From: Chitinivibrionales bacterium
GTDB lineage: Bacteria; Fibrobacterota; Chitinivibrionia; Chitinivibrionales; WJKA01
Length of the DNA stretch: 64,000 nt
Assembly (NCBI GenBank): GCA_014728215.1
Contig: WJLZ01000152.1
Location: forward strand, 1 to 64,000
Direction: 5' to 3'
Positions 1-64,000 of the stretch are shown in pieces; the first letter of the stretch is position 1, and every line of letters begins with the position of its first letter. Position numbers and translations under genes: made by a program. Below the pieces are notes generated by a model, which made no database searches, was not told the origin of the DNA, and saw only the letters and a program-made list of their open reading frames with translations.

Positions 1-801
1 GAACAGCTTACTCTGTCACGCACCCTGCTGGAAAAAGCAAAAGCAAAATATGAATTCGGCGGCACAACAAAACGACTTGTACTTCGTCAACAAGTACTGG
101 TCAACGCGGATTCATCATCGGTAGCATCGCGTAAGCTGGATGTCACCAGTGCTGTCCATACGCTCAACGTTGCGTTGGGACGCTCCCCTGCTGAAGACAT
201 TACCATTGTACCCGACACACTGGTAACCGAGCCGCAGCACGAGCCCGGCTGGTGGTTTGAACAGGCAAAGAAACATAACGCGGGAATTGCGATCGCTGAT
301 ATACGGCGCAGTATCGCAGTCAGTCAGGAAGGCATCGCCAAAGCGGCATTCTGGCCGGTCCTTTCGGCCGGCGGCTCGCATACACAATATTTCGGCGATA
401 CCGAGCAGTCGCGCTCCCAGATCGGCCTCAATCTCGGCTGGACCATATTCAACGGTTTCAAGCCCCTTACTACCGCACAAAACGCCACACTCGACCGGGA
501 AAGTGCGGAACTCTCTTTCGAACAGAAGCATAAAAAACTCGAAGCCCTGGTGTATCAACAATGGGAACGTCTGAACAATGCCTATGAGCAGACCCTGTTC
601 GAGCGGGAAGCCGTCACCCTGGCATCGCAATCCCTCGAAATCAGCAAAGAACAGTACAGCATGGGAGCAATTTCCGATATCGAACTCCGTGAAGCCCAAT
701 TGTCGCTCACTCAGTCCCGGGTGCGACTGGAGAGTGCGCTGTTTCAGTATAAAGTGACGCAGGTGCAGCTTGAGCAGCTTGCAGGAGAGCTAAGGTTGTA
801 G
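1..801 (+). CDS. TolC-family outer membrane efflux protein, C-terminal part
   Basis: The frame is open from base 1 to a stop at 799-801, so the 5' end lies outside the window and about 266 residues remain. The product resembles the C-terminal half of TolC/OEP-family outer membrane channel proteins. It has long amphipathic helices rich in Ala, Gln, Glu and Leu, a repeat-like segment with the phrase LGWTIFNGF, which fits a beta-barrel strand, and a closing coiled-coil stretch (SLTQSRVRLESALFQYKVTQ). Such proteins form trimeric channels working with RND or ABC pumps or type I secretion. The partner genes would be upstream and are not visible. No start can be assigned. The family call is fairly secure; the substrate is unknown. 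Confidence 0.85.
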   Translation, partial: EQLTLSRTLLEKAKAKYEFGGTTKRLVLRQQVLVNADSSSVASRKLDVTSAVHTLNVALGRSPAEDITIVPDTLVTEPQHEPGWWFEQAKKHNAGIAIADIRRSIAVSQEGIAKAAFWPVLSAGGSHTQYFGDTEQSRSQIGLNLGWTIFNGFKPLTTAQNATLDRESAELSFEQKHKKLEALVYQQWERLNNAYEQTLFEREAVTLASQSLEISKEQYSMGAISDIELREAQLSLTQSRVRLESALFQYKVTQVQLEQLAGELRL

Positions 802-882
802 GAGCCATTCTCGCCTTCGTCCTCATCCTCTCTTTCTGAAAAATTACAACAAAGAACCGGCAATCTGGTCGCCCGTATCTCA

Positions 883-1104
883 CTATCGACTCCGCGATTC
901 TCTGATTGCGTCTAATATATCACTCGTTGTTGCTTTTGTTTTTACCCCGCGTATATCAAATGGTGAACATTTTGCCTTTTTAACAGGAACAATCGAAAAC
1001 AACTGGCCGCCTTTCCGGCGGATCTGTACCGAACCTTCTCTTTTTGCCCTGTCCAAAACTTCTGAAAAATGTTGCCGCGCCTGTGAATACGTAAATACGG
1101 TCAT
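883..1104 (-). CDS. Phd/YefM-type antitoxin
   Basis: A 73-residue protein with the N-terminal Phd/YefM pattern (TYSQARQHFSEVLDRAKREG) followed by a strand carrying IRRKGG, typical of the DNA-binding, dimerising half of type II antitoxins. The charged C-terminal tail would wrap the toxin. It is translated directly after the PIN toxin: the toxin stop and this ATG are separated by one base, and a GGAGG ribosome site lies inside the toxin's last codons about seven bases before the ATG. Antitoxin second is the reverse of the usual vapBC order. It probably represses its own operon through the palindrome at 1525-1536, which is inference. Confidence 0.85.
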   Translation of the reverse strand: MTVFTYSQARQHFSEVLDRAKREGSVQIRRKGGQLFSIVPVKKAKCSPFDIRGVKTKATTSDILDAIRESRSR

Positions 1105-1105
1105 G

Positions 1106-1501
1106 TTATACCTCCAGAACTTTTATTCCGTTTTTTACGGCCTTAACTCTTTGAGCTTCATCAAGTGACAGCAAGGGAGCATTATATTTTTTTGCGCAGA
1201 CAAGGATATATGCATCGTAGGCATATATATTTTCTTTTTCCGCCATCCTGATCGAGCTTTCAAGTTCGACATTCACAAATTGAATCGGTATTTTGCGATA
1301 TTCCTTTATAGCAGCAATCGCTTCTCTCAGCTTAAGTCGCTTCTTTTTGAACATCGCAGAAAATGCATTACCCATTTTCCAGTGTACGGAAGGTGGAGCG
1401 ATAAGTTCGGCTTCGCTCGTTATTTCGATCAATTTTGATTTTTCAGGCTCGTTAAGCACAACGGCTATTATTGAAGATGTATCAACAGCCACATAATTCA
1501 T
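1106..1501 (-). CDS. PIN-domain (VapC-like) toxin, first gene of the pair
   Basis: A 131-residue PIN-domain protein, the usual length for VapC ribonuclease toxins. The first acidic residue is in VDTSSI (Asp7), and later acids are in the YDAYIL and LSLDEA segments. Where the family usually has a Glu in a pattern like E-x-x-N-A-L, this protein reads HWKMGNAF, so Lys42 seems to replace the second catalytic acid. That could weaken metal binding and RNase activity, or my alignment may be off by a residue. It is co-transcribed with the downstream Phd-like antitoxin. The ATG is preceded by a GGGAG ribosome site. Confidence 0.8.
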   Translation of the reverse strand: MNYVAVDTSSIIAVVLNEPEKSKLIEITSEAELIAPPSVHWKMGNAFSAMFKKKRLKLREAIAAIKEYRKIPIQFVNVELESSIRMAEKENIYAYDAYILVCAKKYNAPLLSLDEAQRVKAVKNGIKVLEV

Positions 1502-1822
1502 AAATACTCCCGCATAAAGATCAAGTACAATTGTACAACAGAAAATATATCAACGGACACTGCAAATAATTACGGAATGATGAGACTTTAGCGGACCGCT
1601 CAACTTTGAGGATGAGTATTCGGATCGAACCTGAAGTTATTGAACCGGCGTCGTAGTATCATGCAAAAGACATTATAGCTTTCTCTGGGGATATTACCTT
1701 TGAACTTAAATTTGTAACATTTTAGAATCCTCAATCCGCAATTTGAAACTTCGCTGCTCTGCCCTCTTTTATTGTAGCCTTCATCATTTAAACCGATCCA
1801 TAATATATCTTAAAATTCATCT
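1502..1822. other. Divergent intergenic region
   Basis: This 321-base gap separates the divergent toxin and MFS/spermidine-synthase genes. Apart from the palindrome at 1525-1536 I see no coding sequence, RNA gene or terminator. The half nearest 1823 is AT-rich and presumably holds the promoter of that gene, but no convincing -35/-10 pair stands out and the start codon at 1823 lacks a clear Shine-Dalgarno site. Confidence 0.5.
1525..1536. promoter_or_regulatory. 12-bp perfect palindrome upstream of the toxin-antitoxin operon
   Basis: GTACAATTGTAC is a perfect inverted repeat 24 bases upstream of the toxin start codon on the minus strand. Type II antitoxins commonly repress their own operon through such sites. 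The role as operator is inferred from position and symmetry only. Confidence 0.45.
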
Positions 1823-4744
1823 ATGAAAACCATCTCCGCTCCCCGAATTGTGTTGCCGGTCTTCTTTTTTCTCTCCGGCATGTGCGCGCTGATCTACGAG
1901 ATTATCTGGCAGCGAATGCTCTATTTCATTTTCGGTCAAAGCGCCTTTGCGACCGCGACAGTCCTTGCCGCCTTTATGGCTGGCCTTTCCCTGGGGAGTC
2001 TTTTCTTCGGTAAGGTTGCCGATACAATGAAATCCCCCAAAAAGCTGTATGCGCTGCTCGAATTCGGCATCGCCGCCTCGGCGTTGCTCTTTCCGCCGCT
2101 TCTCGAAGCCATAAAACATCTGTACATTTACCTGGACCGGACCCTTGAGCTTTCCGCTTTTGCGGTAATCTTCTTGAAATTTACACTCTGCTTTTCGGGC
2201 CTTGTTATTCCTGCCGCGCTTATGGGCGGCACCTTTCCGGCGGCAGTCAAATTTTACACGCGATGCTGCGGCATGTCCGGAAAAAATATCGGCATTCTCT
2301 ACGGCGCCAATACACTGGGTGCGGTTGCGGGCGTTATTCTGGCGGGATTTTATCTGGTTGCAGAATTCGGTGCTCTTCACGCTACCTGGATCGCTGCCGG
2401 TTTCAACAGCCTTATCGGTAGTGCCGTTCTTTCTGCGAACCTCGCAGGCATTCTGCCATCGGTAAAACACCAGAAGGCCGATCATCTCCCTCCGAAAGCC
2501 CCCCGATACGAACTTCCGGGAGAATTTCAAAGAAAAATCGCCCTTTTTGTTGCCGGCCTTTCGGGATTTTGCGCCCTTGCGGGTGAAGTCGCCTGGAGCC
2601 GTTCATTGGCCTATTTCATGCAGACCTCGCTCTACTCTTTCCCTGCCATGCTTGCAATTTTTCTTGCCGGCACCGGTCTTGGAAGTCTCATCGTCACACT
2701 TTTTATCGACACCAGAATAAAACGATCACTTTCTGCGGGACTGATCCAGACAGGAGTCGCAATTTTTATTCTCTTTGGACTTTTTCTTTACCCGCTTCTC
2801 GGCGACTTTGTCGCTTGGATAACCATCAAGGAAATATCGCCATGGAAAACCCTGCTTGTGACCTCCTTTGCGGCGCCTGCATTCATAATGCTGATCCCTT
2901 CAATACTGATGGGCATGACATTCCCCCTGCTCTGCCGGATCGTTGCCGCCGGCTATGCTACCTCAGGACACCGGACCGGCCTGGTATATTCCATAAACAC
3001 CCTCGGCGCAATACTTGGAGCGATTGCCGCGGGGTTTATATTCATTCCCCTTGTCGGTACAACGTCAACGACGGCCATTATTTCTTTCATAAACCTTACC
3101 GCCGGTTTGTTGCTCTTTTTTTCCGAAACCAAAAAAACAGCCGATAAAAAACTTGTCCCTCAGATAATTTTGACCGGTGGATATTGTGTAGCCTTATTTT
3201 TTGTCATCACCAATAACAGGCCGTACTGGCTCTCCAGCCCTTTTTATCGCAATCTCGCAAAGGGCGACACAATCACCTGGTACAAAGAGGCGCCGTCGGC
3301 AACAGTGACCGTTCGACAGTACGCCCCCCATCCCCTGGACAACAACCGGTATAAAGTTATCGAAGTCAATGGCGTGAATGTTGCGGGGACATCTCCCACG
3401 CTCCGAACCACCCAGAAACTTCAGGGACACCTCCCCTTACTTCTCTTCAAAGCTTCAACCGGAAGAAATGCAAACCAGGCCTTTATTCTGGGCCTGGGCA
3501 CCGGAGAGTCATCCCACTGTATAACCCTTCACGACATACAGAATCTCGACTGCTGCGAAATAGTCGCGGCCGAAACCGGAGCGCTGAAAGAATTCAAAGA
3601 AGTCAACCATGCAATATTGTCAAACAAAAAAATGACACTCCATACTGAAGACGCGCGTACATTCCTCCTTTCGACCGATAAAACCTATGACATAATCGAA
3701 AGCGATGCAGTCCATCCCGATATCGACCTTGCCACCTATACAAAAGAATATTTCGAAATCTGCAGGTCCCGTCTGAGCGAAGAAGGAATCTTTTCTTCAT
3801 GGATACCGCTTTATTATCTCAGCAAAAATCATATCCGTACCATGATCGCCACCCTCCACGCGGTCTTTCCCCATGTTATGATCTGGTATTACCCCCGGTA
3901 TAACAATAAACATGCCCTTATCCTGGGAATGAACAAAAAACTTTCAATTAATTGTAAAATCCTTTCGCAGGAAACGGAACAACCTGAAATCGCTGAGAGC
4001 CTCGATGAAATCGGTCTTGACAATATACACACAATCCTCAGCTGTTTCATCACCGATGAGACCGTCTATGCACGAGAAAACGACAGCCTGGTAATAAACG
4101 ATGACGACCGTCTGGTTCTCCCCCGTTTGATTCCCATGCAGCAAACCACCGGCAACGAAAGCACGGTGAAAGCTCTTGATTATCTTCGCTCGATTGAAGC
4201 CTCTGTGTTACCCTACTGCACATTTTCCGATTATGGTTTTCGGAAATATTTGCAGGAACATTTAAAGAGACGGTCATTTTCCATGCGTGCTATAGGTGAA
4301 TACTACAAAGGGGAGTATAGTCATGCTGCAACTCTGTATGAAAAGATTCTCCGGGAAGAACCGGAAAATGTGCATGTCCGGTATTCGTATCGTGAAGCAC
4401 GCCTTTATGAAGCCTTAAGCGGGGCGAAACAATTTCTTTCCCGGGGAGAATTCGATCGGGCAAAAGCATCATACCAGAGGGCTTTAACGCTTGAGCTGGC
4501 CTCGGCAACGGTCCATAACTCCCTGGGCGTGTGTTACTACAGAATGCGTCGTTTCAGGCAGGCGCTTCGACATTTTAACCGTGCGATCCAATTGTGCTCC
4601 ACCTATGCACAACCGCATTTCAATAAAGCCCGGCTTTTTTATGCCGCCAGCCGCCTGAAAGAGTGCAGGCAAAGCTGCCGTAAAGCTTTGTCAATTAATC
4701 CATACATGAACGACGCCAAGATATTGTTAAGAAAGAGCACGTGA
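1823..4744 (+). CDS. Fused MFS-like membrane protein / spermidine-synthase-like domain / TPR protein
   Basis: A 973-residue fusion. Residues about 1-450 are strongly hydrophobic with many membrane segments, in two similar halves that each contain glycine-rich helix pairs and an MG-T-FP motif (LMGGTFPAAV, LMGMTFPLLC). Residues about 540-740 look like a spermidine-synthase / Rossmann methyltransferase domain with the SAM-type glycine loop ILGLGTGESSH, an acidic strand (CEIVAAE), and YDIIESDAVHP, which corresponds to the catalytic-loop Asp region of spermidine synthases. The C-terminal 150 residues carry TPR-like helices (for example AKASYQRALTLELASATVHN). Related fused MFS/spermidine synthase proteins are common but poorly characterised. 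The product made, if any, is unknown. The gene stands alone. Confidence 0.8.
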   Translation: MKTISAPRIVLPVFFFLSGMCALIYEIIWQRMLYFIFGQSAFATATVLAAFMAGLSLGSLFFGKVADTMKSPKKLYALLEFGIAASALLFPPLLEAIKHLYIYLDRTLELSAFAVIFLKFTLCFSGLVIPAALMGGTFPAAVKFYTRCCGMSGKNIGILYGANTLGAVAGVILAGFYLVAEFGALHATWIAAGFNSLIGSAVLSANLAGILPSVKHQKADHLPPKAPRYELPGEFQRKIALFVAGLSGFCALAGEVAWSRSLAYFMQTSLYSFPAMLAIFLAGTGLGSLIVTLFIDTRIKRSLSAGLIQTGVAIFILFGLFLYPLLGDFVAWITIKEISPWKTLLVTSFAAPAFIMLIPSILMGMTFPLLCRIVAAGYATSGHRTGLVYSINTLGAILGAIAAGFIFIPLVGTTSTTAIISFINLTAGLLLFFSETKKTADKKLVPQIILTGGYCVALFFVITNNRPYWLSSPFYRNLAKGDTITWYKEAPSATVTVRQYAPHPLDNNRYKVIEVNGVNVAGTSPTLRTTQKLQGHLPLLLFKASTGRNANQAFILGLGTGESSHCITLHDIQNLDCCEIVAAETGALKEFKEVNHAILSNKKMTLHTEDARTFLLSTDKTYDIIESDAVHPDIDLATYTKEYFEICRSRLSEEGIFSSWIPLYYLSKNHIRTMIATLHAVFPHVMIWYYPRYNNKHALILGMNKKLSINCKILSQETEQPEIAESLDEIGLDNIHTILSCFITDETVYARENDSLVINDDDRLVLPRLIPMQQTTGNESTVKALDYLRSIEASVLPYCTFSDYGFRKYLQEHLKRRSFSMRAIGEYYKGEYSHAATLYEKILREEPENVHVRYSYREARLYEALSGAKQFLSRGEFDRAKASYQRALTLELASATVHNSLGVCYYRMRRFRQALRHFNRAIQLCSTYAQPHFNKARLFYAASRLKECRQSCRKALSINPYMNDAKILLRKST

Positions 4745-4777
4745 TATACAAAAGGTTGTGTTTTCTCGATTTATTTA

Positions 4778-4807
4778 TTGACCACCTGAGCCATACTATT
4801 GTATACT
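4778..4807 (+). promoter_or_regulatory. Sigma70-type promoter for the minor pilin operon
   Basis: TTGACC (4778-4783) and TATACT (4802-4807) are separated by 18 bases. The -10 box lies 25 bases before the ATG of the first pilin gene, so the leader would be short but still includes the GGAAGGGG ribosome site. Confidence 0.65.
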
Positions 4808-4832
4808 TTTTAATGGAAGGGGATAAAGTACG

Positions 4833-5366
4833 ATGGCCGATCTCTTTCGCATGAGGCAAATAAATGCCCTCTACCGGAATGCAGTGGATAAGCGACGCTC
4901 AATTTCGGGGGTTACCCTCGCCGAATTGATGATTATCATTGTCATTGCCGCCATTCTTGCCGTTGTGGCGGTACCCAATCTTGGCCGCATGCTGTCCCGT
5001 ATTCACACTCGTAACAGTGTCAATGAAATCAAAAGCACCCTTGCCCTTGCCCAGGCACGGGCGATTGCAAATCCCCGGGTGCACTGTGGCGTCTATTTTA
5101 ACACAAGCGACCAGAAAATGCTGATTTTTTTTGACGACAACGAAAATAATCACTACGATTCGGGCGCCGACCGTATCTACAAAGACAATTACTCCCTGGA
5201 CAAATCAACGAAATTCATACTCACGTCAGTTCCAAATGACGTTGTAATATTCCGGGGGGACGGCTCTGCGAAAAATGGGGCGACCATCCAGGCAAAAGAC
5301 ACCAAATACAATCAGACAAAAACCATAACCGTAGTTAAACAGAGCGGCAAAATTCAGATCCAGTAA
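4833..5366 (+). CDS. FimT/GspH-type minor pilin
   Basis: A 177-residue type IV pilin-like protein. It has a basic leader of about 26 residues, a prepilin peptidase site after Gly in SG|VTLAELM, the conserved Glu at mature position 5, and a hydrophobic helix (IIIVIAAILAVVAVP). The rest fits a GspH/FimT globular domain. Such proteins are cleaved by PilD at the inner membrane and prime pilus or pseudopilus assembly. A GGAAGGGG site upstream supports the start. It is the first of four pilin-like genes in a row (to 9096), so it probably belongs to the tip-initiation complex. Confidence 0.85.
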   Translation: MADLFRMRQINALYRNAVDKRRSISGVTLAELMIIIVIAAILAVVAVPNLGRMLSRIHTRNSVNEIKSTLALAQARAIANPRVHCGVYFNTSDQKMLIFFDDNENNHYDSGADRIYKDNYSLDKSTKFILTSVPNDVVIFRGDGSAKNGATIQAKDTKYNQTKTITVVKQSGKIQIQ

Positions 5367-5437
5367 TGTCGAGCAGGTTTGGGAAAATCGAGCTCAAAAA
5401 AATATGTTTAATGAGATCTATATTATATAAATAACTA

Positions 5438-5466
5438 TTGACGCATCGGCTTTTTTAAGATATAAT
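5438..5466 (+). promoter_or_regulatory. Near-consensus sigma70 promoter upstream of pilV
   Basis: TTGACG (5438-5443), a 17-base spacer and a perfect TATAAT (5461-5466). Transcription from here would give a leader of roughly 190 bases before the pilV-like ATG at 5662. I see no known riboswitch in that leader. Confidence 0.7.
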
Positions 5467-5661
5467 TATAAACAGGGGAAACAAGAAAGATAAAGACTGA
5501 AATCTTATCCCACACATCACTCGCATACCAGACATTCAACATTTCGGTTTTTATCATGTCTGTCTGAAAGATGATCTCCTCAGGTCCTTGTTGAGCAATA
5601 AATATTTTTATTTTCCGATAGAGAGATTTCTTTTTTCACCACCATTGCAGAAGTTGAAGAG

Positions 5662-6099
5662 ATGCATAGAAAATCTGAAAACAGAAAATCATTATACAAG
5701 GATATGAGCGGTTTATCGCTTATTGAAGTTATGATAGCCCTTGCGATAATCGGTATCAGTGTGATGATCATCATGCTCGGTGAAAGAAATAAATGGGCAA
5801 CGTTTAAAAGCGCAAACAAGACGACCCAGGCGGTTAACATTATCGAGAACGAAATCGAGAGGGTCCGCATGGACATTGTCGAAGACCCGTCAGCCGATTG
5901 GCCACCCTGCGCTTCCACGCCCTGCTGTTCCAGTTTTACCAAATCGGGAATCAATTTCGAGATGTGTTTTGACGATGCTCTTAAAAATGACGGTACTGTT
6001 GCCGATAACCTGCAAAAAGTTGAGATTACTGCCAGTTGGAAACTTATCGGTACTCCCGACACCTTGAGTATCAGCACCTATATTGCCAGAGATTTTTAA
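5662..6099 (+). CDS. PilV-type minor pilin
   Basis: A 145-residue pilin-like protein with prepilin cleavage after Gly in SG|LSLIEVMIALAIIGISV, retaining Glu5, followed by a helix and a small globular part. A cluster of cysteines (CASTPCCSS) around residues 90-100 may form disulfides outside the inner membrane. Size and motif match PilV/GspI-type minor pilins that join the tip complex. The ribosome site is weak. The next gene begins two bases after this stop, so the two are very probably co-transcribed and translationally linked. Confidence 0.85.
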   Translation: MHRKSENRKSLYKDMSGLSLIEVMIALAIIGISVMIIMLGERNKWATFKSANKTTQAVNIIENEIERVRMDIVEDPSADWPPCASTPCCSSFTKSGINFEMCFDDALKNDGTVADNLQKVEITASWKLIGTPDTLSISTYIARDF

Positions 6100-6101
6100 T
6101 C

Positions 6102-6911
6102 ATGAAAAAGATAATAAAATCAGATAAAGGAATAACGCTTCTGGGACTGCTTATCGCCGTTGTTATCGGGGGTCTTGTTCTCATGGGGCTCATGCGCGTT
6201 TTTATAGCATCGGTAAATAGTTATTCGACCGAAGAAAAACTTATTGACATGAAACATACATCTTACATGACGATGAACAAAATCAAAGAGTTTTTCATGG
6301 AAGCCGGTGTTGATTTGCCGGAGGATGAAGATGTTATCACCTTTAACGGCGATTATGTAACAATCAAAGTCAACCGAAGTGCGGCGTATCATGCCTTCGA
6401 TGCAGCTCTCGATACCAACCAGGCGCCGGTCGAAGATGCGCGGGGATTTATCGGATACCAGACAGTCTGGAAAAAGACCCCCGGCCAGACCCCGGAGCAG
6501 TATTCTATCGACATTTCTCAGAACACCCCGCCCTGGGAAAAGGGCGTCGACACAACTAATGACGCCGTCTATTTAGCCCAAAGTGTCTCCTTTGCCCCCG
6601 ATGATGAGCTTTATGCTTACAAAACATACTCATTCAAACATGACCCCTCCTCCGCAAAAGTTTATATGACGGTCGACGGCTACGAAGATATTCTTGCCGA
6701 CAACATCTCAGAATTCATGATCAAATTTTACGACACGCATAAAGATTCAAAGGTGGAGAAAACCGACTGGGCCGACATGCGGGTGTGCAGCCTCCGGGTG
6801 GTAGGCAAAACCTCATCCCCCGTTGGTATGGGCCGGGGCGAAGTCAAGGAAACAGCGCTTACGAAAATGTTTTATCTGCGGAATAAAATACCCGTTGGAA
6901 GCGGGTCATAG
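6102..6911 (+). CDS. PilW/GspJ-type minor pilin lacking Glu5
   Basis: I start this 269-residue protein at the ATG at 6102, two bases after the pilV-like stop; an upstream in-frame start would overlap pilV by 60 bases and add a non-pilin leader. The leader MKKIIKSDKG is followed by ITLLGLLIAVVIGGLVLMG, giving prepilin cleavage after Gly but Gly instead of Glu at mature position 5. The later sequence (AVYLAQSVSFAPDDELYAY, SLRVVGKTS) resembles PilW/GspJ globular domains. In the family, Glu5 helps a subunit dock onto its neighbour, and its absence is typical of the terminal, tip-most subunit. Here both this protein and the next one lack it. Confidence 0.82.
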   Translation: MKKIIKSDKGITLLGLLIAVVIGGLVLMGLMRVFIASVNSYSTEEKLIDMKHTSYMTMNKIKEFFMEAGVDLPEDEDVITFNGDYVTIKVNRSAAYHAFDAALDTNQAPVEDARGFIGYQTVWKKTPGQTPEQYSIDISQNTPPWEKGVDTTNDAVYLAQSVSFAPDDELYAYKTYSFKHDPSSAKVYMTVDGYEDILADNISEFMIKFYDTHKDSKVEKTDWADMRVCSLRVVGKTSSPVGMGRGEVKETALTKMFYLRNKIPVGSGS

Positions 6912-7011
6912 AGCAGACCGGCCGGGGGATCGCCAAGCCTGTAGAAACGACCGGTCGTATTCGATACTACAACCGGAAATTTGATTTTCAGAACTCCTTT
7001 GAGGAGGAATC

Positions 7012-9096
7012 ATGAAAAAGCTGAAAAAATTATGCGGAAACCGAAAGGGTTATGTTCTTATCGCATCAACCGTTGTTGTTGTGGCATCGACGGCCATGGC
7101 CATATTCATGGTCAGAGCATCGGGGAAAAACGCGGTTGCAGCACAGACCCTGAAAAACAAGACCAAGGCGTTCTATGCCTCCGACGGCGTCATGACCTTT
7201 CTGGTGCAGGAAATAATCAACGGCAATGCACAGGAGTATCTCGGGTCGGATGACTCAATAACTATCGAAGCCGAGAATTATGCGAACAAGGAATCCGCCG
7301 GGGGCCGTGGGTGGGAAGACGATTATTCTTCAGATCATTCCGGCAGTGGCGCCATGGCGGTTCTGCCCAACAGCGGTGGGTCCTTTACCACCAATTATAT
7401 CGGCAACAGCCCTCGGCTCGACTACAATGTCTGCTTCACCGAAACGGGGCCCCATTATGTCTGGATACGTGGGAAGGGAGAAACAGAAAGCGACAATTCA
7501 TGCCATATCGGACTCAACTACGAAGCCGTCGCTGGCGCCGATTCAATCGAAGACTTTTCAACATCCTGGTCCTGGAAATCCACCGAAGGACAGGGACAGC
7601 AAATTCAAATCGACATTCCCTCCGCCAGCTCTCATGTCGTTAATGTATGGATGTCTGAGGACGGCTTTGTTATCGACAAGATTATCATCTCGAACAAGTC
7701 CGATTACACTGTTTCCGGAATCGGCCCGGAGGAAAATGTCTGTGAAGGCGCCGGGACCTGGCAGGTGGATGATTTTATCGTTGACGCCAAAATGGTCCCC
7801 AAAGATGAAAGCAATCTGGTATTCGATCTGACCACCGACGCCTATAAGATCGACGGCGATGGTAATAAAATCTATTCGGCGCCCCTGAAACAGTTCTTTT
7901 CAGCCCAGGGAACTGCGGCAGCGGACGTGGTACAACTTGAAGCCATTTTTTACGATTATCACTGCAATGGAACCAATCCTAATTTTCAGAACTGCGAAGC
8001 AACAAAACGGTTCCTGAAACACCGCAGTATGCATTTTGTTCAGGATAACCTAACCGCTCACCGGAAACCTCAGAAATCTCTCAGTATCACTGATGTACCC
8101 TGTATTAGTTGGGATCGACATTTCTGCCCGGACATTGCAAATTGTAACCAGCCATACAACGATACCTGCCTTCAGTGGGGAGCTGATCCTGGAGATGACA
8201 ATTGCCCCGCCAACGAAGCCGGATTTGCTGACGGTAGCGGTCCCCGTACCAGCGATTTTTTCAACGACTGGTTCTGGCCCAGTGGCAACGGCGGCAGGGA
8301 CCTCGGTGTTGAATTCAGAAAAGACGATCCAGTCCCCGGGTGGCGATGGTATAAGGCCGGTACCAACGATGAACTCGACTATTATGATCCGGCCGAACCG
8401 GAACGGGGCAGGGTTGGTATCAACTGGGACGAAGACTACATGATGGCCAATGTTGTTGTGTATGTCGACCTTGAGTTCCATCGTGTGGAGGGTGATACGT
8501 TATGGGACGGAACTCCTGTTCCACCCAACAGTTTCATCTGCAACCCTCCTCTTCCCGATCCCCATCATCCGGGAGAATTTCTCGAACCCCAGTACTATCC
8601 TCTTGACGGTAAAGGCTTCAAGCCGCCGGACGCCGCGCGTGCCACACCAAAGGGTAATGAATTATGCTTGAATAAACACGGATGTCCCCGACGCGGAATG
8701 ACACATCCTGTCTGGCCGTGCATGGATGCTTCCAGGGCCTATTCTCCGACTATCGACCACAACTACTCTTTTACCATGGAACTCCATACAACATTCACCT
8801 ATGAAGCCGGGCAGGTACTCAAATTCCACGGCGGAGACGACTACTTTGTCTTTATCAACGACCAGCTTGTCATTGACATGGGCGGCGTCTATATGGATGA
8901 CTCGGCAAGTGTCGATCTCGACACAGAAGCAGGGAGTCTGGGAATCACAACCGGTAACGAATATACGCTCGATATCTTCTGGGCCGAACGGTATACTCCC
9001 AAGGGAACGCTCACCATGACTACCAATATGGACATCTTTAAAGCCACCGGAACCCCCAAACGCCGCTGGAAACGCGAGTACGGCATGCTTGATTAG
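7012..9096 (+). CDS. PilX-like pilin fused to a carbohydrate-binding-like module and a fibro-slime domain
   Basis: A 694-residue protein with a strong GAGGAGG ribosome site. Residues 1-75 are pilin-like: basic leader, KG|YVLIASTVVVVAST (no Glu5), then KAFYASDGVMTFLVQEI, which matches the PilX/GspK helix. Residues about 84-230 begin with IEAENYA and contain HYVWIRGKG and EDGFVIDKIII, a pattern seen in beta-sandwich carbohydrate-binding modules near GH115 and CBM6/35. Residues about 265-680 form a fibro-slime domain, clearest in HGGDDYFVFINDQLVIDMGG and SDFFNDWFWP; this family is known from Fibrobacter surface proteins and is PA14-like. The mature protein would be a very large tip subunit of a type IV pilus or pseudopilus, plausibly binding plant or algal polysaccharide. 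Binding is inferred. Confidence 0.8.
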   Translation: MKKLKKLCGNRKGYVLIASTVVVVASTAMAIFMVRASGKNAVAAQTLKNKTKAFYASDGVMTFLVQEIINGNAQEYLGSDDSITIEAENYANKESAGGRGWEDDYSSDHSGSGAMAVLPNSGGSFTTNYIGNSPRLDYNVCFTETGPHYVWIRGKGETESDNSCHIGLNYEAVAGADSIEDFSTSWSWKSTEGQGQQIQIDIPSASSHVVNVWMSEDGFVIDKIIISNKSDYTVSGIGPEENVCEGAGTWQVDDFIVDAKMVPKDESNLVFDLTTDAYKIDGDGNKIYSAPLKQFFSAQGTAAADVVQLEAIFYDYHCNGTNPNFQNCEATKRFLKHRSMHFVQDNLTAHRKPQKSLSITDVPCISWDRHFCPDIANCNQPYNDTCLQWGADPGDDNCPANEAGFADGSGPRTSDFFNDWFWPSGNGGRDLGVEFRKDDPVPGWRWYKAGTNDELDYYDPAEPERGRVGINWDEDYMMANVVVYVDLEFHRVEGDTLWDGTPVPPNSFICNPPLPDPHHPGEFLEPQYYPLDGKGFKPPDAARATPKGNELCLNKHGCPRRGMTHPVWPCMDASRAYSPTIDHNYSFTMELHTTFTYEAGQVLKFHGGDDYFVFINDQLVIDMGGVYMDDSASVDLDTEAGSLGITTGNEYTLDIFWAERYTPKGTLTMTTNMDIFKATGTPKRRWKREYGMLD

Positions 9097-9211
9097 CGAT
9101 AAAACGAGCGTGCGCGGCGGAGCGGGGAGAAAACGACCCGACGACTCGGCGACACGGAGACGCGACGGCATGATCTCCTGAGAATCAGGGAGTGCCTGCC
9201 GTTATTTCCAT

Positions 9212-10264
9212 TCAATCGATATGAAGATATGCTTTGTTGGGGATATGACTGTCGGAGCTGATGAAATATATGCCCTTTCCAAATGCACAATGAGACATTT
9301 GTGAAGTTTTAATTCGCCGTCCCCTGGTATTATAAATCACCGGAACACCGTATTTTTCCTGAAGCGGCAAAAACAAACCAGTCCTTTCTTTTTTTTCGGG
9401 ATTTTTTACCGATGATGAAACTGTAAACACCGAATCAAAAAACATCATAACGTCTTCCATTGACGAAGGCGGCACGGTATAATGATCTTCCCCGTTGGTA
9501 TAATAAAGGTGCTCGATATCGCATCCCTCGAGGGTATCGTGCAGCGCAGCGTTGACCTCATGAAACTTATCGTTTGGTCCGCTGTAAAAACCGATATGCA
9601 CATTCCGGTTTTTGAGTGCGCAGATATTATCGACCGGGGTTACGGCTTTCCACTCATTATCGTTGGTACTCTGGTCCCCCAAAACAGTATTCAGAAAATA
9701 TTTGCCGTTATAGGGCATGATATCGACGCATCCTTTGATACTGAATGCAACGCTGAAAATGTCGGGATGCCTGATCAAGTTATGGAGTGCACCGAATCCG
9801 CCCATACTATGCCCACACAGGCCATTTAATTCCCGTGAAGAACCAGTCGCATACAGACTGTCGATAAGCGGTTTGAATTCTTCGGCCAGCCAGGTGGAAT
9901 AATTCCAGTTGTCATTGATCGGGCTGTCCAGCCACCAGGAATCCCGGCCGGAACCGTCATCGGGAGCAACGGCAATGAATTCCGCACTGTCGATATAATT
10001 CTGGACCTCCGCTCCATTGGTCCAGTCATCTTTGGAACAGGTTGCGCAGTGAAGAAGATACACTACCGGATACTGTTTCCCGGATTCAACCTGCTGCTCA
10101 TAATCATCCGGAAGAATTACGGTATAGGAAATATCTCTTAAAAGAATCGAACTTGAATAAGACCGGTTAACAGCAGTTCCGCCAAATACCCCATGAGTAA
10201 TTACCATGTACAAAAGAACAATACCGGCGTTTTTCATGGAACTGCCCTGTCCAGGAAATTTCAT
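9212..10264 (-). CDS. Secreted alpha/beta-hydrolase esterase with a sorting-like C-terminal tail
   Basis: A 350-residue esterase D / feruloyl-esterase-like protein. After a signal-peptide-like N-terminus (hydrophobic IVLLYMVITHGVFG), the catalytic domain shows YPVVYLLHC, the nucleophile elbow GLCGHSMGGFGA, a likely acid in YSGPNDKF and a likely His in GEDHYTVP. The last 45 residues (VIYNTRGRRIKTS ... GKGIYFI) resemble the type A secretion / Por-sorting-like C-terminal domains of FCB-group proteins. The first ATG is preferred because it has a GGGGAG site six bases upstream; the next Met, ten codons in, has none. Likely substrates are acetyl or feruloyl esters on plant polysaccharides, by analogy. 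Confidence 0.8.
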   Translation of the reverse strand: MKFPGQGSSMKNAGIVLLYMVITHGVFGGTAVNRSYSSSILLRDISYTVILPDDYEQQVESGKQYPVVYLLHCATCSKDDWTNGAEVQNYIDSAEFIAVAPDDGSGRDSWWLDSPINDNWNYSTWLAEEFKPLIDSLYATGSSRELNGLCGHSMGGFGALHNLIRHPDIFSVAFSIKGCVDIMPYNGKYFLNTVLGDQSTNDNEWKAVTPVDNICALKNRNVHIGFYSGPNDKFHEVNAALHDTLEGCDIEHLYYTNGEDHYTVPPSSMEDVMMFFDSVFTVSSSVKNPEKKERTGLFLPLQEKYGVPVIYNTRGRRIKTSQMSHCAFGKGIYFISSDSHIPNKAYLHID

Positions 10265-10338
10265 ACCCCTCTCCCCTATTTGCTGGAAATGCTGCCCATC
10301 GGTTCGTTAAAGTAATATAAATAAATTTTTATAATCCA

Positions 10339-11130
10339 TCATCGATCCCCATTCAATAAATCCCCTAATCCACCAAGGATCGACCCTTCCCCTTTTCGTG
10401 CCCCTCCTGCCCGTGGCGCGTGCTGGATTATTCTGTCGGCAAGGCGTGAGAATGGAAGGCTTTGAAGGTACACTGTCCCGGTTCCTCTGAGTGTTGCTAA
10501 AAAGAGTCCTTCACCACCAAAAAACATGGATTTAAGCCCGGAGACCATCTGGATGTCATAATCGATACCTTGGGTAAAGGAAACAATACAGCCGGTATCG
10601 ACATTGATCGTTTCACCGTTGAGTTCTTTTTTCACAATAGTACCTCCGGCATGAATAAACACCATGCCATCCCCGCGCAACCGCTGAAGAATAAATCCTT
10701 CACCACCAAAAAAGCCGGTGCCGAACCGTTTGGTGAAGGCGATCGAGACCTGGGTACCCAGTGCAGCGCACAGAAAGGCATCTTTCTGGCACAGAAGCTC
10801 TCCCCCAACCTCGGCCATATTAACGGGAATTATTTTACCGGGATAGGGTGCGCCGAAGGCCACCCGCTTTTTGCCCGGGCGGTTGTTGGTGAAATGGGTC
10901 ATAAAAAGCGATTCGCCGGTAAATGCCCGTTTGCCGACATCCAGAAGCTTTCCCAGAAATCCGCTGTCAGCCTTTGAGCCGTCGCCCATATTCGCCTCAA
11001 AACCGATGCCATCCTCCATCCAATTCATGGCGCCGGCTTCGGCAATAACGGTCTCCTGCGGATCCAGTTCTACTTCAACAACCTGCATGTCATCACCGAA
11101 AATCTCAAAATCAACTTCATGGCATTGCAT
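10339..11130 (-). CDS. TIGR00266 / AIM24-family protein
   Basis: A 263-residue member of the AIM24 (TIGR00266) family. It starts with the typical [20 protein letters not shown] and continues with [23 protein letters not shown] and [15 protein letters not shown], the repeated GGEG-F-L motifs of this beta-rich, double-stranded-helix-like family. Function in bacteria is not established; the yeast relative acts in mitochondrial inner-membrane organisation. Length is normal. A clear AAGGAG site precedes the ATG. The downstream esterase follows after 74 bases on the same strand. Confidence 0.9.
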
Positions 11131-11234
11131 AGTGGAGTACTCCTTTTTGTTATAATCCGACTCCCCTCCCTTACGATCGGGGCTCTGTTTATTTACTCTT
11201 TCTCGAATCGGGTCATCCAGCGACCAGCACCCAT

Positions 11235-11286
11235 TCGTGTGCTCGTGTGCTCGTGTGCTCGTGTGCTCGTGTGCTCGTGCGCTCGT
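11235..11286. repeat. Tandem repeat, 8-bp unit, 6.5 copies
   Basis: TCGTGTGC is repeated head to tail six and a half times, with one substitution in the sixth unit (TCGTGCGC). It lies between the stop of polA and the start of the AIM24-family gene. The unit is not a multiple of three and shows no sign of being translated. Copy number is probably variable through slippage. Confidence 0.9.
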
Positions 11287-11291
11287 TCTCC

Positions 11292-13973
11292 CTAGTGCGC
11301 CACACTCCAGTTCACTCCGATCCCGGCATCAACTTTCAAGGGCACCGACAACTCATAGGCACTGCTCATTTTATCAACAACCCAGGTCACAAACGTATCG
11401 GCATCCTTTTCGGGCAATTCAAACACGAGTTCATCGTGTACCTGAAGAAGCATTGCTGCTGAGGGAAACAGCTCATCGATTTCCCGGTGGATACCAATCA
11501 TGGCAATTTTAATGATATCCGCAGCGGTTCCCTGAATCGGCGTATTGATCGCTGTGCGCTCGGAAGCTTCACGGACCTGCCTGTTCTTCGCATTGATATC
11601 AGGTAAATACCGCCGCCGTCCTGAAAGCGTCTCGGTGTACCCGTCTCTGCGGGTATTCTCGATTGTTGTATCCATATAGGAACGGATTGTCGGGAACTGT
11701 TCAAAATAGGTTTCGATAAACTCCCGCGCTTCTTTAAAAGAGAGGTTGAGCTGACGGGAGAGGTTTGCCGGGCCCATGCCGTACATGAGACCAAAATTGA
11801 TGGTCTTGGCACTACGGCGCATCTCCTGACTGACAAGCTCCAGAGCGCAATTATACATCACCGATGCGGTTTGGGTATGAATGTCCTGATTCTCTTTAAA
11901 TGCCTGTATCAGCAAAGGGTCTTTGGAGACATGGGCCAGTATTCTCAGTTCGATTTGCGAATAATCTGCCGAGACAATGACCGAGCCTTCAGGGGCAATG
12001 AATGCTTCCCGAATTCTTTTGCCGTCATCGGTACGCACCGGGATATTCTGAAGGTTGGGATTGGTGCTGGAGAGACGTCCGGTTGCGGTAATCGTCTGGT
12101 TAAAGGATGAATGCACCCGTCCGGTCCGCTTTGAGACCTGTTGCGGAAGGGCGTCGATATAGGTCGACAGCAGTTTCTGAACTTCACGGTATTCGAGCAG
12201 CGACTGAGCGACAGGATAGTTTGGCGCCAGTTTCATAAGCGCATCGACATTTGTCGACAACCCTGTTTTGGTCCGCTTGGATTTTGGAAGGCCCAGCTTG
12301 TTGAAAAAGATTTCGCTGATTTGTTTCGGTGAATTAAGGTTGAATTTTTCATCGGCCAGTGCATAAATAGCCTTCGATATTTCTTCAAGTTTTAGCTGAT
12401 ATTCTCCGGAAAGCTCGTGCAGCAGATTTCTGTCAACGAATATTCCCCGCCATTCCATTTCGGCAAGAACGGTAACAAGGGGAATTTCGATCTTTTTATA
12501 TAGTTCTTCGAGATTTTTTTCTCTCAACAGTCTTTCGAATTTTTCCCGAAGAAGCAGCGGAACTATAACATCTTCACCGGAATACATTGCAGCATCATCG
12601 ACTGCAACCGCGGCAAACGAAATCTGTTTGACGCCTTTACCGATCAACGTTTCAATCGATGTTGTTTTGATGTTGAGATAATCGAGCGCCAAAATGTCGA
12701 GATTGTACTGACGTTTGCCGGGATCGATGACATACGCGGCGACCATGGTATCGAAATCGATTCCCTCCATGGTGATCCCGTAATTTTTGAAAATCTGGTA
12801 ATCGTATTTCAGGTTCTGCCCGACCTTATTTACAGCAGGCGACTCGATCATATCCCTACACAATGCAAGCACCTTATCACGCGGAAGATTCCTGGTGCTG
12901 TGCTCGTGACCGACCGGGACATAGAGCGCCTCTTTCGTGTCAATCGCCAGGGCGATTCCAACGATCTCGGCTTCACGGGGTTCAGTGCTCGTTGTTTCCG
13001 TGTCGATTGACACAAAACCGCATTCGACAATTTTTCTGCAGAATGATTCGACTTCCTCGAGGGAACGGGGCACCACCGGCACGAAATCCAGGGTGGAAGA
13101 ATTTTCAAAGAGCGGATTGTTGAGCAGCGACTTGAATTCCAACTCTTTGAAAAATTCGACACACTCCTCTTTTTTAACCGGCCGGGATATAAAGGAATCC
13201 CAACACAGCTCCAGATCGAGGTCATCCTTGAGTGTGACCAGTTCTTTGCTGAGAAGGATTTTCTCCCGGTGTTCTTCGATTTTAGCAACAAGCTTTGGAT
13301 TGTCCAATTTCGACGGATCTTTCAGGAGCGAATCGATATCGCCGGTCTGTTCGAGTATTTTCACCGCGGTTTTGGGTCCGACGCCGGGAACGCCGGGGAC
13401 ATTATCCGACGTATCCCCGGTGAGTGCCAGAAAATCGCGGATTTTTTCCGGCTCCACGCCCATCTTTTCGGTGACTTCGGCCGAATGATAAACACTCAGT
13501 TTCCCGCCGCTTTCAGGCGCGAGCATGGTGACATGATCATTCACGAGCTGCATGAGATCCTTATCTTTTGTCACCAGGAAGACTTCGAACCCGTCTTTCA
13601 CCGCTTTTTTTGTCATATAGGCGATAAGGTCATCGGCTTCGAGGCCATCCTGCGCCACGGTCGGTATATTCAGAAGTTCGATCAGCTTGTCGATCAGCGG
13701 CATCTGCATTGACATGTCATCGGGCATTGCCTCACGATTCGCCTTGTACTCGGCATACATTTCATGACGGAATGTCGGTTTGGCCGAATCGAACACGACA
13801 GCGATATACGGGCATTTGAAATCCTGCAGAAGTTTGAGCATGGAAATTGCCGTGCCGTAGACTGCGCCGGTGGGCCGGCCTTTTGAGTTTGACAAGGGGG
13901 TACGCAGCATTGCAAAATAGGAACGGTATGCCAGCGCGTGCCCGTCGATAAGATAGAGCTGTTTTTTGTTCAT
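11292..13973 (-). CDS. polA: DNA polymerase I
   Basis: An 893-residue full-length family A polymerase. Residues 1-270 are the 5' nuclease ([36 protein letters not shown]). Residues about 300-490 are a 3'-5' exonuclease domain that appears intact: SIDTETTS gives the DxE pair and VGQNLKYD the second Asp region. The polymerase part has [12 protein letters not shown] (motif A), [16 protein letters not shown] (motif B) and QVHDELVFE (motif C). It repairs gaps and removes Okazaki primers. Its ATG directly abuts the stop of the upstream helicase gene (TAAATG), with an AAAGGA site inside that gene, so the two are co-translated. Confidence 0.97.
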
Positions 13974-16325
13974 TTACCTGAATTTTCCTTTTTTTAAAAT
14001 GAAGTCGAGCATAAACCCCGCCGCTCCTTTGTTGGGAATTCTCCCCCGTACCGCATTGTCCATATCGGTCATGGCAGTTTGCGGAACCGCCGAACCGACG
14101 CACGACGGGCAACCGTCATCACATGCGCAATTCGCAATTACATCCCTAATAGTTGTAATAATATCGTCGAACTGCTCCAGACATCGCCGGGCGTATCCCA
14201 TACCGCCGGGATACTTATCATGAAAAAAGAGCGCGTCACGGTTGAGATTGCGGGCATCCACGACAGTCCCGATATCCTGCTGATCGCACATGACAAAGAA
14301 GGGAGCGACTTCAACCAGTACATTGGCAATCCCGATAAGGGCCTCACCAACCAGCAGGCGTTTTTTGAGCATAAGATCAACGACCCGCTGTGGCGGGGCA
14401 AACCAGAACGCCACGGTCTCCAGCGATTGCGGGGGAAGCTCCAGTTTTTCGAATCCCAGACTGTCTCGGGAGTGAAATTTGATTTTCTTGAACATGGGAG
14501 TGGTAGTGGTAACCGTCACTTCACCAAATCCCAATACGCCGTCATGCCACGGCTCTTCTATCTCTTTACTGTCGAGTTGTATCTGTGAGACAGTGACCGC
14601 CTGTGTATAATAATCGAGATCTTTGCGTTCCACGAACGCGATTTTCCGATGGATATCCAGTTTGTTAACAAAATAGGTGTCGGCGCCGTGAAGATAGACC
14701 GCATGATCGTGAAGCTGGGAGAGTGCACTGATCTCATCGAGTGTTCCAATAATCCGCTCATTTTCCGCCTGTTCCTGAATCGTATATACGGGCCCGGCGA
14801 TATTGCGCAGGTTTACCGATGCAGCAGGGTACTCCGAGGTGGACCAGTACCAGTTCTTATCGATATGAGAGACTTCATTATCTTCTTCCAGAAGCTCGAG
14901 TACCGGCTGGGCATACGGACCAAACACCTCGGTATTTTCATCACTGAGGGGGAGTTCATTAGCGGCGCATTTCAGATGACCCACCACGATATGGGGATTA
15001 TCGGCGTCAACAACCGCATGCTCGGGATTTTGTTTGAACAGGTAATCGGAATAGGTCATGAGATACTGGTCCATGGGAGCATTCTGTCCCATCAGGAAAA
15101 CCATCGACTCCCCTCTTCCCCGCCCGGCCCGTCCGGAGCGCTGCCACAAACTCGCAATCGTACCGGGATATCCCACCAGAATACAGACATCCAGGCTGCC
15201 GATATCGATGCCCAATTCCAGCGCGCTGGTACTTGCCACCGCCATGATCTTCTTTGCAGCAAGTTTCCGTTCGATTTCGCGCCGTTCCTTGGGAAGATAT
15301 CCTCCCCGGTATGCATGAACCGATTCGGCAAGCTTTCTCGAAACCGGCATCAGGCGGTCACGACAGCTTTTATAAATGAGTTCGGCGGCAAGTCTGGTCC
15401 GTACAAAGGCAATGGTCTGTACCCTTTCCTTAACAAGGGTAGTTATCAACGAAACCGCATCACCGACCGGACTTCGCCGATCCCCTCCTGCCCGCCAGTT
15501 GGTGTTGTCACCGGTAGCTGCGGTTTTCAATGGAGGAGGATTCCACAGCACGAATTGTTTTGAGCCTCGCGGAGAACCGTCGTTATCAACGAGCTTCATG
15601 GGAACGCCACAGATTCTTTCTGCATGCTCTCCAGGATTAGCGATTGTCGCTGAAGAGCATATGAACTGGGGTGATGACCCATAATGTGCACAAATTCGCC
15701 GCAACCGGCGCATCACATTGGAAAGGTGAGAACCGAAAATTCCTCGATAGGCATGTATTTCATCAATGACAATGTACCTGAGATGGGTGAAAAACCGGTT
15801 CCATCGTGCATGCTGGGGCAAAATACCCTGGTGAAGCATGTCGGGATTGGAAAGAATAATATGAGCACTGTCCCGGAGTTTACGGCGGAGATTCGCTGGA
15901 GTATCGCCATCGTAGGTACCGGCAATAAAAGAAATATCAGACTCGCTTTCCTGCAGTGAACTCAATCCCCGAAGCTGATCCTGGGCTAATGCCTTGGTTG
16001 GATACAAAAAAAGCATGGTCGCACTGCTGTCCGAACGGATCGATTCGACCACTGGTATTGTGTAGCATAAGGTTTTACCCGATGCCGTTGCCGTAACGAC
16101 AACGACATTATTCCCCTTGCGAACCTGACCGACAGCTTCGGCCTGATGAGAATAGAGCCGGATTACCCCCCGTTTCTGCAATGCTGCAAAAACAGCAGAA
16201 TCCATTCCTCCGTCAAGATCCCCATATACCGGTTCCCTCTCAGGAATGGTGTTAACATGCACGATCTGATTTTCAAAAAACGGAAGGCGCTTCAGGCGCT
16301 CGAGAAATTCTGCGGTATTAAGCAT
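13974..16325 (-). CDS. MrfA/YprA-like superfamily 2 helicase with C-terminal zinc-site domain (DUF1998)
   Basis: A 783-residue DEAD/DEAH-type helicase. Motif I is TATASGKTL, motif II VIDEIHAYRG, motif III SSATIANP, and motif VI QRSGRAGRGRGES. The C-terminal region carries NCACDDGCPSC, the four-cysteine metal-binding signature of MrfA/DUF1998 proteins. Bacillus MrfA is a 3'-5' helicase acting in mitomycin-damage repair, which fits its coupling to polA immediately downstream. No Shine-Dalgarno site is visible before the ATG, so translation may be weak or start from a near-leaderless message. Confidence 0.9.
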   Translation of the reverse strand: MLNTAEFLERLKRLPFFENQIVHVNTIPEREPVYGDLDGGMDSAVFAALQKRGVIRLYSHQAEAVGQVRKGNNVVVVTATASGKTLCYTIPVVESIRSDSSATMLFLYPTKALAQDQLRGLSSLQESESDISFIAGTYDGDTPANLRRKLRDSAHIILSNPDMLHQGILPQHARWNRFFTHLRYIVIDEIHAYRGIFGSHLSNVMRRLRRICAHYGSSPQFICSSATIANPGEHAERICGVPMKLVDNDGSPRGSKQFVLWNPPPLKTAATGDNTNWRAGGDRRSPVGDAVSLITTLVKERVQTIAFVRTRLAAELIYKSCRDRLMPVSRKLAESVHAYRGGYLPKERREIERKLAAKKIMAVASTSALELGIDIGSLDVCILVGYPGTIASLWQRSGRAGRGRGESMVFLMGQNAPMDQYLMTYSDYLFKQNPEHAVVDADNPHIVVGHLKCAANELPLSDENTEVFGPYAQPVLELLEEDNEVSHIDKNWYWSTSEYPAASVNLRNIAGPVYTIQEQAENERIIGTLDEISALSQLHDHAVYLHGADTYFVNKLDIHRKIAFVERKDLDYYTQAVTVSQIQLDSKEIEEPWHDGVLGFGEVTVTTTTPMFKKIKFHSRDSLGFEKLELPPQSLETVAFWFAPPQRVVDLMLKKRLLVGEALIGIANVLVEVAPFFVMCDQQDIGTVVDARNLNRDALFFHDKYPGGMGYARRCLEQFDDIITTIRDVIANCACDDGCPSCVGSAVPQTAMTDMDNAVRGRIPNKGAAGFMLDFILKKGKFR

Positions 16326-16889
16326 ATATAAATACGATCACTGAAGTAGTTTGTGCTTTAATATGTATTATTCTTCAGGCAGGAGCAAGAGGAACGTGAA
16401 AATTGAGGTTGAGGACTATAAACGAGAATTTGAGAGAAAAATGCTTGGGGTCTGTACTCCGGCTTTGTCCCCAAGTATGGGGGTGGGCGGAGCCCGGGGG
16501 TTGGGCTCTCAGGAGGAGCATTTTCCAAGCTGGGTTCTAGGGCCGCCCAGGCCCTACCAACGCTACAGTTTCTTTGACTAAAGACAATCTGATGCAGAAG
16601 TCCTGCCCTGTGGGATATCCCGGAGCCTGTATCCATTCTTCCTTTTCACCTCACCCCTCTCCCGAAACGTTGCCTCTCCCTTACTCTTTTTACGACGCAG
16701 AATCGGCCACCCTAACCTTTACTGCCACAGCTGTTTATTTAAGATTTATTATTAATTTAAATATCCACAATTACCCCTTGGATAGGATATCGTACAGCTA
16801 GTATATTGAGATGTTTCAGTCCAGCAACTTTTAAAATATTGATTTCATCTTTTTTCATCATTCACCAACAACTGAAAGGAGCTCCAGTT
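16326..16889. other. Intergenic region with a cluster of hairpins
   Basis: A 564-base divergent gap. Between 16444 and 16560 are three successive inverted repeats: CTTGGGG paired with CCCCAAG (16444-16475), GAGCCC with GGGCTC (about 16491-16509), and AGGGCC with GGCCCT (about 16540-16556). This patch is more GC-rich than its surroundings. The last 130 bases are AT-rich and contain a weak promoter-like pair before acs (TTGGAT at 16778, TATATT at 16802, spacer 18). No protein gene is credible here. The hairpin cluster could be a small RNA, an attenuator or a degenerate repeat element. Confidence 0.4.
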
Positions 16890-18878
16890 ATGTCGGACCA
16901 ACCGAAACAAGGATCAATGACATCTCTGATGAGTGAAAAACGCAAATTTCCGCCGCCGGAAGAACTCAAGAAGATTGCACACATTTCGAATTTGGAACAG
17001 TATCAGGAAATGTATGATCGTTCGATCAACGATCCTGATGGATTCTGGATGGAACAGGCAGAGACACTGGACTGGTTTAAAAAGCCAACGAAAGTACGCG
17101 AGTACAATTGGGATACCAAAGGACGAAATGTAAATCACACCTGGTTTGCAGATGGTGATTTGAATGTATCTTACAACTGCCTCGACCGTCATCTAAAAGA
17201 TCGTGGTGACAAAGCTGCGCTTATATGGCAGGGCGATGAACCCGATGAAGAGAAAACTATCACCTTCAAGCAGCTTCATGAAGATGTCTGCAAATTCGCC
17301 AACGTACTCAAAGGTCTCGGCGTGAAAAAAGGCGATCGTGTTTGTATCTATCTTGGCATGGTAACCGAGCTTCCTGTAGCGATGCTCGCCTGTACCCGTA
17401 TCGGTGCAATCCATTCGATCGTTTTTGGTGGATTCAGTGCTGATTCGCTTCGTGACCGGATCAACGATTCCCAGTGTAAAATTCTTATCACCGCCAATGT
17501 TTCGAAACGTGCGGGTAAGGATGTTCTTCTGAAGCAGATTGCTGATGAAGCTGTTAAAGATACGCCGAGCATCGAAAAAGTGATCGTTATTCAGAGAACC
17601 GATTCCGAATGTGCCATGACCGAAGGTCGTGACGTTTTCTACGGCGATGTTATGAAAGATGCATCGGCCGAGTGTGAAGCCGAACACATCAATGCAGAAG
17701 ATACTCTCTTTATTCTCTATACTTCAGGTTCAACCGGCAAGCCCAAGGGTGTTGTCCACACAACCGCAGGCTACCTTCTCTACACAAGCCTGACCCATAA
17801 ATATATCTTCGATATTCACGAAGATGACATTTACTGCTGTGCCGCCGATATCGGTTGGATAACCGGTCACAGCTACATTGTCTATGGTCCGCTCTGCAAC
17901 GGTACGACCTCGGTAATGTTCGAGAGCACACCGATGTATCCTGATGCAGGACGGTACTGGCAGATGATCGACAAATTCAAGATTACTCAATTCTACACTG
18001 CGCCTACCGCTATTCGTGCACTGATTCGTCAGGGCGACCAGTGGCCGGCAAAATATGACATGAGCAGCCTGAAAGTGCTCGGTTCAGTTGGTGAGCCGAT
18101 CAATCCTGAGGCATGGATGTGGTACTATGAAAAGGTCGGTAAAGGCCGCTGTCCGATTGTGGACACCTGGTGGCAGACCGAAACCGGTGGTATCCTCATT
18201 TCGCCGCTTCCCGGAGCGACGCCGCTCAAACCCGGTAGCGCCAACCGTCCGTTCTTCGGTGTTGAACCGGTGATCCTTCGTGATGACAGCAGTGAAGCCG
18301 AAAAAAATGAAGGCGGCAAGCTCTGTATCAAGAAGCCATGGCCTTCGATGATGCGTACCACCTGGGGTGATCATGATCGGTTTATGGATGTTTATTTCAG
18401 CATGTATGAGAATCTCTATTTCACCGGTGACGGCTGCCGTGTTGATGAAGAGGGTGATTACTGGTTGATGGGCCGTATTGATGACGTTGTAAACGTATCG
18501 GGTCATCGTATCGGTACTGCTGAAGTTGAAAGTGCGCTTGTCAGCCACAGCAAAGTATCTGAAGCTGCTGTTGCTCCCATGCCCCACGAGATTAAGGGAC
18601 AGGGACTCTATGCCTACGTAACTCTTGTTGACGGTGTCACCGAAAGCGAAGAACTGAAAAAAGAGCTTGTCAAACATGTCCGTAAGGAGATTGGTCCGAT
18701 TGCAGCTCCTGATAAAATTCAGTTTGCACCATCACTGCCCAAGACACGTTCCGGTAAGATCATGCGTCGTATTCTCCGCAAAATAGCCGAAGGTGTGAGC
18801 GACAGAGGAACTCTGGGCGACACATCTACACTTGCAGATCCTTCGGTAGTCGATTCTCTTATCGAAGGTCGTCAGTAG
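16890..18878 (+). CDS. acs: Acetyl-CoA synthetase (AMP-forming)
   Basis: A 662-residue enzyme making acetyl-CoA from acetate, ATP and CoA. I chose the ATG at 16890 because AAAGGAG lies just upstream and the length then matches the family; an in-frame ATG at 16806 would add 28 unrelated residues. The AMP-binding signature is [15 protein letters not shown], with WWQTETGG for the adenylate site, [15 protein letters not shown] at the hinge, and [11 protein letters not shown] near the end with the Lys that is acetylated in regulated Acs enzymes. A strong terminator follows, and an OFA-family transporter begins 94 bases downstream. Confidence 0.97.
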
Positions 18879-18900
18879 TAATTAATCTGGTACATTACGG

Positions 18901-18939
18901 CGCCGGGCGTTTTTTTAATGAAACGCGCCCGGCGTTTTT
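18901..18939 (+). terminator. Rho-independent terminator after acs
   Basis: CGCCGGGCG (18901-18909) pairs perfectly with CGCCCGGCG (18926-18934), followed by five T. It ends acs transcription, so the downstream transporter probably depends on readthrough or on its own promoter. Confidence 0.9.
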
Positions 18940-18971
18940 CACGTTTTATCTGCTGAAAGGACTGCCGTATT

Positions 18972-20279
18972 ATGGCTGATCAAAAGGTACAAAACCGGTG
19001 GCTTGTCGTAGTGGGCGCAGTACTTGTCCAACTGTGCCTCGGAGCTATCTATGCATGGAGTGTATTTACTAAAAAGATTACGGTTCCACTTGCGGAAGGC
19101 GGAGAATATGGATTCTCTGCAACGCAGGCTGCCTGGATTTTTTCTGCAGGACTGGCAACTTTTGCTATTGTTATGGTTCTTGTAGGACCATGGGCAAAAA
19201 AAGAACCCCGGAAAGCAACGATGCTCGGGGGATTTGTTTTGGGTTTGGGTTACATACTTGGAGGATTTTTTGGAAGCAGTTTTGCTGCCCAGTTTATCTG
19301 CATCGGAGTTATCGGCGGTGCGGGTATCGGTATAGCCTATGTTGTGCCCATTGCAGTCGGACTCAAATGGTTCCCCGACAAAAAAGGGATGATCGCGGGC
19401 CTTGGTGTCGCCGGATTCGGTTTCGGTGCAACGATCTGGGTTAAACTCGCCGGTTCCTGGTTCGGTGGCCTTTTAAATACAACCAGTTTTTTTGGTCTTC
19501 CCGGTGTTCAGAGCGTTTTCCTGATCTATGGGATTATCTTTGCCTTGGTCGTTTTAATTGGGAGTCTGGTGATGATTGATCCGCCGGAGGGATATTTGCC
19601 GACGGGATGGGAACCGCCTTCTGCAGCTTCAGGCAAACCTGGGACAGTCGACATGACCAGTAAAGAGATGCTCGGTACCCCGCAGTATTATATGCTTCTT
19701 CTCATGTTCACCGGATCCGGCCTTGCCGGTCTGATGGTCATCTACTGTATCCGTCTCTTTGGTATCGATGCTCTTCAGGCAAGCGGTGTTGCAACAGCTC
19801 AAAGTGCTGCAACGATCGCTGGAACCGCAATGGCCTGGTATGCCATATTCAACGGCCTGGGAAGAATCGTCTGGGGAACTGTCTCCGATAAAATCGGCCG
19901 TAAGATGGCCCTTTTCGCCATGTGTCTGCTTCAGGGGATAATCATGCTCCTTTTTCTGAAAATGGGCGGAACGGTTATCGGCTTGATAGTGGGAGCAAGC
20001 GTCATCGGATTTAATTTTGGTGGTAATTTCTCACTCTTTCCAACGGCAACCTCAGATTTCTTCGGAACGAAAAACCTCGGTCCCAACTACGGATGGGTAT
20101 TTCTGGCATACGCTATTGCCGGTATTGCCGGTCCGCAGGTTGCCGGTTTTTTCAAAGATGCCGCCGCCAAATCGGGCGCGGGAGTTGAGGCTTGGCGACA
20201 ACCTTTTATCATCGCATCAGTTGCCTGCCTTATCGCTGCAGGAATTGCACTTGCGCTGAAACCGCCGAAAAAAGCATAA
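18972..20279 (+). CDS. MFS transporter, OFA (oxalate/formate antiporter-like) family
   Basis: A 435-residue, 12-helix major facilitator. The N-terminal LGAIYAWSVFTKKI and GGAGIGIAYVVPIAVGLKWF are characteristic of the OFA family, and the loop DKIGRKM is the MFS motif A of the second half. OFA members carry small carboxylates such as oxalate, formate or pyruvate, and many have unknown substrates. Next to acs the likely cargo is acetate or another monocarboxylate; with the one-carbon block downstream, formate is also possible. An AAAGGA site precedes the ATG. Confidence 0.88.
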   Translation: MADQKVQNRWLVVVGAVLVQLCLGAIYAWSVFTKKITVPLAEGGEYGFSATQAAWIFSAGLATFAIVMVLVGPWAKKEPRKATMLGGFVLGLGYILGGFFGSSFAAQFICIGVIGGAGIGIAYVVPIAVGLKWFPDKKGMIAGLGVAGFGFGATIWVKLAGSWFGGLLNTTSFFGLPGVQSVFLIYGIIFALVVLIGSLVMIDPPEGYLPTGWEPPSAASGKPGTVDMTSKEMLGTPQYYMLLLMFTGSGLAGLMVIYCIRLFGIDALQASGVATAQSAATIAGTAMAWYAIFNGLGRIVWGTVSDKIGRKMALFAMCLLQGIIMLLFLKMGGTVIGLIVGASVIGFNFGGNFSLFPTATSDFFGTKNLGPNYGWVFLAYAIAGIAGPQVAGFFKDAAAKSGAGVEAWRQPFIIASVACLIAAGIALALKPPKKA

Positions 20280-20295
20280 GATAATGATAGCGGTG

Positions 20296-20369
20296 TAAGA
20301 TTACGGGGAAAGATTACGATATAAGAAAAATCAGTATTTCTCATATTCAATCTTAACCCGTAATCTTTA
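20296..20369. repeat. Inverted repeat between convergent genes
   Basis: AAGATTACGGG (20297-20307) pairs with CCCGTAATCTT (20357-20367), an 11-bp perfect stem, with an extra partial copy AAAGATTACG in the loop. It lies between the converging transporter and the small hypothetical gene, and its right arm touches that gene's stop codon. It may act as a two-way transcription stop, although no T-run follows. Confidence 0.5.
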
Positions 20370-20666
20370 CCCTTTATCCTCCTCTACACGTTCCCAATGA
20401 AGCTCAAAAGTCGTATCGAACCGGGTGTAGTCAAAGGTCATCGTCTTGCCCTCACCCTCGGATAACCCTTCCTCTTCTTTCCAGTAGGTAAGCGTTATGG
20501 CGGGGACCATTCGGGGGTCTTGTGTTACAGGATGGTCTTCAACATTGACATACCCCTCTTTTTCGATAATGACTTTCCAGAGCGTGCCGAATTTTTTACT
20601 CCGGACATACTCACCTTTATGAGGGATTCCTTTTTCCTTGCGGATAATTTCCCAGGGATCATCCAT
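20367..20666 (-). CDS. Small hypothetical protein
   Basis: A 99-residue acidic soluble protein without signal peptide or membrane segment. I do not recognise the family. It begins MDDPWEIIRKEKGIPHKGEY, has a central strand-rich part with several aromatic residues, and ends in FELHWERVEEDKG. I treat it as real because a strong AAGGAG site lies at the right distance before the ATG. It is transcribed alone, divergent from gcvT and convergent with the OFA transporter. Confidence 0.65.
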   Translation of the reverse strand: MDDPWEIIRKEKGIPHKGEYVRSKKFGTLWKVIIEKEGYVNVEDHPVTQDPRMVPAITLTYWKEEEGLSEGEGKTMTFDYTRFDTTFELHWERVEEDKG

Positions 20667-20823
20667 GGCATGTCTCCTTGAACAAGGCAGTAATATCTTC
20701 AGGATAATAAAATAATATTTCGCCCTTTAGCTTCTCGCCTCTTCCATTTGAATTCCAGCTTTGTTTTATATATTTTGAAACACTCCTTTTCTTTGAAACG
20801 ACTTACCACATGTTAAGTGTCTT

Positions 20824-21912
20824 ATGAAAAAAACAGCATTATATGAAAAACATGTCGATCTCGGCGCTAAAATGGCCCCCTTTGGAGGATTTGAAATGCC
20901 GATACAGTACAAAGGCATTATTAAAGAGCATGAAGCGGCCCGCGATGCTGCCGCCCTGTTCGATACCTGCCATATGGGAGAAATACAAATTTCGGGCCCC
21001 GCGGCCTGTTCCGACCTGAATCGGATCACGACCTGCGATGTTCCCGGTTGTGCTGTAGGCCGATGCCGCAATGGATTTATGTGTAATGAACGTGGCGGGG
21101 TTATCGACGATCTCATCATCTATCGCTTCGACGAGAATGATTTTATGATGGTGGTCAATGCAGGAACACAGGATTCCGACCTGAAATGGATTCAATCGCG
21201 GGTATCGGCGGATACGAAGGTTGAAAAGATCCCTTATGCCAAACTCGATCTTCAGGGCCCGAAATCTCCTCCGATCATGCAGAAAGTGGTAGACTGCGAT
21301 TTGTCGGATATGAAATCGTATACACACCGAACGTGCAAAATCAATAGCCACACAGTTCTTATCAGCCGGACCGGCTATACCGGAGAAATCGGCTTTGAGC
21401 TTTATTGCGAGCAGGATGCTGCTCCGGGCATCTGGAATATGCTCATAAAATTGGGGGCAGAACCAGCAGGTCTCGGTGCCCGGGATACACTCCGGCTCGA
21501 GATGTGTTTTCCTCTCTTTGGTCACGAAATGGATGAACATCGCAATCCCGGAGAGATGGGATTCGGTAAGTTGATCGACTGCTCCAAAGAGTTTGTCGGC
21601 AGCTCAGTCGTTTGCGATAAAAGCAGACATAAGCAGAGCCTTGTTGCAATCGAATTCGATGGCCGGCGGGCGGCTCGTCATGGCGACAAAATAATCGACC
21701 CCTCCGGAAAAGAAACAGGAATAATAACCAGTGGCTCTTATTCGCCTTCATTACAAAAAGCCATAGCCCTGGGTTATGTATCCCCGGAGCAGGCTTCGCC
21801 CGGCACCAAAATAATCGCCCGGGGTGAACGCAATGAGTTAGCAGGCTCAATTGTCGAAAAGCCCTTTTACAAAAGGGCTACCCGCTGGAAAAAAATTATC
21901 GATTTTTTTTAA
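20824..21912 (+). CDS. gcvT: Glycine cleavage system T protein (aminomethyltransferase)
   Basis: A 362-residue aminomethyltransferase that releases ammonia and passes the methylene group from the H-protein-bound intermediate to tetrahydrofolate. It shows the family start KTALYEKHVDLGAKMAPFGG, then DLIIYRFDEN and VVNAGTQDSDLKWI in the folate pocket, and RTGYTGEIGFELY and GLGARDTLRLE further on. Length is normal. No good ribosome site precedes the ATG at 20824. It is first in the one-carbon gene block and is separated from gcvPA by a 235-base gap with repeats. Confidence 0.95.
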   Translation: MKKTALYEKHVDLGAKMAPFGGFEMPIQYKGIIKEHEAARDAAALFDTCHMGEIQISGPAACSDLNRITTCDVPGCAVGRCRNGFMCNERGGVIDDLIIYRFDENDFMMVVNAGTQDSDLKWIQSRVSADTKVEKIPYAKLDLQGPKSPPIMQKVVDCDLSDMKSYTHRTCKINSHTVLISRTGYTGEIGFELYCEQDAAPGIWNMLIKLGAEPAGLGARDTLRLEMCFPLFGHEMDEHRNPGEMGFGKLIDCSKEFVGSSVVCDKSRHKQSLVAIEFDGRRAARHGDKIIDPSGKETGIITSGSYSPSLQKAIALGYVSPEQASPGTKIIARGERNELAGSIVEKPFYKRATRWKKIIDFF

Positions 21913-21916
21913 GAGG

Positions 21917-22123
21917 ATAGAACGCTGATAACGCAGATTGCGCGGATCTTCGCTGATGATGAGAGCGTGCAATATCGAATACTGAACAAGGAATAATGAA
22001 GTAAAGAATTTAATCCGATCTTTTTTCCCTTTTCTTCGACATTTAAAACTCCTTATTCATTATTCAATATCTTCATTTCTCCTGATCTCAGATCGGCGAA
22101 AATCAGCAAAATCGGCGTTCTAT
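21917..22123. repeat. Large imperfect inverted repeat between gcvT and gcvPA
   Basis: ATAGAACGCTGATAACGC starts the left arm at 21917, and its near-complement ends the right arm at 22123 (GGCGTTCTAT). Inside it a second pair is visible: an ATATCGAATACTG ... GGAATAATGAAG block on the left answers CTTATTCATTATTCAATATCTTCAT on the right as a looser complement (given here only as position 22050-22074). GAACGCTGATRACGC recurs at 25903-25920 and GGARTAATGAAGTAA at 33040, so these are members of a dispersed family. Confidence 0.5.
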
Positions 22124-22147
22124 TCCGTTCATTAACAAAGGACCGAC

Positions 22148-23485
22148 ATGGCATACATTGCAAATACCCCTCATCAACAGCAGGAGATGCTCAAGAAATG
22201 CGGAGCAAAATCCATGAGTGATCTTTTCGCCGATATCCCCGCCCCGCTTCGGTTATTGTCGCTTGATATCCCCAAAGGCAAATCCGAATTTGAGGTTATG
22301 CGCTACTTTGAAGAGCTTGCATCCCGGAATTACTCGCATCTGACCAGTTTTTTAGGCGGGGGATTTTATGACCATTTCATTCCGGCTGCTGTTGATGCAC
22401 TTACCGGACGGAGCGAGTTTTATACTTCCTATACCCCCTATCAGCCCGAGCTTTCGCAAGGCACCCTTCAAGCCTATTATGAATACCAGAGCCATATCTG
22501 CAGACTGACCGATATGCAGGTATCCAATGCATCGCTCTACGACGGCGGCACGGCTCTCTACGAAGCTTGTCAGATGGCTATCTCGGCTACCCGGCGGCGG
22601 AAAATTGTCATGGACGGCGGTGTTAATCCGATCTACCGCAAAATGATCTATTCCTACGCCGCAAATCTCTCGATCGATTTTCATGAAGTTCCGGTCAGTC
22701 ACGGCCAGAGTGAACGCCACAAAATATTCGAACTTCTCGACAACGACACCGCAGCGGTAATCCTTCAAAACCCTAATTTCTTCGGGGTTGTCGACGATCA
22801 CACCGACATTGTCAAGAAATGTCATGAGCATGGCGCTCTTGCTATCCAGTCGGTGAATCCCATTGCTGCGGCACTTCTTAAGTCTCCCGGTGAAATAGGT
22901 GTCGATATCGCCACTGGTGAAGGCCAGCCGCTTGGTATTCCGCTCTCGTTTGGCGGCCCCTATCTGGGATTCATGGCCTCAACAAAGAAACTCGCCCGTA
23001 AGATGCCCGGACGAATTGTCGGAAAAACACTCGACCGTAACGGCAAAGAAGGCTTTGTTCTGACACTCCAGGCCCGGGAACAGCATATCCGTCGCGAAAA
23101 AGCAACATCGAATATCTGCACCAACCAGGCATTATGCGCGTTGAGAGCACATATCTATCTGAGCCTTATGGGAACGCAGGGGCTTAAAAAGACTGCAAAA
23201 CTATGCCTTGACAAAGCACACTACGCCAAACAGCGCATTAAAGCCATCCCCTGTGTGCAGGTCATGGAATCATCGCCTACCTTTCATGAATTCACCATCC
23301 GTCTGCCCATGGATGCCGGCGAATGTGTCGGGAAAATGATCGAAAAGGGCTTTGCCGCAGGATTTCCTCTTGGTCGCTATTATCCGGGAATGGAAAACTA
23401 CCTGCTGGTGGCGGTAACCGAAAAAAGAACAAAATCCGAAATCGGCACGTTTGCCGAAGCACTCGAGGAGGTTGTATGTCGGTAA
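22148..23485 (+). CDS. gcvPA: Glycine dehydrogenase (decarboxylating) subunit 1
   Basis: A 445-residue alpha subunit of the two-subunit P protein. It contains FLGGGFYDHFIPAAVDAL, TPYQPELSQGTLQAYYEYQ and GEGQPLGIPLSFGGPYLGFM, all typical of GcvPA. With GcvPB it decarboxylates glycine and loads the aminomethyl group onto lipoyl-GcvH. An AAAGGA site lies before the ATG. Its last codons overlap the gcvPB start by ten bases, which implies coupled translation and a one-to-one complex. Confidence 0.97.
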   Translation: MAYIANTPHQQQEMLKKCGAKSMSDLFADIPAPLRLLSLDIPKGKSEFEVMRYFEELASRNYSHLTSFLGGGFYDHFIPAAVDALTGRSEFYTSYTPYQPELSQGTLQAYYEYQSHICRLTDMQVSNASLYDGGTALYEACQMAISATRRRKIVMDGGVNPIYRKMIYSYAANLSIDFHEVPVSHGQSERHKIFELLDNDTAAVILQNPNFFGVVDDHTDIVKKCHEHGALAIQSVNPIAAALLKSPGEIGVDIATGEGQPLGIPLSFGGPYLGFMASTKKLARKMPGRIVGKTLDRNGKEGFVLTLQAREQHIRREKATSNICTNQALCALRAHIYLSLMGTQGLKKTAKLCLDKAHYAKQRIKAIPCVQVMESSPTFHEFTIRLPMDAGECVGKMIEKGFAAGFPLGRYYPGMENYLLVAVTEKRTKSEIGTFAEALEEVVCR

Positions 23486-24924
23486 TATTCAGAAAATCCG
23501 TTAAAGAAAGAACCGGAGTCAACCTTCCGGCAACCGACGTTCCCATTAACATAGAAATCGACGAAAAGTATGCCCGCTCTACCGAATTGAATCTCAGTGA
23601 ACTTTCCGAACTCGATGTGGTTCGTCATTTCACCGAGCTTTCGAGGAAAAATTTCGGTGTGGATACTAATTTCTATCCCCTTGGTTCCTGCACCATGAAA
23701 TATAACCCTAAAATCAATGAGAAAATTGCCCAGCTCGCGGGCTTCGCCGAACTCCATCCCCTTCTCCCCCAGCTTCGACGGGGCGGAATGCTGACCCAGG
23801 GAGCCCTTACCGTACTTTACGAATTGGAAGGGTTGCTTAACGAGATTACCGGTATGGATGCTTTCACGCTGCAGCCCTTGGCCGGTGCTCACGGGGAACT
23901 CACCGGAATGATGCTTATAGCCGCCTACCACAAAAACAAAGGCAATAAAAAAACCGAAGTGCTTATTCCCGATGAAGCACATGGGACGAATCCCTCGAGT
24001 GCGGCAACCGCAGGTTATGCGGTGCGTGCAGTGCCGACCAATGCAAAAACCGGGGCTCTCGATGTTGCAAAGCTCGAAGAAATGATCACCGATGAAACGG
24101 CTGCACTCATGTTGACCAACCCCAACACGCTGGGTATATTCAATGCTGATATCGCAAAAATCGCCGACATTGTTCACAGCCACGATGCACTTCTCTACTA
24201 TGACGGCGCCAATCTGAATGCTGTTTTGGGCAAATTCCGTCCGGGTGACGCCAATTTCGATGTTGTTCATCTCAATCTTCATAAGACATTTTCGACTCCC
24301 CATGGTGGCGGTGGTCCCGGTTCCGGACCGGTGGGCGTGAAAAAACATCTCGAAAAATTCCTCCCGATTTCCCGTATCGTGAAAAGAAACGACAGCACCT
24401 ATGCCCTCAATTATGATTACCCCGACTCTATCGGCTATATCGCTCCATTCTATGGAAATTTTTCCGTCTGTCTCAAGGCCTATGCCTATATCCTGAGCCT
24501 GGGTGCTGAAGGTCTTGTGCGGGTATCTGAAAATGCAGTGCTCAATGCAAATTATCTCATGCACAGTCTGAAAAATCATTATGATATTCCTCATCTGCGC
24601 ACCTGCATGCACGAGTTTGTAATCTCGGCAAAAAAACAGGTCGAACATGGCATTCATGCCCTGGATATTGCCAAGGGACTTATCGACAAAGGATTCCATC
24701 CGCCAACAGCCTATTTCCCGCTCATCGTTAAAGAGGCACTCATGATCGAACCGACCGAAACAGAGAGCAAGGAAACGCTGGATGCATTCGCTCAGGCAAT
24801 GCTTGAACTGGCACAGGAAGCCCGGGATAATCCCGAAAAGCTTACAAAAGCTCCCCTCTCAACGCCGGTAACCCGGCTGGATGAAGTCAGGGCGGCAAAG
24901 GATATGGATTTTGCCGATATATAA
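23476..24924 (+). CDS. gcvPB: Glycine dehydrogenase (decarboxylating) subunit 2
   Basis: A 482-residue beta subunit carrying the pyridoxal phosphate. The PLP lysine sits in LNLHKTFSTPHGGGGPGSGP, and the family phrases NFYPLGSCTMKYNPK and PDEAHGTNPSSA are present. I use the ATG at 23476, directly after GAGGAGG inside gcvPA; the open frame extends 51 codons further upstream but that part only repeats gcvPA coding sequence in another frame. No gcvH or lipoamide dehydrogenase gene lies in this window, so the other two parts of the system must be elsewhere. Confidence 0.97.
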   Translation: MSVIFRKSVKERTGVNLPATDVPINIEIDEKYARSTELNLSELSELDVVRHFTELSRKNFGVDTNFYPLGSCTMKYNPKINEKIAQLAGFAELHPLLPQLRRGGMLTQGALTVLYELEGLLNEITGMDAFTLQPLAGAHGELTGMMLIAAYHKNKGNKKTEVLIPDEAHGTNPSSAATAGYAVRAVPTNAKTGALDVAKLEEMITDETAALMLTNPNTLGIFNADIAKIADIVHSHDALLYYDGANLNAVLGKFRPGDANFDVVHLNLHKTFSTPHGGGGPGSGPVGVKKHLEKFLPISRIVKRNDSTYALNYDYPDSIGYIAPFYGNFSVCLKAYAYILSLGAEGLVRVSENAVLNANYLMHSLKNHYDIPHLRTCMHEFVISAKKQVEHGIHALDIAKGLIDKGFHPPTAYFPLIVKEALMIEPTETESKETLDAFAQAMLELAQEARDNPEKLTKAPLSTPVTRLDEVRAAKDMDFADI

Positions 24925-25026
24925 AAATCGAACTCCATAAAATCGCCTCTCTCCAAACTCACTTCCCTCCCTAATATTATTTTTGTGTGCCTGAGTACTG
25001 GTTTCACTAACAGGAGGAGATTTTTA

Positions 25027-25911
25027 ATGGCAGCCCGGATTATCGACGGCAAACAGGTATCGCAGAATATTCGTGAAGAACTCAAAAAGGAAGTCGAAAA
25101 GCTAAAATCAGAGGGAATACCCCCCGGATTGGGCGTTATCCTTTTAGGAGACGACCCGGCATCACAATCCTACGTGCGGGGAAAAGAACGTACCTGTGAA
25201 GACCTCGGGATTTATTCGGATAACAATCATCTTCCTGCCGAAACTACTCAGCAGGAGCTTCTGGAGCTTATCCACCGGATGAATAATGATCCTAAAATCG
25301 ACGGGATCCTTGTCCAACTGCCGCTGCCGGGGCACTGTGATGAAAAAACAGTCATTGAAGCAATCCTTCCGGAGAAAGATGTCGATGGGTTTCATCCTGT
25401 CTCAATCGGCCGTATGATGGTTGGTGAACCCACATTCCTTCCCTGTACCCCTCACGGTATTATCCAGCTCCTTATCCGCAGTGGGGTCACCATTGAAGGA
25501 GCTCATGCTGTGGTGGTTGGAAGAAGCAATATTGTCGGTAAGCCGATCGCCAACATGCTGATTCAGAAAAAAGAGCACGCCAACGCCACGGTGACCGTCT
25601 GTCATACCCGGACAAAAGACATAGCTTCATACACACGGCAGGGTGATATCATTATCGCCGCAGCAGGAAGGCCCAATACGATTACTGCCGATATGATCAA
25701 GGAAGGCGCCGTTGTAATCGATGTGGGGGTTAACCGGGTCGAAGATGCATCGAAGAAAAAGGGATACCGTCTGGTGGGCGATGTCGATTTTGATGCGGTC
25801 AAAGAAAAAGCAGGTCTGATCACTCCGGTTCCCGGCGGTGTGGGCCCCATGACCATTACCATGCTGATGTATAATACAGTCGAATCGGCGAAGCGAAGAT
25901 TGGAACGCTGA
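25027..25911 (+). CDS. folD: Methylene-THF dehydrogenase / methenyl-THF cyclohydrolase
   Basis: A 294-residue bifunctional enzyme linking methylene-, methenyl- and formyl-tetrahydrofolate. The catalytic SYVRGKERTCED segment gives the Y-x-x-x-K pair, DGILVQLPLP and PCTPHGIIQLL line the folate site, and VVGRSNIVGKP binds NAD(P). The ATG at 25027 follows an AGGAGGAG site; an upstream in-frame ATG at 24985 is rejected. The stop codon falls within a copy of the GAACGCTGATRACGC repeat. It connects the glycine cleavage genes upstream to the formyl-THF genes downstream. Confidence 0.97.
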   Translation: MAARIIDGKQVSQNIREELKKEVEKLKSEGIPPGLGVILLGDDPASQSYVRGKERTCEDLGIYSDNNHLPAETTQQELLELIHRMNNDPKIDGILVQLPLPGHCDEKTVIEAILPEKDVDGFHPVSIGRMMVGEPTFLPCTPHGIIQLLIRSGVTIEGAHAVVVGRSNIVGKPIANMLIQKKEHANATVTVCHTRTKDIASYTRQGDIIIAAAGRPNTITADMIKEGAVVIDVGVNRVEDASKKKGYRLVGDVDFDAVKEKAGLITPVPGGVGPMTITMLMYNTVESAKRRLER

Positions 25912-26011
25912 TGACGCTGAGCTGAGGGATTCGACCTTCTTTTTCCGTGCCTTTCGGTGTGTTCGGAGGGTAAATAATTTCTTAATCATAAAGTAAGGAG
26001 ACAGTTGAGCA

Positions 26012-27259
26012 ATGCAGGATTTCAAGGCAGCCTACAAAACAATCATGGATGATCATTTTCCCAAAACAATGGAGATTTCATTTACCGGTGAGAACGGCAA
26101 ACAGACACTTATGTTCGAGAAGGCATCATGGATAATCGACGGTGTCGAAAAGGGGCTGAGGTACGGCGAAAATCCGGGGCAGGAAGCGGCGTTGTACAAA
26201 TTGATAAACGGCAACATATCCCTTGGCGGAGTGTCAACAATCCTTCCAGGAAAATATCTGGCCTCCGATATCGAACTTCTCCAGTCGGGTAAGCATCCGG
26301 GAAAAATCAATGTCACCGATGTCGATAATGCTCTGAATATCCTCCGCTATTTCTCCGACACACCCTGCACGGTAATTGTGAAGCACAATAACCCCTGTGG
26401 CGTTGCTAAAGGGAAAACGCTCGCCGAATCTTACCATAAGGCACTCATGGCCGACCGGATTGCGGCGTTCGGCGGAGCAATTGCACTCAACCGCCAGGTC
26501 GATAAGGAAACCGCCGAATTGATTTGCGGAAGTTATTCGGAAGTCGTTGCTGCACCGGAATTTGCCGACGGCGTAATGGACATGTTTGCGAAAAAGAAGA
26601 ACCTGCGGGTCATGAGAATCGAAAATATCGCAAAACTCCAGGAGTATGTAGGACAGCGGTTCATCGATTTCAAATCTCTTATGGACGGCGGTATAATTGC
26701 CCAATGGTCTTATTCGCCCAGGGCGTTAACTAAAGATGATCTGACCCCGGCGCAAACAACCTACAAAGGTAATGAGTACAAAATACAACGGCTTCCAACC
26801 GACAAGGAATACGAAGACCTTCTGTTCGGATGGCTTGTGGAATCCGGGGTTACTTCAAATTCGGTAATTTATGTCAAAGACGGCGTTACGGTAGGAATCG
26901 GAACCGGTGAGCAGGATCGCGTGGGCGTTGCGGAAATCGCCCGGGATAAGGCATACCGGAAACTCGCCGACCGAATCTGCTGGGAACGGCATACAACAAG
27001 CTACGCGCTGCTGGATGATGCTGAAGCGAAAAAGGCAGTCGATAATGAGGTTGTCGAGAAAAAGGGCGGGCTTATCGGAAGCTGCATGATATCGGATGCG
27101 TTTTTTCCCTTTAAAGACGGTGTTGAAGTGGGAATTAATGAAGGCATCTCGGCGATTATCCAGCCCGGAGGCTCATTGCGCGACTTTGAATCCATTGAAG
27201 CCTGCAACGAGGCGAATGTTGCGATGGTCTATACCGGAGAACGGTCGTTCAAGCATTAA
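26012..27259 (+). CDS. Stand-alone AICAR formyltransferase-like protein (PurH without cyclohydrolase domain)
   Basis: A 415-residue protein matching only the C-terminal transformylase half of PurH. Key phrases are LRYGENPGQEAALY, VKHNNPCGVAKG (with the catalytic Lys-His pair), AFGGAIALN, and DAFFPFKDGVEVGINEGISA, with IIQPGGSLRD close to the end. There is no IMP cyclohydrolase domain before it. The usual reaction transfers a formyl group from 10-formyl-THF to AICAR in purine synthesis. Lying between folD and fhs, it consumes or releases the same cofactor. An AAGGAGA site precedes the ATG. A separate cyclohydrolase would be needed elsewhere. Confidence 0.9.
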   Translation: MQDFKAAYKTIMDDHFPKTMEISFTGENGKQTLMFEKASWIIDGVEKGLRYGENPGQEAALYKLINGNISLGGVSTILPGKYLASDIELLQSGKHPGKINVTDVDNALNILRYFSDTPCTVIVKHNNPCGVAKGKTLAESYHKALMADRIAAFGGAIALNRQVDKETAELICGSYSEVVAAPEFADGVMDMFAKKKNLRVMRIENIAKLQEYVGQRFIDFKSLMDGGIIAQWSYSPRALTKDDLTPAQTTYKGNEYKIQRLPTDKEYEDLLFGWLVESGVTSNSVIYVKDGVTVGIGTGEQDRVGVAEIARDKAYRKLADRICWERHTTSYALLDDAEAKKAVDNEVVEKKGGLIGSCMISDAFFPFKDGVEVGINEGISAIIQPGGSLRDFESIEACNEANVAMVYTGERSFKH

Positions 27260-27379
27260 AATAAGGTGTTCGAAGTATTTTTCTCTGCCCTATCCTGTTG
27301 ATGCTTTCAATGTATTATATTTTTTTTGAGAACATCCGTGAAATTGAGTGGTTACCTCATTTGTATAAAGGAAACGCCC

Positions 27380-29152
27380 ATGCCCCTGGATCCAACCAAA
27401 TACGCTGACTGGCAGATTGCCGAAGACGCCGAGAAACGGATGAAGAGCATATTCCAGCTCGGTGATGAGCTTGGTTTGACCAAAGAAGAGATTATTCCTA
27501 ACGGTCATTATATCGGCAAGGTGGATTATGCATCGGTGCTGGAGCGGACAAAAAATAACCCAAATGGAAAATTCATTGAAGTCACGGCGATAACGCCGAC
27601 TCCTTTTGGAGAGGGTAAATCAACCACCACGATGGGTATCTTGCAGGGCCTGGGAAAGCGTAACAAGAAGACCACCGCCTGCATCCGTCAGCCTTCAGGT
27701 GGCCCCACGATGAATATCAAGGGCTCTGCCGCCGGCGGCGGATTATGCCAGTGTATCCCTCTCACCGATTTTTCTCTTGGACTTACCGGCGATATCAATG
27801 CAGTCATGAATGCCCACAACCTCTGCATGGTTGCCCTTACCGCCCGTATGCAGCATGAATTTAATTACGACGACCAACAACTGGCGAAGCGGAACCTTAA
27901 GAGGATTAATATCGACCCCTATAATATCAATGTCGGATGGGTAATCGATTTCTGTGCCCAGGCGCTTCGGAGCATCATCATGGGAATCGGTGGTAAAATG
28001 GATGGTTTCATGATGCAGTCCAAGTTCAGTATCGCGGTCAGCTCCGAAGTCATGGCGATACTGGCCATATTCAACAACCTGGCCGATTTCCGGGAGCGTA
28101 TGGGAAAAATTGTCGTTGCCTATGACAGGAAAGGCAACCCGGTTACTACCGAAGATCTCGAATGTGCCGGCGCCATGACCGCCTGGATGATGAGTGCGAT
28201 CAATCCGAATCTGATGCAGTCGATCGAAGGGCAGCCCTGTTTGGTTCATGCCGGTCCCTTTGCCAATATTGCTTTAGGGCAGTCATCGATTGTTGCCGAC
28301 AAGCTCTGTCTGAAGCTTGCCGATTATCATGTCACCGAATCGGGTTTCGGCGCCGATATCGGGTTCGAAAAATTCTGGAATGTAAAGTCACGCCTCTCCA
28401 ACCATATTCCCGATGTGTCGGTAATTACCGCAACGATCCGGGGCCTGAAACATCATGGAGTCCGGGCCGGCGCTCCCCCCTGCCCTCCGGGCAAACCGAT
28501 CCCCAAGGAGTATTTCTCCAAAAATCTTGCGTGGCTTGAAGAGGGCTTTAAAAACCTCTTGCATCATGTTAAAACCGTCAAGAAATCGGGCATTCCTCCC
28601 GTTGTCTGTATCAATGTTTTTCCCACCGATACCACCGATGAAATAAAGCTTGTCAAGAAATTGTGCGAGGATGCCGGTGCCCGGGTGGCGGTTTCAAACC
28701 ACTGGCGCTACGGCGGGGAAGGAGCACAGGAACTTACCGACGCCATTTTAGATGCCTGCGAAGAGCCCAAAGAGTTCAAATATCTTTATTCTCTTGACAC
28801 TCCCCTTCGCCGCCGTGTAGAATTGATAGCAAAAGAAGTATACGGGGCCGACGGCGTTTTTTATTCGCCCGAAGCCGAGGTAAAAGCCAGGGCGTTCGAA
28901 AAAGATCCGAAATACAACGACTACGCAACGGTCATGGTAAAAACCCACTTATCACTCTCCCATGACCCGACCTTGAAAGGAGCGCCCCGGGGGTGGACGC
29001 TTCCGGTGAGAGATTTCCTCACCTACGAAGGCGCCCGATTTATATGCCCGGTGGCGGGCAAAATAAATCTCATGCCCGGCTCCGGATCCGATCCCGCGTT
29101 CCGTAGAATCGATGTAGATACATCGACCGGAAAAGTCCGCGGACTATTCTGA
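27380..29152 (+). CDS. fhs: Formate-tetrahydrofolate ligase
   Basis: A 590-residue enzyme that joins formate to THF using ATP; in reverse it can make ATP from formyl-THF. The P-loop is TPFGEGKSTTTMG, followed by RQPSGGPTMNIKGSAAGGG, FSLGLTGDINAVMNAHNL and, near the end, CPVAGKINLMPGSGSDP. It is about 30 residues longer than common clostridial forms. The ATG at 27380 has an AAAGGAA site; 18 upstream in-frame codons are rejected. It closes the enzymatic series gcvT-gcvPA-gcvPB-folD-formyltransferase-fhs. Confidence 0.96.
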   Translation: MPLDPTKYADWQIAEDAEKRMKSIFQLGDELGLTKEEIIPNGHYIGKVDYASVLERTKNNPNGKFIEVTAITPTPFGEGKSTTTMGILQGLGKRNKKTTACIRQPSGGPTMNIKGSAAGGGLCQCIPLTDFSLGLTGDINAVMNAHNLCMVALTARMQHEFNYDDQQLAKRNLKRINIDPYNINVGWVIDFCAQALRSIIMGIGGKMDGFMMQSKFSIAVSSEVMAILAIFNNLADFRERMGKIVVAYDRKGNPVTTEDLECAGAMTAWMMSAINPNLMQSIEGQPCLVHAGPFANIALGQSSIVADKLCLKLADYHVTESGFGADIGFEKFWNVKSRLSNHIPDVSVITATIRGLKHHGVRAGAPPCPPGKPIPKEYFSKNLAWLEEGFKNLLHHVKTVKKSGIPPVVCINVFPTDTTDEIKLVKKLCEDAGARVAVSNHWRYGGEGAQELTDAILDACEEPKEFKYLYSLDTPLRRRVELIAKEVYGADGVFYSPEAEVKARAFEKDPKYNDYATVMVKTHLSLSHDPTLKGAPRGWTLPVRDFLTYEGARFICPVAGKINLMPGSGSDPAFRRIDVDTSTGKVRGLF

Positions 29153-29173
29153 TTCTAAAAAGGAACAACCCTT

Positions 29174-29485
29174 ATGACACAATCTATCCATACCAAAACT
29201 ATCCCTTTAGATGGCGTTATTAAAGGCAAACGGAGTATTGAGCTGGGTAAACTACTCGAAAGCCACGGCGGTGGGCTCTTTAAAAAAATTATCGTGGATA
29301 TGGAAGAAGTATCCTTTATCGATAGTTGCGGTGTGGGCGCCCTGCTCTATTATAACGGTGTGTTCCAAAAAGAAGGCATCGAACTAATTCTCGCCGTCCC
29401 CGACAATTGGCTCAAAGAATTCATCACCGACAGCAGACTGGAAGAGGTCATTACCGTTATTCCTGCCAATCGTACCCCATCATAA
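29174..29485 (+). CDS. STAS-domain protein (anti-anti-sigma-like)
   Basis: A 103-residue single STAS domain. VSFIDSCGVGALLYYNG holds the serine that is phosphorylated in SpoIIAA/RsbV-type proteins. It begins 21 bases after fhs with an AAGGA site, so it probably shares the transcript. No partner kinase, phosphatase or sigma factor gene is nearby. Its regulatory target is unknown; a second STAS-like gene lies at 48397. Confidence 0.85.
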   Translation: MTQSIHTKTIPLDGVIKGKRSIELGKLLESHGGGLFKKIIVDMEEVSFIDSCGVGALLYYNGVFQKEGIELILAVPDNWLKEFITDSRLEEVITVIPANRTPS

Positions 29486-29489
29486 AGTC

Positions 29490-29662
29490 GTGAAAACCAG
29501 AATACCCGTTACCATATCGATTGCAAATCCAGATGACATTCCCAAAATACTGGATCTGCAGAAAAAAGTCTCTTCCTCTACAGGAAACTCGGATATCGGG
29601 TATTTACAACAGCCGATGAATATGCCGTGCCATTATGCTATCTGGAGAAATTCATTAACTGA
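29490..29662 (+). pseudogene. Remnant of a GNAT acetyltransferase with internal deletion
   Basis: A GTG-started stretch encodes TISIANPDDIPKILDLQKK, which looks like the beginning of a GNAT N-acetyltransferase. Starting at 29576 in a different frame the sequence reads LYRKLGYRVFTTADEYAVP and on to a TGA at 29660-29662, which looks like the end of the same kind of protein. The roughly 100-residue core with the acetyl-CoA loop is missing. I infer an internal deletion plus frame change. Short length makes this uncertain. Confidence 0.5.
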
Positions 29663-29725
29663 ATGCTTGCTCTGGCCCTGAGAATCATTTTGGTGTAATT
29701 AGAGCGCCATCCTGATCCATTACCC

Positions 29726-30508
29726 TCACATTCTCACTAATCCACGACTGCTGTCACGAGCAAATTCGACCAGCTGACGGATATCGTCATCACCGGGGAA
29801 TGAATCGGTAAGATCCTGAATGGCGTCATTGATAAAGGGATGGTCTTTGAAAAGCATGCGGTAGGCCCGTTTGACTTTTCTTTGACGCTCCACGTCAAAG
29901 CCTCGTCGCTCGAGACCGATCTTGTTGATACTTCGGATACTGGGAGGATTTCCAGCGCAGAGGGCAAAGGGGACAACATCCATGTTAAGGTAACTTGTTG
30001 CGCCGATAAAGGCATAATCCCCTATTCTGCAGAACTGGTGAACAGCAACGACACCTCCGATGGTGACATAATTACCCACAGTCACATGACCAGCCATGGC
30101 AAGATTATTCGAGATGATTACATTTTCACCGATAACACAATCATGGGCGACATGGCAATAGGCCATAAGAAGACAATCTTTACCGATCGTGGTTTTCCCG
30201 AGGGCATTTGTTCCCCGGTTAAGCGTACAGAACTCACGAACAACGGTATTATCACCGATTATAAGCTCGGTATCTTCACCACCAAATTTCAGGTCCTGAG
30301 GGACAGTTCCAAGGGAAGCGCCTTTGAATACTTTGCAGTTTTTTCCAAGTCTCGTCCCAAAACCGATCAGGGCATGGGGACCGATCGTGCAGCCATTATC
30401 AATAATAACATTTTCTTCGACGATGGTGTAGGGTCCTATCTGGACATTATCACCGATTCGGGCGCCGGGACTTACGAGTGCAGTTTCATGTATGTTTTTT
30501 TGAGTCAT
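29726..30508 (-). CDS. lpxA: UDP-N-acetylglucosamine acyltransferase
   Basis: A 260-residue left-handed beta-helix enzyme that adds the first hydroxyacyl chain to UDP-GlcNAc in lipid A synthesis. Hexapeptide repeats run through the first 190 residues; the catalytic His is in LMAYCHVAHDCVIG, and NIGLERRGF-like sequence (NKIGLERRGFDVERQ) opens the C-terminal helical part. The gene begins one base after the lpxC/fabZ stop and is the last of the long minus-strand block. Confidence 0.97.
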   Translation of the reverse strand: MTQKNIHETALVSPGARIGDNVQIGPYTIVEENVIIDNGCTIGPHALIGFGTRLGKNCKVFKGASLGTVPQDLKFGGEDTELIIGDNTVVREFCTLNRGTNALGKTTIGKDCLLMAYCHVAHDCVIGENVIISNNLAMAGHVTVGNYVTIGGVVAVHQFCRIGDYAFIGATSYLNMDVVPFALCAGNPPSIRSINKIGLERRGFDVERQRKVKRAYRMLFKDHPFINDAIQDLTDSFPGDDDIRQLVEFARDSSRGLVRM

Positions 30509-30509
30509 A

Positions 30510-31880
30510 TCATCGTTTTGTCAGCATTGCCATTAATTCGGCTTCACAGGTAACTTTGCCGTCGACAGTACATTTTCCTGCAAAGCGAATAGTTCCCCGT
30601 CTGTTCTGCAACAGTTCAACTTCAATACGCAAAAGGTCGCCGGGGCGAACCGGATTCCGAAAACGCGCTCTGTCGATACCCAGAAAAGCTATGGCTTTAT
30701 CTTTTCCGAGTTTTTGGCCGTAGAGTCCCATAATACCCCCGGCCTGCGCCATTGCTTCCACCTGAAGAACGCCCGGCATAATCGGGTCTCCGGGGAAATG
30801 TCCCTGGAAAAAAGGATCGCTGAACGAAATGTTTTTTGTTGCAACGATACTCTTGTTGGGTTCGATATCGAGCACACTGTCGATAAGCAGGAATGGATAC
30901 CGGTGCGGTAAAATGTCGAGGATATCCGAATGGTTCAATGCTTTTTTAATCTCGCCGGTCTTGGCCCGTTTTGATCGGGCAATCGATTGACGTATCTCTT
31001 TAGCCATGCGGTGGTTGGCCTCATGACCCGGACGGGAAGCAAGAATATGGGCTTTCAGCGGTTTGCCCAGAAGGTACAAATCACCTATGATATCGAGGGC
31101 TTTATGACGGCAGGGTTCGTTGTAGAACCGGAGTTTGACATTATTAACGAATCCGTTTTTGCCGGGCTTGATCGGACCTTTTTCATTGAAAAGCCGGAGC
31201 ATATATTCAACATGTTCCTGGGTAATGTCTATATCCTGCACCATAAGGGCGCTGCTGAGGGTGCCGCCTTTGATATGGCCCTGTTCCCGCAGTTTTTCAA
31301 TCCAGGATAAAAACGTGAATGTCCGCGCAGGAGCGAAATCATCAACAAACTCCTTCAGCGAAAACATCGTCGTATACTGAGCCCCCAGGGCCGGATGTTT
31401 ATAATCGATAGCGCAGGTTAATCTGAAGTGATCGCAGGGGAATACACCCAGTGCCTGCTCCCCTTCGACATACGTCAGAGGCTCTTCAATGGTAAGGAAC
31501 TCACGTTCGGCAGACTGTTCTATAATGCCGGCTTCCTTAACTAAATTAACATAGGGAAGCGCACTGCCGTCCATGAGCGGAATTTCTGATGAGTGAACTT
31601 CAACAAGACAGTTATCAATCTCCAGCCCGGCAAATGCAGCCATCAGGTGTTCCATAGAATAAATATTGACACCATCCTTGCCGATAGCGGTTTTCCATTC
31701 CAGATCGACAACATTGTCAATATCAGCCTGAATTTCAACGCGCTTGTCGATATCGGTTCTTACAAATCGGATACCATAATTTTCCGGAGCAGGATTCAGA
31801 GTGATCTTTGCCGGCTCCCCGGTATGAAGCCCGATCCCTTCAAGGGAAACCGATGTGCTGATTGTATGCTGACGAGCCAT
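30510..31880 (-). CDS. LpxC-FabZ fusion: UDP-acyl-GlcNAc deacetylase / hydroxyacyl-ACP dehydratase
   Basis: A 456-residue fusion. Residues 1 to about 300 are LpxC, the zinc deacetylase committing lipid A synthesis: EHLMAAFAGLEIDNC, LDIIGDLYLLG and ASRPGHEANH carry the metal and catalytic residues. Residues about 310-456 are FabZ: LPHRYPFLLIDSV and FFQGHFPGDPIMPGVLQVEA hold the catalytic His and Glu region. The fusion is widespread in Bacteroidetes and relatives and couples use of hydroxyacyl-ACP for lipid A with fatty acid elongation. It lies between lpxD and lpxA with short gaps. Confidence 0.96.
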   Translation of the reverse strand: MARQHTISTSVSLEGIGLHTGEPAKITLNPAPENYGIRFVRTDIDKRVEIQADIDNVVDLEWKTAIGKDGVNIYSMEHLMAAFAGLEIDNCLVEVHSSEIPLMDGSALPYVNLVKEAGIIEQSAEREFLTIEEPLTYVEGEQALGVFPCDHFRLTCAIDYKHPALGAQYTTMFSLKEFVDDFAPARTFTFLSWIEKLREQGHIKGGTLSSALMVQDIDITQEHVEYMLRLFNEKGPIKPGKNGFVNNVKLRFYNEPCRHKALDIIGDLYLLGKPLKAHILASRPGHEANHRMAKEIRQSIARSKRAKTGEIKKALNHSDILDILPHRYPFLLIDSVLDIEPNKSIVATKNISFSDPFFQGHFPGDPIMPGVLQVEAMAQAGGIMGLYGQKLGKDKAIAFLGIDRARFRNPVRPGDLLRIEVELLQNRRGTIRFAGKCTVDGKVTCEAELMAMLTKR

Positions 31881-31901
31881 ATCTACCGGTCCTTTCTCTA
31901 T

Positions 31902-32942
31902 CTATTCCTCATCAGAAGACAAGGTTTCTTTTAATTGCTGAACTTCCCTTTTGAGCATTTTGAGTTCCTTTGCCATATCGGGAAGTGATAACTGCACCGC
32001 TTCAATACGACGTATTTTCATGATATCCCGCGCCGGACAACCGGTCATCTTTCTTCCCGATTCAACACCTTTGCTGATACCAGCTTTTGCCCCGATAAAA
32101 ACATCATCCCCAATATTGACATGATCGGCAACCCCAACCTGCCCGGCAAGAATCGTTCTTTTACCGATATTGCAGCTTCCTGCAATACCGGTCTGTGCAG
32201 CCATGGCAGTATGATCATCAACCCTAACATTATGGGCAATATGAATGAGATTATCCAGTCGAGCCCCTTTGCCGATCCGGGTAGAACCGAACGACCCTCT
32301 GTCGATACAGGTATTGGCGCCAACCCAGGCATCATCATCGACAACAACATTACCAAATGATGGTATCCTGACCCATTCTCCGTTTTTGGTGCGGCCATTG
32401 GCAAACCCTTCACTGCCGATTATTGCACCGCATTCGATTATTACCCGATTGCCGACCCAACAATCACGGGTCACTTTTACACCAGCATGTATCCGGCAGT
32501 TTTCGCCGATCGAAACATTGTGTTCGACAACAACGTGAGCACCGATCACAGTTCCCGCCGCAATAGAACAATCATCACCGATTACGGCATAAGGACCTAT
32601 TCGCACATCATCGGCAATAGTTGTATCGGAACCGACGATGGCAGTATTATGAACCGTGCCGTCCGCTGGAAGCCAGGTTTCAAAAAGCTGGGCTACCTTT
32701 GCATAACCCACATAAGGATTATCGACAACAAGTGAGATTTTACCTTCTACTTCCTGATCTTTGCGGGTAATAACCGCTCGGGCTTTACAATCTCGAACAG
32801 CATCAATAAAACGGGGATTAGAAAGAAATGTGATGCTTCGATCTGAAGCATATTCCGGAGAAGTAATTGAGTCTATTTCAATTCCGGCACTTTCCTGTGG
32901 AATTGAACATTGTAATATTTCGGCAATTTCTGATAATTTCAT
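31902..32942 (-). CDS. lpxD: UDP-3-O-acylglucosamine N-acyltransferase
   Basis: A 346-residue enzyme adding the second hydroxyacyl chain in lipid A synthesis. The N-terminal uridine-binding domain (YASDRSITFLSNPRF) precedes a beta-helix of hexapeptide repeats; the catalytic His is in LIHIAHNVRVDDH. The C-terminal 40 residues form a helix with LKMLKREVQQLKETL, probably a short coiled coil. It begins after a 157-base gap with a hairpin following skp. Confidence 0.97.
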   Translation of the reverse strand: MKLSEIAEILQCSIPQESAGIEIDSITSPEYASDRSITFLSNPRFIDAVRDCKARAVITRKDQEVEGKISLVVDNPYVGYAKVAQLFETWLPADGTVHNTAIVGSDTTIADDVRIGPYAVIGDDCSIAAGTVIGAHVVVEHNVSIGENCRIHAGVKVTRDCWVGNRVIIECGAIIGSEGFANGRTKNGEWVRIPSFGNVVVDDDAWVGANTCIDRGSFGSTRIGKGARLDNLIHIAHNVRVDDHTAMAAQTGIAGSCNIGKRTILAGQVGVADHVNIGDDVFIGAKAGISKGVESGRKMTGCPARDIMKIRRIEAVQLSLPDMAKELKMLKREVQQLKETLSSDEE

Positions 32943-33039
32943 TGATAGTCAAAATAATTGATGTTTTCGGCCCTCGTGAAGATACTAAACGGGCAGTGCC
33001 GGAGTCTACTTTTTTAAAGAATTGGAGTGATGGAATGAT

Positions 33040-33095
33040 GGAGTAATGAAGTAACGGGATTCTTTATATTTACCCTGCTTCATTACTCCTTTTTT
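33040..33095. repeat. Hairpin between skp and lpxD
   Basis: GGAGTAATGAAG (33040-33051) pairs exactly with CTTCATTACTCC (33078-33089), followed by T-rich sequence on the plus strand. A terminator in this sense would point against the genes here, which all run on the minus strand. The left arm resembles the GGAATAATGAAGTAA element near 21990, so I treat it as a member of a repeat family that could also stabilise the message end. Confidence 0.6.
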
Positions 33096-33099
33096 CTTC

Positions 33100-33624
33100 T
33101 TATTCCTGAGCGTTGAGCACTTTGAGGACACGCCCGGTCAGATCAAAACCTTTTTTGGCAAAGATTACGCCACCCGCGCTTTCATCAAAGATATAATCAT
33201 AATGCTCTTCTTTGGCGATTTTATCGATAATCACCCGCATTTTTTCAATAATCGGCTTGGTAAGCTCGACATTCTTTTTGACAACTTCGCCTTCCTGACC
33301 AAATTTCTGCTGCAGAAATTCCTGATACTGGGCGTATTTCTGTTTGATCTTGTCTTCAAGCTCCTTCCGCCGTTCGGAACTGAGCATCAGGCTCTGCTTT
33401 TCGAGCTGTTCCTGAAGTTCCTTGATCTCTTTCTGGCGATCGGTTGCTTCCTGCTCCCATTTGGCAGCTTCCTTGTCAAACTTCTCCTGGGCCTCTTTTG
33501 TGCCCTCATACTCCTTGAATATTTTCTGCGAGTTAATGAATCCGATTTTCAACTCGGCAAAAATTAGTGAACTTGCGCCCAAAACGGCCAGAACGGCAAT
33601 CCGGACATGACGTGATAAAAGCAT
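33100..33624 (-). CDS. skp: Periplasmic chaperone of the Skp/OmpH family
   Basis: A 174-residue secreted protein. The signal peptide (HVRIAVLAVLGASSLIFA) is followed by LKIGFINSQKIFKEY, the family start, and a long charged coiled coil (about residues 45-120) that forms the prongs of the trimer. It ferries unfolded outer membrane proteins to BamA. The ATG at 33624 has a perfect AGGAGG site; an in-frame upstream ATG at 33702 would hide the signal peptide. It follows bamA by 117 bases. Confidence 0.93.
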   Translation of the reverse strand: MLLSRHVRIAVLAVLGASSLIFAELKIGFINSQKIFKEYEGTKEAQEKFDKEAAKWEQEATDRQKEIKELQEQLEKQSLMLSSERRKELEDKIKQKYAQYQEFLQQKFGQEGEVVKKNVELTKPIIEKMRVIIDKIAKEEHYDYIFDESAGGVIFAKKGFDLTGRVLKVLNAQE

Positions 33625-33741
33625 AAAACCTCCTAGGTTATTAAATTTCGAAACACAAAATACGATATTGTGCAGTGGACACCCAATCATCCACTGCCTC
33701 ACTCAGGATCCTGTACCGATTTTTTCGGGATTGTTCCAGTT

Positions 33742-36051
33742 TTAGAACCCTTTGTTCATAATAAAATGTGTCTTCAGGTGCGGCTGGAACCGGTCGTAAA
33801 AATGGCCTTTCTTATCAGGATCCGAGAGGCCCCAACCAAAATCAAACCCGATAAGTCCGAGCATGGGAACCATGAGGCGGAATCCGAGACCAAGGCCCGG
33901 ATACATATCGGCAAAATCGACCGCATCGAGACTACTCCAGGTATTTCCAAGATCGGCAAAAGCTGCAAGATAGAGCTGCTGTTCGAGAATCGGAAATCTG
34001 AGTTCCGACGATAGCGACAGCATGGCAATACCGTCTTCGTTCATAAAGCCCCGTTCATACCGACCACCAAAGGAAAATTCATCATACCCCCTGATAACGG
34101 CATCGACACCATAGACACCACCCGCGGTAAACAGATCGTAGCGGGAAATGACAATCGGTCCTTTGCCCAGCGGCTCGATAAGACCGAATTTAACCCTGCT
34201 GCCCAGGACAAATTTCCAGAACAGAGGGAAATAGTTATCGATACCTACCGTGCCTTTCAGGTATTTGAAATCTCCGCCAAGACCGGAGATCTCAGGTGAA
34301 ATATAAAAATTCGAACCCCGTGAAGGAAAGAGCGGCATATCGGTATCGTCTCTCCTGAGTGTAAAACTCACCCGGCTGAGCCATCCTTTATGCTTTACTT
34401 CCAGACGGTTGCTTTTATAAAGAACATCTTGATCCCAGTACTCTTCTTCCCTACTGATTCGGTAGCTCATGGATGCATAAAAGAAGTCGTCGGGCCATTT
34501 AAGCTCCCGCCCTATACCAAAGGTCGCTCCATAGCTCTGCAGAATATCATCGTTATCGTCACTATACTGGGTCCTGCTGAAAAAGAGACTTCCCGAAAGA
34601 CGGGTGGGACTGTCGAATGCCCAGGGCTCGGTAAAACCGGCCGAGAGGTGCTGACGCCGCTTTCCGTATTCGAGCGCCAGATCGAGCTGCTGTCCTGCGC
34701 CGCGGAAATTGGGTATGGAAGTCGAGAATGTTCCCACAAAACCGTCAACCTGACTGTAGGCCGCGCCAAGCTGAAGCTGGCCGATATTCTCCTTTTCGGT
34801 AATATCGAATACAAAATCGACTGTACCGTCTTCATTGGGCCGCAAATCAGGCACGACATTATCGAAATAGTTGAGCTGATAAATATCACGCACACTCCGC
34901 ATCATGAGCGACTGCTTGTATTTCTGACCGGGCATCAGCTTGATTTTCCGGCGTATCACCTTCTCCCGCGTTTTGTTATTACCTACGATATCGACCTTGC
35001 GGACAATAGCAGGAATACTCTCAGATATGTCGAATGTTACATCAATGGTATCCCCGCGATAATGCCGTTGATCATCAAGCTGCACCCACAAATACCCTTC
35101 CTCTCGATACCGAGTGGTAAGCGCTTCCTTAGTAAAATCGAATTTGGTTTTATTGAAAGGTTTTCCGTTTTGCAGGGCTACCTGGGCCTCGAGCTGATAT
35201 TTTTCGAGCACTTTATTGCCCGTAAAGTATACATCACCGAAATAATACTGCTTTCCTTCGTTAATCTCGACCATGATATAAACATTTCGCTTATCGTCAC
35301 CAACCCAGAATGTATCATCCACCACCTCGGCATCAAGATATCCTTCATTGTTATAAAAAAGGATAAGCGAATCGAGGTGGGACCGGTAGTCTTCAATATC
35401 AAAATCACCGCCGAAAATAAATTTTCGTTCGTTTGTTTTGAATTTTCTTTTAAGCTTACTTTCCTTAAACGCCTCATTGCCTTTGAAGGTGATTTCTTTC
35501 ACCCGAACCTTTTGGCCCTCATTTATTTTGAATTTGGCAATGATTCTTCCGGGTGCTTTGGTTTCGATTCGTTCACAGGAGACATCGGCAAGCATGTACC
35601 CTTTCTCTGCATAGAGATCTTTGAGTGCCTGAATACTCTCATACTCAAGCGAATTACTCAGGGCCTGGCCGCTGCTGATCGTCAAAACTTCTTCGAAATC
35701 ATTTTCTTTAAGCTTTTTATTTCCCGCATATTCGATTGATTCGATAATGGGATACTCTTTCACCTGCAGAACAAGTGACACCGTTGAATCGGTCTCGTTT
35801 TCGACCAAAACTTTTACCGATTCAAAAAGCCCCAGCCGGTACAGGTTTTTAATTCCCTCCTGGATTTTCCTTAAATCAAATTCCGCTCCATCCTTCAGTG
35901 GAATCTGACCACGCACCATTGCCGCCCGGCTCTCAACCACCAAACCATCAACCTTAATGGTATCCAGAACAAGCCGTTCGGCCCTGAGAACGCTTGAGAG
36001 GACAACAACAAAAACAACACCGGATAAAAACAATTTCGTTAGTGAAGTCAT
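33742..36051 (-). CDS. bamA: Outer membrane protein assembly factor BamA
   Basis: A 769-residue Omp85 protein. After a signal peptide, residues about 25-420 hold five POTRA domains (examples VDGLVVESRAAMVRG, YAGNKKLKENDFEEV, VDIVGNNKTREKVIRR). The rest is a 16-strand beta-barrel, with VIRGYDEF as the conserved loop 6 V-R-G-Y/F motif that locks the barrel. The C-terminus is Phe, as in most barrel proteins. It inserts outer-membrane proteins, with the skp product as a chaperone partner and TamB encoded just upstream. Confidence 0.97.
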   Translation of the reverse strand: MTSLTKLFLSGVVFVVVLSSVLRAERLVLDTIKVDGLVVESRAAMVRGQIPLKDGAEFDLRKIQEGIKNLYRLGLFESVKVLVENETDSTVSLVLQVKEYPIIESIEYAGNKKLKENDFEEVLTISSGQALSNSLEYESIQALKDLYAEKGYMLADVSCERIETKAPGRIIAKFKINEGQKVRVKEITFKGNEAFKESKLKRKFKTNERKFIFGGDFDIEDYRSHLDSLILFYNNEGYLDAEVVDDTFWVGDDKRNVYIMVEINEGKQYYFGDVYFTGNKVLEKYQLEAQVALQNGKPFNKTKFDFTKEALTTRYREEGYLWVQLDDQRHYRGDTIDVTFDISESIPAIVRKVDIVGNNKTREKVIRRKIKLMPGQKYKQSLMMRSVRDIYQLNYFDNVVPDLRPNEDGTVDFVFDITEKENIGQLQLGAAYSQVDGFVGTFSTSIPNFRGAGQQLDLALEYGKRRQHLSAGFTEPWAFDSPTRLSGSLFFSRTQYSDDNDDILQSYGATFGIGRELKWPDDFFYASMSYRISREEEYWDQDVLYKSNRLEVKHKGWLSRVSFTLRRDDTDMPLFPSRGSNFYISPEISGLGGDFKYLKGTVGIDNYFPLFWKFVLGSRVKFGLIEPLGKGPIVISRYDLFTAGGVYGVDAVIRGYDEFSFGGRYERGFMNEDGIAMLSLSSELRFPILEQQLYLAAFADLGNTWSSLDAVDFADMYPGLGLGFRLMVPMLGLIGFDFGWGLSDPDKKGHFYDRFQPHLKTHFIMNKGF

Positions 36052-36072
36052 ATATAAATCACCCTTAAAATT

Positions 36073-39000
36073 TTAATAGTTTCTAAATCGCTTAATGGGC
36101 ACCTGAAGCTGCATCCGCACCTGCGGATTATACTGCAACGCATCATCGCCCATGTAAAATCCTTGAGTCAATTCCATCATGAAATATTTTGCCGGCACAA
36201 ATTCGAGACCGATGCTGTATTCGGGTCTCAGAAGTGTATCAACCGGCATCAATTCACCGCGAGCCTTTACAAAAAAGAGATCTCGAAGAAAGTAGCGCCC
36301 GATGGTAATTCCCATATTTGCCAGTAAGTTCCACTGGTTTCCAAGTTGCTCGTATTCTCGCTTATAAAGGTAGTAAAAATAATTCGATGCGATTGATGTT
36401 TCAAAGCTAATGACATCAAGCCGCAACTTTTTAGCCAGTCTCCTTTCAAATCGCTGAAGAAAGTAGCGATGAATATACTGCTCGCCGAAATTTGTAACAA
36501 ACTCGCCGGCGCCCTCAAAGGTTGAAAAGCGAAGGCCGGCCTCCCGGTAAAAATCCCGTTCCGACCCACCGGGAATCTCTTCAAAGGATGATGACACATG
36601 AAAAGTGAAATTCGGAAGACTGTCAATCTGTTCATTATCACCGGTTTTTTCACGGTCTCCACCGGTCCGCACCCGTTTGGGCGGCATTAACGCCACTCTC
36701 CCCTTTTCGGAGACCGCACCGGTAACAGGGTCGGTCACCTTGAGTGAAAGCTTGACCCGGTCGATACGACTGGTGTCGGAAAAAGCTTCGGCGCTCCCCC
36801 AAATTATCGGATAGTTGTTATAATCACCATTACCGGTTTTTTGAGGAGCAAATTCAACGCCAACATCGATATTGCGGTTAAATGTTTTTCCAAAGAAAAC
36901 ATCACCACGATGACTGGTTGCACTACCATAGATCCTGAAAGAACCATCATCAATTTTACCACGGGGAGAAATAACCGAGTTCTGATCTACAACGAGATTA
37001 CAGAAACGCATGTATGCTCGTTTTTTCCCACGCAGTTCATAAAAATACACTGTGTTTCGTCGAGGTTTCACATCGATCTCCCACTCAACATACGGCAAGG
37101 GATCGAACTCCCACGGAAGAGGCTCGTAAATGAAGGGAAAAGTGAATTCCATATCACGAAGAACCATGGTACCGACTATTTTCGGCTGGTCGATCGGTCC
37201 ACAAAGGGCAAAAGCCTCAAATGGTGATTTTGCAGCGAATTCTATGCCACCCACGGCGCCTATTTCCATGAATCCCGGAATATGAAGGTCTACCCCCCGT
37301 TTGGGCGTCTGGACCAGAAATACCCCGAAATCCAGCGGACCAACCATCAGTGGATCATATCCCTTGGGTATTGCATGACTCGTTGTAATGGATATGGGCT
37401 TGTTCCTGATTTTTCCTTCAAGAAAAGCATGAACCCTTGCCGATTTATCGACCGATAACTCTATGGAAAAATCTTTTACTTGGTCGGGCACATAAACGCC
37501 GACTTCCAGCTCTCCCTCAGGAATCGACAGCGTACCTTCCTGCACGACCCATCGGTCTGCAGTGGCCTGCAGAGAAGCATTGACCGTCCCCTTTCCCGTG
37601 CCGCCGATCGGGCCTTCATGATTGTGATTGAGTGTCGCAAGCAAATCACCTTCAACCGAAGCCGTCAGCGCAAGCGTATCGAACTCGCCAGGCTCATTGG
37701 CGATAAACGAAAAGGGAATAAAACCGGACGCTTCTACTGTCGAGCGGTTTGAATCGGACGCGGTAATATGGGTAAAATCCAGCCCGCCGTCGGTTACAAT
37801 AAAAGACAAGCCAGGACTATCGAAGCTCCATTTGTCAAAAGCTATTCTCTTCGAGTGAGCATCAACAATAATATCATCTTCCGAAAGCTCGCTCCGGAAT
37901 GTTCCCGATATTGAACCATCAAGACTCTCCCTGATAGAATTACCCGATTCGATAAGCGAAACCAGAGGGACGTCTTCAAAGGAGCCCGAAAAAGAAAACC
38001 CCTCGTCGGCAAAAAGTGTATCCAAAGCAATAATTGCTCTCTTATCTTTTCTGATTACCGCGGGAAGGACCGTTACTGTTTTTCCTTTTACGGCAACGGC
38101 AAGATCTGTCGATAAACCATCAAGCCCGACGACTGTTGCATTTCGAACATGCATCTCACCATGGCTTATGATTTCATCGGCTATATCTGTACACCGGAAT
38201 TTTCCATAGATACTTCCCTCGGTTATCGGGGCATCACCCCCAAAAAACCATTTGTTGCAGGCACGCAAAGAGACACTGTCCGCATTGAACTCAAGGTCCA
38301 TACTTCCCCGCGCTCCCGGGCGGATAATCCCGCTGCCTGCCAGCCCTCCCAACAGATGAAGTGAATCGATTTCAATCGAATCTTTACGCCAGATACCTTC
38401 AGCCCAGATCGGAAAGAGCGTATCGGACATTTGCAGCTGCTTTTCACTGACTCTCCAGTAGACCGGTGCCGAATCTCCTCTTAAGCGCTGAAATCCAAGG
38501 TAAATATTACCCTTAAGCCGGGAAGAATGAATACCTAAAAGAGCACTTCCTTCAAATTGCGGCAAGGCCCCTTTTATGGTAGCGTTCAATCTCGAGTGCT
38601 GTATCGAATTCATGAAATCGGAGGGCATAAACGACAGCAGAGCGGTGGTTGATTTATGATCGACCTCCAGAGAGCATGTCAATCCCGGATTGCTGCTCCA
38701 GGCACTGTCGAGAATACCTTTGATAGTAAATCCGGCATTGTTTTCCGGTGAACTGCCAAAGGTGATAGTATTATTTCTGAGTGTCAGCTCAAGCGCAGGA
38801 TCTCCCAGCGGTGTTTCACCAACAACGACATTTTCCCCCTTTGCATTTGAACGTACCAGTATACGGGCCCCTTTTCCCTCTATACTGCCGCTGGAAATTA
38901 TACGGCCGCGGAAATTTTCCAAAGCAGGAAGTGTATCGATGGTAATCATGTAATCCATTGAGTAGGACGGCGACTTCCCGGCATAACGTACCTTTCCGGA

Positions 39001-40227
39001 TGTGCCGAACTGTATGCCTTCACCTTGAATAAAAAGGGAATCTACCAGGGCTTCTCCTTTTTCAAGCCTTATCAACCCACTGCTTTCGGTTAAGGGTATT
39101 CCCAATACACTCAATCCGCCGAGAGAGAGACGGAGAGCGGGAAATGGTTCATTTATATTTTGTATTACGTTTAAGGTAAGCCAGGCATTGCCCAGAATAT
39201 TTTGTCCCATAAAATCGGGCATAGAGGGAAACAACTTGTCGAGATTAATATTCTGTGCGGCAAATGACATCTTCGAAACATCCTGTTGAGCAAAATCCCA
39301 CTGTCCCCTGCAATCGACATCAACATCGCGCCAGAAACAGGAGGCCGAATCCACGAAGACAGTCGCACCGTCACATCGCAGCCGAATCGCGATATCCGAC
39401 AAGGTTTCATCTCCCTTGCCAAAGGAACAGACCCCATTATCTACAGTAAACCAGCCCCGGGCATCGACCAGTCCTGCACGAAGGGTATCACTGATAAAAA
39501 ACTCGCATACACCATCAACAACACCTTCCGTGAGTACAACCGATTTAAGATAAAGGGGTTTTCGGATACGTGCATGGTCGAGGCGTAATGACAACCGATG
39601 CCGTTCTTTTTTCCGGGAAAACATTCCCGAAAAGGACATGTTTCTTTTTCGTGAAGCTATTTTCCCTCTGCAATCAAAAAACACCCCTGCATCATCGGCC
39701 CATATCCGTCCATCAAGTTGCTCGCCGAAATCAAGAGGATTTCCATGGTTGTCGATAAAGCGGGCAGTTCCTTTTTTTATATAAAGATATTCGAGCGGTA
39801 AATCGTCGGGAAAAGAAAAGGCCGGCGCCCCGGGCCCGGTATCCCGTTCTTTCCGGGATGAAGTATCCGGGTTAAACAATGCGACCGCCACATGGGGTTC
39901 GAGCAAAATCACCTTATCGATACTCCGTCCGAAATCACCTTTTGTCTGCAGCAATTTAAGAAGAGAAAAACTGACTTTAATGTCGTTGACCGTCAGATTA
40001 AGGGCATAGAGGGGGATGTCGAGCCTGACATTAACCAGAAGAGCGGAGAGGAAACCGAGGCGGACTTTCTCGACATCAAAAGAACCGCCAACAAGGGGAG
40101 AGATATGTTGTATCAGGATGCGCTCCAGGTTCCTTTGTTTTTCGAGGAACCTGACCCCCTGATACAACACAATACTCAGAGTAAAAATCGAAATGAAAAA
40201 GACAAGTACCCACTTACGTGGTTTCAT
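36073..40227 (-). CDS. TamB-like (translocation and assembly module / AsmA-like) protein
   Basis: A 1384-residue envelope protein anchored by a single N-terminal membrane helix ([18 protein letters not shown]). Most of the rest is repetitive beta structure, and the last 350 residues form the TamB/DUF490 domain (for example GIEFAAKSPFEAFALCGPI, IYGSATSHRGDVFF). TamB-family proteins bridge the periplasm and are thought to help autotransporter assembly and phospholipid transport. The ATG lies inside the last codons of clpC (14-base overlap) with no good ribosome site, so translation depends on coupling. No tamA is present; BamA downstream may be the barrel partner. Confidence 0.87.
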   Translation of the reverse strand: MKPRKWVLVFFISIFTLSIVLYQGVRFLEKQRNLERILIQHISPLVGGSFDVEKVRLGFLSALLVNVRLDIPLYALNLTVNDIKVSFSLLKLLQTKGDFGRSIDKVILLEPHVAVALFNPDTSSRKERDTGPGAPAFSFPDDLPLEYLYIKKGTARFIDNHGNPLDFGEQLDGRIWADDAGVFFDCRGKIASRKRNMSFSGMFSRKKERHRLSLRLDHARIRKPLYLKSVVLTEGVVDGVCEFFISDTLRAGLVDARGWFTVDNGVCSFGKGDETLSDIAIRLRCDGATVFVDSASCFWRDVDVDCRGQWDFAQQDVSKMSFAAQNINLDKLFPSMPDFMGQNILGNAWLTLNVIQNINEPFPALRLSLGGLSVLGIPLTESSGLIRLEKGEALVDSLFIQGEGIQFGTSGKVRYAGKSPSYSMDYMITIDTLPALENFRGRIISSGSIEGKGARILVRSNAKGENVVVGETPLGDPALELTLRNNTITFGSSPENNAGFTIKGILDSAWSSNPGLTCSLEVDHKSTTALLSFMPSDFMNSIQHSRLNATIKGALPQFEGSALLGIHSSRLKGNIYLGFQRLRGDSAPVYWRVSEKQLQMSDTLFPIWAEGIWRKDSIEIDSLHLLGGLAGSGIIRPGARGSMDLEFNADSVSLRACNKWFFGGDAPITEGSIYGKFRCTDIADEIISHGEMHVRNATVVGLDGLSTDLAVAVKGKTVTVLPAVIRKDKRAIIALDTLFADEGFSFSGSFEDVPLVSLIESGNSIRESLDGSISGTFRSELSEDDIIVDAHSKRIAFDKWSFDSPGLSFIVTDGGLDFTHITASDSNRSTVEASGFIPFSFIANEPGEFDTLALTASVEGDLLATLNHNHEGPIGGTGKGTVNASLQATADRWVVQEGTLSIPEGELEVGVYVPDQVKDFSIELSVDKSARVHAFLEGKIRNKPISITTSHAIPKGYDPLMVGPLDFGVFLVQTPKRGVDLHIPGFMEIGAVGGIEFAAKSPFEAFALCGPIDQPKIVGTMVLRDMEFTFPFIYEPLPWEFDPLPYVEWEIDVKPRRNTVYFYELRGKKRAYMRFCNLVVDQNSVISPRGKIDDGSFRIYGSATSHRGDVFFGKTFNRNIDVGVEFAPQKTGNGDYNNYPIIWGSAEAFSDTSRIDRVKLSLKVTDPVTGAVSEKGRVALMPPKRVRTGGDREKTGDNEQIDSLPNFTFHVSSSFEEIPGGSERDFYREAGLRFSTFEGAGEFVTNFGEQYIHRYFLQRFERRLAKKLRLDVISFETSIASNYFYYLYKREYEQLGNQWNLLANMGITIGRYFLRDLFFVKARGELMPVDTLLRPEYSIGLEFVPAKYFMMELTQGFYMGDDALQYNPQVRMQLQVPIKRFRNY

Positions 40228-42655
40228 GTGCTGTTTTTGTTTTGGTAAAAGACAGCTTCTCGCCTTTTAATTCGACATTGATCGTATCATTATCTGAGAA
40301 GCGTTCGTTAAGGAACTCTTCAGCGAGTGGATCCTCAAGCAGTCGCTGTATGGATCTGCGCAACGGACGGGCCCCGAGGATCGGATCGAACCCGTGCTCG
40401 ACGATAAATTTCTTCGCGTTTTTTGAGACCTGTAATTTGATGTTACGATCCGCCAACCGGTCTTCAACTTCGCGAAGCTGAATGTCGACAATCTGACCGA
40501 TCTCTTTTTTGCCCAGCGGACGGAACACAATCGTATCGTCCACACGGTTAAGAAATTCGGGATTGAATATCCGCTTGAGTTCATCCATGACTTTGCTACG
40601 CATGGCTTCATAATCGGAAGATTCGGTAGGTTTTCCAAAGCCGACGGTACCACTCTTTTTGACATCACGCGTCCCTGCATTCGAGGTCATGATGATGATG
40701 CAGTTTTTAAAATTAACCCGCCGACCGTACGAATCGGTCAGGATACCATCATCGAGTATCTGCAGAAGCAGATTGAATACATCCTGATGGGCCTTTTCGA
40801 TTTCGTCCAGAAGAATTACCGAGTAAGGCTTCTTCCTGATCTTCTCGGTCAGCTGGCCACCTTCTTCGTATCCCACATATCCTGGAGGCGCTCCGATTAA
40901 CCGTGAGACCGCAAATTTTTCCATGTACTCCGACATGTCGATTCGCACCAGTGCATCTTCGCTATCGAACAGGCTTTCGGCGATCGTTTTGGCCAGTTCG
41001 GTTTTACCCACACCGGTAGGTCCAAGGAAGATAAAGGATGCAATCGGACGCCGCACACTGTGCAATCCGGCACGGGAACGACGAATACTCTTGGCGATCG
41101 CCGTTAAGGCTTCATCCTGGCCGATAACCCGCTCCCGCAATTCATCTTCGAGATGAAGCAGTTTCTTCGATTCCTCTTCTTCAAGCCGCGAAAGAGGAAT
41201 CCCGGTCATCGTCGCGATTACCGAAACAACCGTGCTTTCATCAACCAGCAGCCGTTCTTCGGTTTTATTTCGTCGCCAGATAGCCTTCTTTTCAAGCAGT
41301 GCGCCTTTGAGTTTTTCCTGCTTGTCTCTCAGTTTGGCGGCGCGTTCAAATTCCTGATTTTCGACAGCCTTTTCTTTCTCCTTGACAACTTCGGATATCT
41401 CCTTATCCATGTCCCGGATTTCGGTGGGAATCTCCATACTGGAAAGCCTTTTCCGTGCCCCGGCTTCATCAATGACATCGATTGCCTTATCGGGGAGAAA
41501 ACGATCGGAGATATAGCGATCGGACAATCTGACCGCCGCATCGATTGCCTTATCAGAATAGGTAACCTTATGGTGATCTTCGTAATTGTGGCGAAGTCCC
41601 CGAAGGATTTTGAATGTTTCCTGCGCATTGGGCGGATCCACCATAATTGTCTGGAATCTTCGGGCAAGAGCACCATCCTTTTCGACATATTTGCGGTATT
41701 CATCGAGCGTGGTTGCACCGATACACTGTATTTCGCCCCGGGACAAGGCCGGTTTGAAAATATTGGATGCATCGAGACTGCCTTCAGAACCGCCTGCGCC
41801 GACAATGGTGTGAAGCTCATCGATAAATATCACGATATTTTCGTTTTTCTGCAGCTCAGTCATCAGAGCCTTCAACCGCTCTTCAAACTGGCCCCGATAT
41901 TTCGTTCCAGCCACCATCGATGCCATGTCAAGGTTAATCACCCGTTTGTTCTCGAGCACCTGGGGAATTTCTTTGGCAATGATCTTCTGAGCAAGACCTT
42001 CAACGATCGCCGTTTTTCCAATGCCGGGCTCACCGATAAGGACCGGATTATTCTTTTTCCGGCGACTCAGAATCTGAACTACCCGTTCGATCTCTTTTTC
42101 CCGCCCGATAACCGGGTCGAGTTTGCTTTCAGTCGCCAACGCAGTAATATCACGCCCGAAATGATCAAGGAAAGGTGTTTTACTCTTTTCTCTGGGCGCA
42201 CTTCCGACCGTTTCACCACCTCGGAGCACTTTATTGATTTCATCTTTGACCTTATCGTATTCAAGCCCGGCAGCGGCGAGAGCATTGGCCCCGGCCGATT
42301 CGGTATCTTTCATCAGCGCAAGGAGCAGATGTTCGGTACCGATATACTTGTGTGACATGGAACGGGCCTCATTGGCCGCAATTTCCAACACTTTTTTTGC
42401 CCGGGGAGTAAAGGGTAGCATCTGGCCGATAGTCATCATTCCGCCTGTCGACGTAATCGCTTTTTCGATATTCTGTGAAAGCACGTCAAGATCGACCCCG
42501 AGGCTTCTTAAGACTGCAACAGCAACGCCGTCACCTTCTTTAATAAGCCCCAGAAGTAGATGTTCGGTTCCGACATAGTCGTTTCCGAGTCTTACCGATT
42601 CCTCGCGGGCAATCTGCATTACTTTTTTTACTCTGTCTGTAAACATACCATTCAT
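40214..42655 (-). CDS. clpC: ATP-dependent Clp protease ATP-binding subunit ClpC
   Basis: An 813-residue Hsp100 unfoldase. Residues 1-145 are two Clp-N repeats ([15 protein letters not shown]). The first AAA+ domain has [13 protein letters not shown], the middle has a UVR-type coiled coil ([20 protein letters not shown]), and the second AAA+ domain has [21 protein letters not shown] matches the loop that docks onto ClpP. ClpC degrades arginine-phosphorylated proteins in Gram-positives; here mcsA and mcsB lie directly upstream, which supports that role. A GGAGGAAG site lies in the mcsB end. Confidence 0.96.
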
Positions 42656-42658
42656 AAT

Positions 42659-43711
42659 TTAAGTTCTTCCTCCAAGATAGGTTTTTACGAGTGTTGCTCG
42701 TTGTCGGCAAAGTTTTTCGGGTGATAAAATTTTCCCGGCCGCCATCTGAATATGCGCCGGCAAAACCATTAACATCAGACGATTCAGCTCGCCGATGGAT
42801 ACTATATTAATTAAATTAGAATAAATCCCAAATCTTATTATGGATGCAAGATTGAAAAATTCATCGACCGTCATTATCCTCGCAAAAGAAAAAATACCAT
42901 ATGCGCGATAAATTTTGTCGATCAGCTCATCTTTTGCATACCGAACGATCTTTTTTCGGGCTTTCCTCTCATGATCGATAATCTCTTCAATCATCTTCTT
43001 TGTGTTTGCCAGGAAATTTTCTTCCGATGCACCCAGGGTCGCATGATTCGAAAACTGGAAAAAGCTTCCGTATACTTCCGAATGCTCCCCAAAGAATCCC
43101 CGTGTTGAAATACCGGTCTGGCTTGCCGCCTGGAGAATCTGATCTATGGTTTTTGTAAGAACAAGCCCCGGCAAATGGAGCAGAAAGGATACCCGAAGAC
43201 CGGTACCGGAGTTTGTGGGGCAACTGGTCAAAAAGCCACGCTGTGAATCAAAGGCAAAGGTAAGCTTACGGCCAACCTTATTATCCAGCTCATCGAGCGT
43301 ATCCCACAGTTCATCGGGACGATACCCCGAATCCATCCCGAGCATCCTCAGGTGGTCCTCTTCATTGACCAGTACAGTAACGCGGTGAGAATCTATCTGG
43401 ATTACCCCACGATCGCCTTCGCAATGAAGAAATTCGGGGCTGACAATGCGCTCCTCGACAAGAAACTGACGATTTATTTCGGGAAGAGAGCAAAAATTAA
43501 CCGAAGGACACGATTTATAGTCTTCGATTTGCCCGATTGCTCCGGTAATCTCTTCGTAAATTGTCTTTTTTTCAAAGAGCGATGCCAACCCGGGAAAGCG
43601 CCGTCCATCTAGATTACGGGCAAGCCGTATTCTTGTTGAGATGACTACATCATTTTCAGGACCGGAATTGTCCAGCCACGGAGGGACAATGTCTACCCGT
43701 GATGACACCAT
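42659..43711 (-). CDS. mcsB: Protein arginine kinase McsB
   Basis: A 350-residue member of the phosphagen-kinase fold that phosphorylates arginines in proteins and marks them for ClpCP. Signs are VISTRIRLARNLDG at the nucleotide site, NEEDHLRMLGM, LRVSFLLHLPGLVLTK, and a C-terminal part (YGIFSFARIMTVDEFFNL) corresponding to the domain that binds phosphoarginine. Length matches Bacillus McsB. Its start codon shares a base with the mcsA stop (TAATG). No ctsR repressor gene is present. Confidence 0.95.
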   Translation of the reverse strand: MVSSRVDIVPPWLDNSGPENDVVISTRIRLARNLDGRRFPGLASLFEKKTIYEEITGAIGQIEDYKSCPSVNFCSLPEINRQFLVEERIVSPEFLHCEGDRGVIQIDSHRVTVLVNEEDHLRMLGMDSGYRPDELWDTLDELDNKVGRKLTFAFDSQRGFLTSCPTNSGTGLRVSFLLHLPGLVLTKTIDQILQAASQTGISTRGFFGEHSEVYGSFFQFSNHATLGASEENFLANTKKMIEEIIDHERKARKKIVRYAKDELIDKIYRAYGIFSFARIMTVDEFFNLASIIRFGIYSNLINIVSIGELNRLMLMVLPAHIQMAAGKILSPEKLCRQRATLVKTYLGGRT

Positions 43712-44223
43712 TACTTATGCTCAATAGTATTTTTTGATTCAGCAGCATCAGCTTCAATGCTTCGGATAGTATCGCGAATAGCAGCTGCAAGTTCAAATTC
43801 TTCATTTTTCACCGCCCGGTCCAGCTGAATACGCAACTGCCCGAGAGATACCGGGCTTGTTTGCACACTCCCTCCCGGAACATATCGCTTCCCCCGATGC
43901 ACGCAGGAGCCGTGAACCTGCTTCAACATGCCGTCGATCTCATTCTGAAACGAACGGTAACACTCCGAACATCCGAGTTTTCCATTTGTCTGAAATTGCG
44001 AAAACGGCATGCGGCAATTGCTGCAATATATCTCTTTTGCAGCCATCGGGGGTTGCTGAAGCTTTATCGACTCCGGCATAACATCACCGGTTGCAACACT
44101 GACATTGATTCCCTTTTTCTGGGCACACTCTTCACATAAATGCAAAACGGTTGTCTGCCCGTTGATTATTTGTGTCAAATGAACATTGGCCTGATTCGCG
44201 CCACACACTTCACATTTGCTCAT
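43711..44223 (-). CDS. mcsA: McsA, activator of the arginine kinase
   Basis: A 170-residue zinc protein. Four CxxC pairs are visible: CEVCGANQ, LCEECAQKK, YCSNCRMPF and GCSECYRSF. The C-terminal UVR motif is LDRAVKNEEFELAAAIRDTI. In Gram-positives McsA binds and activates McsB and ClpC. An AAAGGA site precedes the ATG. It follows lolD by 107 bases and could begin its own transcription unit. Confidence 0.94.
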   Translation of the reverse strand: MSKCEVCGANQANVHLTQIINGQTTVLHLCEECAQKKGINVSVATGDVMPESIKLQQPPMAAKEIYCSNCRMPFSQFQTNGKLGCSECYRSFQNEIDGMLKQVHGSCVHRGKRYVPGGSVQTSPVSLGQLRIQLDRAVKNEEFELAAAIRDTIRSIEADAAESKNTIEHK

Positions 44224-44330
44224 ATGATAATCCTTTTTCTGTATTGCATCTATTTACAAACACTTGCAACCGTCTTCATTTTTTGCCCTCTCGAATCAGA
44301 GCCTCAAAGCCTCTGTCGTGCCGATCAATT

Positions 44331-45002
44331 CTAAGTTTTACTTATTACCGTCCCATCTTCAATATAAATTGTTTGCGTCATACCTTGCGAAAGCCGGTCG
44401 TTATGTGTTGCCACAATAAAGGTTTGCCTGAGTTCTTTATTTGCCTTGCAAAAGAGATCCAGAAGAAGCTGACTGTTTTCTCTGTCAAGATTTCCGGTAG
44501 GTTCATCGGCAAGAACAATTGTGGGCTCATTAAACAAGGCCCGCGCAAGAGCGATTCTCTGCCGCTCCCCTCCGGAGAGTTCCGAGGGAAAATGAGTGCC
44601 CCTTCGGGACAACCCCATTATATCGAGTAATTCCTTTGCTCTGGGCATACACTCCGTTTTCGACTTACCGCAGATCAACCCGGGCATCAGCACATTTTCG
44701 ATTGCAGTAAAATCGGGCAACAAATGATGGAACTGAAAGACGAATCCGACTTCATGGCTGCGAAAGGACGCAAGTTCCCGGGGCTTCATACGGCCAAGGT
44801 CTTTGTGTGCTATCTCGACCGAGCCGGTAGTAGGCTTATCAAGTCCGCCGATTATCTGTAACAGCGTAGTTTTGCCCGCTCCCGAAATACCTACCAGCGC
44901 TACCATTCCTCCTTTTTCAATCGAAAAGGATGCGCTGCGAATAACCTCGAGCTTCCCGGCATCATCAACAAAAGATTTTGTTACATTGTCTACTTTTATC
45001 AT
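44331..45002 (-). CDS. lolD: Lipoprotein-releasing system ATP-binding protein LolD
   Basis: A 223-residue ABC ATPase with Walker A GISGAGKTTLLQ, signature LSGGERQRIALARALFN, Walker B TIVLADEPTGNLD and the H-loop in VATHNDRL. It powers extraction of lipoproteins from the inner membrane. It sits 16 bases after the permease gene, which fixes the Lol assignment over the related MacB or FtsE families. Confidence 0.92.
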   Translation of the reverse strand: MIKVDNVTKSFVDDAGKLEVIRSASFSIEKGGMVALVGISGAGKTTLLQIIGGLDKPTTGSVEIAHKDLGRMKPRELASFRSHEVGFVFQFHHLLPDFTAIENVLMPGLICGKSKTECMPRAKELLDIMGLSRRGTHFPSELSGGERQRIALARALFNEPTIVLADEPTGNLDRENSQLLLDLFCKANKELRQTFIVATHNDRLSQGMTQTIYIEDGTVISKT

Positions 45003-45018
45003 AATATTTTCTTAGTTC

Positions 45019-46257
45019 CTACTCTATCCGCAACGATTCTGCAGGAAGAATACGGGATGCTTTCCAGGCCGGATAGAGCGTTGCCAGAAAACAGATAATA
45101 TTGGCCGAAAGATATATGCTCCATATATCGATTGTGCGGATATGAATCGGAAGAGTCGTAATAAAATAAATGTCTCCTGGAAGAGGAATCAATTGGTATT
45201 TATATTGTATATATGAAAGAACCGAACCCGCCAGAACACCCAGTGTCGAGCCGATCAGACCGATTATCACGCCATTGAGCATGAAAATTTTCATGATTGT
45301 TTTTGACGTGGTTCCCATGCCCATGAGAATTCCGATTTCGCGCCGTTTTTCCATGATCATCATGACAAGAGAACAGATAATATTAAATGCGGCAACAACA
45401 ATGATAAGGGAGATAACAATGAAAATTATCAACCGCTCGAGTTTCATCCATTTAAACAGGCTCTTGTTCTGACTTTTCCAGTCAACGGATCTGTAGGGAT
45501 ACCCATCGACATGCTCGACAACACTTTCTGCAATCTTATCGGCCTGGTAAACGTTGGTGGTTTTTATCTGAATGCCTTCGACCCCTTTTGTGTCAAAGAG
45601 TTCCTGTGCCGATGCAATCGAGGTATAGACCAGGTTCAAATCGTACTCATACATACCGGTTTCAAATACGCCGGTGACCGAAAACTTTCCGGCCCGAACA
45701 CTCGACATGATATCCATTTGATCTTCAACGGCAGGAATCGTTCCCAGAATCACCTCCGACCCTGTTCTGACACCAAGCTTATTGGCAAGTCCCATTCCTA
45801 TCAGTATTCCGGGCAATACATTTCCTTCATTCGACTCCAACGAATCGAGATTCAGGTCTCCGATCACAATGGTATTTCTTAAATCGGTAACCGTTGCTTC
45901 AAGAGAATCATCGATACCCATGATAAGATTTCCCTCCTGCACGCCTTCATGCTCGATAAGGCCTTTACCGCTGATATAGGGAGACGCGGCAACGACATCG
46001 GGATGATCGAGTATTCTGGTGCGGAGCGAATCGTAATTATCGATTGGACGACTGAAATACTGAAGAATACGTGCGTCGGCAAAAATGCCGATTATCCGGT
46101 TACGAACCTCCCTTTCAAATCCGTTGGCAACACAGAGCGCCACAATAAGAACAAAGCTTCCTAAGAATACTCCTGCAGCAGAAATATAAGCTATAAAGGA
46201 AATAAATCCGTTTTTTCTTTTTCCGCGAAGATAGCGGAGTGCAATAAACCATTCCAT
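45019..46257 (-). CDS. Lipoprotein-releasing system permease (LolC/LolE type)
   Basis: A 412-residue inner-membrane protein with the family start MEWFIALRYLRGKRKNGFIS, a first membrane segment, a large periplasmic domain (about residues 50-265), then three more membrane helices (for example FIVISLIIVVAAFNIICSLV) and the conserved KRREIGILMGMG. Only one permease gene lies beside lolD, so it probably forms a homodimer like LolF. Downstream of lysS by 182 bases. Confidence 0.93.
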   Translation of the reverse strand: MEWFIALRYLRGKRKNGFISFIAYISAAGVFLGSFVLIVALCVANGFEREVRNRIIGIFADARILQYFSRPIDNYDSLRTRILDHPDVVAASPYISGKGLIEHEGVQEGNLIMGIDDSLEATVTDLRNTIVIGDLNLDSLESNEGNVLPGILIGMGLANKLGVRTGSEVILGTIPAVEDQMDIMSSVRAGKFSVTGVFETGMYEYDLNLVYTSIASAQELFDTKGVEGIQIKTTNVYQADKIAESVVEHVDGYPYRSVDWKSQNKSLFKWMKLERLIIFIVISLIIVVAAFNIICSLVMMIMEKRREIGILMGMGTTSKTIMKIFMLNGVIIGLIGSTLGVLAGSVLSYIQYKYQLIPLPGDIYFITTLPIHIRTIDIWSIYLSANIICFLATLYPAWKASRILPAESLRIE

Positions 46258-46439
46258 TCGGTTTTTTACTATTTCTTGTTGATTGTTGATTTTATCTGCT
46301 GTTTCATAACCGGTGCACCATTAGCCCGGTTTACCGGAGGCATTCTCCGGCTCAAAATAAAGAATACGTATCAACAGCCTTAAAACAGCTTTTCAATGAA
46401 AGATGCATCTTATAAAAAATAATTAATAACCGCAGCAGG

Positions 46440-47930
46440 CTACTCAGGACGGAGCAGCGGAAACAAAACAACATCACGTAATGTGTTTGCATTGGTGAGC
46501 AGGGCAACTATTCTGTCGATACCCATTCCCCACCCTGACATAGGCGGCATCCCGTATTCCATGCAGGTAAGAAAATCATCCTCACCAACCATTGCCTCGC
46601 TTTCACCCTCAGCCCGTATCTCTGCCTGTTGCTTGAAACGTTCTGCCTGATCGAGAGGATCAACCAGCTCTGAATAGGCATTCACGACTTCCCATCCATT
46701 GACCACAAGCTGAAACCGGTCGACAACCCGGGGGTTTTCATCATTCCGTCGTGCCAAAGGAGAGAGGTCGAGGGGGTGATGAATGACAAAAACCGGATCG
46801 ATGAGATCGGGACGAGACATTTTCTTATACAACTGGTCGATAATCGTACCCCGTCCCGCCTTCTTCAAATCCACTTCCTCGCTGAGATCAATCCCTTCAC
46901 TTTTGATTGCTTCTAAAAGCTTCTCTTTGTTTGGACATTCGTAGATATCGACACCGGTGTCCTGAAGGATCAGATCCCGGAAAGAAATACGGGGCCATGA
47001 TGTTTCGAAATTGATTTCCGTATCGCCGTATTTCACCACCACACTTCCATTGACTTCCATGAGAAGGTGTTTAATCAGCCGTTCGGTAAAAACCATGTTG
47101 TCTTCGTAGTTCCAATAGGCAACATAATATTCTAAAAGCGTAAAATCGGGAAGATGGGATGAATCGACTCCTTCATTACGAAATGAACGGGCAAATTCGT
47201 ATACTTTTTCGAACCCCCCTGCGATAGCACGTTTCAGATATGTTTCAGGAGCTATTCGCATATAGACATCCATATCCAGAGCATTGTAGTGAGTTACAAA
47301 AGGCGTGGCCAGCGCACCACTTGCTTTGTTCTGAAGGATCGGAGTTTCAATTTCATAAAAACCGTTATTGTTCAGGTAATTACGAATTGCAGCCACGATT
47401 TTAGTACGCTTTTTGAACCGGTGCAGCACCTCGGGTGACATGGCCATATCGAGATATCGCCGCCGGAGGCGCTGTTCGGGATCGGTAAGCCCATGGAACT
47501 TCTCGGGTAAAGGCCGCAATGATTTGGAAAGAAACTTCCACTTCAAAACATTAATCGATTTTTCACCTTTTTTCGTGGTAATCATTTCGCCTTCAATACC
47601 GATGAAATCGCCGACATCCACTAATTTTTTCAGAGGATCGAATTTTTCTCTGAGAACATCTTTCTGAGCGGCAAACTGGATCCTGCCGTGAAAGTCCTGA
47701 AGATGGCCGAAAATCAATTTGCCGAACTGACGGATCGACATGACACGACCGGCTACAAGCACAGGTTTATGGCCATCCTCGAGCGCTTTGGCGATAGCAC
47801 AGTTATGAGTTCTTTCAAAACGTTCTGCATAAGCATTATTATACAGCAGTCTTAAATCTTTGATTTTATCGATGCGGGCCTGCATCTGATCATTAATTGG
47901 TTCCTGGTTTTCCACGAATGAAAACTCCAT
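46440..47930 (-). CDS. lysS: Lysyl-tRNA synthetase, class II
   Basis: A 496-residue enzyme charging tRNA-Lys. The N-terminal OB-fold anticodon-binding domain is followed by class II motif 1 near MSPEVLHRFKKRTKIV, motif 2 in FARSFRNEGVDSSHLPDFTL, and motif 3 GWGMGIDRIVALLTN. Length is normal. It is the first gene of the long minus-strand block with lolC/E downstream; an AT-rich region with a TATAAT-like hexamer lies upstream on the minus strand. Confidence 0.97.
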   Translation of the reverse strand: MEFSFVENQEPINDQMQARIDKIKDLRLLYNNAYAERFERTHNCAIAKALEDGHKPVLVAGRVMSIRQFGKLIFGHLQDFHGRIQFAAQKDVLREKFDPLKKLVDVGDFIGIEGEMITTKKGEKSINVLKWKFLSKSLRPLPEKFHGLTDPEQRLRRRYLDMAMSPEVLHRFKKRTKIVAAIRNYLNNNGFYEIETPILQNKASGALATPFVTHYNALDMDVYMRIAPETYLKRAIAGGFEKVYEFARSFRNEGVDSSHLPDFTLLEYYVAYWNYEDNMVFTERLIKHLLMEVNGSVVVKYGDTEINFETSWPRISFRDLILQDTGVDIYECPNKEKLLEAIKSEGIDLSEEVDLKKAGRGTIIDQLYKKMSRPDLIDPVFVIHHPLDLSPLARRNDENPRVVDRFQLVVNGWEVVNAYSELVDPLDQAERFKQQAEIRAEGESEAMVGEDDFLTCMEYGMPPMSGWGMGIDRIVALLTNANTLRDVVLFPLLRPE

Positions 47931-48198
47931 ATTTTAAATTGAGAAAAACAGACACTTTATTATAAATCAAGAAAATAGTACATACTACCCCGGAAAATAA
48001 AGGATTGCGCCCAAACAGGAAATTCGAATAAAAGGGGCTCTTTACACCCGGCACCTGCAACGGCTTGACACACAGCCTTTCTCACCCCCCGCCATCAAAT
48101 GATTTCATATCCTGTCGCCACAGCCATACCTGATATATTTTCTTGGAGCGGCACAGGGCATATTATTGAGAGCTCCCTAATTAAATGCCTCTGTTCTC

Positions 48199-48302
48199 CG
48201 TCATTCCGGTCCCGATGCTACATCGGGAGAATCCAGTCTTTTGGCGACAGATGGATGCCGGATTCCCGAATCAAGTTAGAGACAGGCAAGTCCGGCATGA
48301 CG
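48199..48302. repeat. Palindromic-ended intergenic repeat element
   Basis: CGTCATTCCGG at 48199 is answered by CCGGCATGACG at 48292-48302, complementary with one mismatch. Inside is a second hairpin, CCCGATG with CATCGGG (48211-48227). The layout resembles small nonautonomous palindromic repeats with CGTCATTCC ends that are scattered through many environmental genomes. It encodes nothing recognisable. Confidence 0.65.
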
Positions 48303-48335
48303 CGCCCTTAGGTTGTTAATTAGAGAGATTTCAAT

Positions 48336-48355
48336 AGTACACTAAAGTATACTAA
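48336..48355. repeat. Tandem 10-bp direct repeat before the STAS-like gene
   Basis: AGTACACTAA is followed at once by AGTATACTAA, differing at one base, 42 bases before the start codon at 48397. The pair spans a TATACT hexamer that could be a -10 box, so it may be a regulator site. The evidence is symmetry and position only. Confidence 0.35.
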
Positions 48356-48396
48356 AAAACCAGAATCATCCATTCTACCATTACCGGGACATTCCT

Positions 48397-48729
48397 ATGC
48401 TGATAGAATCAACCTATATCCACGGGTACCAACTTCTGAAAATCAAAAAAGAACTGAATCTGAATTCCGATCTTACCGAACTCAGGCAGATCATCGAAGA
48501 GTACGTCGAAAAGGGTCCGATTAATATTGCATTGAAATTCACCGACGATTCTTATCTCTATACAAAATCCATCGCGAGCCTGGTACAGTCATTTGAAATG
48601 GTACGAGATCACGGCGGAAAAATGGCGGTGATCAATCCCAACGAGGACATTATCGAGGTGCTCAACACTGTGGGATTTACTGATCTGGTAAAAATCTGCA
48701 AAAACGAAGAAGAACTCGCCAAGGTATAA
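48397..48729 (+). CDS. STAS-like protein
   Basis: A 110-residue protein that fits a STAS / anti-anti-sigma fold: a strand-helix start, then ALKFTDDSYLYTKSIASLV and GGKMAVINPNEDIIEVLNTV, where the second matches the end of RsbV-like proteins. The usual DSSG phosphorylation motif is changed to YTKS, so phosphorylation may not occur or may use Thr or Ser nearby. The ribosome site is weak. No sigma-regulator partner is adjacent. Confidence 0.65.
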   Translation: MLIESTYIHGYQLLKIKKELNLNSDLTELRQIIEEYVEKGPINIALKFTDDSYLYTKSIASLVQSFEMVRDHGGKMAVINPNEDIIEVLNTVGFTDLVKICKNEEELAKV

Positions 48730-48731
48730 AT

Positions 48732-48804
48732 CACGGCCTGAGGGAGTCGAACCCCCAACCCTCTGGTCCGAAGCCAGATGCTCTATCCATTGAGCTAAGG
48801 CCGC
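48732..48804 (-). tRNA. tRNA-Arg, anticodon TCG
   Basis: The 73-base minus-strand sequence folds as a cloverleaf: acceptor GCGGCCT with AGGCCGT (one terminal G-U pair), D arm GCTC/GAGC, anticodon stem TCTGG/CCAGA around loop CTTCGGA with anticodon TCG, and T arm GGGGG/CCCTC around TTCGACT. The CCA end is not encoded. The 3' end is two bases from the stop of the converging STAS-like gene. Confidence 0.95.
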
Positions 48805-48866
48805 ATATTTCCTTTAAATATACTCTCCGGAGATCAGAGAAGAGAAAAAAACGGTCACACCATCAA

Positions 48867-48886
48867 TAGATAAATTATATTATCTA
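48867..48886. promoter_or_regulatory. AT-rich palindrome upstream of the flavoprotein gene
   Basis: TAGATAA (48867-48873) and TTATCTA (48880-48886) form a 7-bp dyad with a 6-base centre, overlapping a TATAAT hexamer at 48885-48890. It may be an operator or simply a cruciform-prone promoter region for the gene at 49032, which is 140 bases away. Confidence 0.3.
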
Positions 48887-49031
48887 TAATATGTAGGCTG
48901 GCTGGTATACCATAACAATCTCGGTTTTCCCGTACTGTTCCGAATCGGGGAAAGCGGTTCATAAATGCACTTTCACGGTCGATTTTTACGATAATTTGAG
49001 CAGTCCTGTTTTAACCGCGTAATTTAATTAT

Positions 49032-50216
49032 ATGCAATCCACATCTCCCACACTACGCGACCATTATGATATTGTCATTATCGGCGCCGGACCATCAGGA
49101 CTGAATGCTCTCCGGAGTATCAACCGGTCGGGAGAAAAAGTCTCCATCCTGCTGGTAGATAAATCGCTTCCCTGGGAGCGACCGATTCCGTGCGCTGAAG
49201 CTGTTGGCAGACTCGGTTTTCACGAGGCCGTCGAAATCAAAAAATCGTGGATCCGTTTTGAAGTCAGCAATGCTACATTCCACTCTCCCGACAACACGGT
49301 CATACAGTATTCCGACAAAAAAAAAGGATATGTTATCAACCGCGCACTTATGCAGCAGGATTTGTTTAATGAAGGAATCGAGCATGGAATTGATTGCAGA
49401 ACAAATATTGCCGTCACCAGAGTATCCGTGCCCGAAAACTCCCGTCGCACCATACATTTTTCAAACGGTTCTCAGACTTCCTGCTCCTGGATAATCGATG
49501 CATCAGGGCCGAACTCCAGGTTCGGAAAAGGCGAAAAAATCACCTGGAAAAATTTCGATTTGGAACCCGCCTATTTTGCCGTAGTGAAGAATGTCGATAT
49601 TCCTACCGACACCGTGCACATACAGGTAGGAAAAGCGCTTGCCCCCGGAGGTTATGCGTGGGTATTTCCACGGGAAGAAGGTATCGCAAACATCGGTGTT
49701 TTAGTGGGAAAGGCATATCGAAGCAAGATCAATATCAGGGTTCTGCTCGATACATACATACAAAACTATTTTCCCGGGGGAGAGATTATTCAACGCTTTG
49801 CCGGACCGATCCCCTGCGGGTATGAACGTTCCACACTCGCCGTTAAGGGCCTGATAAAAACCGGCGATGCCGCCAATACAATCAACCCTGTCTCACGGGC
49901 CGGCATTGTGGAAGCCATGATTTCGGGTAAGCTTGCCGGTGAGTATGCCCTGAAAATGCTTGGAGCATCAACCGAAAAGCAGATTACAAAACTCGGAAAA
50001 GAATACGAAAAAGCATGGTATGAAAAACGCGGGAAACGTCACCAGAAACTGGCAAAAGTGAAAAACTCACTGGCAAAAGTCCCGGATACCGACTACAATA
50101 GTGCCGCCCGCGCACTCAGCGATATCCCCCAGCGGGAAATGACCATGTCAAAAATATTCAAAACCAGCCTGAGTCGATTCCCCCGCCTTGTGTGGGCCAT
50201 GAGGCACCTTATGTAG
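49032..50216 (+). CDS. Geranylgeranyl-reductase-family FAD oxidoreductase
   Basis: A 394-residue flavoprotein. The FAD-binding start is YDIVIIGAGPSGLNALRSI, PCAEAVGRLGF sits where the family has a conserved Cys-containing active-site motif, VFPREEGIANIGVLVG is typical of geranylgeranyl reductase relatives, and GDAANTINPVSRAGIVEAM is the second FAD motif. Such enzymes saturate isoprenoid chains of quinones or lipids. The true substrate here is unknown. No Shine-Dalgarno site precedes the ATG. The gene stands alone on the plus strand. Confidence 0.83.
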   Translation: MQSTSPTLRDHYDIVIIGAGPSGLNALRSINRSGEKVSILLVDKSLPWERPIPCAEAVGRLGFHEAVEIKKSWIRFEVSNATFHSPDNTVIQYSDKKKGYVINRALMQQDLFNEGIEHGIDCRTNIAVTRVSVPENSRRTIHFSNGSQTSCSWIIDASGPNSRFGKGEKITWKNFDLEPAYFAVVKNVDIPTDTVHIQVGKALAPGGYAWVFPREEGIANIGVLVGKAYRSKINIRVLLDTYIQNYFPGGEIIQRFAGPIPCGYERSTLAVKGLIKTGDAANTINPVSRAGIVEAMISGKLAGEYALKMLGASTEKQITKLGKEYEKAWYEKRGKRHQKLAKVKNSLAKVPDTDYNSAARALSDIPQREMTMSKIFKTSLSRFPRLVWAMRHLM

Positions 50217-50260
50217 AGTCGAAAGTCGAAGTCTGTACTTTTACTTAACCTCAGCCTCAA

Positions 50261-51223
50261 TCAATCCGCTTCACCGGCCATCTTTTCGTAGAATTTCGCA
50301 AACTCCCATTTCGCGGGATTATCATCGGAAAGTTTCATCAGTTTCATTGCTTCGGATGGGTGGGCGTTGAGAACACCTGAAATCATATAGGGAACCGAGT
50401 AACCCCATTCAAACTCTTTGCGCAGAGGAAGGATCGTGCTGCCGATCACATCGAGTATCGGGTGGATATCGAATTTGGGATTTTTCAAAAAACCAACCAG
50501 GAGTTCGAGCGGACAGTTTCCCGCAGCTCTTCCAAGGCCATACAGGGTTCCATCGAGATAATTGGCCTCCTTGATAATCGCTTCGATAGTGTTTGCATAG
50601 GCAAGCTGCTGCTGATTGTGACAGTGAATGCCTACCTCTTTGGTCTTCAGGTACCGTTTGAACTTGTTTACCAGGTAATCGACATCTTCACTGTAGAGCG
50701 CACCGAAACTGTCGACAATATAACAGGCAACGATCTTGGTTTCTTCTTCGATCTGATGCAACGCTTCATCAAGCTCCCGCTCGAGCGCATGCGAAACCGC
50801 CATAATATTAATTGTGGCCAGATACCCCTTGTCGGTTGCATTATTCGCCAGCTTAATTGCTTTGTCAACATCTTTCACATAGGTCGCTACTCTGATCATA
50901 TCGACAGCGCTCTCTTCTTTAGGAAGGATATCTTCGGGAGAAGCTTTATGTGCATCCTGCATCACCGCAAGCTTTGTATTGTTTTTTTCAACACCTTCAA
51001 CGGCCTTCTGTACCATATCTTCGTCGCAGAAACGCCAAGGACCGTAATCACTGGGGGAGAAATGATCTTTGCTGTTTCTGTATCCTATTTCGATAATATC
51101 GACACCTGCGGCACACAGGGCTTTGTAAACATTTTTGACTGTTTGCAGTGAAAATTTGGAGTCATTCATTAAACCACCGTCGCGTATTGTGCAATCGGTC
51201 ACTTTGATCTGAGGCCTGTACAT
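50261..51223 (-). CDS. HMGL-like / DmpG-type aldolase-domain protein
   Basis: A 320-residue TIM-barrel protein. KVTDCTIRDGGLMNDSKFS gives the metal-binding Asp and RDG motif of the HMG-CoA-lyase / 4-hydroxy-2-oxovalerate aldolase superfamily, and VGIHCHNQQQLAYANT gives the two metal-ligand histidines; TLYGLGRAAGNCPLE follows. I start at the ATG at 51223 because GGAGGAA lies just upstream; eight more in-frame codons exist before it. It could be an aldolase or an acyl-transferase of the isopropylmalate synthase type lacking a regulatory domain. The natural substrate is unknown. Confidence 0.8.
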   Translation of the reverse strand: MYRPQIKVTDCTIRDGGLMNDSKFSLQTVKNVYKALCAAGVDIIEIGYRNSKDHFSPSDYGPWRFCDEDMVQKAVEGVEKNNTKLAVMQDAHKASPEDILPKEESAVDMIRVATYVKDVDKAIKLANNATDKGYLATINIMAVSHALERELDEALHQIEEETKIVACYIVDSFGALYSEDVDYLVNKFKRYLKTKEVGIHCHNQQQLAYANTIEAIIKEANYLDGTLYGLGRAAGNCPLELLVGFLKNPKFDIHPILDVIGSTILPLRKEFEWGYSVPYMISGVLNAHPSEAMKLMKLSDDNPAKWEFAKFYEKMAGEAD

Positions 51224-51391
51224 GGAACTTTCCTCCAGCGTTTGCATTAGTTTTTCTATTTCATTCGAACTTTCTAAAATATATTAACGCATCTCCCATA
51301 TTCCCATCAAAACCGACGCTTAATAGAGGATTAATCATATCTTCATTTTTCTCTTACCCTTAGCTAATCCGTTATGATATACTGAAACCAG

Positions 51392-52501
51392 ATGAAAACT
51401 GCGATTATTCACGAATGGCTGGTAACCGTGGCCGGGGCCGAAAGTGTACTCCAGTCGATTTACAATCTGTATCCCGGTGATATTTTCACGCTCTTTCACG
51501 ATCCTGAGGGCGTCAAGGATACGCTGTGGGAAAATGTTACCGTCACTACATCCATGCTCCAGCACATGCCCCTTGGAAAAAAGCATCATCGAATCTACCT
51601 CCCGCTTTTTCCCATGGCGGTTGAGCAATTCGATCTGCGGGATTACAACATCATTCTTTCATCATCCTATGCGGTATGCAAAGGCGCACTCAACTCATCC
51701 GACCAGCTCCACATCTGCTATTGTCACTCCCCCATGCGCTATGTATGGGACCTGACATTCGAATATCTCGAAACAGCCGGCCTCAACGGAGGACTGAAAA
51801 GCTTCCTGGTTCGTTTGATATTTCATTACATTCGTTTATGGGATGCCATATCGTCGAAACGAGTCAATAAATTTGTCGCCAATTCCAATTACATCGCCAA
51901 CCGGATCCGGCAATGCTACAACCGCGAAGCGACCGTGATTTATCCCCCTGTTGATATCGACCGGTTCAAACTGAGCAACCGACGGGACAACTATTTCATC
52001 ACCATTTCACGACTGGTGCCCTATAAACGGATCGATCTGATTATCCGGGCATTCAATGAACTCGACCTGCCGCTGGTTATTATCGGTGATGGGCCCTCCA
52101 AAAGTGCCCTCAAGAAGATCGCCGGTAAAAACATCACCTTCCTTGGCCATCTCCCCTCCCCGCAACTCGATGAATACCTTCGTAATGCCCGGGCCTTTGT
52201 CTTTTCGGCCGAAGAAGACTTCGGGATTGTCAACGTTGAAGCCCAGGCATCAGGCATACCGGTAATCGCCTACGGACGCGGCGGTGCACTGGAAACGGTT
52301 ATCGAAGGACAAACGGGGATTTTCTTTTATAAACAGGATTGTACAAGCATCATTACTGCAATCAAGCAGTTCCTTCAAACCGAAGACAATTTCGATCCGG
52401 CGGTAATCCGCAAAAACGCCGAGCAGTTTCCGCGCGCGCGATTCGAAAGAGAATTCAAGGAATTTGTGGATAAGGCCTGGGAGGAATTCCCGTATAAGTA
52501 G
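51392..52501 (+). CDS. Glycosyltransferase family 4
   Basis: A 369-residue GT-B enzyme. The first half carries EWLVTVAGAESVLQSIYNLY and YCHSPMRYVWDLTFEYLE, which resemble WbaZ-type mannosyltransferases. The second half has SRLVPYKRIDLIIRAFNEL and the donor-site E-x7-E stretch in FSAEEDFGIVNVEAQASG. It probably acts in O-antigen or exopolysaccharide synthesis on the cytoplasmic side. It converges with the dCMP deaminase gene, ending eight bases before it. Confidence 0.88.
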   Translation: MKTAIIHEWLVTVAGAESVLQSIYNLYPGDIFTLFHDPEGVKDTLWENVTVTTSMLQHMPLGKKHHRIYLPLFPMAVEQFDLRDYNIILSSSYAVCKGALNSSDQLHICYCHSPMRYVWDLTFEYLETAGLNGGLKSFLVRLIFHYIRLWDAISSKRVNKFVANSNYIANRIRQCYNREATVIYPPVDIDRFKLSNRRDNYFITISRLVPYKRIDLIIRAFNELDLPLVIIGDGPSKSALKKIAGKNITFLGHLPSPQLDEYLRNARAFVFSAEEDFGIVNVEAQASGIPVIAYGRGGALETVIEGQTGIFFYKQDCTSIITAIKQFLQTEDNFDPAVIRKNAEQFPRARFEREFKEFVDKAWEEFPYK

Positions 52502-52509
52502 GAAGTGTC

Positions 52510-53016
52510 TTACTGATTCTGGTAGGAAACGATCTCTTCGGACATAAAAATAACTTCCACCCCGGCCTGATCGAACAGCTCTTCAGATACCAACCCGGCA
52601 TGGTATTTCTTTTCACACACCACCCGCTCTATACCGCAGTTGATAATCATCATGGCACAGGTCCTGCAGGGGGTCATCCGGCAATAGAGGGTAGCGCCTT
52701 CAATGGAGATTCCTGTTTTTGCAGCCTGGCAGATAGCATTTTGTTCGGCGTGAATGGTCCGCATGCAGTGCTGCGTAATTCTTCCGTCCTCATGAACTAC
52801 CTTTTTCATATCATGACCGGCTTCATCGCAGTGGGGCAATCCGATCGGCGAGCCCACATAGCCGGTCACCAGAATCTGCTTGTCCCGCGCAATGACACAG
52901 CCGCTTCTTCCCCGATCACAGGTAGCCCGGGTTGCAACAGTATTGGCAATCCCCAGAAAATATTCATCCCAGGAAGGACGGACGTATTTTTCAGCTTTAC
53001 CATTCGTGGCTGCCAT
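52510..53016 (-). CDS. dCMP deaminase (ComEB-like)
   Basis: A 168-residue zinc deaminase. HAEQNAICQAAK supplies the zinc-binding His and the catalytic Glu, and TPCRTCAMMIINCGI supplies the two zinc cysteines; CDRGRSGCVI near the start is typical of the deoxycytidylate family. It makes dUMP for thymidylate synthesis. It begins 17 bases after rpiB. Confidence 0.92.
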   Translation of the reverse strand: MAATNGKAEKYVRPSWDEYFLGIANTVATRATCDRGRSGCVIARDKQILVTGYVGSPIGLPHCDEAGHDMKKVVHEDGRITQHCMRTIHAEQNAICQAAKTGISIEGATLYCRMTPCRTCAMMIINCGIERVVCEKKYHAGLVSEELFDQAGVEVIFMSEEIVSYQNQ

Positions 53017-53033
53017 TATCTAACCTCTCTGAT

Positions 53034-53492
53034 TCAACATTCGCCGGTACACGATTCAATATCTCTGATTCTTCTTTCATGACGCCCGCCTTTGAAAGCA
53101 CCATCCAGCCAGGCCTCCAGAATTTCAATTCCCTTCCTGCCCGGAGTTATTCTTCCGCCGAGTGCCAGAACATTGGAATCGTTATGGGACCGGGACAGTG
53201 TTGCCATCTCGGGCGTTAAACACAAAGCGGCCCGTACACCGGCAAATCTGTTTGCTGTTATCGATGCTCCGATTCCAGAACCGCACACAACAACTCCCCG
53301 CTCAAAAGTGCCGTCGGCCACCTTGCGGGCTACACTCGAAGTATAACACGGATAGTCATCCTCCGGATTAAAATCCTTTGCCCCCATGTCTTCAACAGAA
53401 AACCCTTTCTTCTCCAGCACTTCTTTGATCTGCTCCTTCAGATCAAATCCTCCATGATCACAGCCGATTACTATTGAACCTTTCGAAACCAC
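53034..53492 (-). CDS. rpiB: Ribose-5-phosphate isomerase B
   Basis: A 152-residue RpiB/LacAB-family isomerase of the pentose phosphate pathway. GCDHGGFDLKEQIK binds the phosphate, VVCGSGIGASITANRFAGVR holds the active-site Cys and Gly loop, and RSHNDSNVLALGGR is conserved. The start is GTG at 53492, supported by an AAGGGAA site upstream. Confidence 0.96.
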   Translation of the reverse strand: MVSKGSIVIGCDHGGFDLKEQIKEVLEKKGFSVEDMGAKDFNPEDDYPCYTSSVARKVADGTFERGVVVCGSGIGASITANRFAGVRAALCLTPEMATLSRSHNDSNVLALGGRITPGRKGIEILEAWLDGAFKGGRHERRIRDIESCTGEC

Positions 53493-53680
53493 AACGCCGA
53501 TTCCCTTTTAGAAATTGTTGGAAACTATTAAAATAATGGGTTAAAATACAATTTCAGCACGGATATTCCATAATTATATAAAAAATTTTAGAAAATACTC
53601 AGATCCCTGTGGACGATTTCCGCCGTCATTTCGGCCCACCTGAGTAGTTTCAAATTATATACCATTGTAGACCATGATTT

Positions 53681-54094
53681 TCATTTTTGTGCGCGAGATT
53701 TCATATGTTTTACAATGGCCCCTACTCCATTTGCCCTGGAAGGCGAGAGGTTGGCCCGCAAACCGGTTCGTTCGATAAAATAGAGGTCGGCAGAAGCAAT
53801 ATCCCGGGGCGTTCGAGCATTGAGCACCCGGAGAAGAAGAAATAAAATCCCTCTGATAATCTGAGCATCACTGTCGGCCCGAAACTCAAGACGCTCTCCC
53901 TGGTTATTACAGGTAATCCATACTTTTGACTGACAGCCCGGAAGCGAATTCTCATCGTTTTTCTCATCCTCCGCAAGACCATCGAGTTTTTTCCCCTGAT
54001 CAATCAGATACTCATATTTCTCAAGCCAGTCCTCAGCCGCGGCCATCTCGCGGATAATCTCATCCTGTATTTCAGCAATAGATCTGTTTTCCAT
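53681..54094 (-). CDS. sufE: SufE-family sulfur acceptor
   Basis: A 137-residue protein matching SufE. The acceptor Cys is in NSLPGCQSKVWI, preceded by WLEKYEYLIDQGKKL and followed by the RGILFLLLRVLNARTP region. It takes persulfide from SufS and passes it on. It begins 55 bases after sufS with an AAAAGGA site. No sufBCD scaffold genes are nearby, which fits a role in delivering sulfur to the adjacent rhodanese protein rather than Fe-S assembly. Confidence 0.93.
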   Translation of the reverse strand: MENRSIAEIQDEIIREMAAAEDWLEKYEYLIDQGKKLDGLAEDEKNDENSLPGCQSKVWITCNNQGERLEFRADSDAQIIRGILFLLLRVLNARTPRDIASADLYFIERTGLRANLSPSRANGVGAIVKHMKSRAQK

Positions 54095-54149
54095 ACCACA
54101 TCCTTTTTTAATGCCCTGCAGTACCCGAAGCTTTCTTCAATTTTATCTC

Positions 54150-55370
54150 CTATCGACCCAACAATGCCTGTACCCGGGGAATCGCTTCAATTAACCGATC
54201 GATCTCCCATCGGGTATTATAAAAAACAATGCTTGCCCTGAGAGCCCCTTTAACGCCAAGATGACGCATAAGCGGTTCGGCGCACATCGTTCCAGTGCGA
54301 ACCGCAATGCCGAGCTTATCAAGAACAGCGCCGGCATCATAGGGATGAATCCCATCAAGGCTCAACGAAACAGCGCCACCCCGGCTCGGAACATCAGCGT
54401 AAACATTCAACCCCTCGCAGCGCCCCAATCCATCCACTGCATATCGAAGCAGCTTCTGTTCGTATGAGGCAATCTCGGTAATTCCCAGCGACTGGACATA
54501 CTCGAGTGCTGCATGAAGGCTGATCGTTGCCCCGATGTTTGTGGTTCCTGCCTCGAATTTGAGTGGTAACGACGCGTAGGTTGTCTTTTCTAAGGTTACC
54601 TTTTCGATCATTCCTCCCCCGCCCTGCCATGGCGGCATCCGGTCGAGCCACTTTTCTTTGCCGTACAATACCCCGATACCTGTTTCAGCATAAATCTTAT
54701 GCCCCGAGAAAGCCAGGAAATCACAATCCAGCGAAGTAACATCCACGGGCATGTGCTGAATCGCCTGAGCAGCATCGATCAATACCGGCACATCATGCTC
54801 ATGAGCAGTTTCGATCACCTGCCTGACCGGATTGATAACCCCTGTCACATTGGAAACCCAGGTAAGGGCGACCAGTTTTGTTTTCTCCGAAATAAGATCC
54901 TCGAATGCATCCAGATCCAGCTCGAGCGATTCGGTAAGAGGAATCACTTTCAGTGTCGCTCCCGTTCGTTCACAGAGAAGCTGCCAGGGAATAATGTTGG
55001 AATGATGCTCCATTACGGAAATGATGATTTCATCACCGGCCCCGACGAACGCTTGGCCAAAGGAATAGGCGACAAGATTGATCGATTCTGTTGTTCCGCG
55101 GGTAAAGAGTATTTCGTGGGCATGACCGGCCTTCAGAAAATGCTGTACCGCCACCCGGGCATTTTCATAGGCCTCACTCGCCTGTTCGCTGAGAAGATGG
55201 ACCCCGCGGTGAATGTTGCTGTTCTCCTTACGATAAAACTCAGAAACCCGGTCAAGAACATTCACGGGCTTCTGGGTAGTTGCAGCATTATCGAGGTAGA
55301 TCAGCGGTTTGCCGTATACCTGCTGCTGAAGAAGCGGAAAATCATTCCGTACTCTGTCGACATCGATCAT
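54150..55370 (-). CDS. sufS: Cysteine desulfurase SufS
   Basis: A 406-residue group II cysteine desulfurase. LIYLDNAATTQKPVNVLD opens the protein, the PLP Lys is in LAFSGHKIYAETGIG, and the persulfide Cys in RTGTMCAEPLMRHLG. It removes sulfur from cysteine to form a protein persulfide. It lies between the histidine methyltransferase (13 bases upstream) and sufE. Confidence 0.95.
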   Translation of the reverse strand: MIDVDRVRNDFPLLQQQVYGKPLIYLDNAATTQKPVNVLDRVSEFYRKENSNIHRGVHLLSEQASEAYENARVAVQHFLKAGHAHEILFTRGTTESINLVAYSFGQAFVGAGDEIIISVMEHHSNIIPWQLLCERTGATLKVIPLTESLELDLDAFEDLISEKTKLVALTWVSNVTGVINPVRQVIETAHEHDVPVLIDAAQAIQHMPVDVTSLDCDFLAFSGHKIYAETGIGVLYGKEKWLDRMPPWQGGGGMIEKVTLEKTTYASLPLKFEAGTTNIGATISLHAALEYVQSLGITEIASYEQKLLRYAVDGLGRCEGLNVYADVPSRGGAVSLSLDGIHPYDAGAVLDKLGIAVRTGTMCAEPLMRHLGVKGALRASIVFYNTRWEIDRLIEAIPRVQALLGR

Positions 55371-55383
55371 TGAACGCCTTTTT

Positions 55384-56385
55384 TTAAGGTTTGACCATGT
55401 ATACCAGAGAAAACCATTTCAGCTGATCGGTGAAAACATGCCGTATTTCAAGACCACTGCTGTGGGTAAATTGCGCGACATGGGATTCGGTAAATTTATG
55501 TGAATTTTCGGTATGAATTGTCTGGCCCTGGCGCATACGAACCGGTACTGTCAGGTATGGACTGGTGATAACCAGTTCTTTGTTTGCTGCAAGATGCATT
55601 TCGACACGCTGTTTACTGCTGTTGTAAAATGCCCGGTGATCAAAATCGGAGAGATTAAAATCCGTATCGATATGCCGGTTAACAACCGTGAGGATATTCC
55701 GGTTGAACGCGGCGGTAATATTGCGACTGTCGTTGTAGGCAGCTTCGAGTACACTCCTGTCTTTAACCATATCAAGTCCTAAAAGCAGCATATCCCCCGG
55801 TTGCATGACAGATGCCACGGCGGTGCAAAAGGAAAGCGCCTGGTCGCGCTCCAGATTTCCAAGGGTGCTGCCGAAAAAACAGAAAAACCGCCTGGCACCG
55901 GATGGAATCATGTGAAGCTGGGTGAGAAAATCGGCAATCAACCCGTGAATATGCAGGCCGGGAAACTTTTCGATCAGAATCCGTGCAGAATCCTCTACAG
56001 CAGCACGACTCACATCAACGGGAAAATACCTGACCGATTCCCGTTCATACCACGGGATTGCATTGAGAAGAAGCGAAATCTTCGAACAATCACCGCTTCC
56101 AAGTTCAACAAGATCGATATCGCTCAGGGTGTCACCCAATGCCGGAGATGCTTCTTGGAGGAGTTGCTTTTCTATTTTCGGAGGGTAATACTCCGGGAGG
56201 TGCGTGATCTCTTCAAAGAGCTTTGAACCGGTATCATCGTAAAAAAACATCGAGTTTATATACATCTGCGGTGCGGTAAGTCCATCGATAATGATTTCAC
56301 TTATCCTGGCATTATCGATTCTCGACAACACATCTTCGATGACAACCGTTTGGCGGGAATAGGAAGAAGTTTTATTCGGATTCAT
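55384..56385 (-). CDS. egtD: L-histidine N-alpha-methyltransferase (EgtD/EanA type)
   Basis: A 333-residue SAM-dependent enzyme that trimethylates histidine to hercynine. The family phrases MFFYDDTGSKLFEEITHLPE and YYPPKIEKQLL are at the start, DLVELGSGDCSKI is the SAM loop, and FFCFFGSTLGNLERDQAL and LLLGLDMVKD follow. A GGAGG site precedes the ATG. No egtB sulfoxide synthase is present; instead the upstream gene is a multi-rhodanese protein, as in the anaerobic EanA/EanB route of Chlorobium. This gene would be EanA in that scheme. Confidence 0.9.
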   Translation of the reverse strand: MNPNKTSSYSRQTVVIEDVLSRIDNARISEIIIDGLTAPQMYINSMFFYDDTGSKLFEEITHLPEYYPPKIEKQLLQEASPALGDTLSDIDLVELGSGDCSKISLLLNAIPWYERESVRYFPVDVSRAAVEDSARILIEKFPGLHIHGLIADFLTQLHMIPSGARRFFCFFGSTLGNLERDQALSFCTAVASVMQPGDMLLLGLDMVKDRSVLEAAYNDSRNITAAFNRNILTVVNRHIDTDFNLSDFDHRAFYNSSKQRVEMHLAANKELVITSPYLTVPVRMRQGQTIHTENSHKFTESHVAQFTHSSGLEIRHVFTDQLKWFSLVYMVKP

Positions 56386-56424
56386 ATCAAGGAGTCCTCC
56401 CCTTGTGTGGTATATTTTTAATGA

Positions 56425-57734
56425 TTACATTAACGGCTCATTCTGAGGCCCCCCTGTCTCACAGGGATTCCCCGGATCGTTACTCCATTCAAACCATCCG
56501 CCGTCAAAAACAGAAACCCGGGGCCAGCCTAAAAGCCAGGCATTGAAGAACGCCTCACTTCCGCGCCATCCGGTACCGCAGTAGAAGGCATTGTGTTTGT
56601 CGGGAGTTATTCCCGCCATGGCCCATCGCTTTTGGATCTCGGGATATTCGCGGGTGGTATGATCGGGATTGCGGTAATTTTCCATATGATAGGCATCACT
56701 GCCGCAATTGCCGAATACGGCCCCCGGTATTCTTCCTTTTTTTTCGATATAATTATACCCGCTGACTTCCCCGATATACTCGCGCCACGAACGAACGCAC
56801 ACCAGGTTTGCATCACTGGAACGCAGCATTTCCTTTGCCTGCGGCATATCAACCGCAAGTTCGGGCCTGCCGGGAATGGAGGCCCCGAATTTATCAACAG
56901 GCGTTCTGGAAACAGCTCCTGTTTCGGTATCAAAACCGGCATCCAGCCACGCCTGCAATCCGCCGTTGAGCACCCGGACATCCTTGACCCCTGCATAGAG
57001 CAGAATAAATGCACACCGCATGGCTCCCAGATGTCCTGCACTGCTCCCCGGAAAGGGATCGTTATTGTCGGGGAAAGAAAACCGGCCATAGAGAACGACG
57101 GTTGTCTCATGTCCTATTCCCAGCCGGGTACAAACCTGTTCGAGTTCTTCCGGCGAACGGCGGTTCCAGGTTTCCGGAGATTCCAGCTGGTTGGTATCCA
57201 GATCGATTGCTCCCGGGATATGCCCCTGGTGATGAGCATCCGGATTACGATAGTGAGCGTGACAAATTACATAGTCGTTATTCTCCACCCCGGGTGCGGT
57301 TCCAGTTTCGATTAATTCCTTGACCCATTGCGGAGGAACGAGCCGGTGATATCGGCTAAGCTTTTCGAGAGGGAGCCCAGGCTCGCCGGACCACTCCCGG
57401 ACAAAAGAGTCGTATATGACAATATCCTTGTATCCTGCACGGAAAAACTGACGGGCCGCTTTTTCGGCCTCCACCGCAGAGTATCCATAGATAATAACCT
57501 GCTCCCGGGGATCGATACCTTTCGAACGGACAATTTCGATCCAGTCGATATACCGGAGCCACTTTGCCGGGATATTCCGTGCGCCGGGGATATGCCCACC
57601 TCGTGATTCGCCATCCATTCTCCACCCGTTATAGGCATCCACAGGCCGTATATCGATTAACTGCCATGCTTTCGATCAAGTTTGTCTTGAAGCTCAGTCG
57701 TTGATATTCGTTGAACGGGGTCTTTCTCTTTCAT
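56425..57734 (-). CDS. EanB-like multi-rhodanese sulfurtransferase with an apparent 5' frameshift
   Basis: Three rhodanese-like domains in a row make up at least 405 residues. Only the third has an active-site cysteine, in YCGTGWRGSEAFF (Cys codon 56580-56578). GGHIPGARNIPAKW, QGHIPGAIDLD and KKGRIPGAVFG mark the domain starts. The open frame begins in mid-domain at 57642 (GTG). The likely true start is the ATG at 57734, which has AAAGGAG upstream and encodes ISTTELQDKLDRK, but that frame stops at 57660. One added base near 57668 would restore AWQLIDIRPVDAYNGW. EanB inserts sulfur into hercynine under anaerobic conditions; that role is inferred from domains and from the egtD neighbour. Confidence 0.7.
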
Positions 57735-57761
57735 TGCCGCTCCTTTTGCAAAGTTGTCTTT

Positions 57762-58502
57762 TCAGGCTGCCAGAAGAATCAGTGAATACACGACAGCGCC
57801 GATAAAAAAAGAAAGAAAATGACTTTCTCGTTCTTCGGGAAGTTCTTCCTTGAGAACATTCAGCACAATCGAACCGGCGACAAAGGCGGTGAGAGTGCTG
57901 ATAACCAATTCATGTATTTCACTTAATAAGCCTATACTCCATCCCAATATAATCGATGCTGCAAGGAACCATCGACCCCGGGTCGCGTAGAGATGTTTGT
58001 GATCCTGACGCAGGCTGTTATCATTGACCAGAAAATGTAAACCGATGGCAATTGAATAGAAGAGGAGTTCGTCGCCTGTGCGGGTAAGCAGAAGATAGCC
58101 CATAAGTCCGTTATATAACGAAAAGGAACCGATATGGAGCCAGAATGCGCCCTGGGCCGGCGGCTCGTTTGGGCCTCGTTTGCGCCGGTGAGTACGGATA
58201 TGGCGTTCGAGTCCGTAGAACGTGACCAGGCCCAGAAGGGCAATGAAATAGGCGTTATAATGGATAAAATCGGGCAGGAAAACAGGGGGCTGTTTCAGTA
58301 TTTTGTGATGTTTCGCCAGATCGGGTAAGAGGTGCATGAAAGCATAGGCAACCGAAATACCGCCGGCAAAGGAAAGCCACCGGCTTCGGGGAATTCGCTC
58401 GAGCGTCGTGAGCTTTGCCCCGAAAAGATGAACTAAGGCTAAAACTGCTGCCGCTATAAAAGTAGCGATTCTGAATAGAGTAGGAGTCATTGCTTCGTCC
58501 AT
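57762..58502 (-). CDS. ZIP-like multi-pass membrane protein
   Basis: A 246-residue inner-membrane protein with about eight hydrophobic segments. FAGGISVAYAFMHLLPDLAK and the closing AFVAGSIVLNVLKEELPEE resemble ZIP metal transporters, although the typical His-rich loop is short (HLYATRGR, KHHKIL). Metal transport is therefore possible but not shown. An AAAGGAG site precedes the ATG. It is the first gene of the presumed ergothioneine operon, 27 bases before the rhodanese gene start, and is divergent from the ABC exporter. Confidence 0.65.
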   Translation of the reverse strand: MDEAMTPTLFRIATFIAAAVLALVHLFGAKLTTLERIPRSRWLSFAGGISVAYAFMHLLPDLAKHHKILKQPPVFLPDFIHYNAYFIALLGLVTFYGLERHIRTHRRKRGPNEPPAQGAFWLHIGSFSLYNGLMGYLLLTRTGDELLFYSIAIGLHFLVNDNSLRQDHKHLYATRGRWFLAASIILGWSIGLLSEIHELVISTLTAFVAGSIVLNVLKEELPEERESHFLSFFIGAVVYSLILLAA

Positions 58503-58518
58503 ATCTCTCCTTTAATGT

Positions 58519-58534
58519 TTGTAAATTTTTACAA
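58519..58534. promoter_or_regulatory. 16-bp perfect palindrome between divergent genes
   Basis: TTGTAAATTTTTACAA reads as TTGTAAA-TT-TTTACAA, a perfect dyad. It lies 17 bases upstream of the ZIP-like ATG and about 77 bases before the exporter start, so a bound regulator could control the ergothioneine operon, the exporter or both. No regulator gene is nearby. Confidence 0.45.
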
Positions 58535-58610
58535 TATTCATTTGTTTTTATCGAATTACTATCCTGTTTTTTTACTCCACTTTCAAAAAAAAGGACAATT
58601 TCTCATCTCA

Positions 58611-60365
58611 ATGGCATCATCCGGTTCTCTCTCCAATCTTCGCAGGGCGTTCGTTTTTGCGCGACCTCATCGATGGTATCTTATTGCAGTCCTCTTCTTT
58701 ACAATCATTATCGCGGCGGCGAGTTCATTTGAGCCGTTGATTATGAAATATATATTCGACGGATTCGGTGAGGATGCTGCGCTTCGCACGATGTTCATGG
58801 GGGTACTCAGCCTGATGCTTCTGGGCATTATCAAAGAAGGCGCCACGGCGTTGTCTACCTGGCTCAGCTGGCGAACCCGCCTTGACATCCACTATTCGCT
58901 GCTCAATCAGACCGTTGAACGTATTCATCGCTTCCCCATCGAATTCCACCGAAGCGAGGGGGTTGGAGCGATCATGACCCGACTCGACCGGAGTATCCAG
59001 GGCTTTATTACCGCAATCAGCGAGATTTCCTTTAATGTCCTTCCGGCCCTCTCATATTTAGTACTCGCCCTGGTCATGATGCTGAAACTCGACTGGCGTC
59101 TGACCCTCTGCGTGATCTTTTTCACCCCCCTTCCCGCGATCATCGCAACCTTTGCCGCACCCCGCCAGATCAGACGGGAAAAGACACTTTTTAAACGCTG
59201 GGCACGAATTTACTCGCGGTTCAACGAAGTCCTTGCGGGGATTATGACTGTCCGGAGCTTTGCCATGGAAAATGTCGAAAAAGAACGGTTCCTTCGTGAT
59301 GTCAACACCACCAACAACATTGTCGTCCGCGGCGTCCGCTTCGACTCGGGCGTTGGTGCAATTCAGAATTTTATCATGCTCCTCGCTCGAATTACGGCGA
59401 TCGGCCTGGGAGGCTACCTCGTTATTGAAGGTAAAGCAACTGTAGGAACCATGATCGCTTTCCTCGGCTATGTCGGCGGCCTTTTCGGTCCGGTCCAGGG
59501 GCTCACCGGCGTCTACAAAACGCTGCGTACCGCAAAAGTATCCATCGATCAGGTGTTTGGTATCCTCGACGCAGAAGATCATATCATCGACAGTCCCATG
59601 GCTCAGGATGTTCCGCCTCTTCGGGGGGATGTTCGGTTTCATCATGTGGATTTCGCCTATAAAAATTCCGAGCAGCTGCTTCACGATATCCATCTATCCG
59701 TGAAACCGGGCGAAAATATAGCGATTGTAGGCCCCAGCGGCGCAGGAAAGACCACACTGATGGCGCTTCTGCAGCGCTTCTACGATCCGACCGGCGGATG
59801 GATTGAAATTGACGGTATCGACATCCGGAACCTGAAACAACGGCAATTACGCAAACAGATCGGCGTGGTCCTTCAGGACGCACTCCTTTTCAACGAAAGT
59901 ATCCGGGACAATATCGCCTATGGCAAACCGACTGCCCATAATCATGAAATAGAACAAGCCGCAATCACCGCAAACGCTCATCGTTTCATAATGAAAATGG
60001 ATAAGGGCTACGATACCCTCGTTGGAGAACGGGGCGGACGATTGTCGGCGGGTGAACGGCAGCGAATTGCGCTTGCCCGGGCGATCCTCAAGGACCCTCC
60101 CATTCTTATTCTCGATGAAGCCACTTCCGCTCTCGATGCTGAAACCGAAACCCTGGTGCAGGATGCTGTCGAGCGGCTGATCAAGGGGCGTACTACCTTC
60201 GTGATCGCCCATCGCCTCTCCACGGTGGTCAATGCCGACCGGATACTGGTGCTCAAAGAGGGAACGATTATCGAATCCGGCACCCACGAACAGCTCTATT
60301 CCCGTCAGGACGGCTACTATGCATCGCTGGTAAATAAACAGACCCGTGGGCTTTTAGCGGCATAA
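58611..60365 (+). CDS. MsbA-like ABC exporter (fused membrane and ATPase domains)
   Basis: A 584-residue half-transporter. Residues 1-320 hold six membrane helices with coupling loops (HRFPIEFHRSEGVGAIMTRL). The ATPase domain has Walker A GPSGAGKTTLMALLQ, signature LSAGERQRIALARA, Walker B ILILDEATSALD and the H-loop AHRLSTV. I prefer the ATG at 58611 because it gives the normal start of the family; 32 upstream in-frame codons would overlap the palindrome region and have no ribosome site either. It probably moves lipids or glycolipids. Confidence 0.88.
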   Translation: MASSGSLSNLRRAFVFARPHRWYLIAVLFFTIIIAAASSFEPLIMKYIFDGFGEDAALRTMFMGVLSLMLLGIIKEGATALSTWLSWRTRLDIHYSLLNQTVERIHRFPIEFHRSEGVGAIMTRLDRSIQGFITAISEISFNVLPALSYLVLALVMMLKLDWRLTLCVIFFTPLPAIIATFAAPRQIRREKTLFKRWARIYSRFNEVLAGIMTVRSFAMENVEKERFLRDVNTTNNIVVRGVRFDSGVGAIQNFIMLLARITAIGLGGYLVIEGKATVGTMIAFLGYVGGLFGPVQGLTGVYKTLRTAKVSIDQVFGILDAEDHIIDSPMAQDVPPLRGDVRFHHVDFAYKNSEQLLHDIHLSVKPGENIAIVGPSGAGKTTLMALLQRFYDPTGGWIEIDGIDIRNLKQRQLRKQIGVVLQDALLFNESIRDNIAYGKPTAHNHEIEQAAITANAHRFIMKMDKGYDTLVGERGGRLSAGERQRIALARAILKDPPILILDEATSALDAETETLVQDAVERLIKGRTTFVIAHRLSTVVNADRILVLKEGTIIESGTHEQLYSRQDGYYASLVNKQTRGLLAA

Positions 60366-60575
60366 CATTGTTTGCAGCAAAAACCGTGTGCCAAGCTGCG
60401 GTGGTTTCCGTATAATCACCGGTGCGGGGGAAACCATTCCTCACAGAGGTATCATCGACTCCTCATACCGTCTTAACACAGGCACGATATATTACCATAA
60501 CAATAATCCGCGTTATAGAATCGAAGTTCTTTGTTATGCGATTAATAAGTATCGGATAAGAAAGGATTTTCTTTC

Positions 60576-61352
60576 GTGCCCCTCACGATCTCCCATGCTG
60601 CCACCGCCATTCCTCTCAGACGTCTCCGGTTACCACCATCAGCCTTGATAATGGGTGCTATGGCGCCTGATTTCGAATTTTTTCTGCGACTCACCGACAG
60701 CCGTGTTTTTGCTCATACAATTGGAGGACTGTTCGCCTTTTGTCTTCCTCTGGGATTGATCGGCCTTTGTATTTTTCATAAACTTCTCAAATACCCACTT
60801 CTGTCACTGCTTCCCGAGCGCCACCAGGCAAAGCTATCCCGCCCCGCGGCCGGATTTGCCTTTTTTCCCGCTTCACGATTTTTCACCGTGCTTCTGGCGC
60901 TGTTTACCGGTGCATTATCCCATCTTCTCTGGGATGCCTGGACTCATCACGACGGATGGTTCGTCCTCCTGTTCCCTCTTCTTGCCGAACCCCTTTTTCT
61001 GATTGGGGCAAAGGTGTTTCATGTTTACGACATTCTGGCCCATATCAGTTCCATTGCCGGTATCGCACTCTTGATACGAGCGTATCGCCAATGGTACGCA
61101 CAGGCGCCTTTGATCACCCTCAAGGGGAAACCTCGCATGCCTGCCCCCGCACGGATTGCCGTTTCAACAGGTATCGGCGCGTTTTCGGGAATTTCCGCAT
61201 TCGGCTATGCCTTCCTGACCGTTCCCTCTTATCCGCCCAAGCCTTTTATCGCTACCGCGCTTGTTTCAACGGTAAGTTTTTTCCTGGCGATCTGGCTGGT
61301 GTTCAGTTGTATATGGCACGTGTGGAACCCTTCTGAGGAGAGCAAAGCCTGA
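60576..61352 (+). CDS. DUF4184-family membrane protein
   Basis: A 258-residue protein starting at a GTG with an AAAGGA site. LTISHAATAIPLRR and IMGAMAPDFEFFLRL match DUF4184, a membrane family of unknown function with conserved His and Asp residues near the start, and LSHLLWDAWTHHDGWFV is the second conserved part. About five membrane helices follow. The 3' 87 bases overlap the end of the converging glycosyltransferase gene. No function is proposed. Confidence 0.8.
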   Translation: MPLTISHAATAIPLRRLRLPPSALIMGAMAPDFEFFLRLTDSRVFAHTIGGLFAFCLPLGLIGLCIFHKLLKYPLLSLLPERHQAKLSRPAAGFAFFPASRFFTVLLALFTGALSHLLWDAWTHHDGWFVLLFPLLAEPLFLIGAKVFHVYDILAHISSIAGIALLIRAYRQWYAQAPLITLKGKPRMPAPARIAVSTGIGAFSGISAFGYAFLTVPSYPPKPFIATALVSTVSFFLAIWLVFSCIWHVWNPSEESKA

Positions 61353-62606
61353 CCTTCCGGACTTTGCCCCTCTTTTGAAAACAGATCGCTTCGTTTTGCG
61401 GTTCTTGTCTGTCCCTTTATCGCATTTTCCGGGATCGGATAAAGAGTACACCGAAGCCTGCGAGAGGACCTCGGCAATCTGCTTTACCGTTACCTCCAGA
61501 GAAAATCGTTTTTGTATATCCTTGCGAGCCTGTCGCCCGAGTTTTGCACACAGTTGCGGTGATTTTTGAAGGCGATACAGTGCGCCTGCAAGCTCCCGGG
61601 GATCGTCCGGTTTTACGAGAAGACCTGTTTCATTGTGTTTGATTGCTTCTGCAATTCCGCCCACCCGTGTGCCGATCACCGGCCGCTGCATTGCCATGGC
61701 TTCCAGCAATGCGTTGGGTAGACCTTCCATGGAAAACCGCTCGGAGGGTAAAATTACGATATCGCAACTGCGGAGAAAGCTTTCTATCCGGTCGACATAG
61801 CCGATGAATCTCACCTGTTGAGAAAATCCGTTATCGGCAAAGAGCCGCTCAAAATACCCTCGCCATCCATAATCACCGGCGATCACGATCTGAAATTTTG
61901 CCGGAGGCTGATTCAGAAGCTCTAATGCCTTGGCGATCGTTTCCAATCCCTTGCCTGGAGCGGGACGGGCGCTTACCCCCACAACGGTAGTTGATTCGGC
62001 GATATGGAGTTTCCTGCGGATTTCCGGTATTTCATTCGTGGGGCTGAACCGGCCCATATCGACCCCGTTATAGACTATCCATCCGGGAGCATTAATGAGG
62101 CTTTTCAGTGAGCTGCGGACCGCGCGGCAATTAAACACGATACCGTCGGGACATACCAGCATGGCATACCACCGAAGCAGCAGCCGGGGTATTTGGCCCG
62201 GAAGACAGGATCCGGCACGCCAGATCTGGAGCACCCCTGCTCTATGGGAGGCAATGCCGGCCATAAACCACCCCATGGAGCGTGATATAAAAACACAATC
62301 GACACCATGGCGCCGGATAATATCCACAACAACTTTCTGGGCACGAATCCAGGTAATACTTGTTACCGCGATGTATTTCATTATCGAGACAGGATTCACC
62401 GGGGGTTTTCCGAAATCCTGAAGCATCGCTGTTGTAAATTCCACCCGCTTTACACCTTCACGGGCAAGTTGATCGAGAATCAGTTTACCGGGCCCCACAA
62501 GCGCGATAACATCAATACCCCACTTTTTCAAATGACGGATGTGATAGACTGCCTGACGTTCCGCGCCGCCGAATCCTTCGGAAGGTATGATGTATAAGAG
62601 ACGCAT
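61266..62606 (-). CDS. Glycosyltransferase family 4 with an unusual C-terminal tail
   Basis: A 446-residue GT-B enzyme. IIPSEGFGGAERQAVYHIRH starts the acceptor domain, VGVSARPAPGKGLETIAKAL the donor domain, and LPSERFSMEGLPNALLEAMA contains the donor-binding acidic residues. The normal family fold ends near residue 375 (FSLEVTVKQIAEVL). The last 70 residues are Lys/Arg-rich, look unrelated to the family and overlap the DUF4184 gene antisense; a lost stop codon or a frameshift is likely. It lies downstream of the LPG-synthase-like gene by 21 bases. Confidence 0.85.
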   Translation of the reverse strand: MRLLYIIPSEGFGGAERQAVYHIRHLKKWGIDVIALVGPGKLILDQLAREGVKRVEFTTAMLQDFGKPPVNPVSIMKYIAVTSITWIRAQKVVVDIIRRHGVDCVFISRSMGWFMAGIASHRAGVLQIWRAGSCLPGQIPRLLLRWYAMLVCPDGIVFNCRAVRSSLKSLINAPGWIVYNGVDMGRFSPTNEIPEIRRKLHIAESTTVVGVSARPAPGKGLETIAKALELLNQPPAKFQIVIAGDYGWRGYFERLFADNGFSQQVRFIGYVDRIESFLRSCDIVILPSERFSMEGLPNALLEAMAMQRPVIGTRVGGIAEAIKHNETGLLVKPDDPRELAGALYRLQKSPQLCAKLGRQARKDIQKRFSLEVTVKQIAEVLSQASVYSLSDPGKCDKGTDKNRKTKRSVFKRGAKSGRSGFALLRRVPHVPYTTEHQPDRQEKTYR

Positions 62607-62627
62607 GAGTACCTTTACCTTTGATAT

Positions 62628-63593
62628 TCACCCCGAATTTTGGGATTTATCACTTCGTTCGAACAACAAAAACAGGAATCCTGTTCCGATCACGAGTAAT
62701 TGACGGGCACGGCGAATGAGGGCGATACTCAATCCTGCGATCGCCGGCTCTCCAAGAGCAGAAAACGCAAAAACCAGGCCTCCCTCATAGGCGCCGAGTT
62801 GAGCCGGAAAACAGAAAAGAGCGACACTGAAAAGCGTCGCCATGGCACTGGAAAAAAGCGATTCGACCGGACCGATCCGGACACCGATAAGCCATGCGGT
62901 CAACCAGATCTCCCCTACCATAAGGATCCGCTCGAACAGGTGCCAGCCCCAGGAGCGGAAAAATGCCCGGCGATAAGCTTTTATTTCGAGCAGTGTGGCC
63001 ATGGATTTTCTGACTGCGGCATTTTTTTGCGCCCAGGGTATTTTCGCAATCACGGTGATAACCGGACGCCACATTACAATCAGAAATAAAAAAGCGACGA
63101 TACCCAGAAAGGATGCCGTCAATTTGACAACACCATTCGTTGCCCGTGAGGCATAGAATGTCAACCCCAGAAAGGCCACGATTGTCTCGGCTCCGGCAAA
63201 GGCAATACGATCGAGAACAACAGGGGGAGCGCTGCTGTGCCCCCCCTGTTGTTCTCTGGTCAATAATGTCCGGAGTACATCACCACCGAATCCGGCGCTG
63301 GGGACGGTAAAACTGACAGCAAGTGATTCGAAACGAATCACCAAAAGACGCCACATATCCGGAATCGATTGCCGCGGCGTTACCAGAAGAAAAGAACGCC
63401 ATCCCAGAACAGCCGGGATACTCCATCCCATAAAAAGAAGCGGCAGCAGGAAAAAACCCCATCCGATATTAATCGCCTGTATCGCAGCTTCTACAATAAA
63501 GTCTCTGAATATCCATGCTACCGCAGCAACTGCGCCCAACGCGACAATCCGCGGGATAATTTTTTTCGGGTTGATTTTTACGGCAATAGCCAT
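62628..63593 (-). CDS. LPG-synthase-TM / UPF0104-family membrane protein
   Basis: A 321-residue integral membrane protein with about eight helices. LAVSFTVPSAGFGGDVLRTLL and FCFPAQLGAYEGGLVFAF match the lysylphosphatidylglycerol synthase transmembrane family (PF03706), whose members often act as flippases or in glycan assembly; no soluble synthase domain follows. I start at the ATG at 63593; a TTG at 63626 overlapping the previous stop by two bases would add 11 residues and is possible. Neighbours are glycan genes. Confidence 0.8.
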   Translation of the reverse strand: MAIAVKINPKKIIPRIVALGAVAAVAWIFRDFIVEAAIQAINIGWGFFLLPLLFMGWSIPAVLGWRSFLLVTPRQSIPDMWRLLVIRFESLAVSFTVPSAGFGGDVLRTLLTREQQGGHSSAPPVVLDRIAFAGAETIVAFLGLTFYASRATNGVVKLTASFLGIVAFLFLIVMWRPVITVIAKIPWAQKNAAVRKSMATLLEIKAYRRAFFRSWGWHLFERILMVGEIWLTAWLIGVRIGPVESLFSSAMATLFSVALFCFPAQLGAYEGGLVFAFSALGEPAIAGLSIALIRRARQLLVIGTGFLFLLFERSDKSQNSG

Positions 63594-63622
63594 ACATCCA
63601 CCGGCACTTTTGCCCGTTTCGA

Positions 63623-64000
63623 TCAAAATCGGGATTGTCCGGTAACCCGGGATTCGTTTTTAGAATCGGATACAGGCACTATCCGGGAAGGTCCTCCCTT
63701 GCGCCATGGCCGTAATCCCTTTCTGAACTGTAAAAAGGAATAGTTATGGGTCAAGGGCACGGTTACCGATGCAAGAGGCCCCGGTTTCGGCATCCCCCAC
63801 ATAACACCGGGCGGCACATCCTGTGATACGACCGTGCCGGCCTGAATCACCGTGCCTTCACCGATAGTCACGTTGGGAAGAATTAGACAATGGGGGCCGA
63901 TAAAGACATTATCACCAATGACTACCGGTCCGGCATGCTCGTGTGAACGGCGCGGTCCCCAGTAGAAATGGGCGAATATCGATGTCCGAAGGCCGATACT
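63623..64000 (-). CDS. Hexapeptide-repeat acyltransferase, N-terminus beyond window
   Basis: The frame stays open to base 64000, so only the last 125 residues are seen. PVVIGDNVFIGPHCLILPN and VTIGEGTVIQAGTVVSQDVP are hexapeptide repeats of the left-handed beta-helix acyltransferases (WbbJ/LacA-like). The end has PPGVMWGMPKPG, the usual closing motif. An internal GTG at 63871 is not the start. It probably acetylates a sugar in the same glycan pathway as the two downstream genes. Confidence 0.85.
   Translation of the reverse strand, partial: SIGLRTSIFAHFYWGPRRSHEHAGPVVIGDNVFIGPHCLILPNVTIGEGTVIQAGTVVSQDVPPGVMWGMPKPGPLASVTVPLTHNYSFLQFRKGLRPWRKGGPSRIVPVSDSKNESRVTGQSRF

What the first reader, a model, noticed from the sequence alone, without database searches (positions are those of the whole stretch)
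53681..58502. Candidate anaerobic ergothioneine operon with its own sulfur donor (ZIP-like, EanB-like, EgtD/EanA, SufS, SufE)
Histidine methyltransferase beside a multi-rhodanese protein with a single CGTGWR active site is the pattern of Chlorobium EanA/EanB, which makes ergothioneine without oxygen. Here sufS and sufE follow directly, with no sufBCD, so they would charge the rhodanese with persulfide sulfur from cysteine. A ZIP-like membrane protein heads the unit. The complete five-gene set appears unreported to my knowledge.
Basis: partly seen in the sequence, partly recalled or inferred. Interest (0 to 1): 0.85.

Follow-up and report, generated by a model that had tools for sequence, protein, structure and literature searches.

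The report
Anaerobic ergothioneine operon with sulfur-supply genes
Four neighbouring genes look like an oxygen-free assembly line for the antioxidant ergothioneine that carries its own sulfur-delivery enzymes, and the same four-gene set recurs in many unrelated anaerobic bacteria and archaea, pointing to cysteine as the sulfur source that has been uncertain for this pathway.

Summary
On the minus strand, eanB-eanA-sufS-sufE (57734-53681) is real. EanB is 62% identical to Chlorobium limicola EanB with all catalytic residues. EanA passes the EgtD equivalog cut-off. SufS and SufE keep their sulfur-carrying cysteines.

The ZIP-like gene is not part of the conserved unit.

The four-gene cassette recurs, same strand and often overlapping, in Fibrobacterota, Omnitrophota, Elusimicrobiota, Aminicenantes, Planctomycetota, Bacillota, Thermoplasmata and Methanosarcinales. 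In the window's order (40 genomes) SufE occurs in exactly the six genomes with EanB, and none of them has SufB/D. Starting instead from SufE in 186 Methanosarcinales-order genomes, all 27 with uncut context have the cassette. All sufS/sufE-linked EanBs form one clade without exceptions.

Best reading: SufS and SufE are a dedicated cysteine-to-EanB sulfur donor. Direct SufE-to-EanB transfer is inferred, not shown. Chlorobium-type eanAB lies outside this clade. I found no report of the linkage in the papers held, but the key 2017 paper could not be read. New variant of a known kind.

The parts
56425..57734 (-). eanB: three-rhodanese hercynine sulfurtransferase (ergothioneine synthase); frame change at about 57657-57677, C412-equivalent in CGTGWR
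   Evidence: 62% identity over 406 aa to C. limicola EanB (PDB 6ktv, 609 bits, against 300 for YnjE); E345, Y353, C412, T414, R417 kept; frameshift
55384..56385 (-). eanA/egtD: L-histidine N-alpha-trimethyltransferase making hercynine
   Evidence: TIGR03438 above equivalog cut-off; 40% identical to M. smegmatis EgtD with Y39, Y56, N166, Y206, M252, E282, S284 equivalents kept
54150..55370 (-). sufS: group II cysteine desulfurase (PLP lysine K225, H122/H123, catalytic C363)
   Evidence: TIGR01979 above cut-off; residues invariant in 17 linked SufS
53681..54094 (-). sufE: persulfide-accepting partner of SufS (C54 in GCQSKVWI)
   Evidence: PF02657 139.8 bits; C54 invariant in 23 of 23 linked SufE; the only SufE in the genome
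57762..58502 (-). ZIP-like membrane protein, probably co-transcribed here but not part of the conserved cassette
   Evidence: PF02535 weak partial match; distant homologues only in L006/L007, on the opposite strand; structure model uninformative
57657..57677 (-). frame change within eanB (one base short relative to the other loci, in or near an A run)

Best explanation
This is an oxygen-independent ergothioneine operon of the EanA/EanB kind with a dedicated sulfur donor. EanA trimethylates histidine to hercynine. SufS takes sulfur from L-cysteine as a persulfide on C363 and passes it to C54 of SufE. SufE delivers sulfane sulfur, directly or as a short persulfide or polysulfide, to C412 of EanB, which places it on the imidazole C2 of hercynine to give ergothioneine. 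The cassette eanB-eanA-sufS-sufE moves between phyla as a unit and defines one clade of EanB. It would make the pathway independent of environmental polysulfide, unlike the Chlorobium-type eanAB. Shown here: gene identity, conserved linkage, co-occurrence, absence of the SufB/D client. Known from literature: chemistry of EanA, EanB and SufS-SufE. Inferred: the SufE-to-EanB transfer step and ergothioneine production in these organisms.
For: (a) EanB 62% identical to the characterised enzyme with its catalytic residues; EanA above equivalog cut-off with EgtD substrate residues. (b) Contiguous same-strand cassette in at least 8 phylum-level groups including two archaeal lineages, intergenic distances mostly -4 to +30 bp. 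(c) In the window's order, SufE+ genomes = EanB+ genomes, 6 of 40, every SufE at the eanB locus; none of the 6 has SufB/D; 1/C(40,6) = 2.6e-7 if genomes were independent. (d) Reverse test from SufE in 186 Methanosarcinales-order genomes: 30 SufE loci; the 27 with uncut context are all eanB-eanA-sufS-sufE. (e) No SufB/D in cassette genomes G171, G173, G180, G195, G209; L007 and L014 lie on records titled 'chromosome'. (f) All 50 linked EanBs fall in one clade with no unlinked member; N408 50/50 against 7/61 outside. (g) The genome has NifS and NifU for Fe-S work. (h) E. coli IscS plus cysteine supplies EanB in vitro (PMC11767532, PMC9103826), and IscS charges the related YnjE in E. coli (PMC8931425).
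Against: No biochemical or metabolite evidence. EanB C412 lies at the end of a 13 A tunnel argued to exclude a docked desulfurase, and polysulfide is a direct substrate in vitro (PMC9103826), so direct protein-to-protein transfer may not occur. Some linked genomes keep sufE but not sufS beside eanB, and have full SufB+SufD, so there SufE could serve two masters. The window's own eanB is frameshifted. The clade is only moderately supported (80/93 IQ-TREE, 0.946 FastTree). Only the best 80 of 422 EanB-like loci were sampled.
Confidence: 0.84

Rival explanations
1. SufS-SufE act only as a source of diffusible polysulfide or sulfide in the cell; EanB takes polysulfide, and no specific SufE-EanB contact exists.
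For: Polysulfide is a direct EanB substrate, and the role of IscS in vitro was re-interpreted that way (PMC9103826).
Against: Exclusive co-inheritance of SufE with EanB, correlated divergence EanB-SufE r=0.66 (confounded by shared ancestry), and retention of sufE rather than sufS in two-gene versions suggest a specific partner.
Confidence: 0.3
2. SufS-SufE serve Fe-S cluster assembly (complete or minimal SUF) and their place beside eanB is incidental.
For: SufS-SufE are best known as SUF parts; some linked genomes have SufB/D.
Against: No SufB/D in the window genome or the other five EanB+ genomes of its order nor in five other cassette genomes; SufE absent from every EanB-minus genome of that order; the methanogen-order reverse test.
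Confidence: 0.04
3. The rhodanese is a YnjE-like sulfur carrier for another pathway (Moco, thiolation), or acts on a different methylated heterocycle, and does not make ergothioneine.
For: YnjE shares the active-site residues; several linked loci lack eanA next to eanB.
Against: Much closer to EanB than YnjE (609 against 300 bits); an EgtD-family gene is adjacent or elsewhere in nearly all tested linked genomes.
Confidence: 0.07
4. In this particular genome the locus is decaying: eanB is a pseudogene through the frameshift and the pathway is off.
For: One-base frame change separates a good RBS/start from the body of the gene; the junction is read in one frame in the other sampled loci; the one genus-mate genome held (77% complete) has no EanB.
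Against: The other ~415 codons and all downstream genes are open and conserved; a single indel in a metagenome assembly is a common error; an internal GTG start could still give the catalytic domain.
Confidence: 0.3

Closest known systems
EanA/EanB anaerobic ergothioneine pathway of Chlorobium limicola (Clim_1148/1149)
   Same: Same two enzymes, same catalytic residues, adjacent genes, no oxygen-dependent step
   Different: Adds sufS-sufE in the same operon; its EanB belongs to a separate clade (N336/N408 signature) from the Chlorobium/Bacteroidota-type EanB
SufS-SufE cysteine desulfurase pair of the SUF system
   Same: Group II desulfurase with its SufE acceptor, all key cysteines kept
   Different: No sufBCD in the operon, and none of the two-subunit SufB/D kind in the tested genomes that carry the full four-gene cassette; genetic client is EanB
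E. coli YnjE charged by IscS
   Same: Multi-rhodanese protein with the same active-site set, receiving sulfur from a cysteine desulfurase
   Different: YnjE is assigned to molybdopterin sulfur supply; group I desulfurase without SufE; no adjacent EgtD
MES, metallopterin-dependent ergothioneine synthase of Caldithrix abyssi
   Same: Works on the same principle: cysteine desulfurase dedicated to sulfurising trimethylhistidine without oxygen
   Different: There the desulfurase is NifS/IscS-like and fused to a metallopterin module; here it is a separate SufS with SufE, and the C-S bond is made by a rhodanese

Membership tests
EanB ergothioneine synthase | Full-length similarity to C. limicola EanB, exceeding that to other rhodaneses | tested here: met
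   62% over 406 aa; 609 bits against 300 (YnjE) and 88 (next rhodanese)
EanB ergothioneine synthase | Catalytic C412, Y353, E345, T414, R417 | tested here: met
   All kept, but YnjE also has them, so necessary rather than sufficient
EanB ergothioneine synthase | Intact reading frame in this genome | tested here: not met
   Frame change at about 57657-57677, absent from the other sampled loci; body of the gene is open
EanB ergothioneine synthase | Sulfurises hercynine to ergothioneine | not testable with these tools
   Needs enzyme assay or LC-MS
EanA/EgtD histidine methyltransferase | TIGR03438 above cut-off and histidine-pocket residues | tested here: met
   338.3 against 290.9; Y39, Y56, N166, Y206, M252, E282, S284 equivalents kept (numbering from memory of M. 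smegmatis EgtD)
SufS group II cysteine desulfurase | TIGR01979 above cut-off, PLP lysine and catalytic cysteine | tested here: met
   559.6 against 475.1; K225 and C363
SufE | PF02657 and catalytic cysteine | tested here: met
   139.8 bits; C54 23/23
SUF Fe-S assembly operon | sufB/sufD with sufS/sufE | tested here: not met
   No PF01458 match in the genome; none in all six EanB+ genomes of the order
MES ergothioneine synthase | Metallopterin domain fused to the desulfurase | tested here: not met
   SufS is a stand-alone 406 aa protein
ZIP metal transporter | PF02535 over the full eight-helix fold with TM4/TM5 metal motifs | tested here: inconclusive
   39.1 bits, residues 35-108 only; canonical HNxxE/HExxH not evident by eye; model pLDDT 45, so no fold search was run

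The most novel reading that the evidence does not exclude
A distinct, horizontally spread clade of EanB has a dedicated SufS-SufE sulfur relay, so that SufE's only task in whole orders (Chitinivibrionales-like Fibrobacterota, Methanosarcinales-type methanogens) is making ergothioneine. SufE docks on EanB and passes persulfide directly through a clade-specific interface (N336/N408 signature), settling that cysteine rather than polysulfide is the physiological donor.
Probability: 0.5. Interest if true: 0.78.

Novelty: new variant of a known kind. Interest (0 to 1): 0.66.

Why it matters
The physiological sulfur donor of the oxygen-free ergothioneine pathway is not settled in the papers read: IscS works in vitro, then was re-read as a source of polysulfide. 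A strictly co-inherited SufS-SufE pair names the donor for a large clade and makes the question directly testable, including in methanogens. It also shows that SufS-SufE can be wholly divorced from Fe-S assembly, so finding sufSE in an archaeon should not be read as evidence of a SUF system. And it extends probable ergothioneine synthesis to many uncultured anaerobic lineages, where its role cannot be quenching of oxygen by-products alone.

Tried and rejected
SUF operon reading: rejected by absence of SufB/D. Active-site residues as proof of EanB: rejected because YnjE shares them. Programmed frameshifting in eanB: not favoured, since no other copy needs it. Papers by Burn 2017 and Cheng 2020/2021 are not held. 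Text search for SufE with ergothioneine gave only unrelated papers. DUF427 with ergothioneine: none. Co-divergence correlations are weak evidence because shared ancestry is not removed. Promoter/terminator scan gave nothing clear. EgtB in the own genome was not searched for.

Full report
WHAT IS THERE. On the minus strand at 58502-53681 lie five consecutive ORFs: a ZIP-like membrane protein, an EanB-like three-rhodanese protein, an EgtD-family methyltransferase, SufS and SufE. Profile searches confirm each. The rhodanese protein matches C. limicola EanB structures at 609 bits against 300 for YnjE and 88 for the next rhodanese. It is 62% identical over 406 residues and keeps E345, Y353, C412, T414 and R417. 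The methyltransferase is above the EgtD equivalog cut-off and keeps the histidine-pocket residues of mycobacterial EgtD. SufS keeps its PLP lysine and catalytic cysteine, and SufE its cysteine.

The natural start of eanB (ATG 57734 after AAAAGGAGCGGC) begins MKEKDPVQRISTTELQDKLDRKHGS and then meets a stop. The conserved body continues in another frame from AWQLIDIRPVDAYNGW. The other genome-contig loci (L062 is cut by its contig edge) read the junction in one frame. The lesion is therefore an assembly error or a recent mutation, and function in this genome is uncertain. The GTG at 57642 lies inside the first rhodanese domain.

THE LINKAGE IS REAL AND WIDESPREAD. Of 422 EanB-like loci found in species genomes the best 80 were fetched. 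eanB-eanA-sufS-sufE, same strand and contiguous, is present in Omnitrophota, Phycisphaerae, Thermoplasmata, Aminicenantes, Elusimicrobia, Methanolobus and Syntrophomonadaceae (one Thermoplasmata copy is cut by its contig end). A shorter eanB-sufS-sufE or eanB-sufE occurs in Ignavibacteria, Chitinivibrionales, Gemmatimonadetes and Caldithrix. Four further Fibrobacterota genomes carry the full cassette. After EanB/EanA, SufE and SufS are the commonest neighbours in 86 loci, always on the same strand. Gene spacing is mostly -4 to +30 bp, some larger overlaps reflecting mechanical start choice. Loci lacking a linked eanA usually have one elsewhere in the genome.

CO-OCCURRENCE. In the window's order (40 genomes) SufE is found in six genomes, which are exactly the six with EanB, each time at the eanB locus. 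None of these six has SufB or SufD. If genomes were independent the chance is 2.6e-7; they are not fully independent, but the six span three families and five genera. The window genome has NifS and NifU instead. The reverse test is independent of EanB: among 186 genomes of the order of the Methanolobus genome, 30 have SufE above the family cut-off. The 27 whose surroundings are not cut by a contig end are all eanB-eanA-sufS-sufE, one more shows eanA-sufS-sufE up to the contig end, and two are cut right beside sufE. In other cassette genomes SufB/D is missing (G171, G173, G180, G195, G209) or present as one lower-scoring protein (G168, G207, G210, G212), while genomes with only eanB-sufE linked mostly have the full pair. 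L007 and L014, whose genomes are G173 and G180, lie on records titled 'chromosome'.

ONE CLADE. In an 87-row tree all 24 linked EanBs, and no unlinked one, form a clade (UFBoot 80, SH-aLRT 93); Chlorobium EanB lies outside. With 26 methanogen sequences added, the clade has 50 linked rows and none unlinked (FastTree support 0.946). N408, four residues before C412, is asparagine in 50 of 50 against 7 of 61 outside. This suggests one origin of the association and later spread of the cassette across phyla, with sufS or eanA lost or moved in some lines.

HOW IT LIKELY WORKS. Known: EanA makes hercynine; EanB transfers sulfane sulfur from C412 persulfide to hercynine; E. coli IscS with cysteine can feed EanB in vitro, later re-read as polysulfide supply because C412 sits at the end of a 13 A tunnel (PMC9103826; PMC11767532). 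Group II desulfurases such as SufS need an acceptor such as SufE, and YnjE, which shares the EanB active site, is charged by IscS (PMC8931425). Inferred: SufS-SufE is the in vivo donor for this EanB clade, by direct persulfide transfer or locally made polysulfide. A plausible ecological reason is that Chlorobium lives with abundant polysulfide while the cassette carriers do not; this was not tested, and the gene neighbourhood of Chlorobium itself was not examined beyond eanA-eanB.

ZIP. The ZIP-like gene is 28 bp upstream of eanB and probably co-transcribed here. Its match is partial, its only relatives near other eanB genes are divergent and on the other strand, and the structure model was too poor to use. 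It is not part of the conserved unit.

NOVELTY. The enzymes and chemistry are known kinds. The dedicated SufS-SufE relay as a conserved, clade-defining part of the pathway is not mentioned in any paper I could read, but the founding paper was not available, so prior mention cannot be excluded. I rate it a new variant of a known kind.

Noticed in passing
L017, L037, L047, L063, L079 and ten other eanB loci: A 94-aa DUF427 (PF04248) gene recurs near eanB in 15 of 86 loci, in five of them directly downstream; no literature link to ergothioneine found.
   Followed up: partly
window 57657-57677: Frameshift in eanB not present in other sampled loci.
   Followed up: yes
L037, L059, L066: EanB-like matches with a stop inside the aligned stretch; possible pseudogenes or assembly errors.
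   Followed up: no
L046, L052, L058, L064, L069, L070, L077 (Salinimicrobium): EanB also occurs in Salinimicrobium (Flavobacteriaceae), without linked eanA or sufSE; a TIGR03438 match lies elsewhere in the two genomes tested.
   Followed up: partly
L138, L139 (Fibrobacterota outside the window's order): A sufS-sufE pair in genomes with no EanB match; upstream context not examined.
   Followed up: no
window 58515-60365 (+): Divergent ABC exporter-like gene starting within 13 bp of the ZIP-like start; no linkage to eanB seen elsewhere.
   Followed up: partly
window 11235-11286: 8-bp tandem repeat TCGTGTGC, 6.5 copies at 97%, just outside the 3' end of a large minus-strand ORF; possible phase-variable site.
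   Followed up: no
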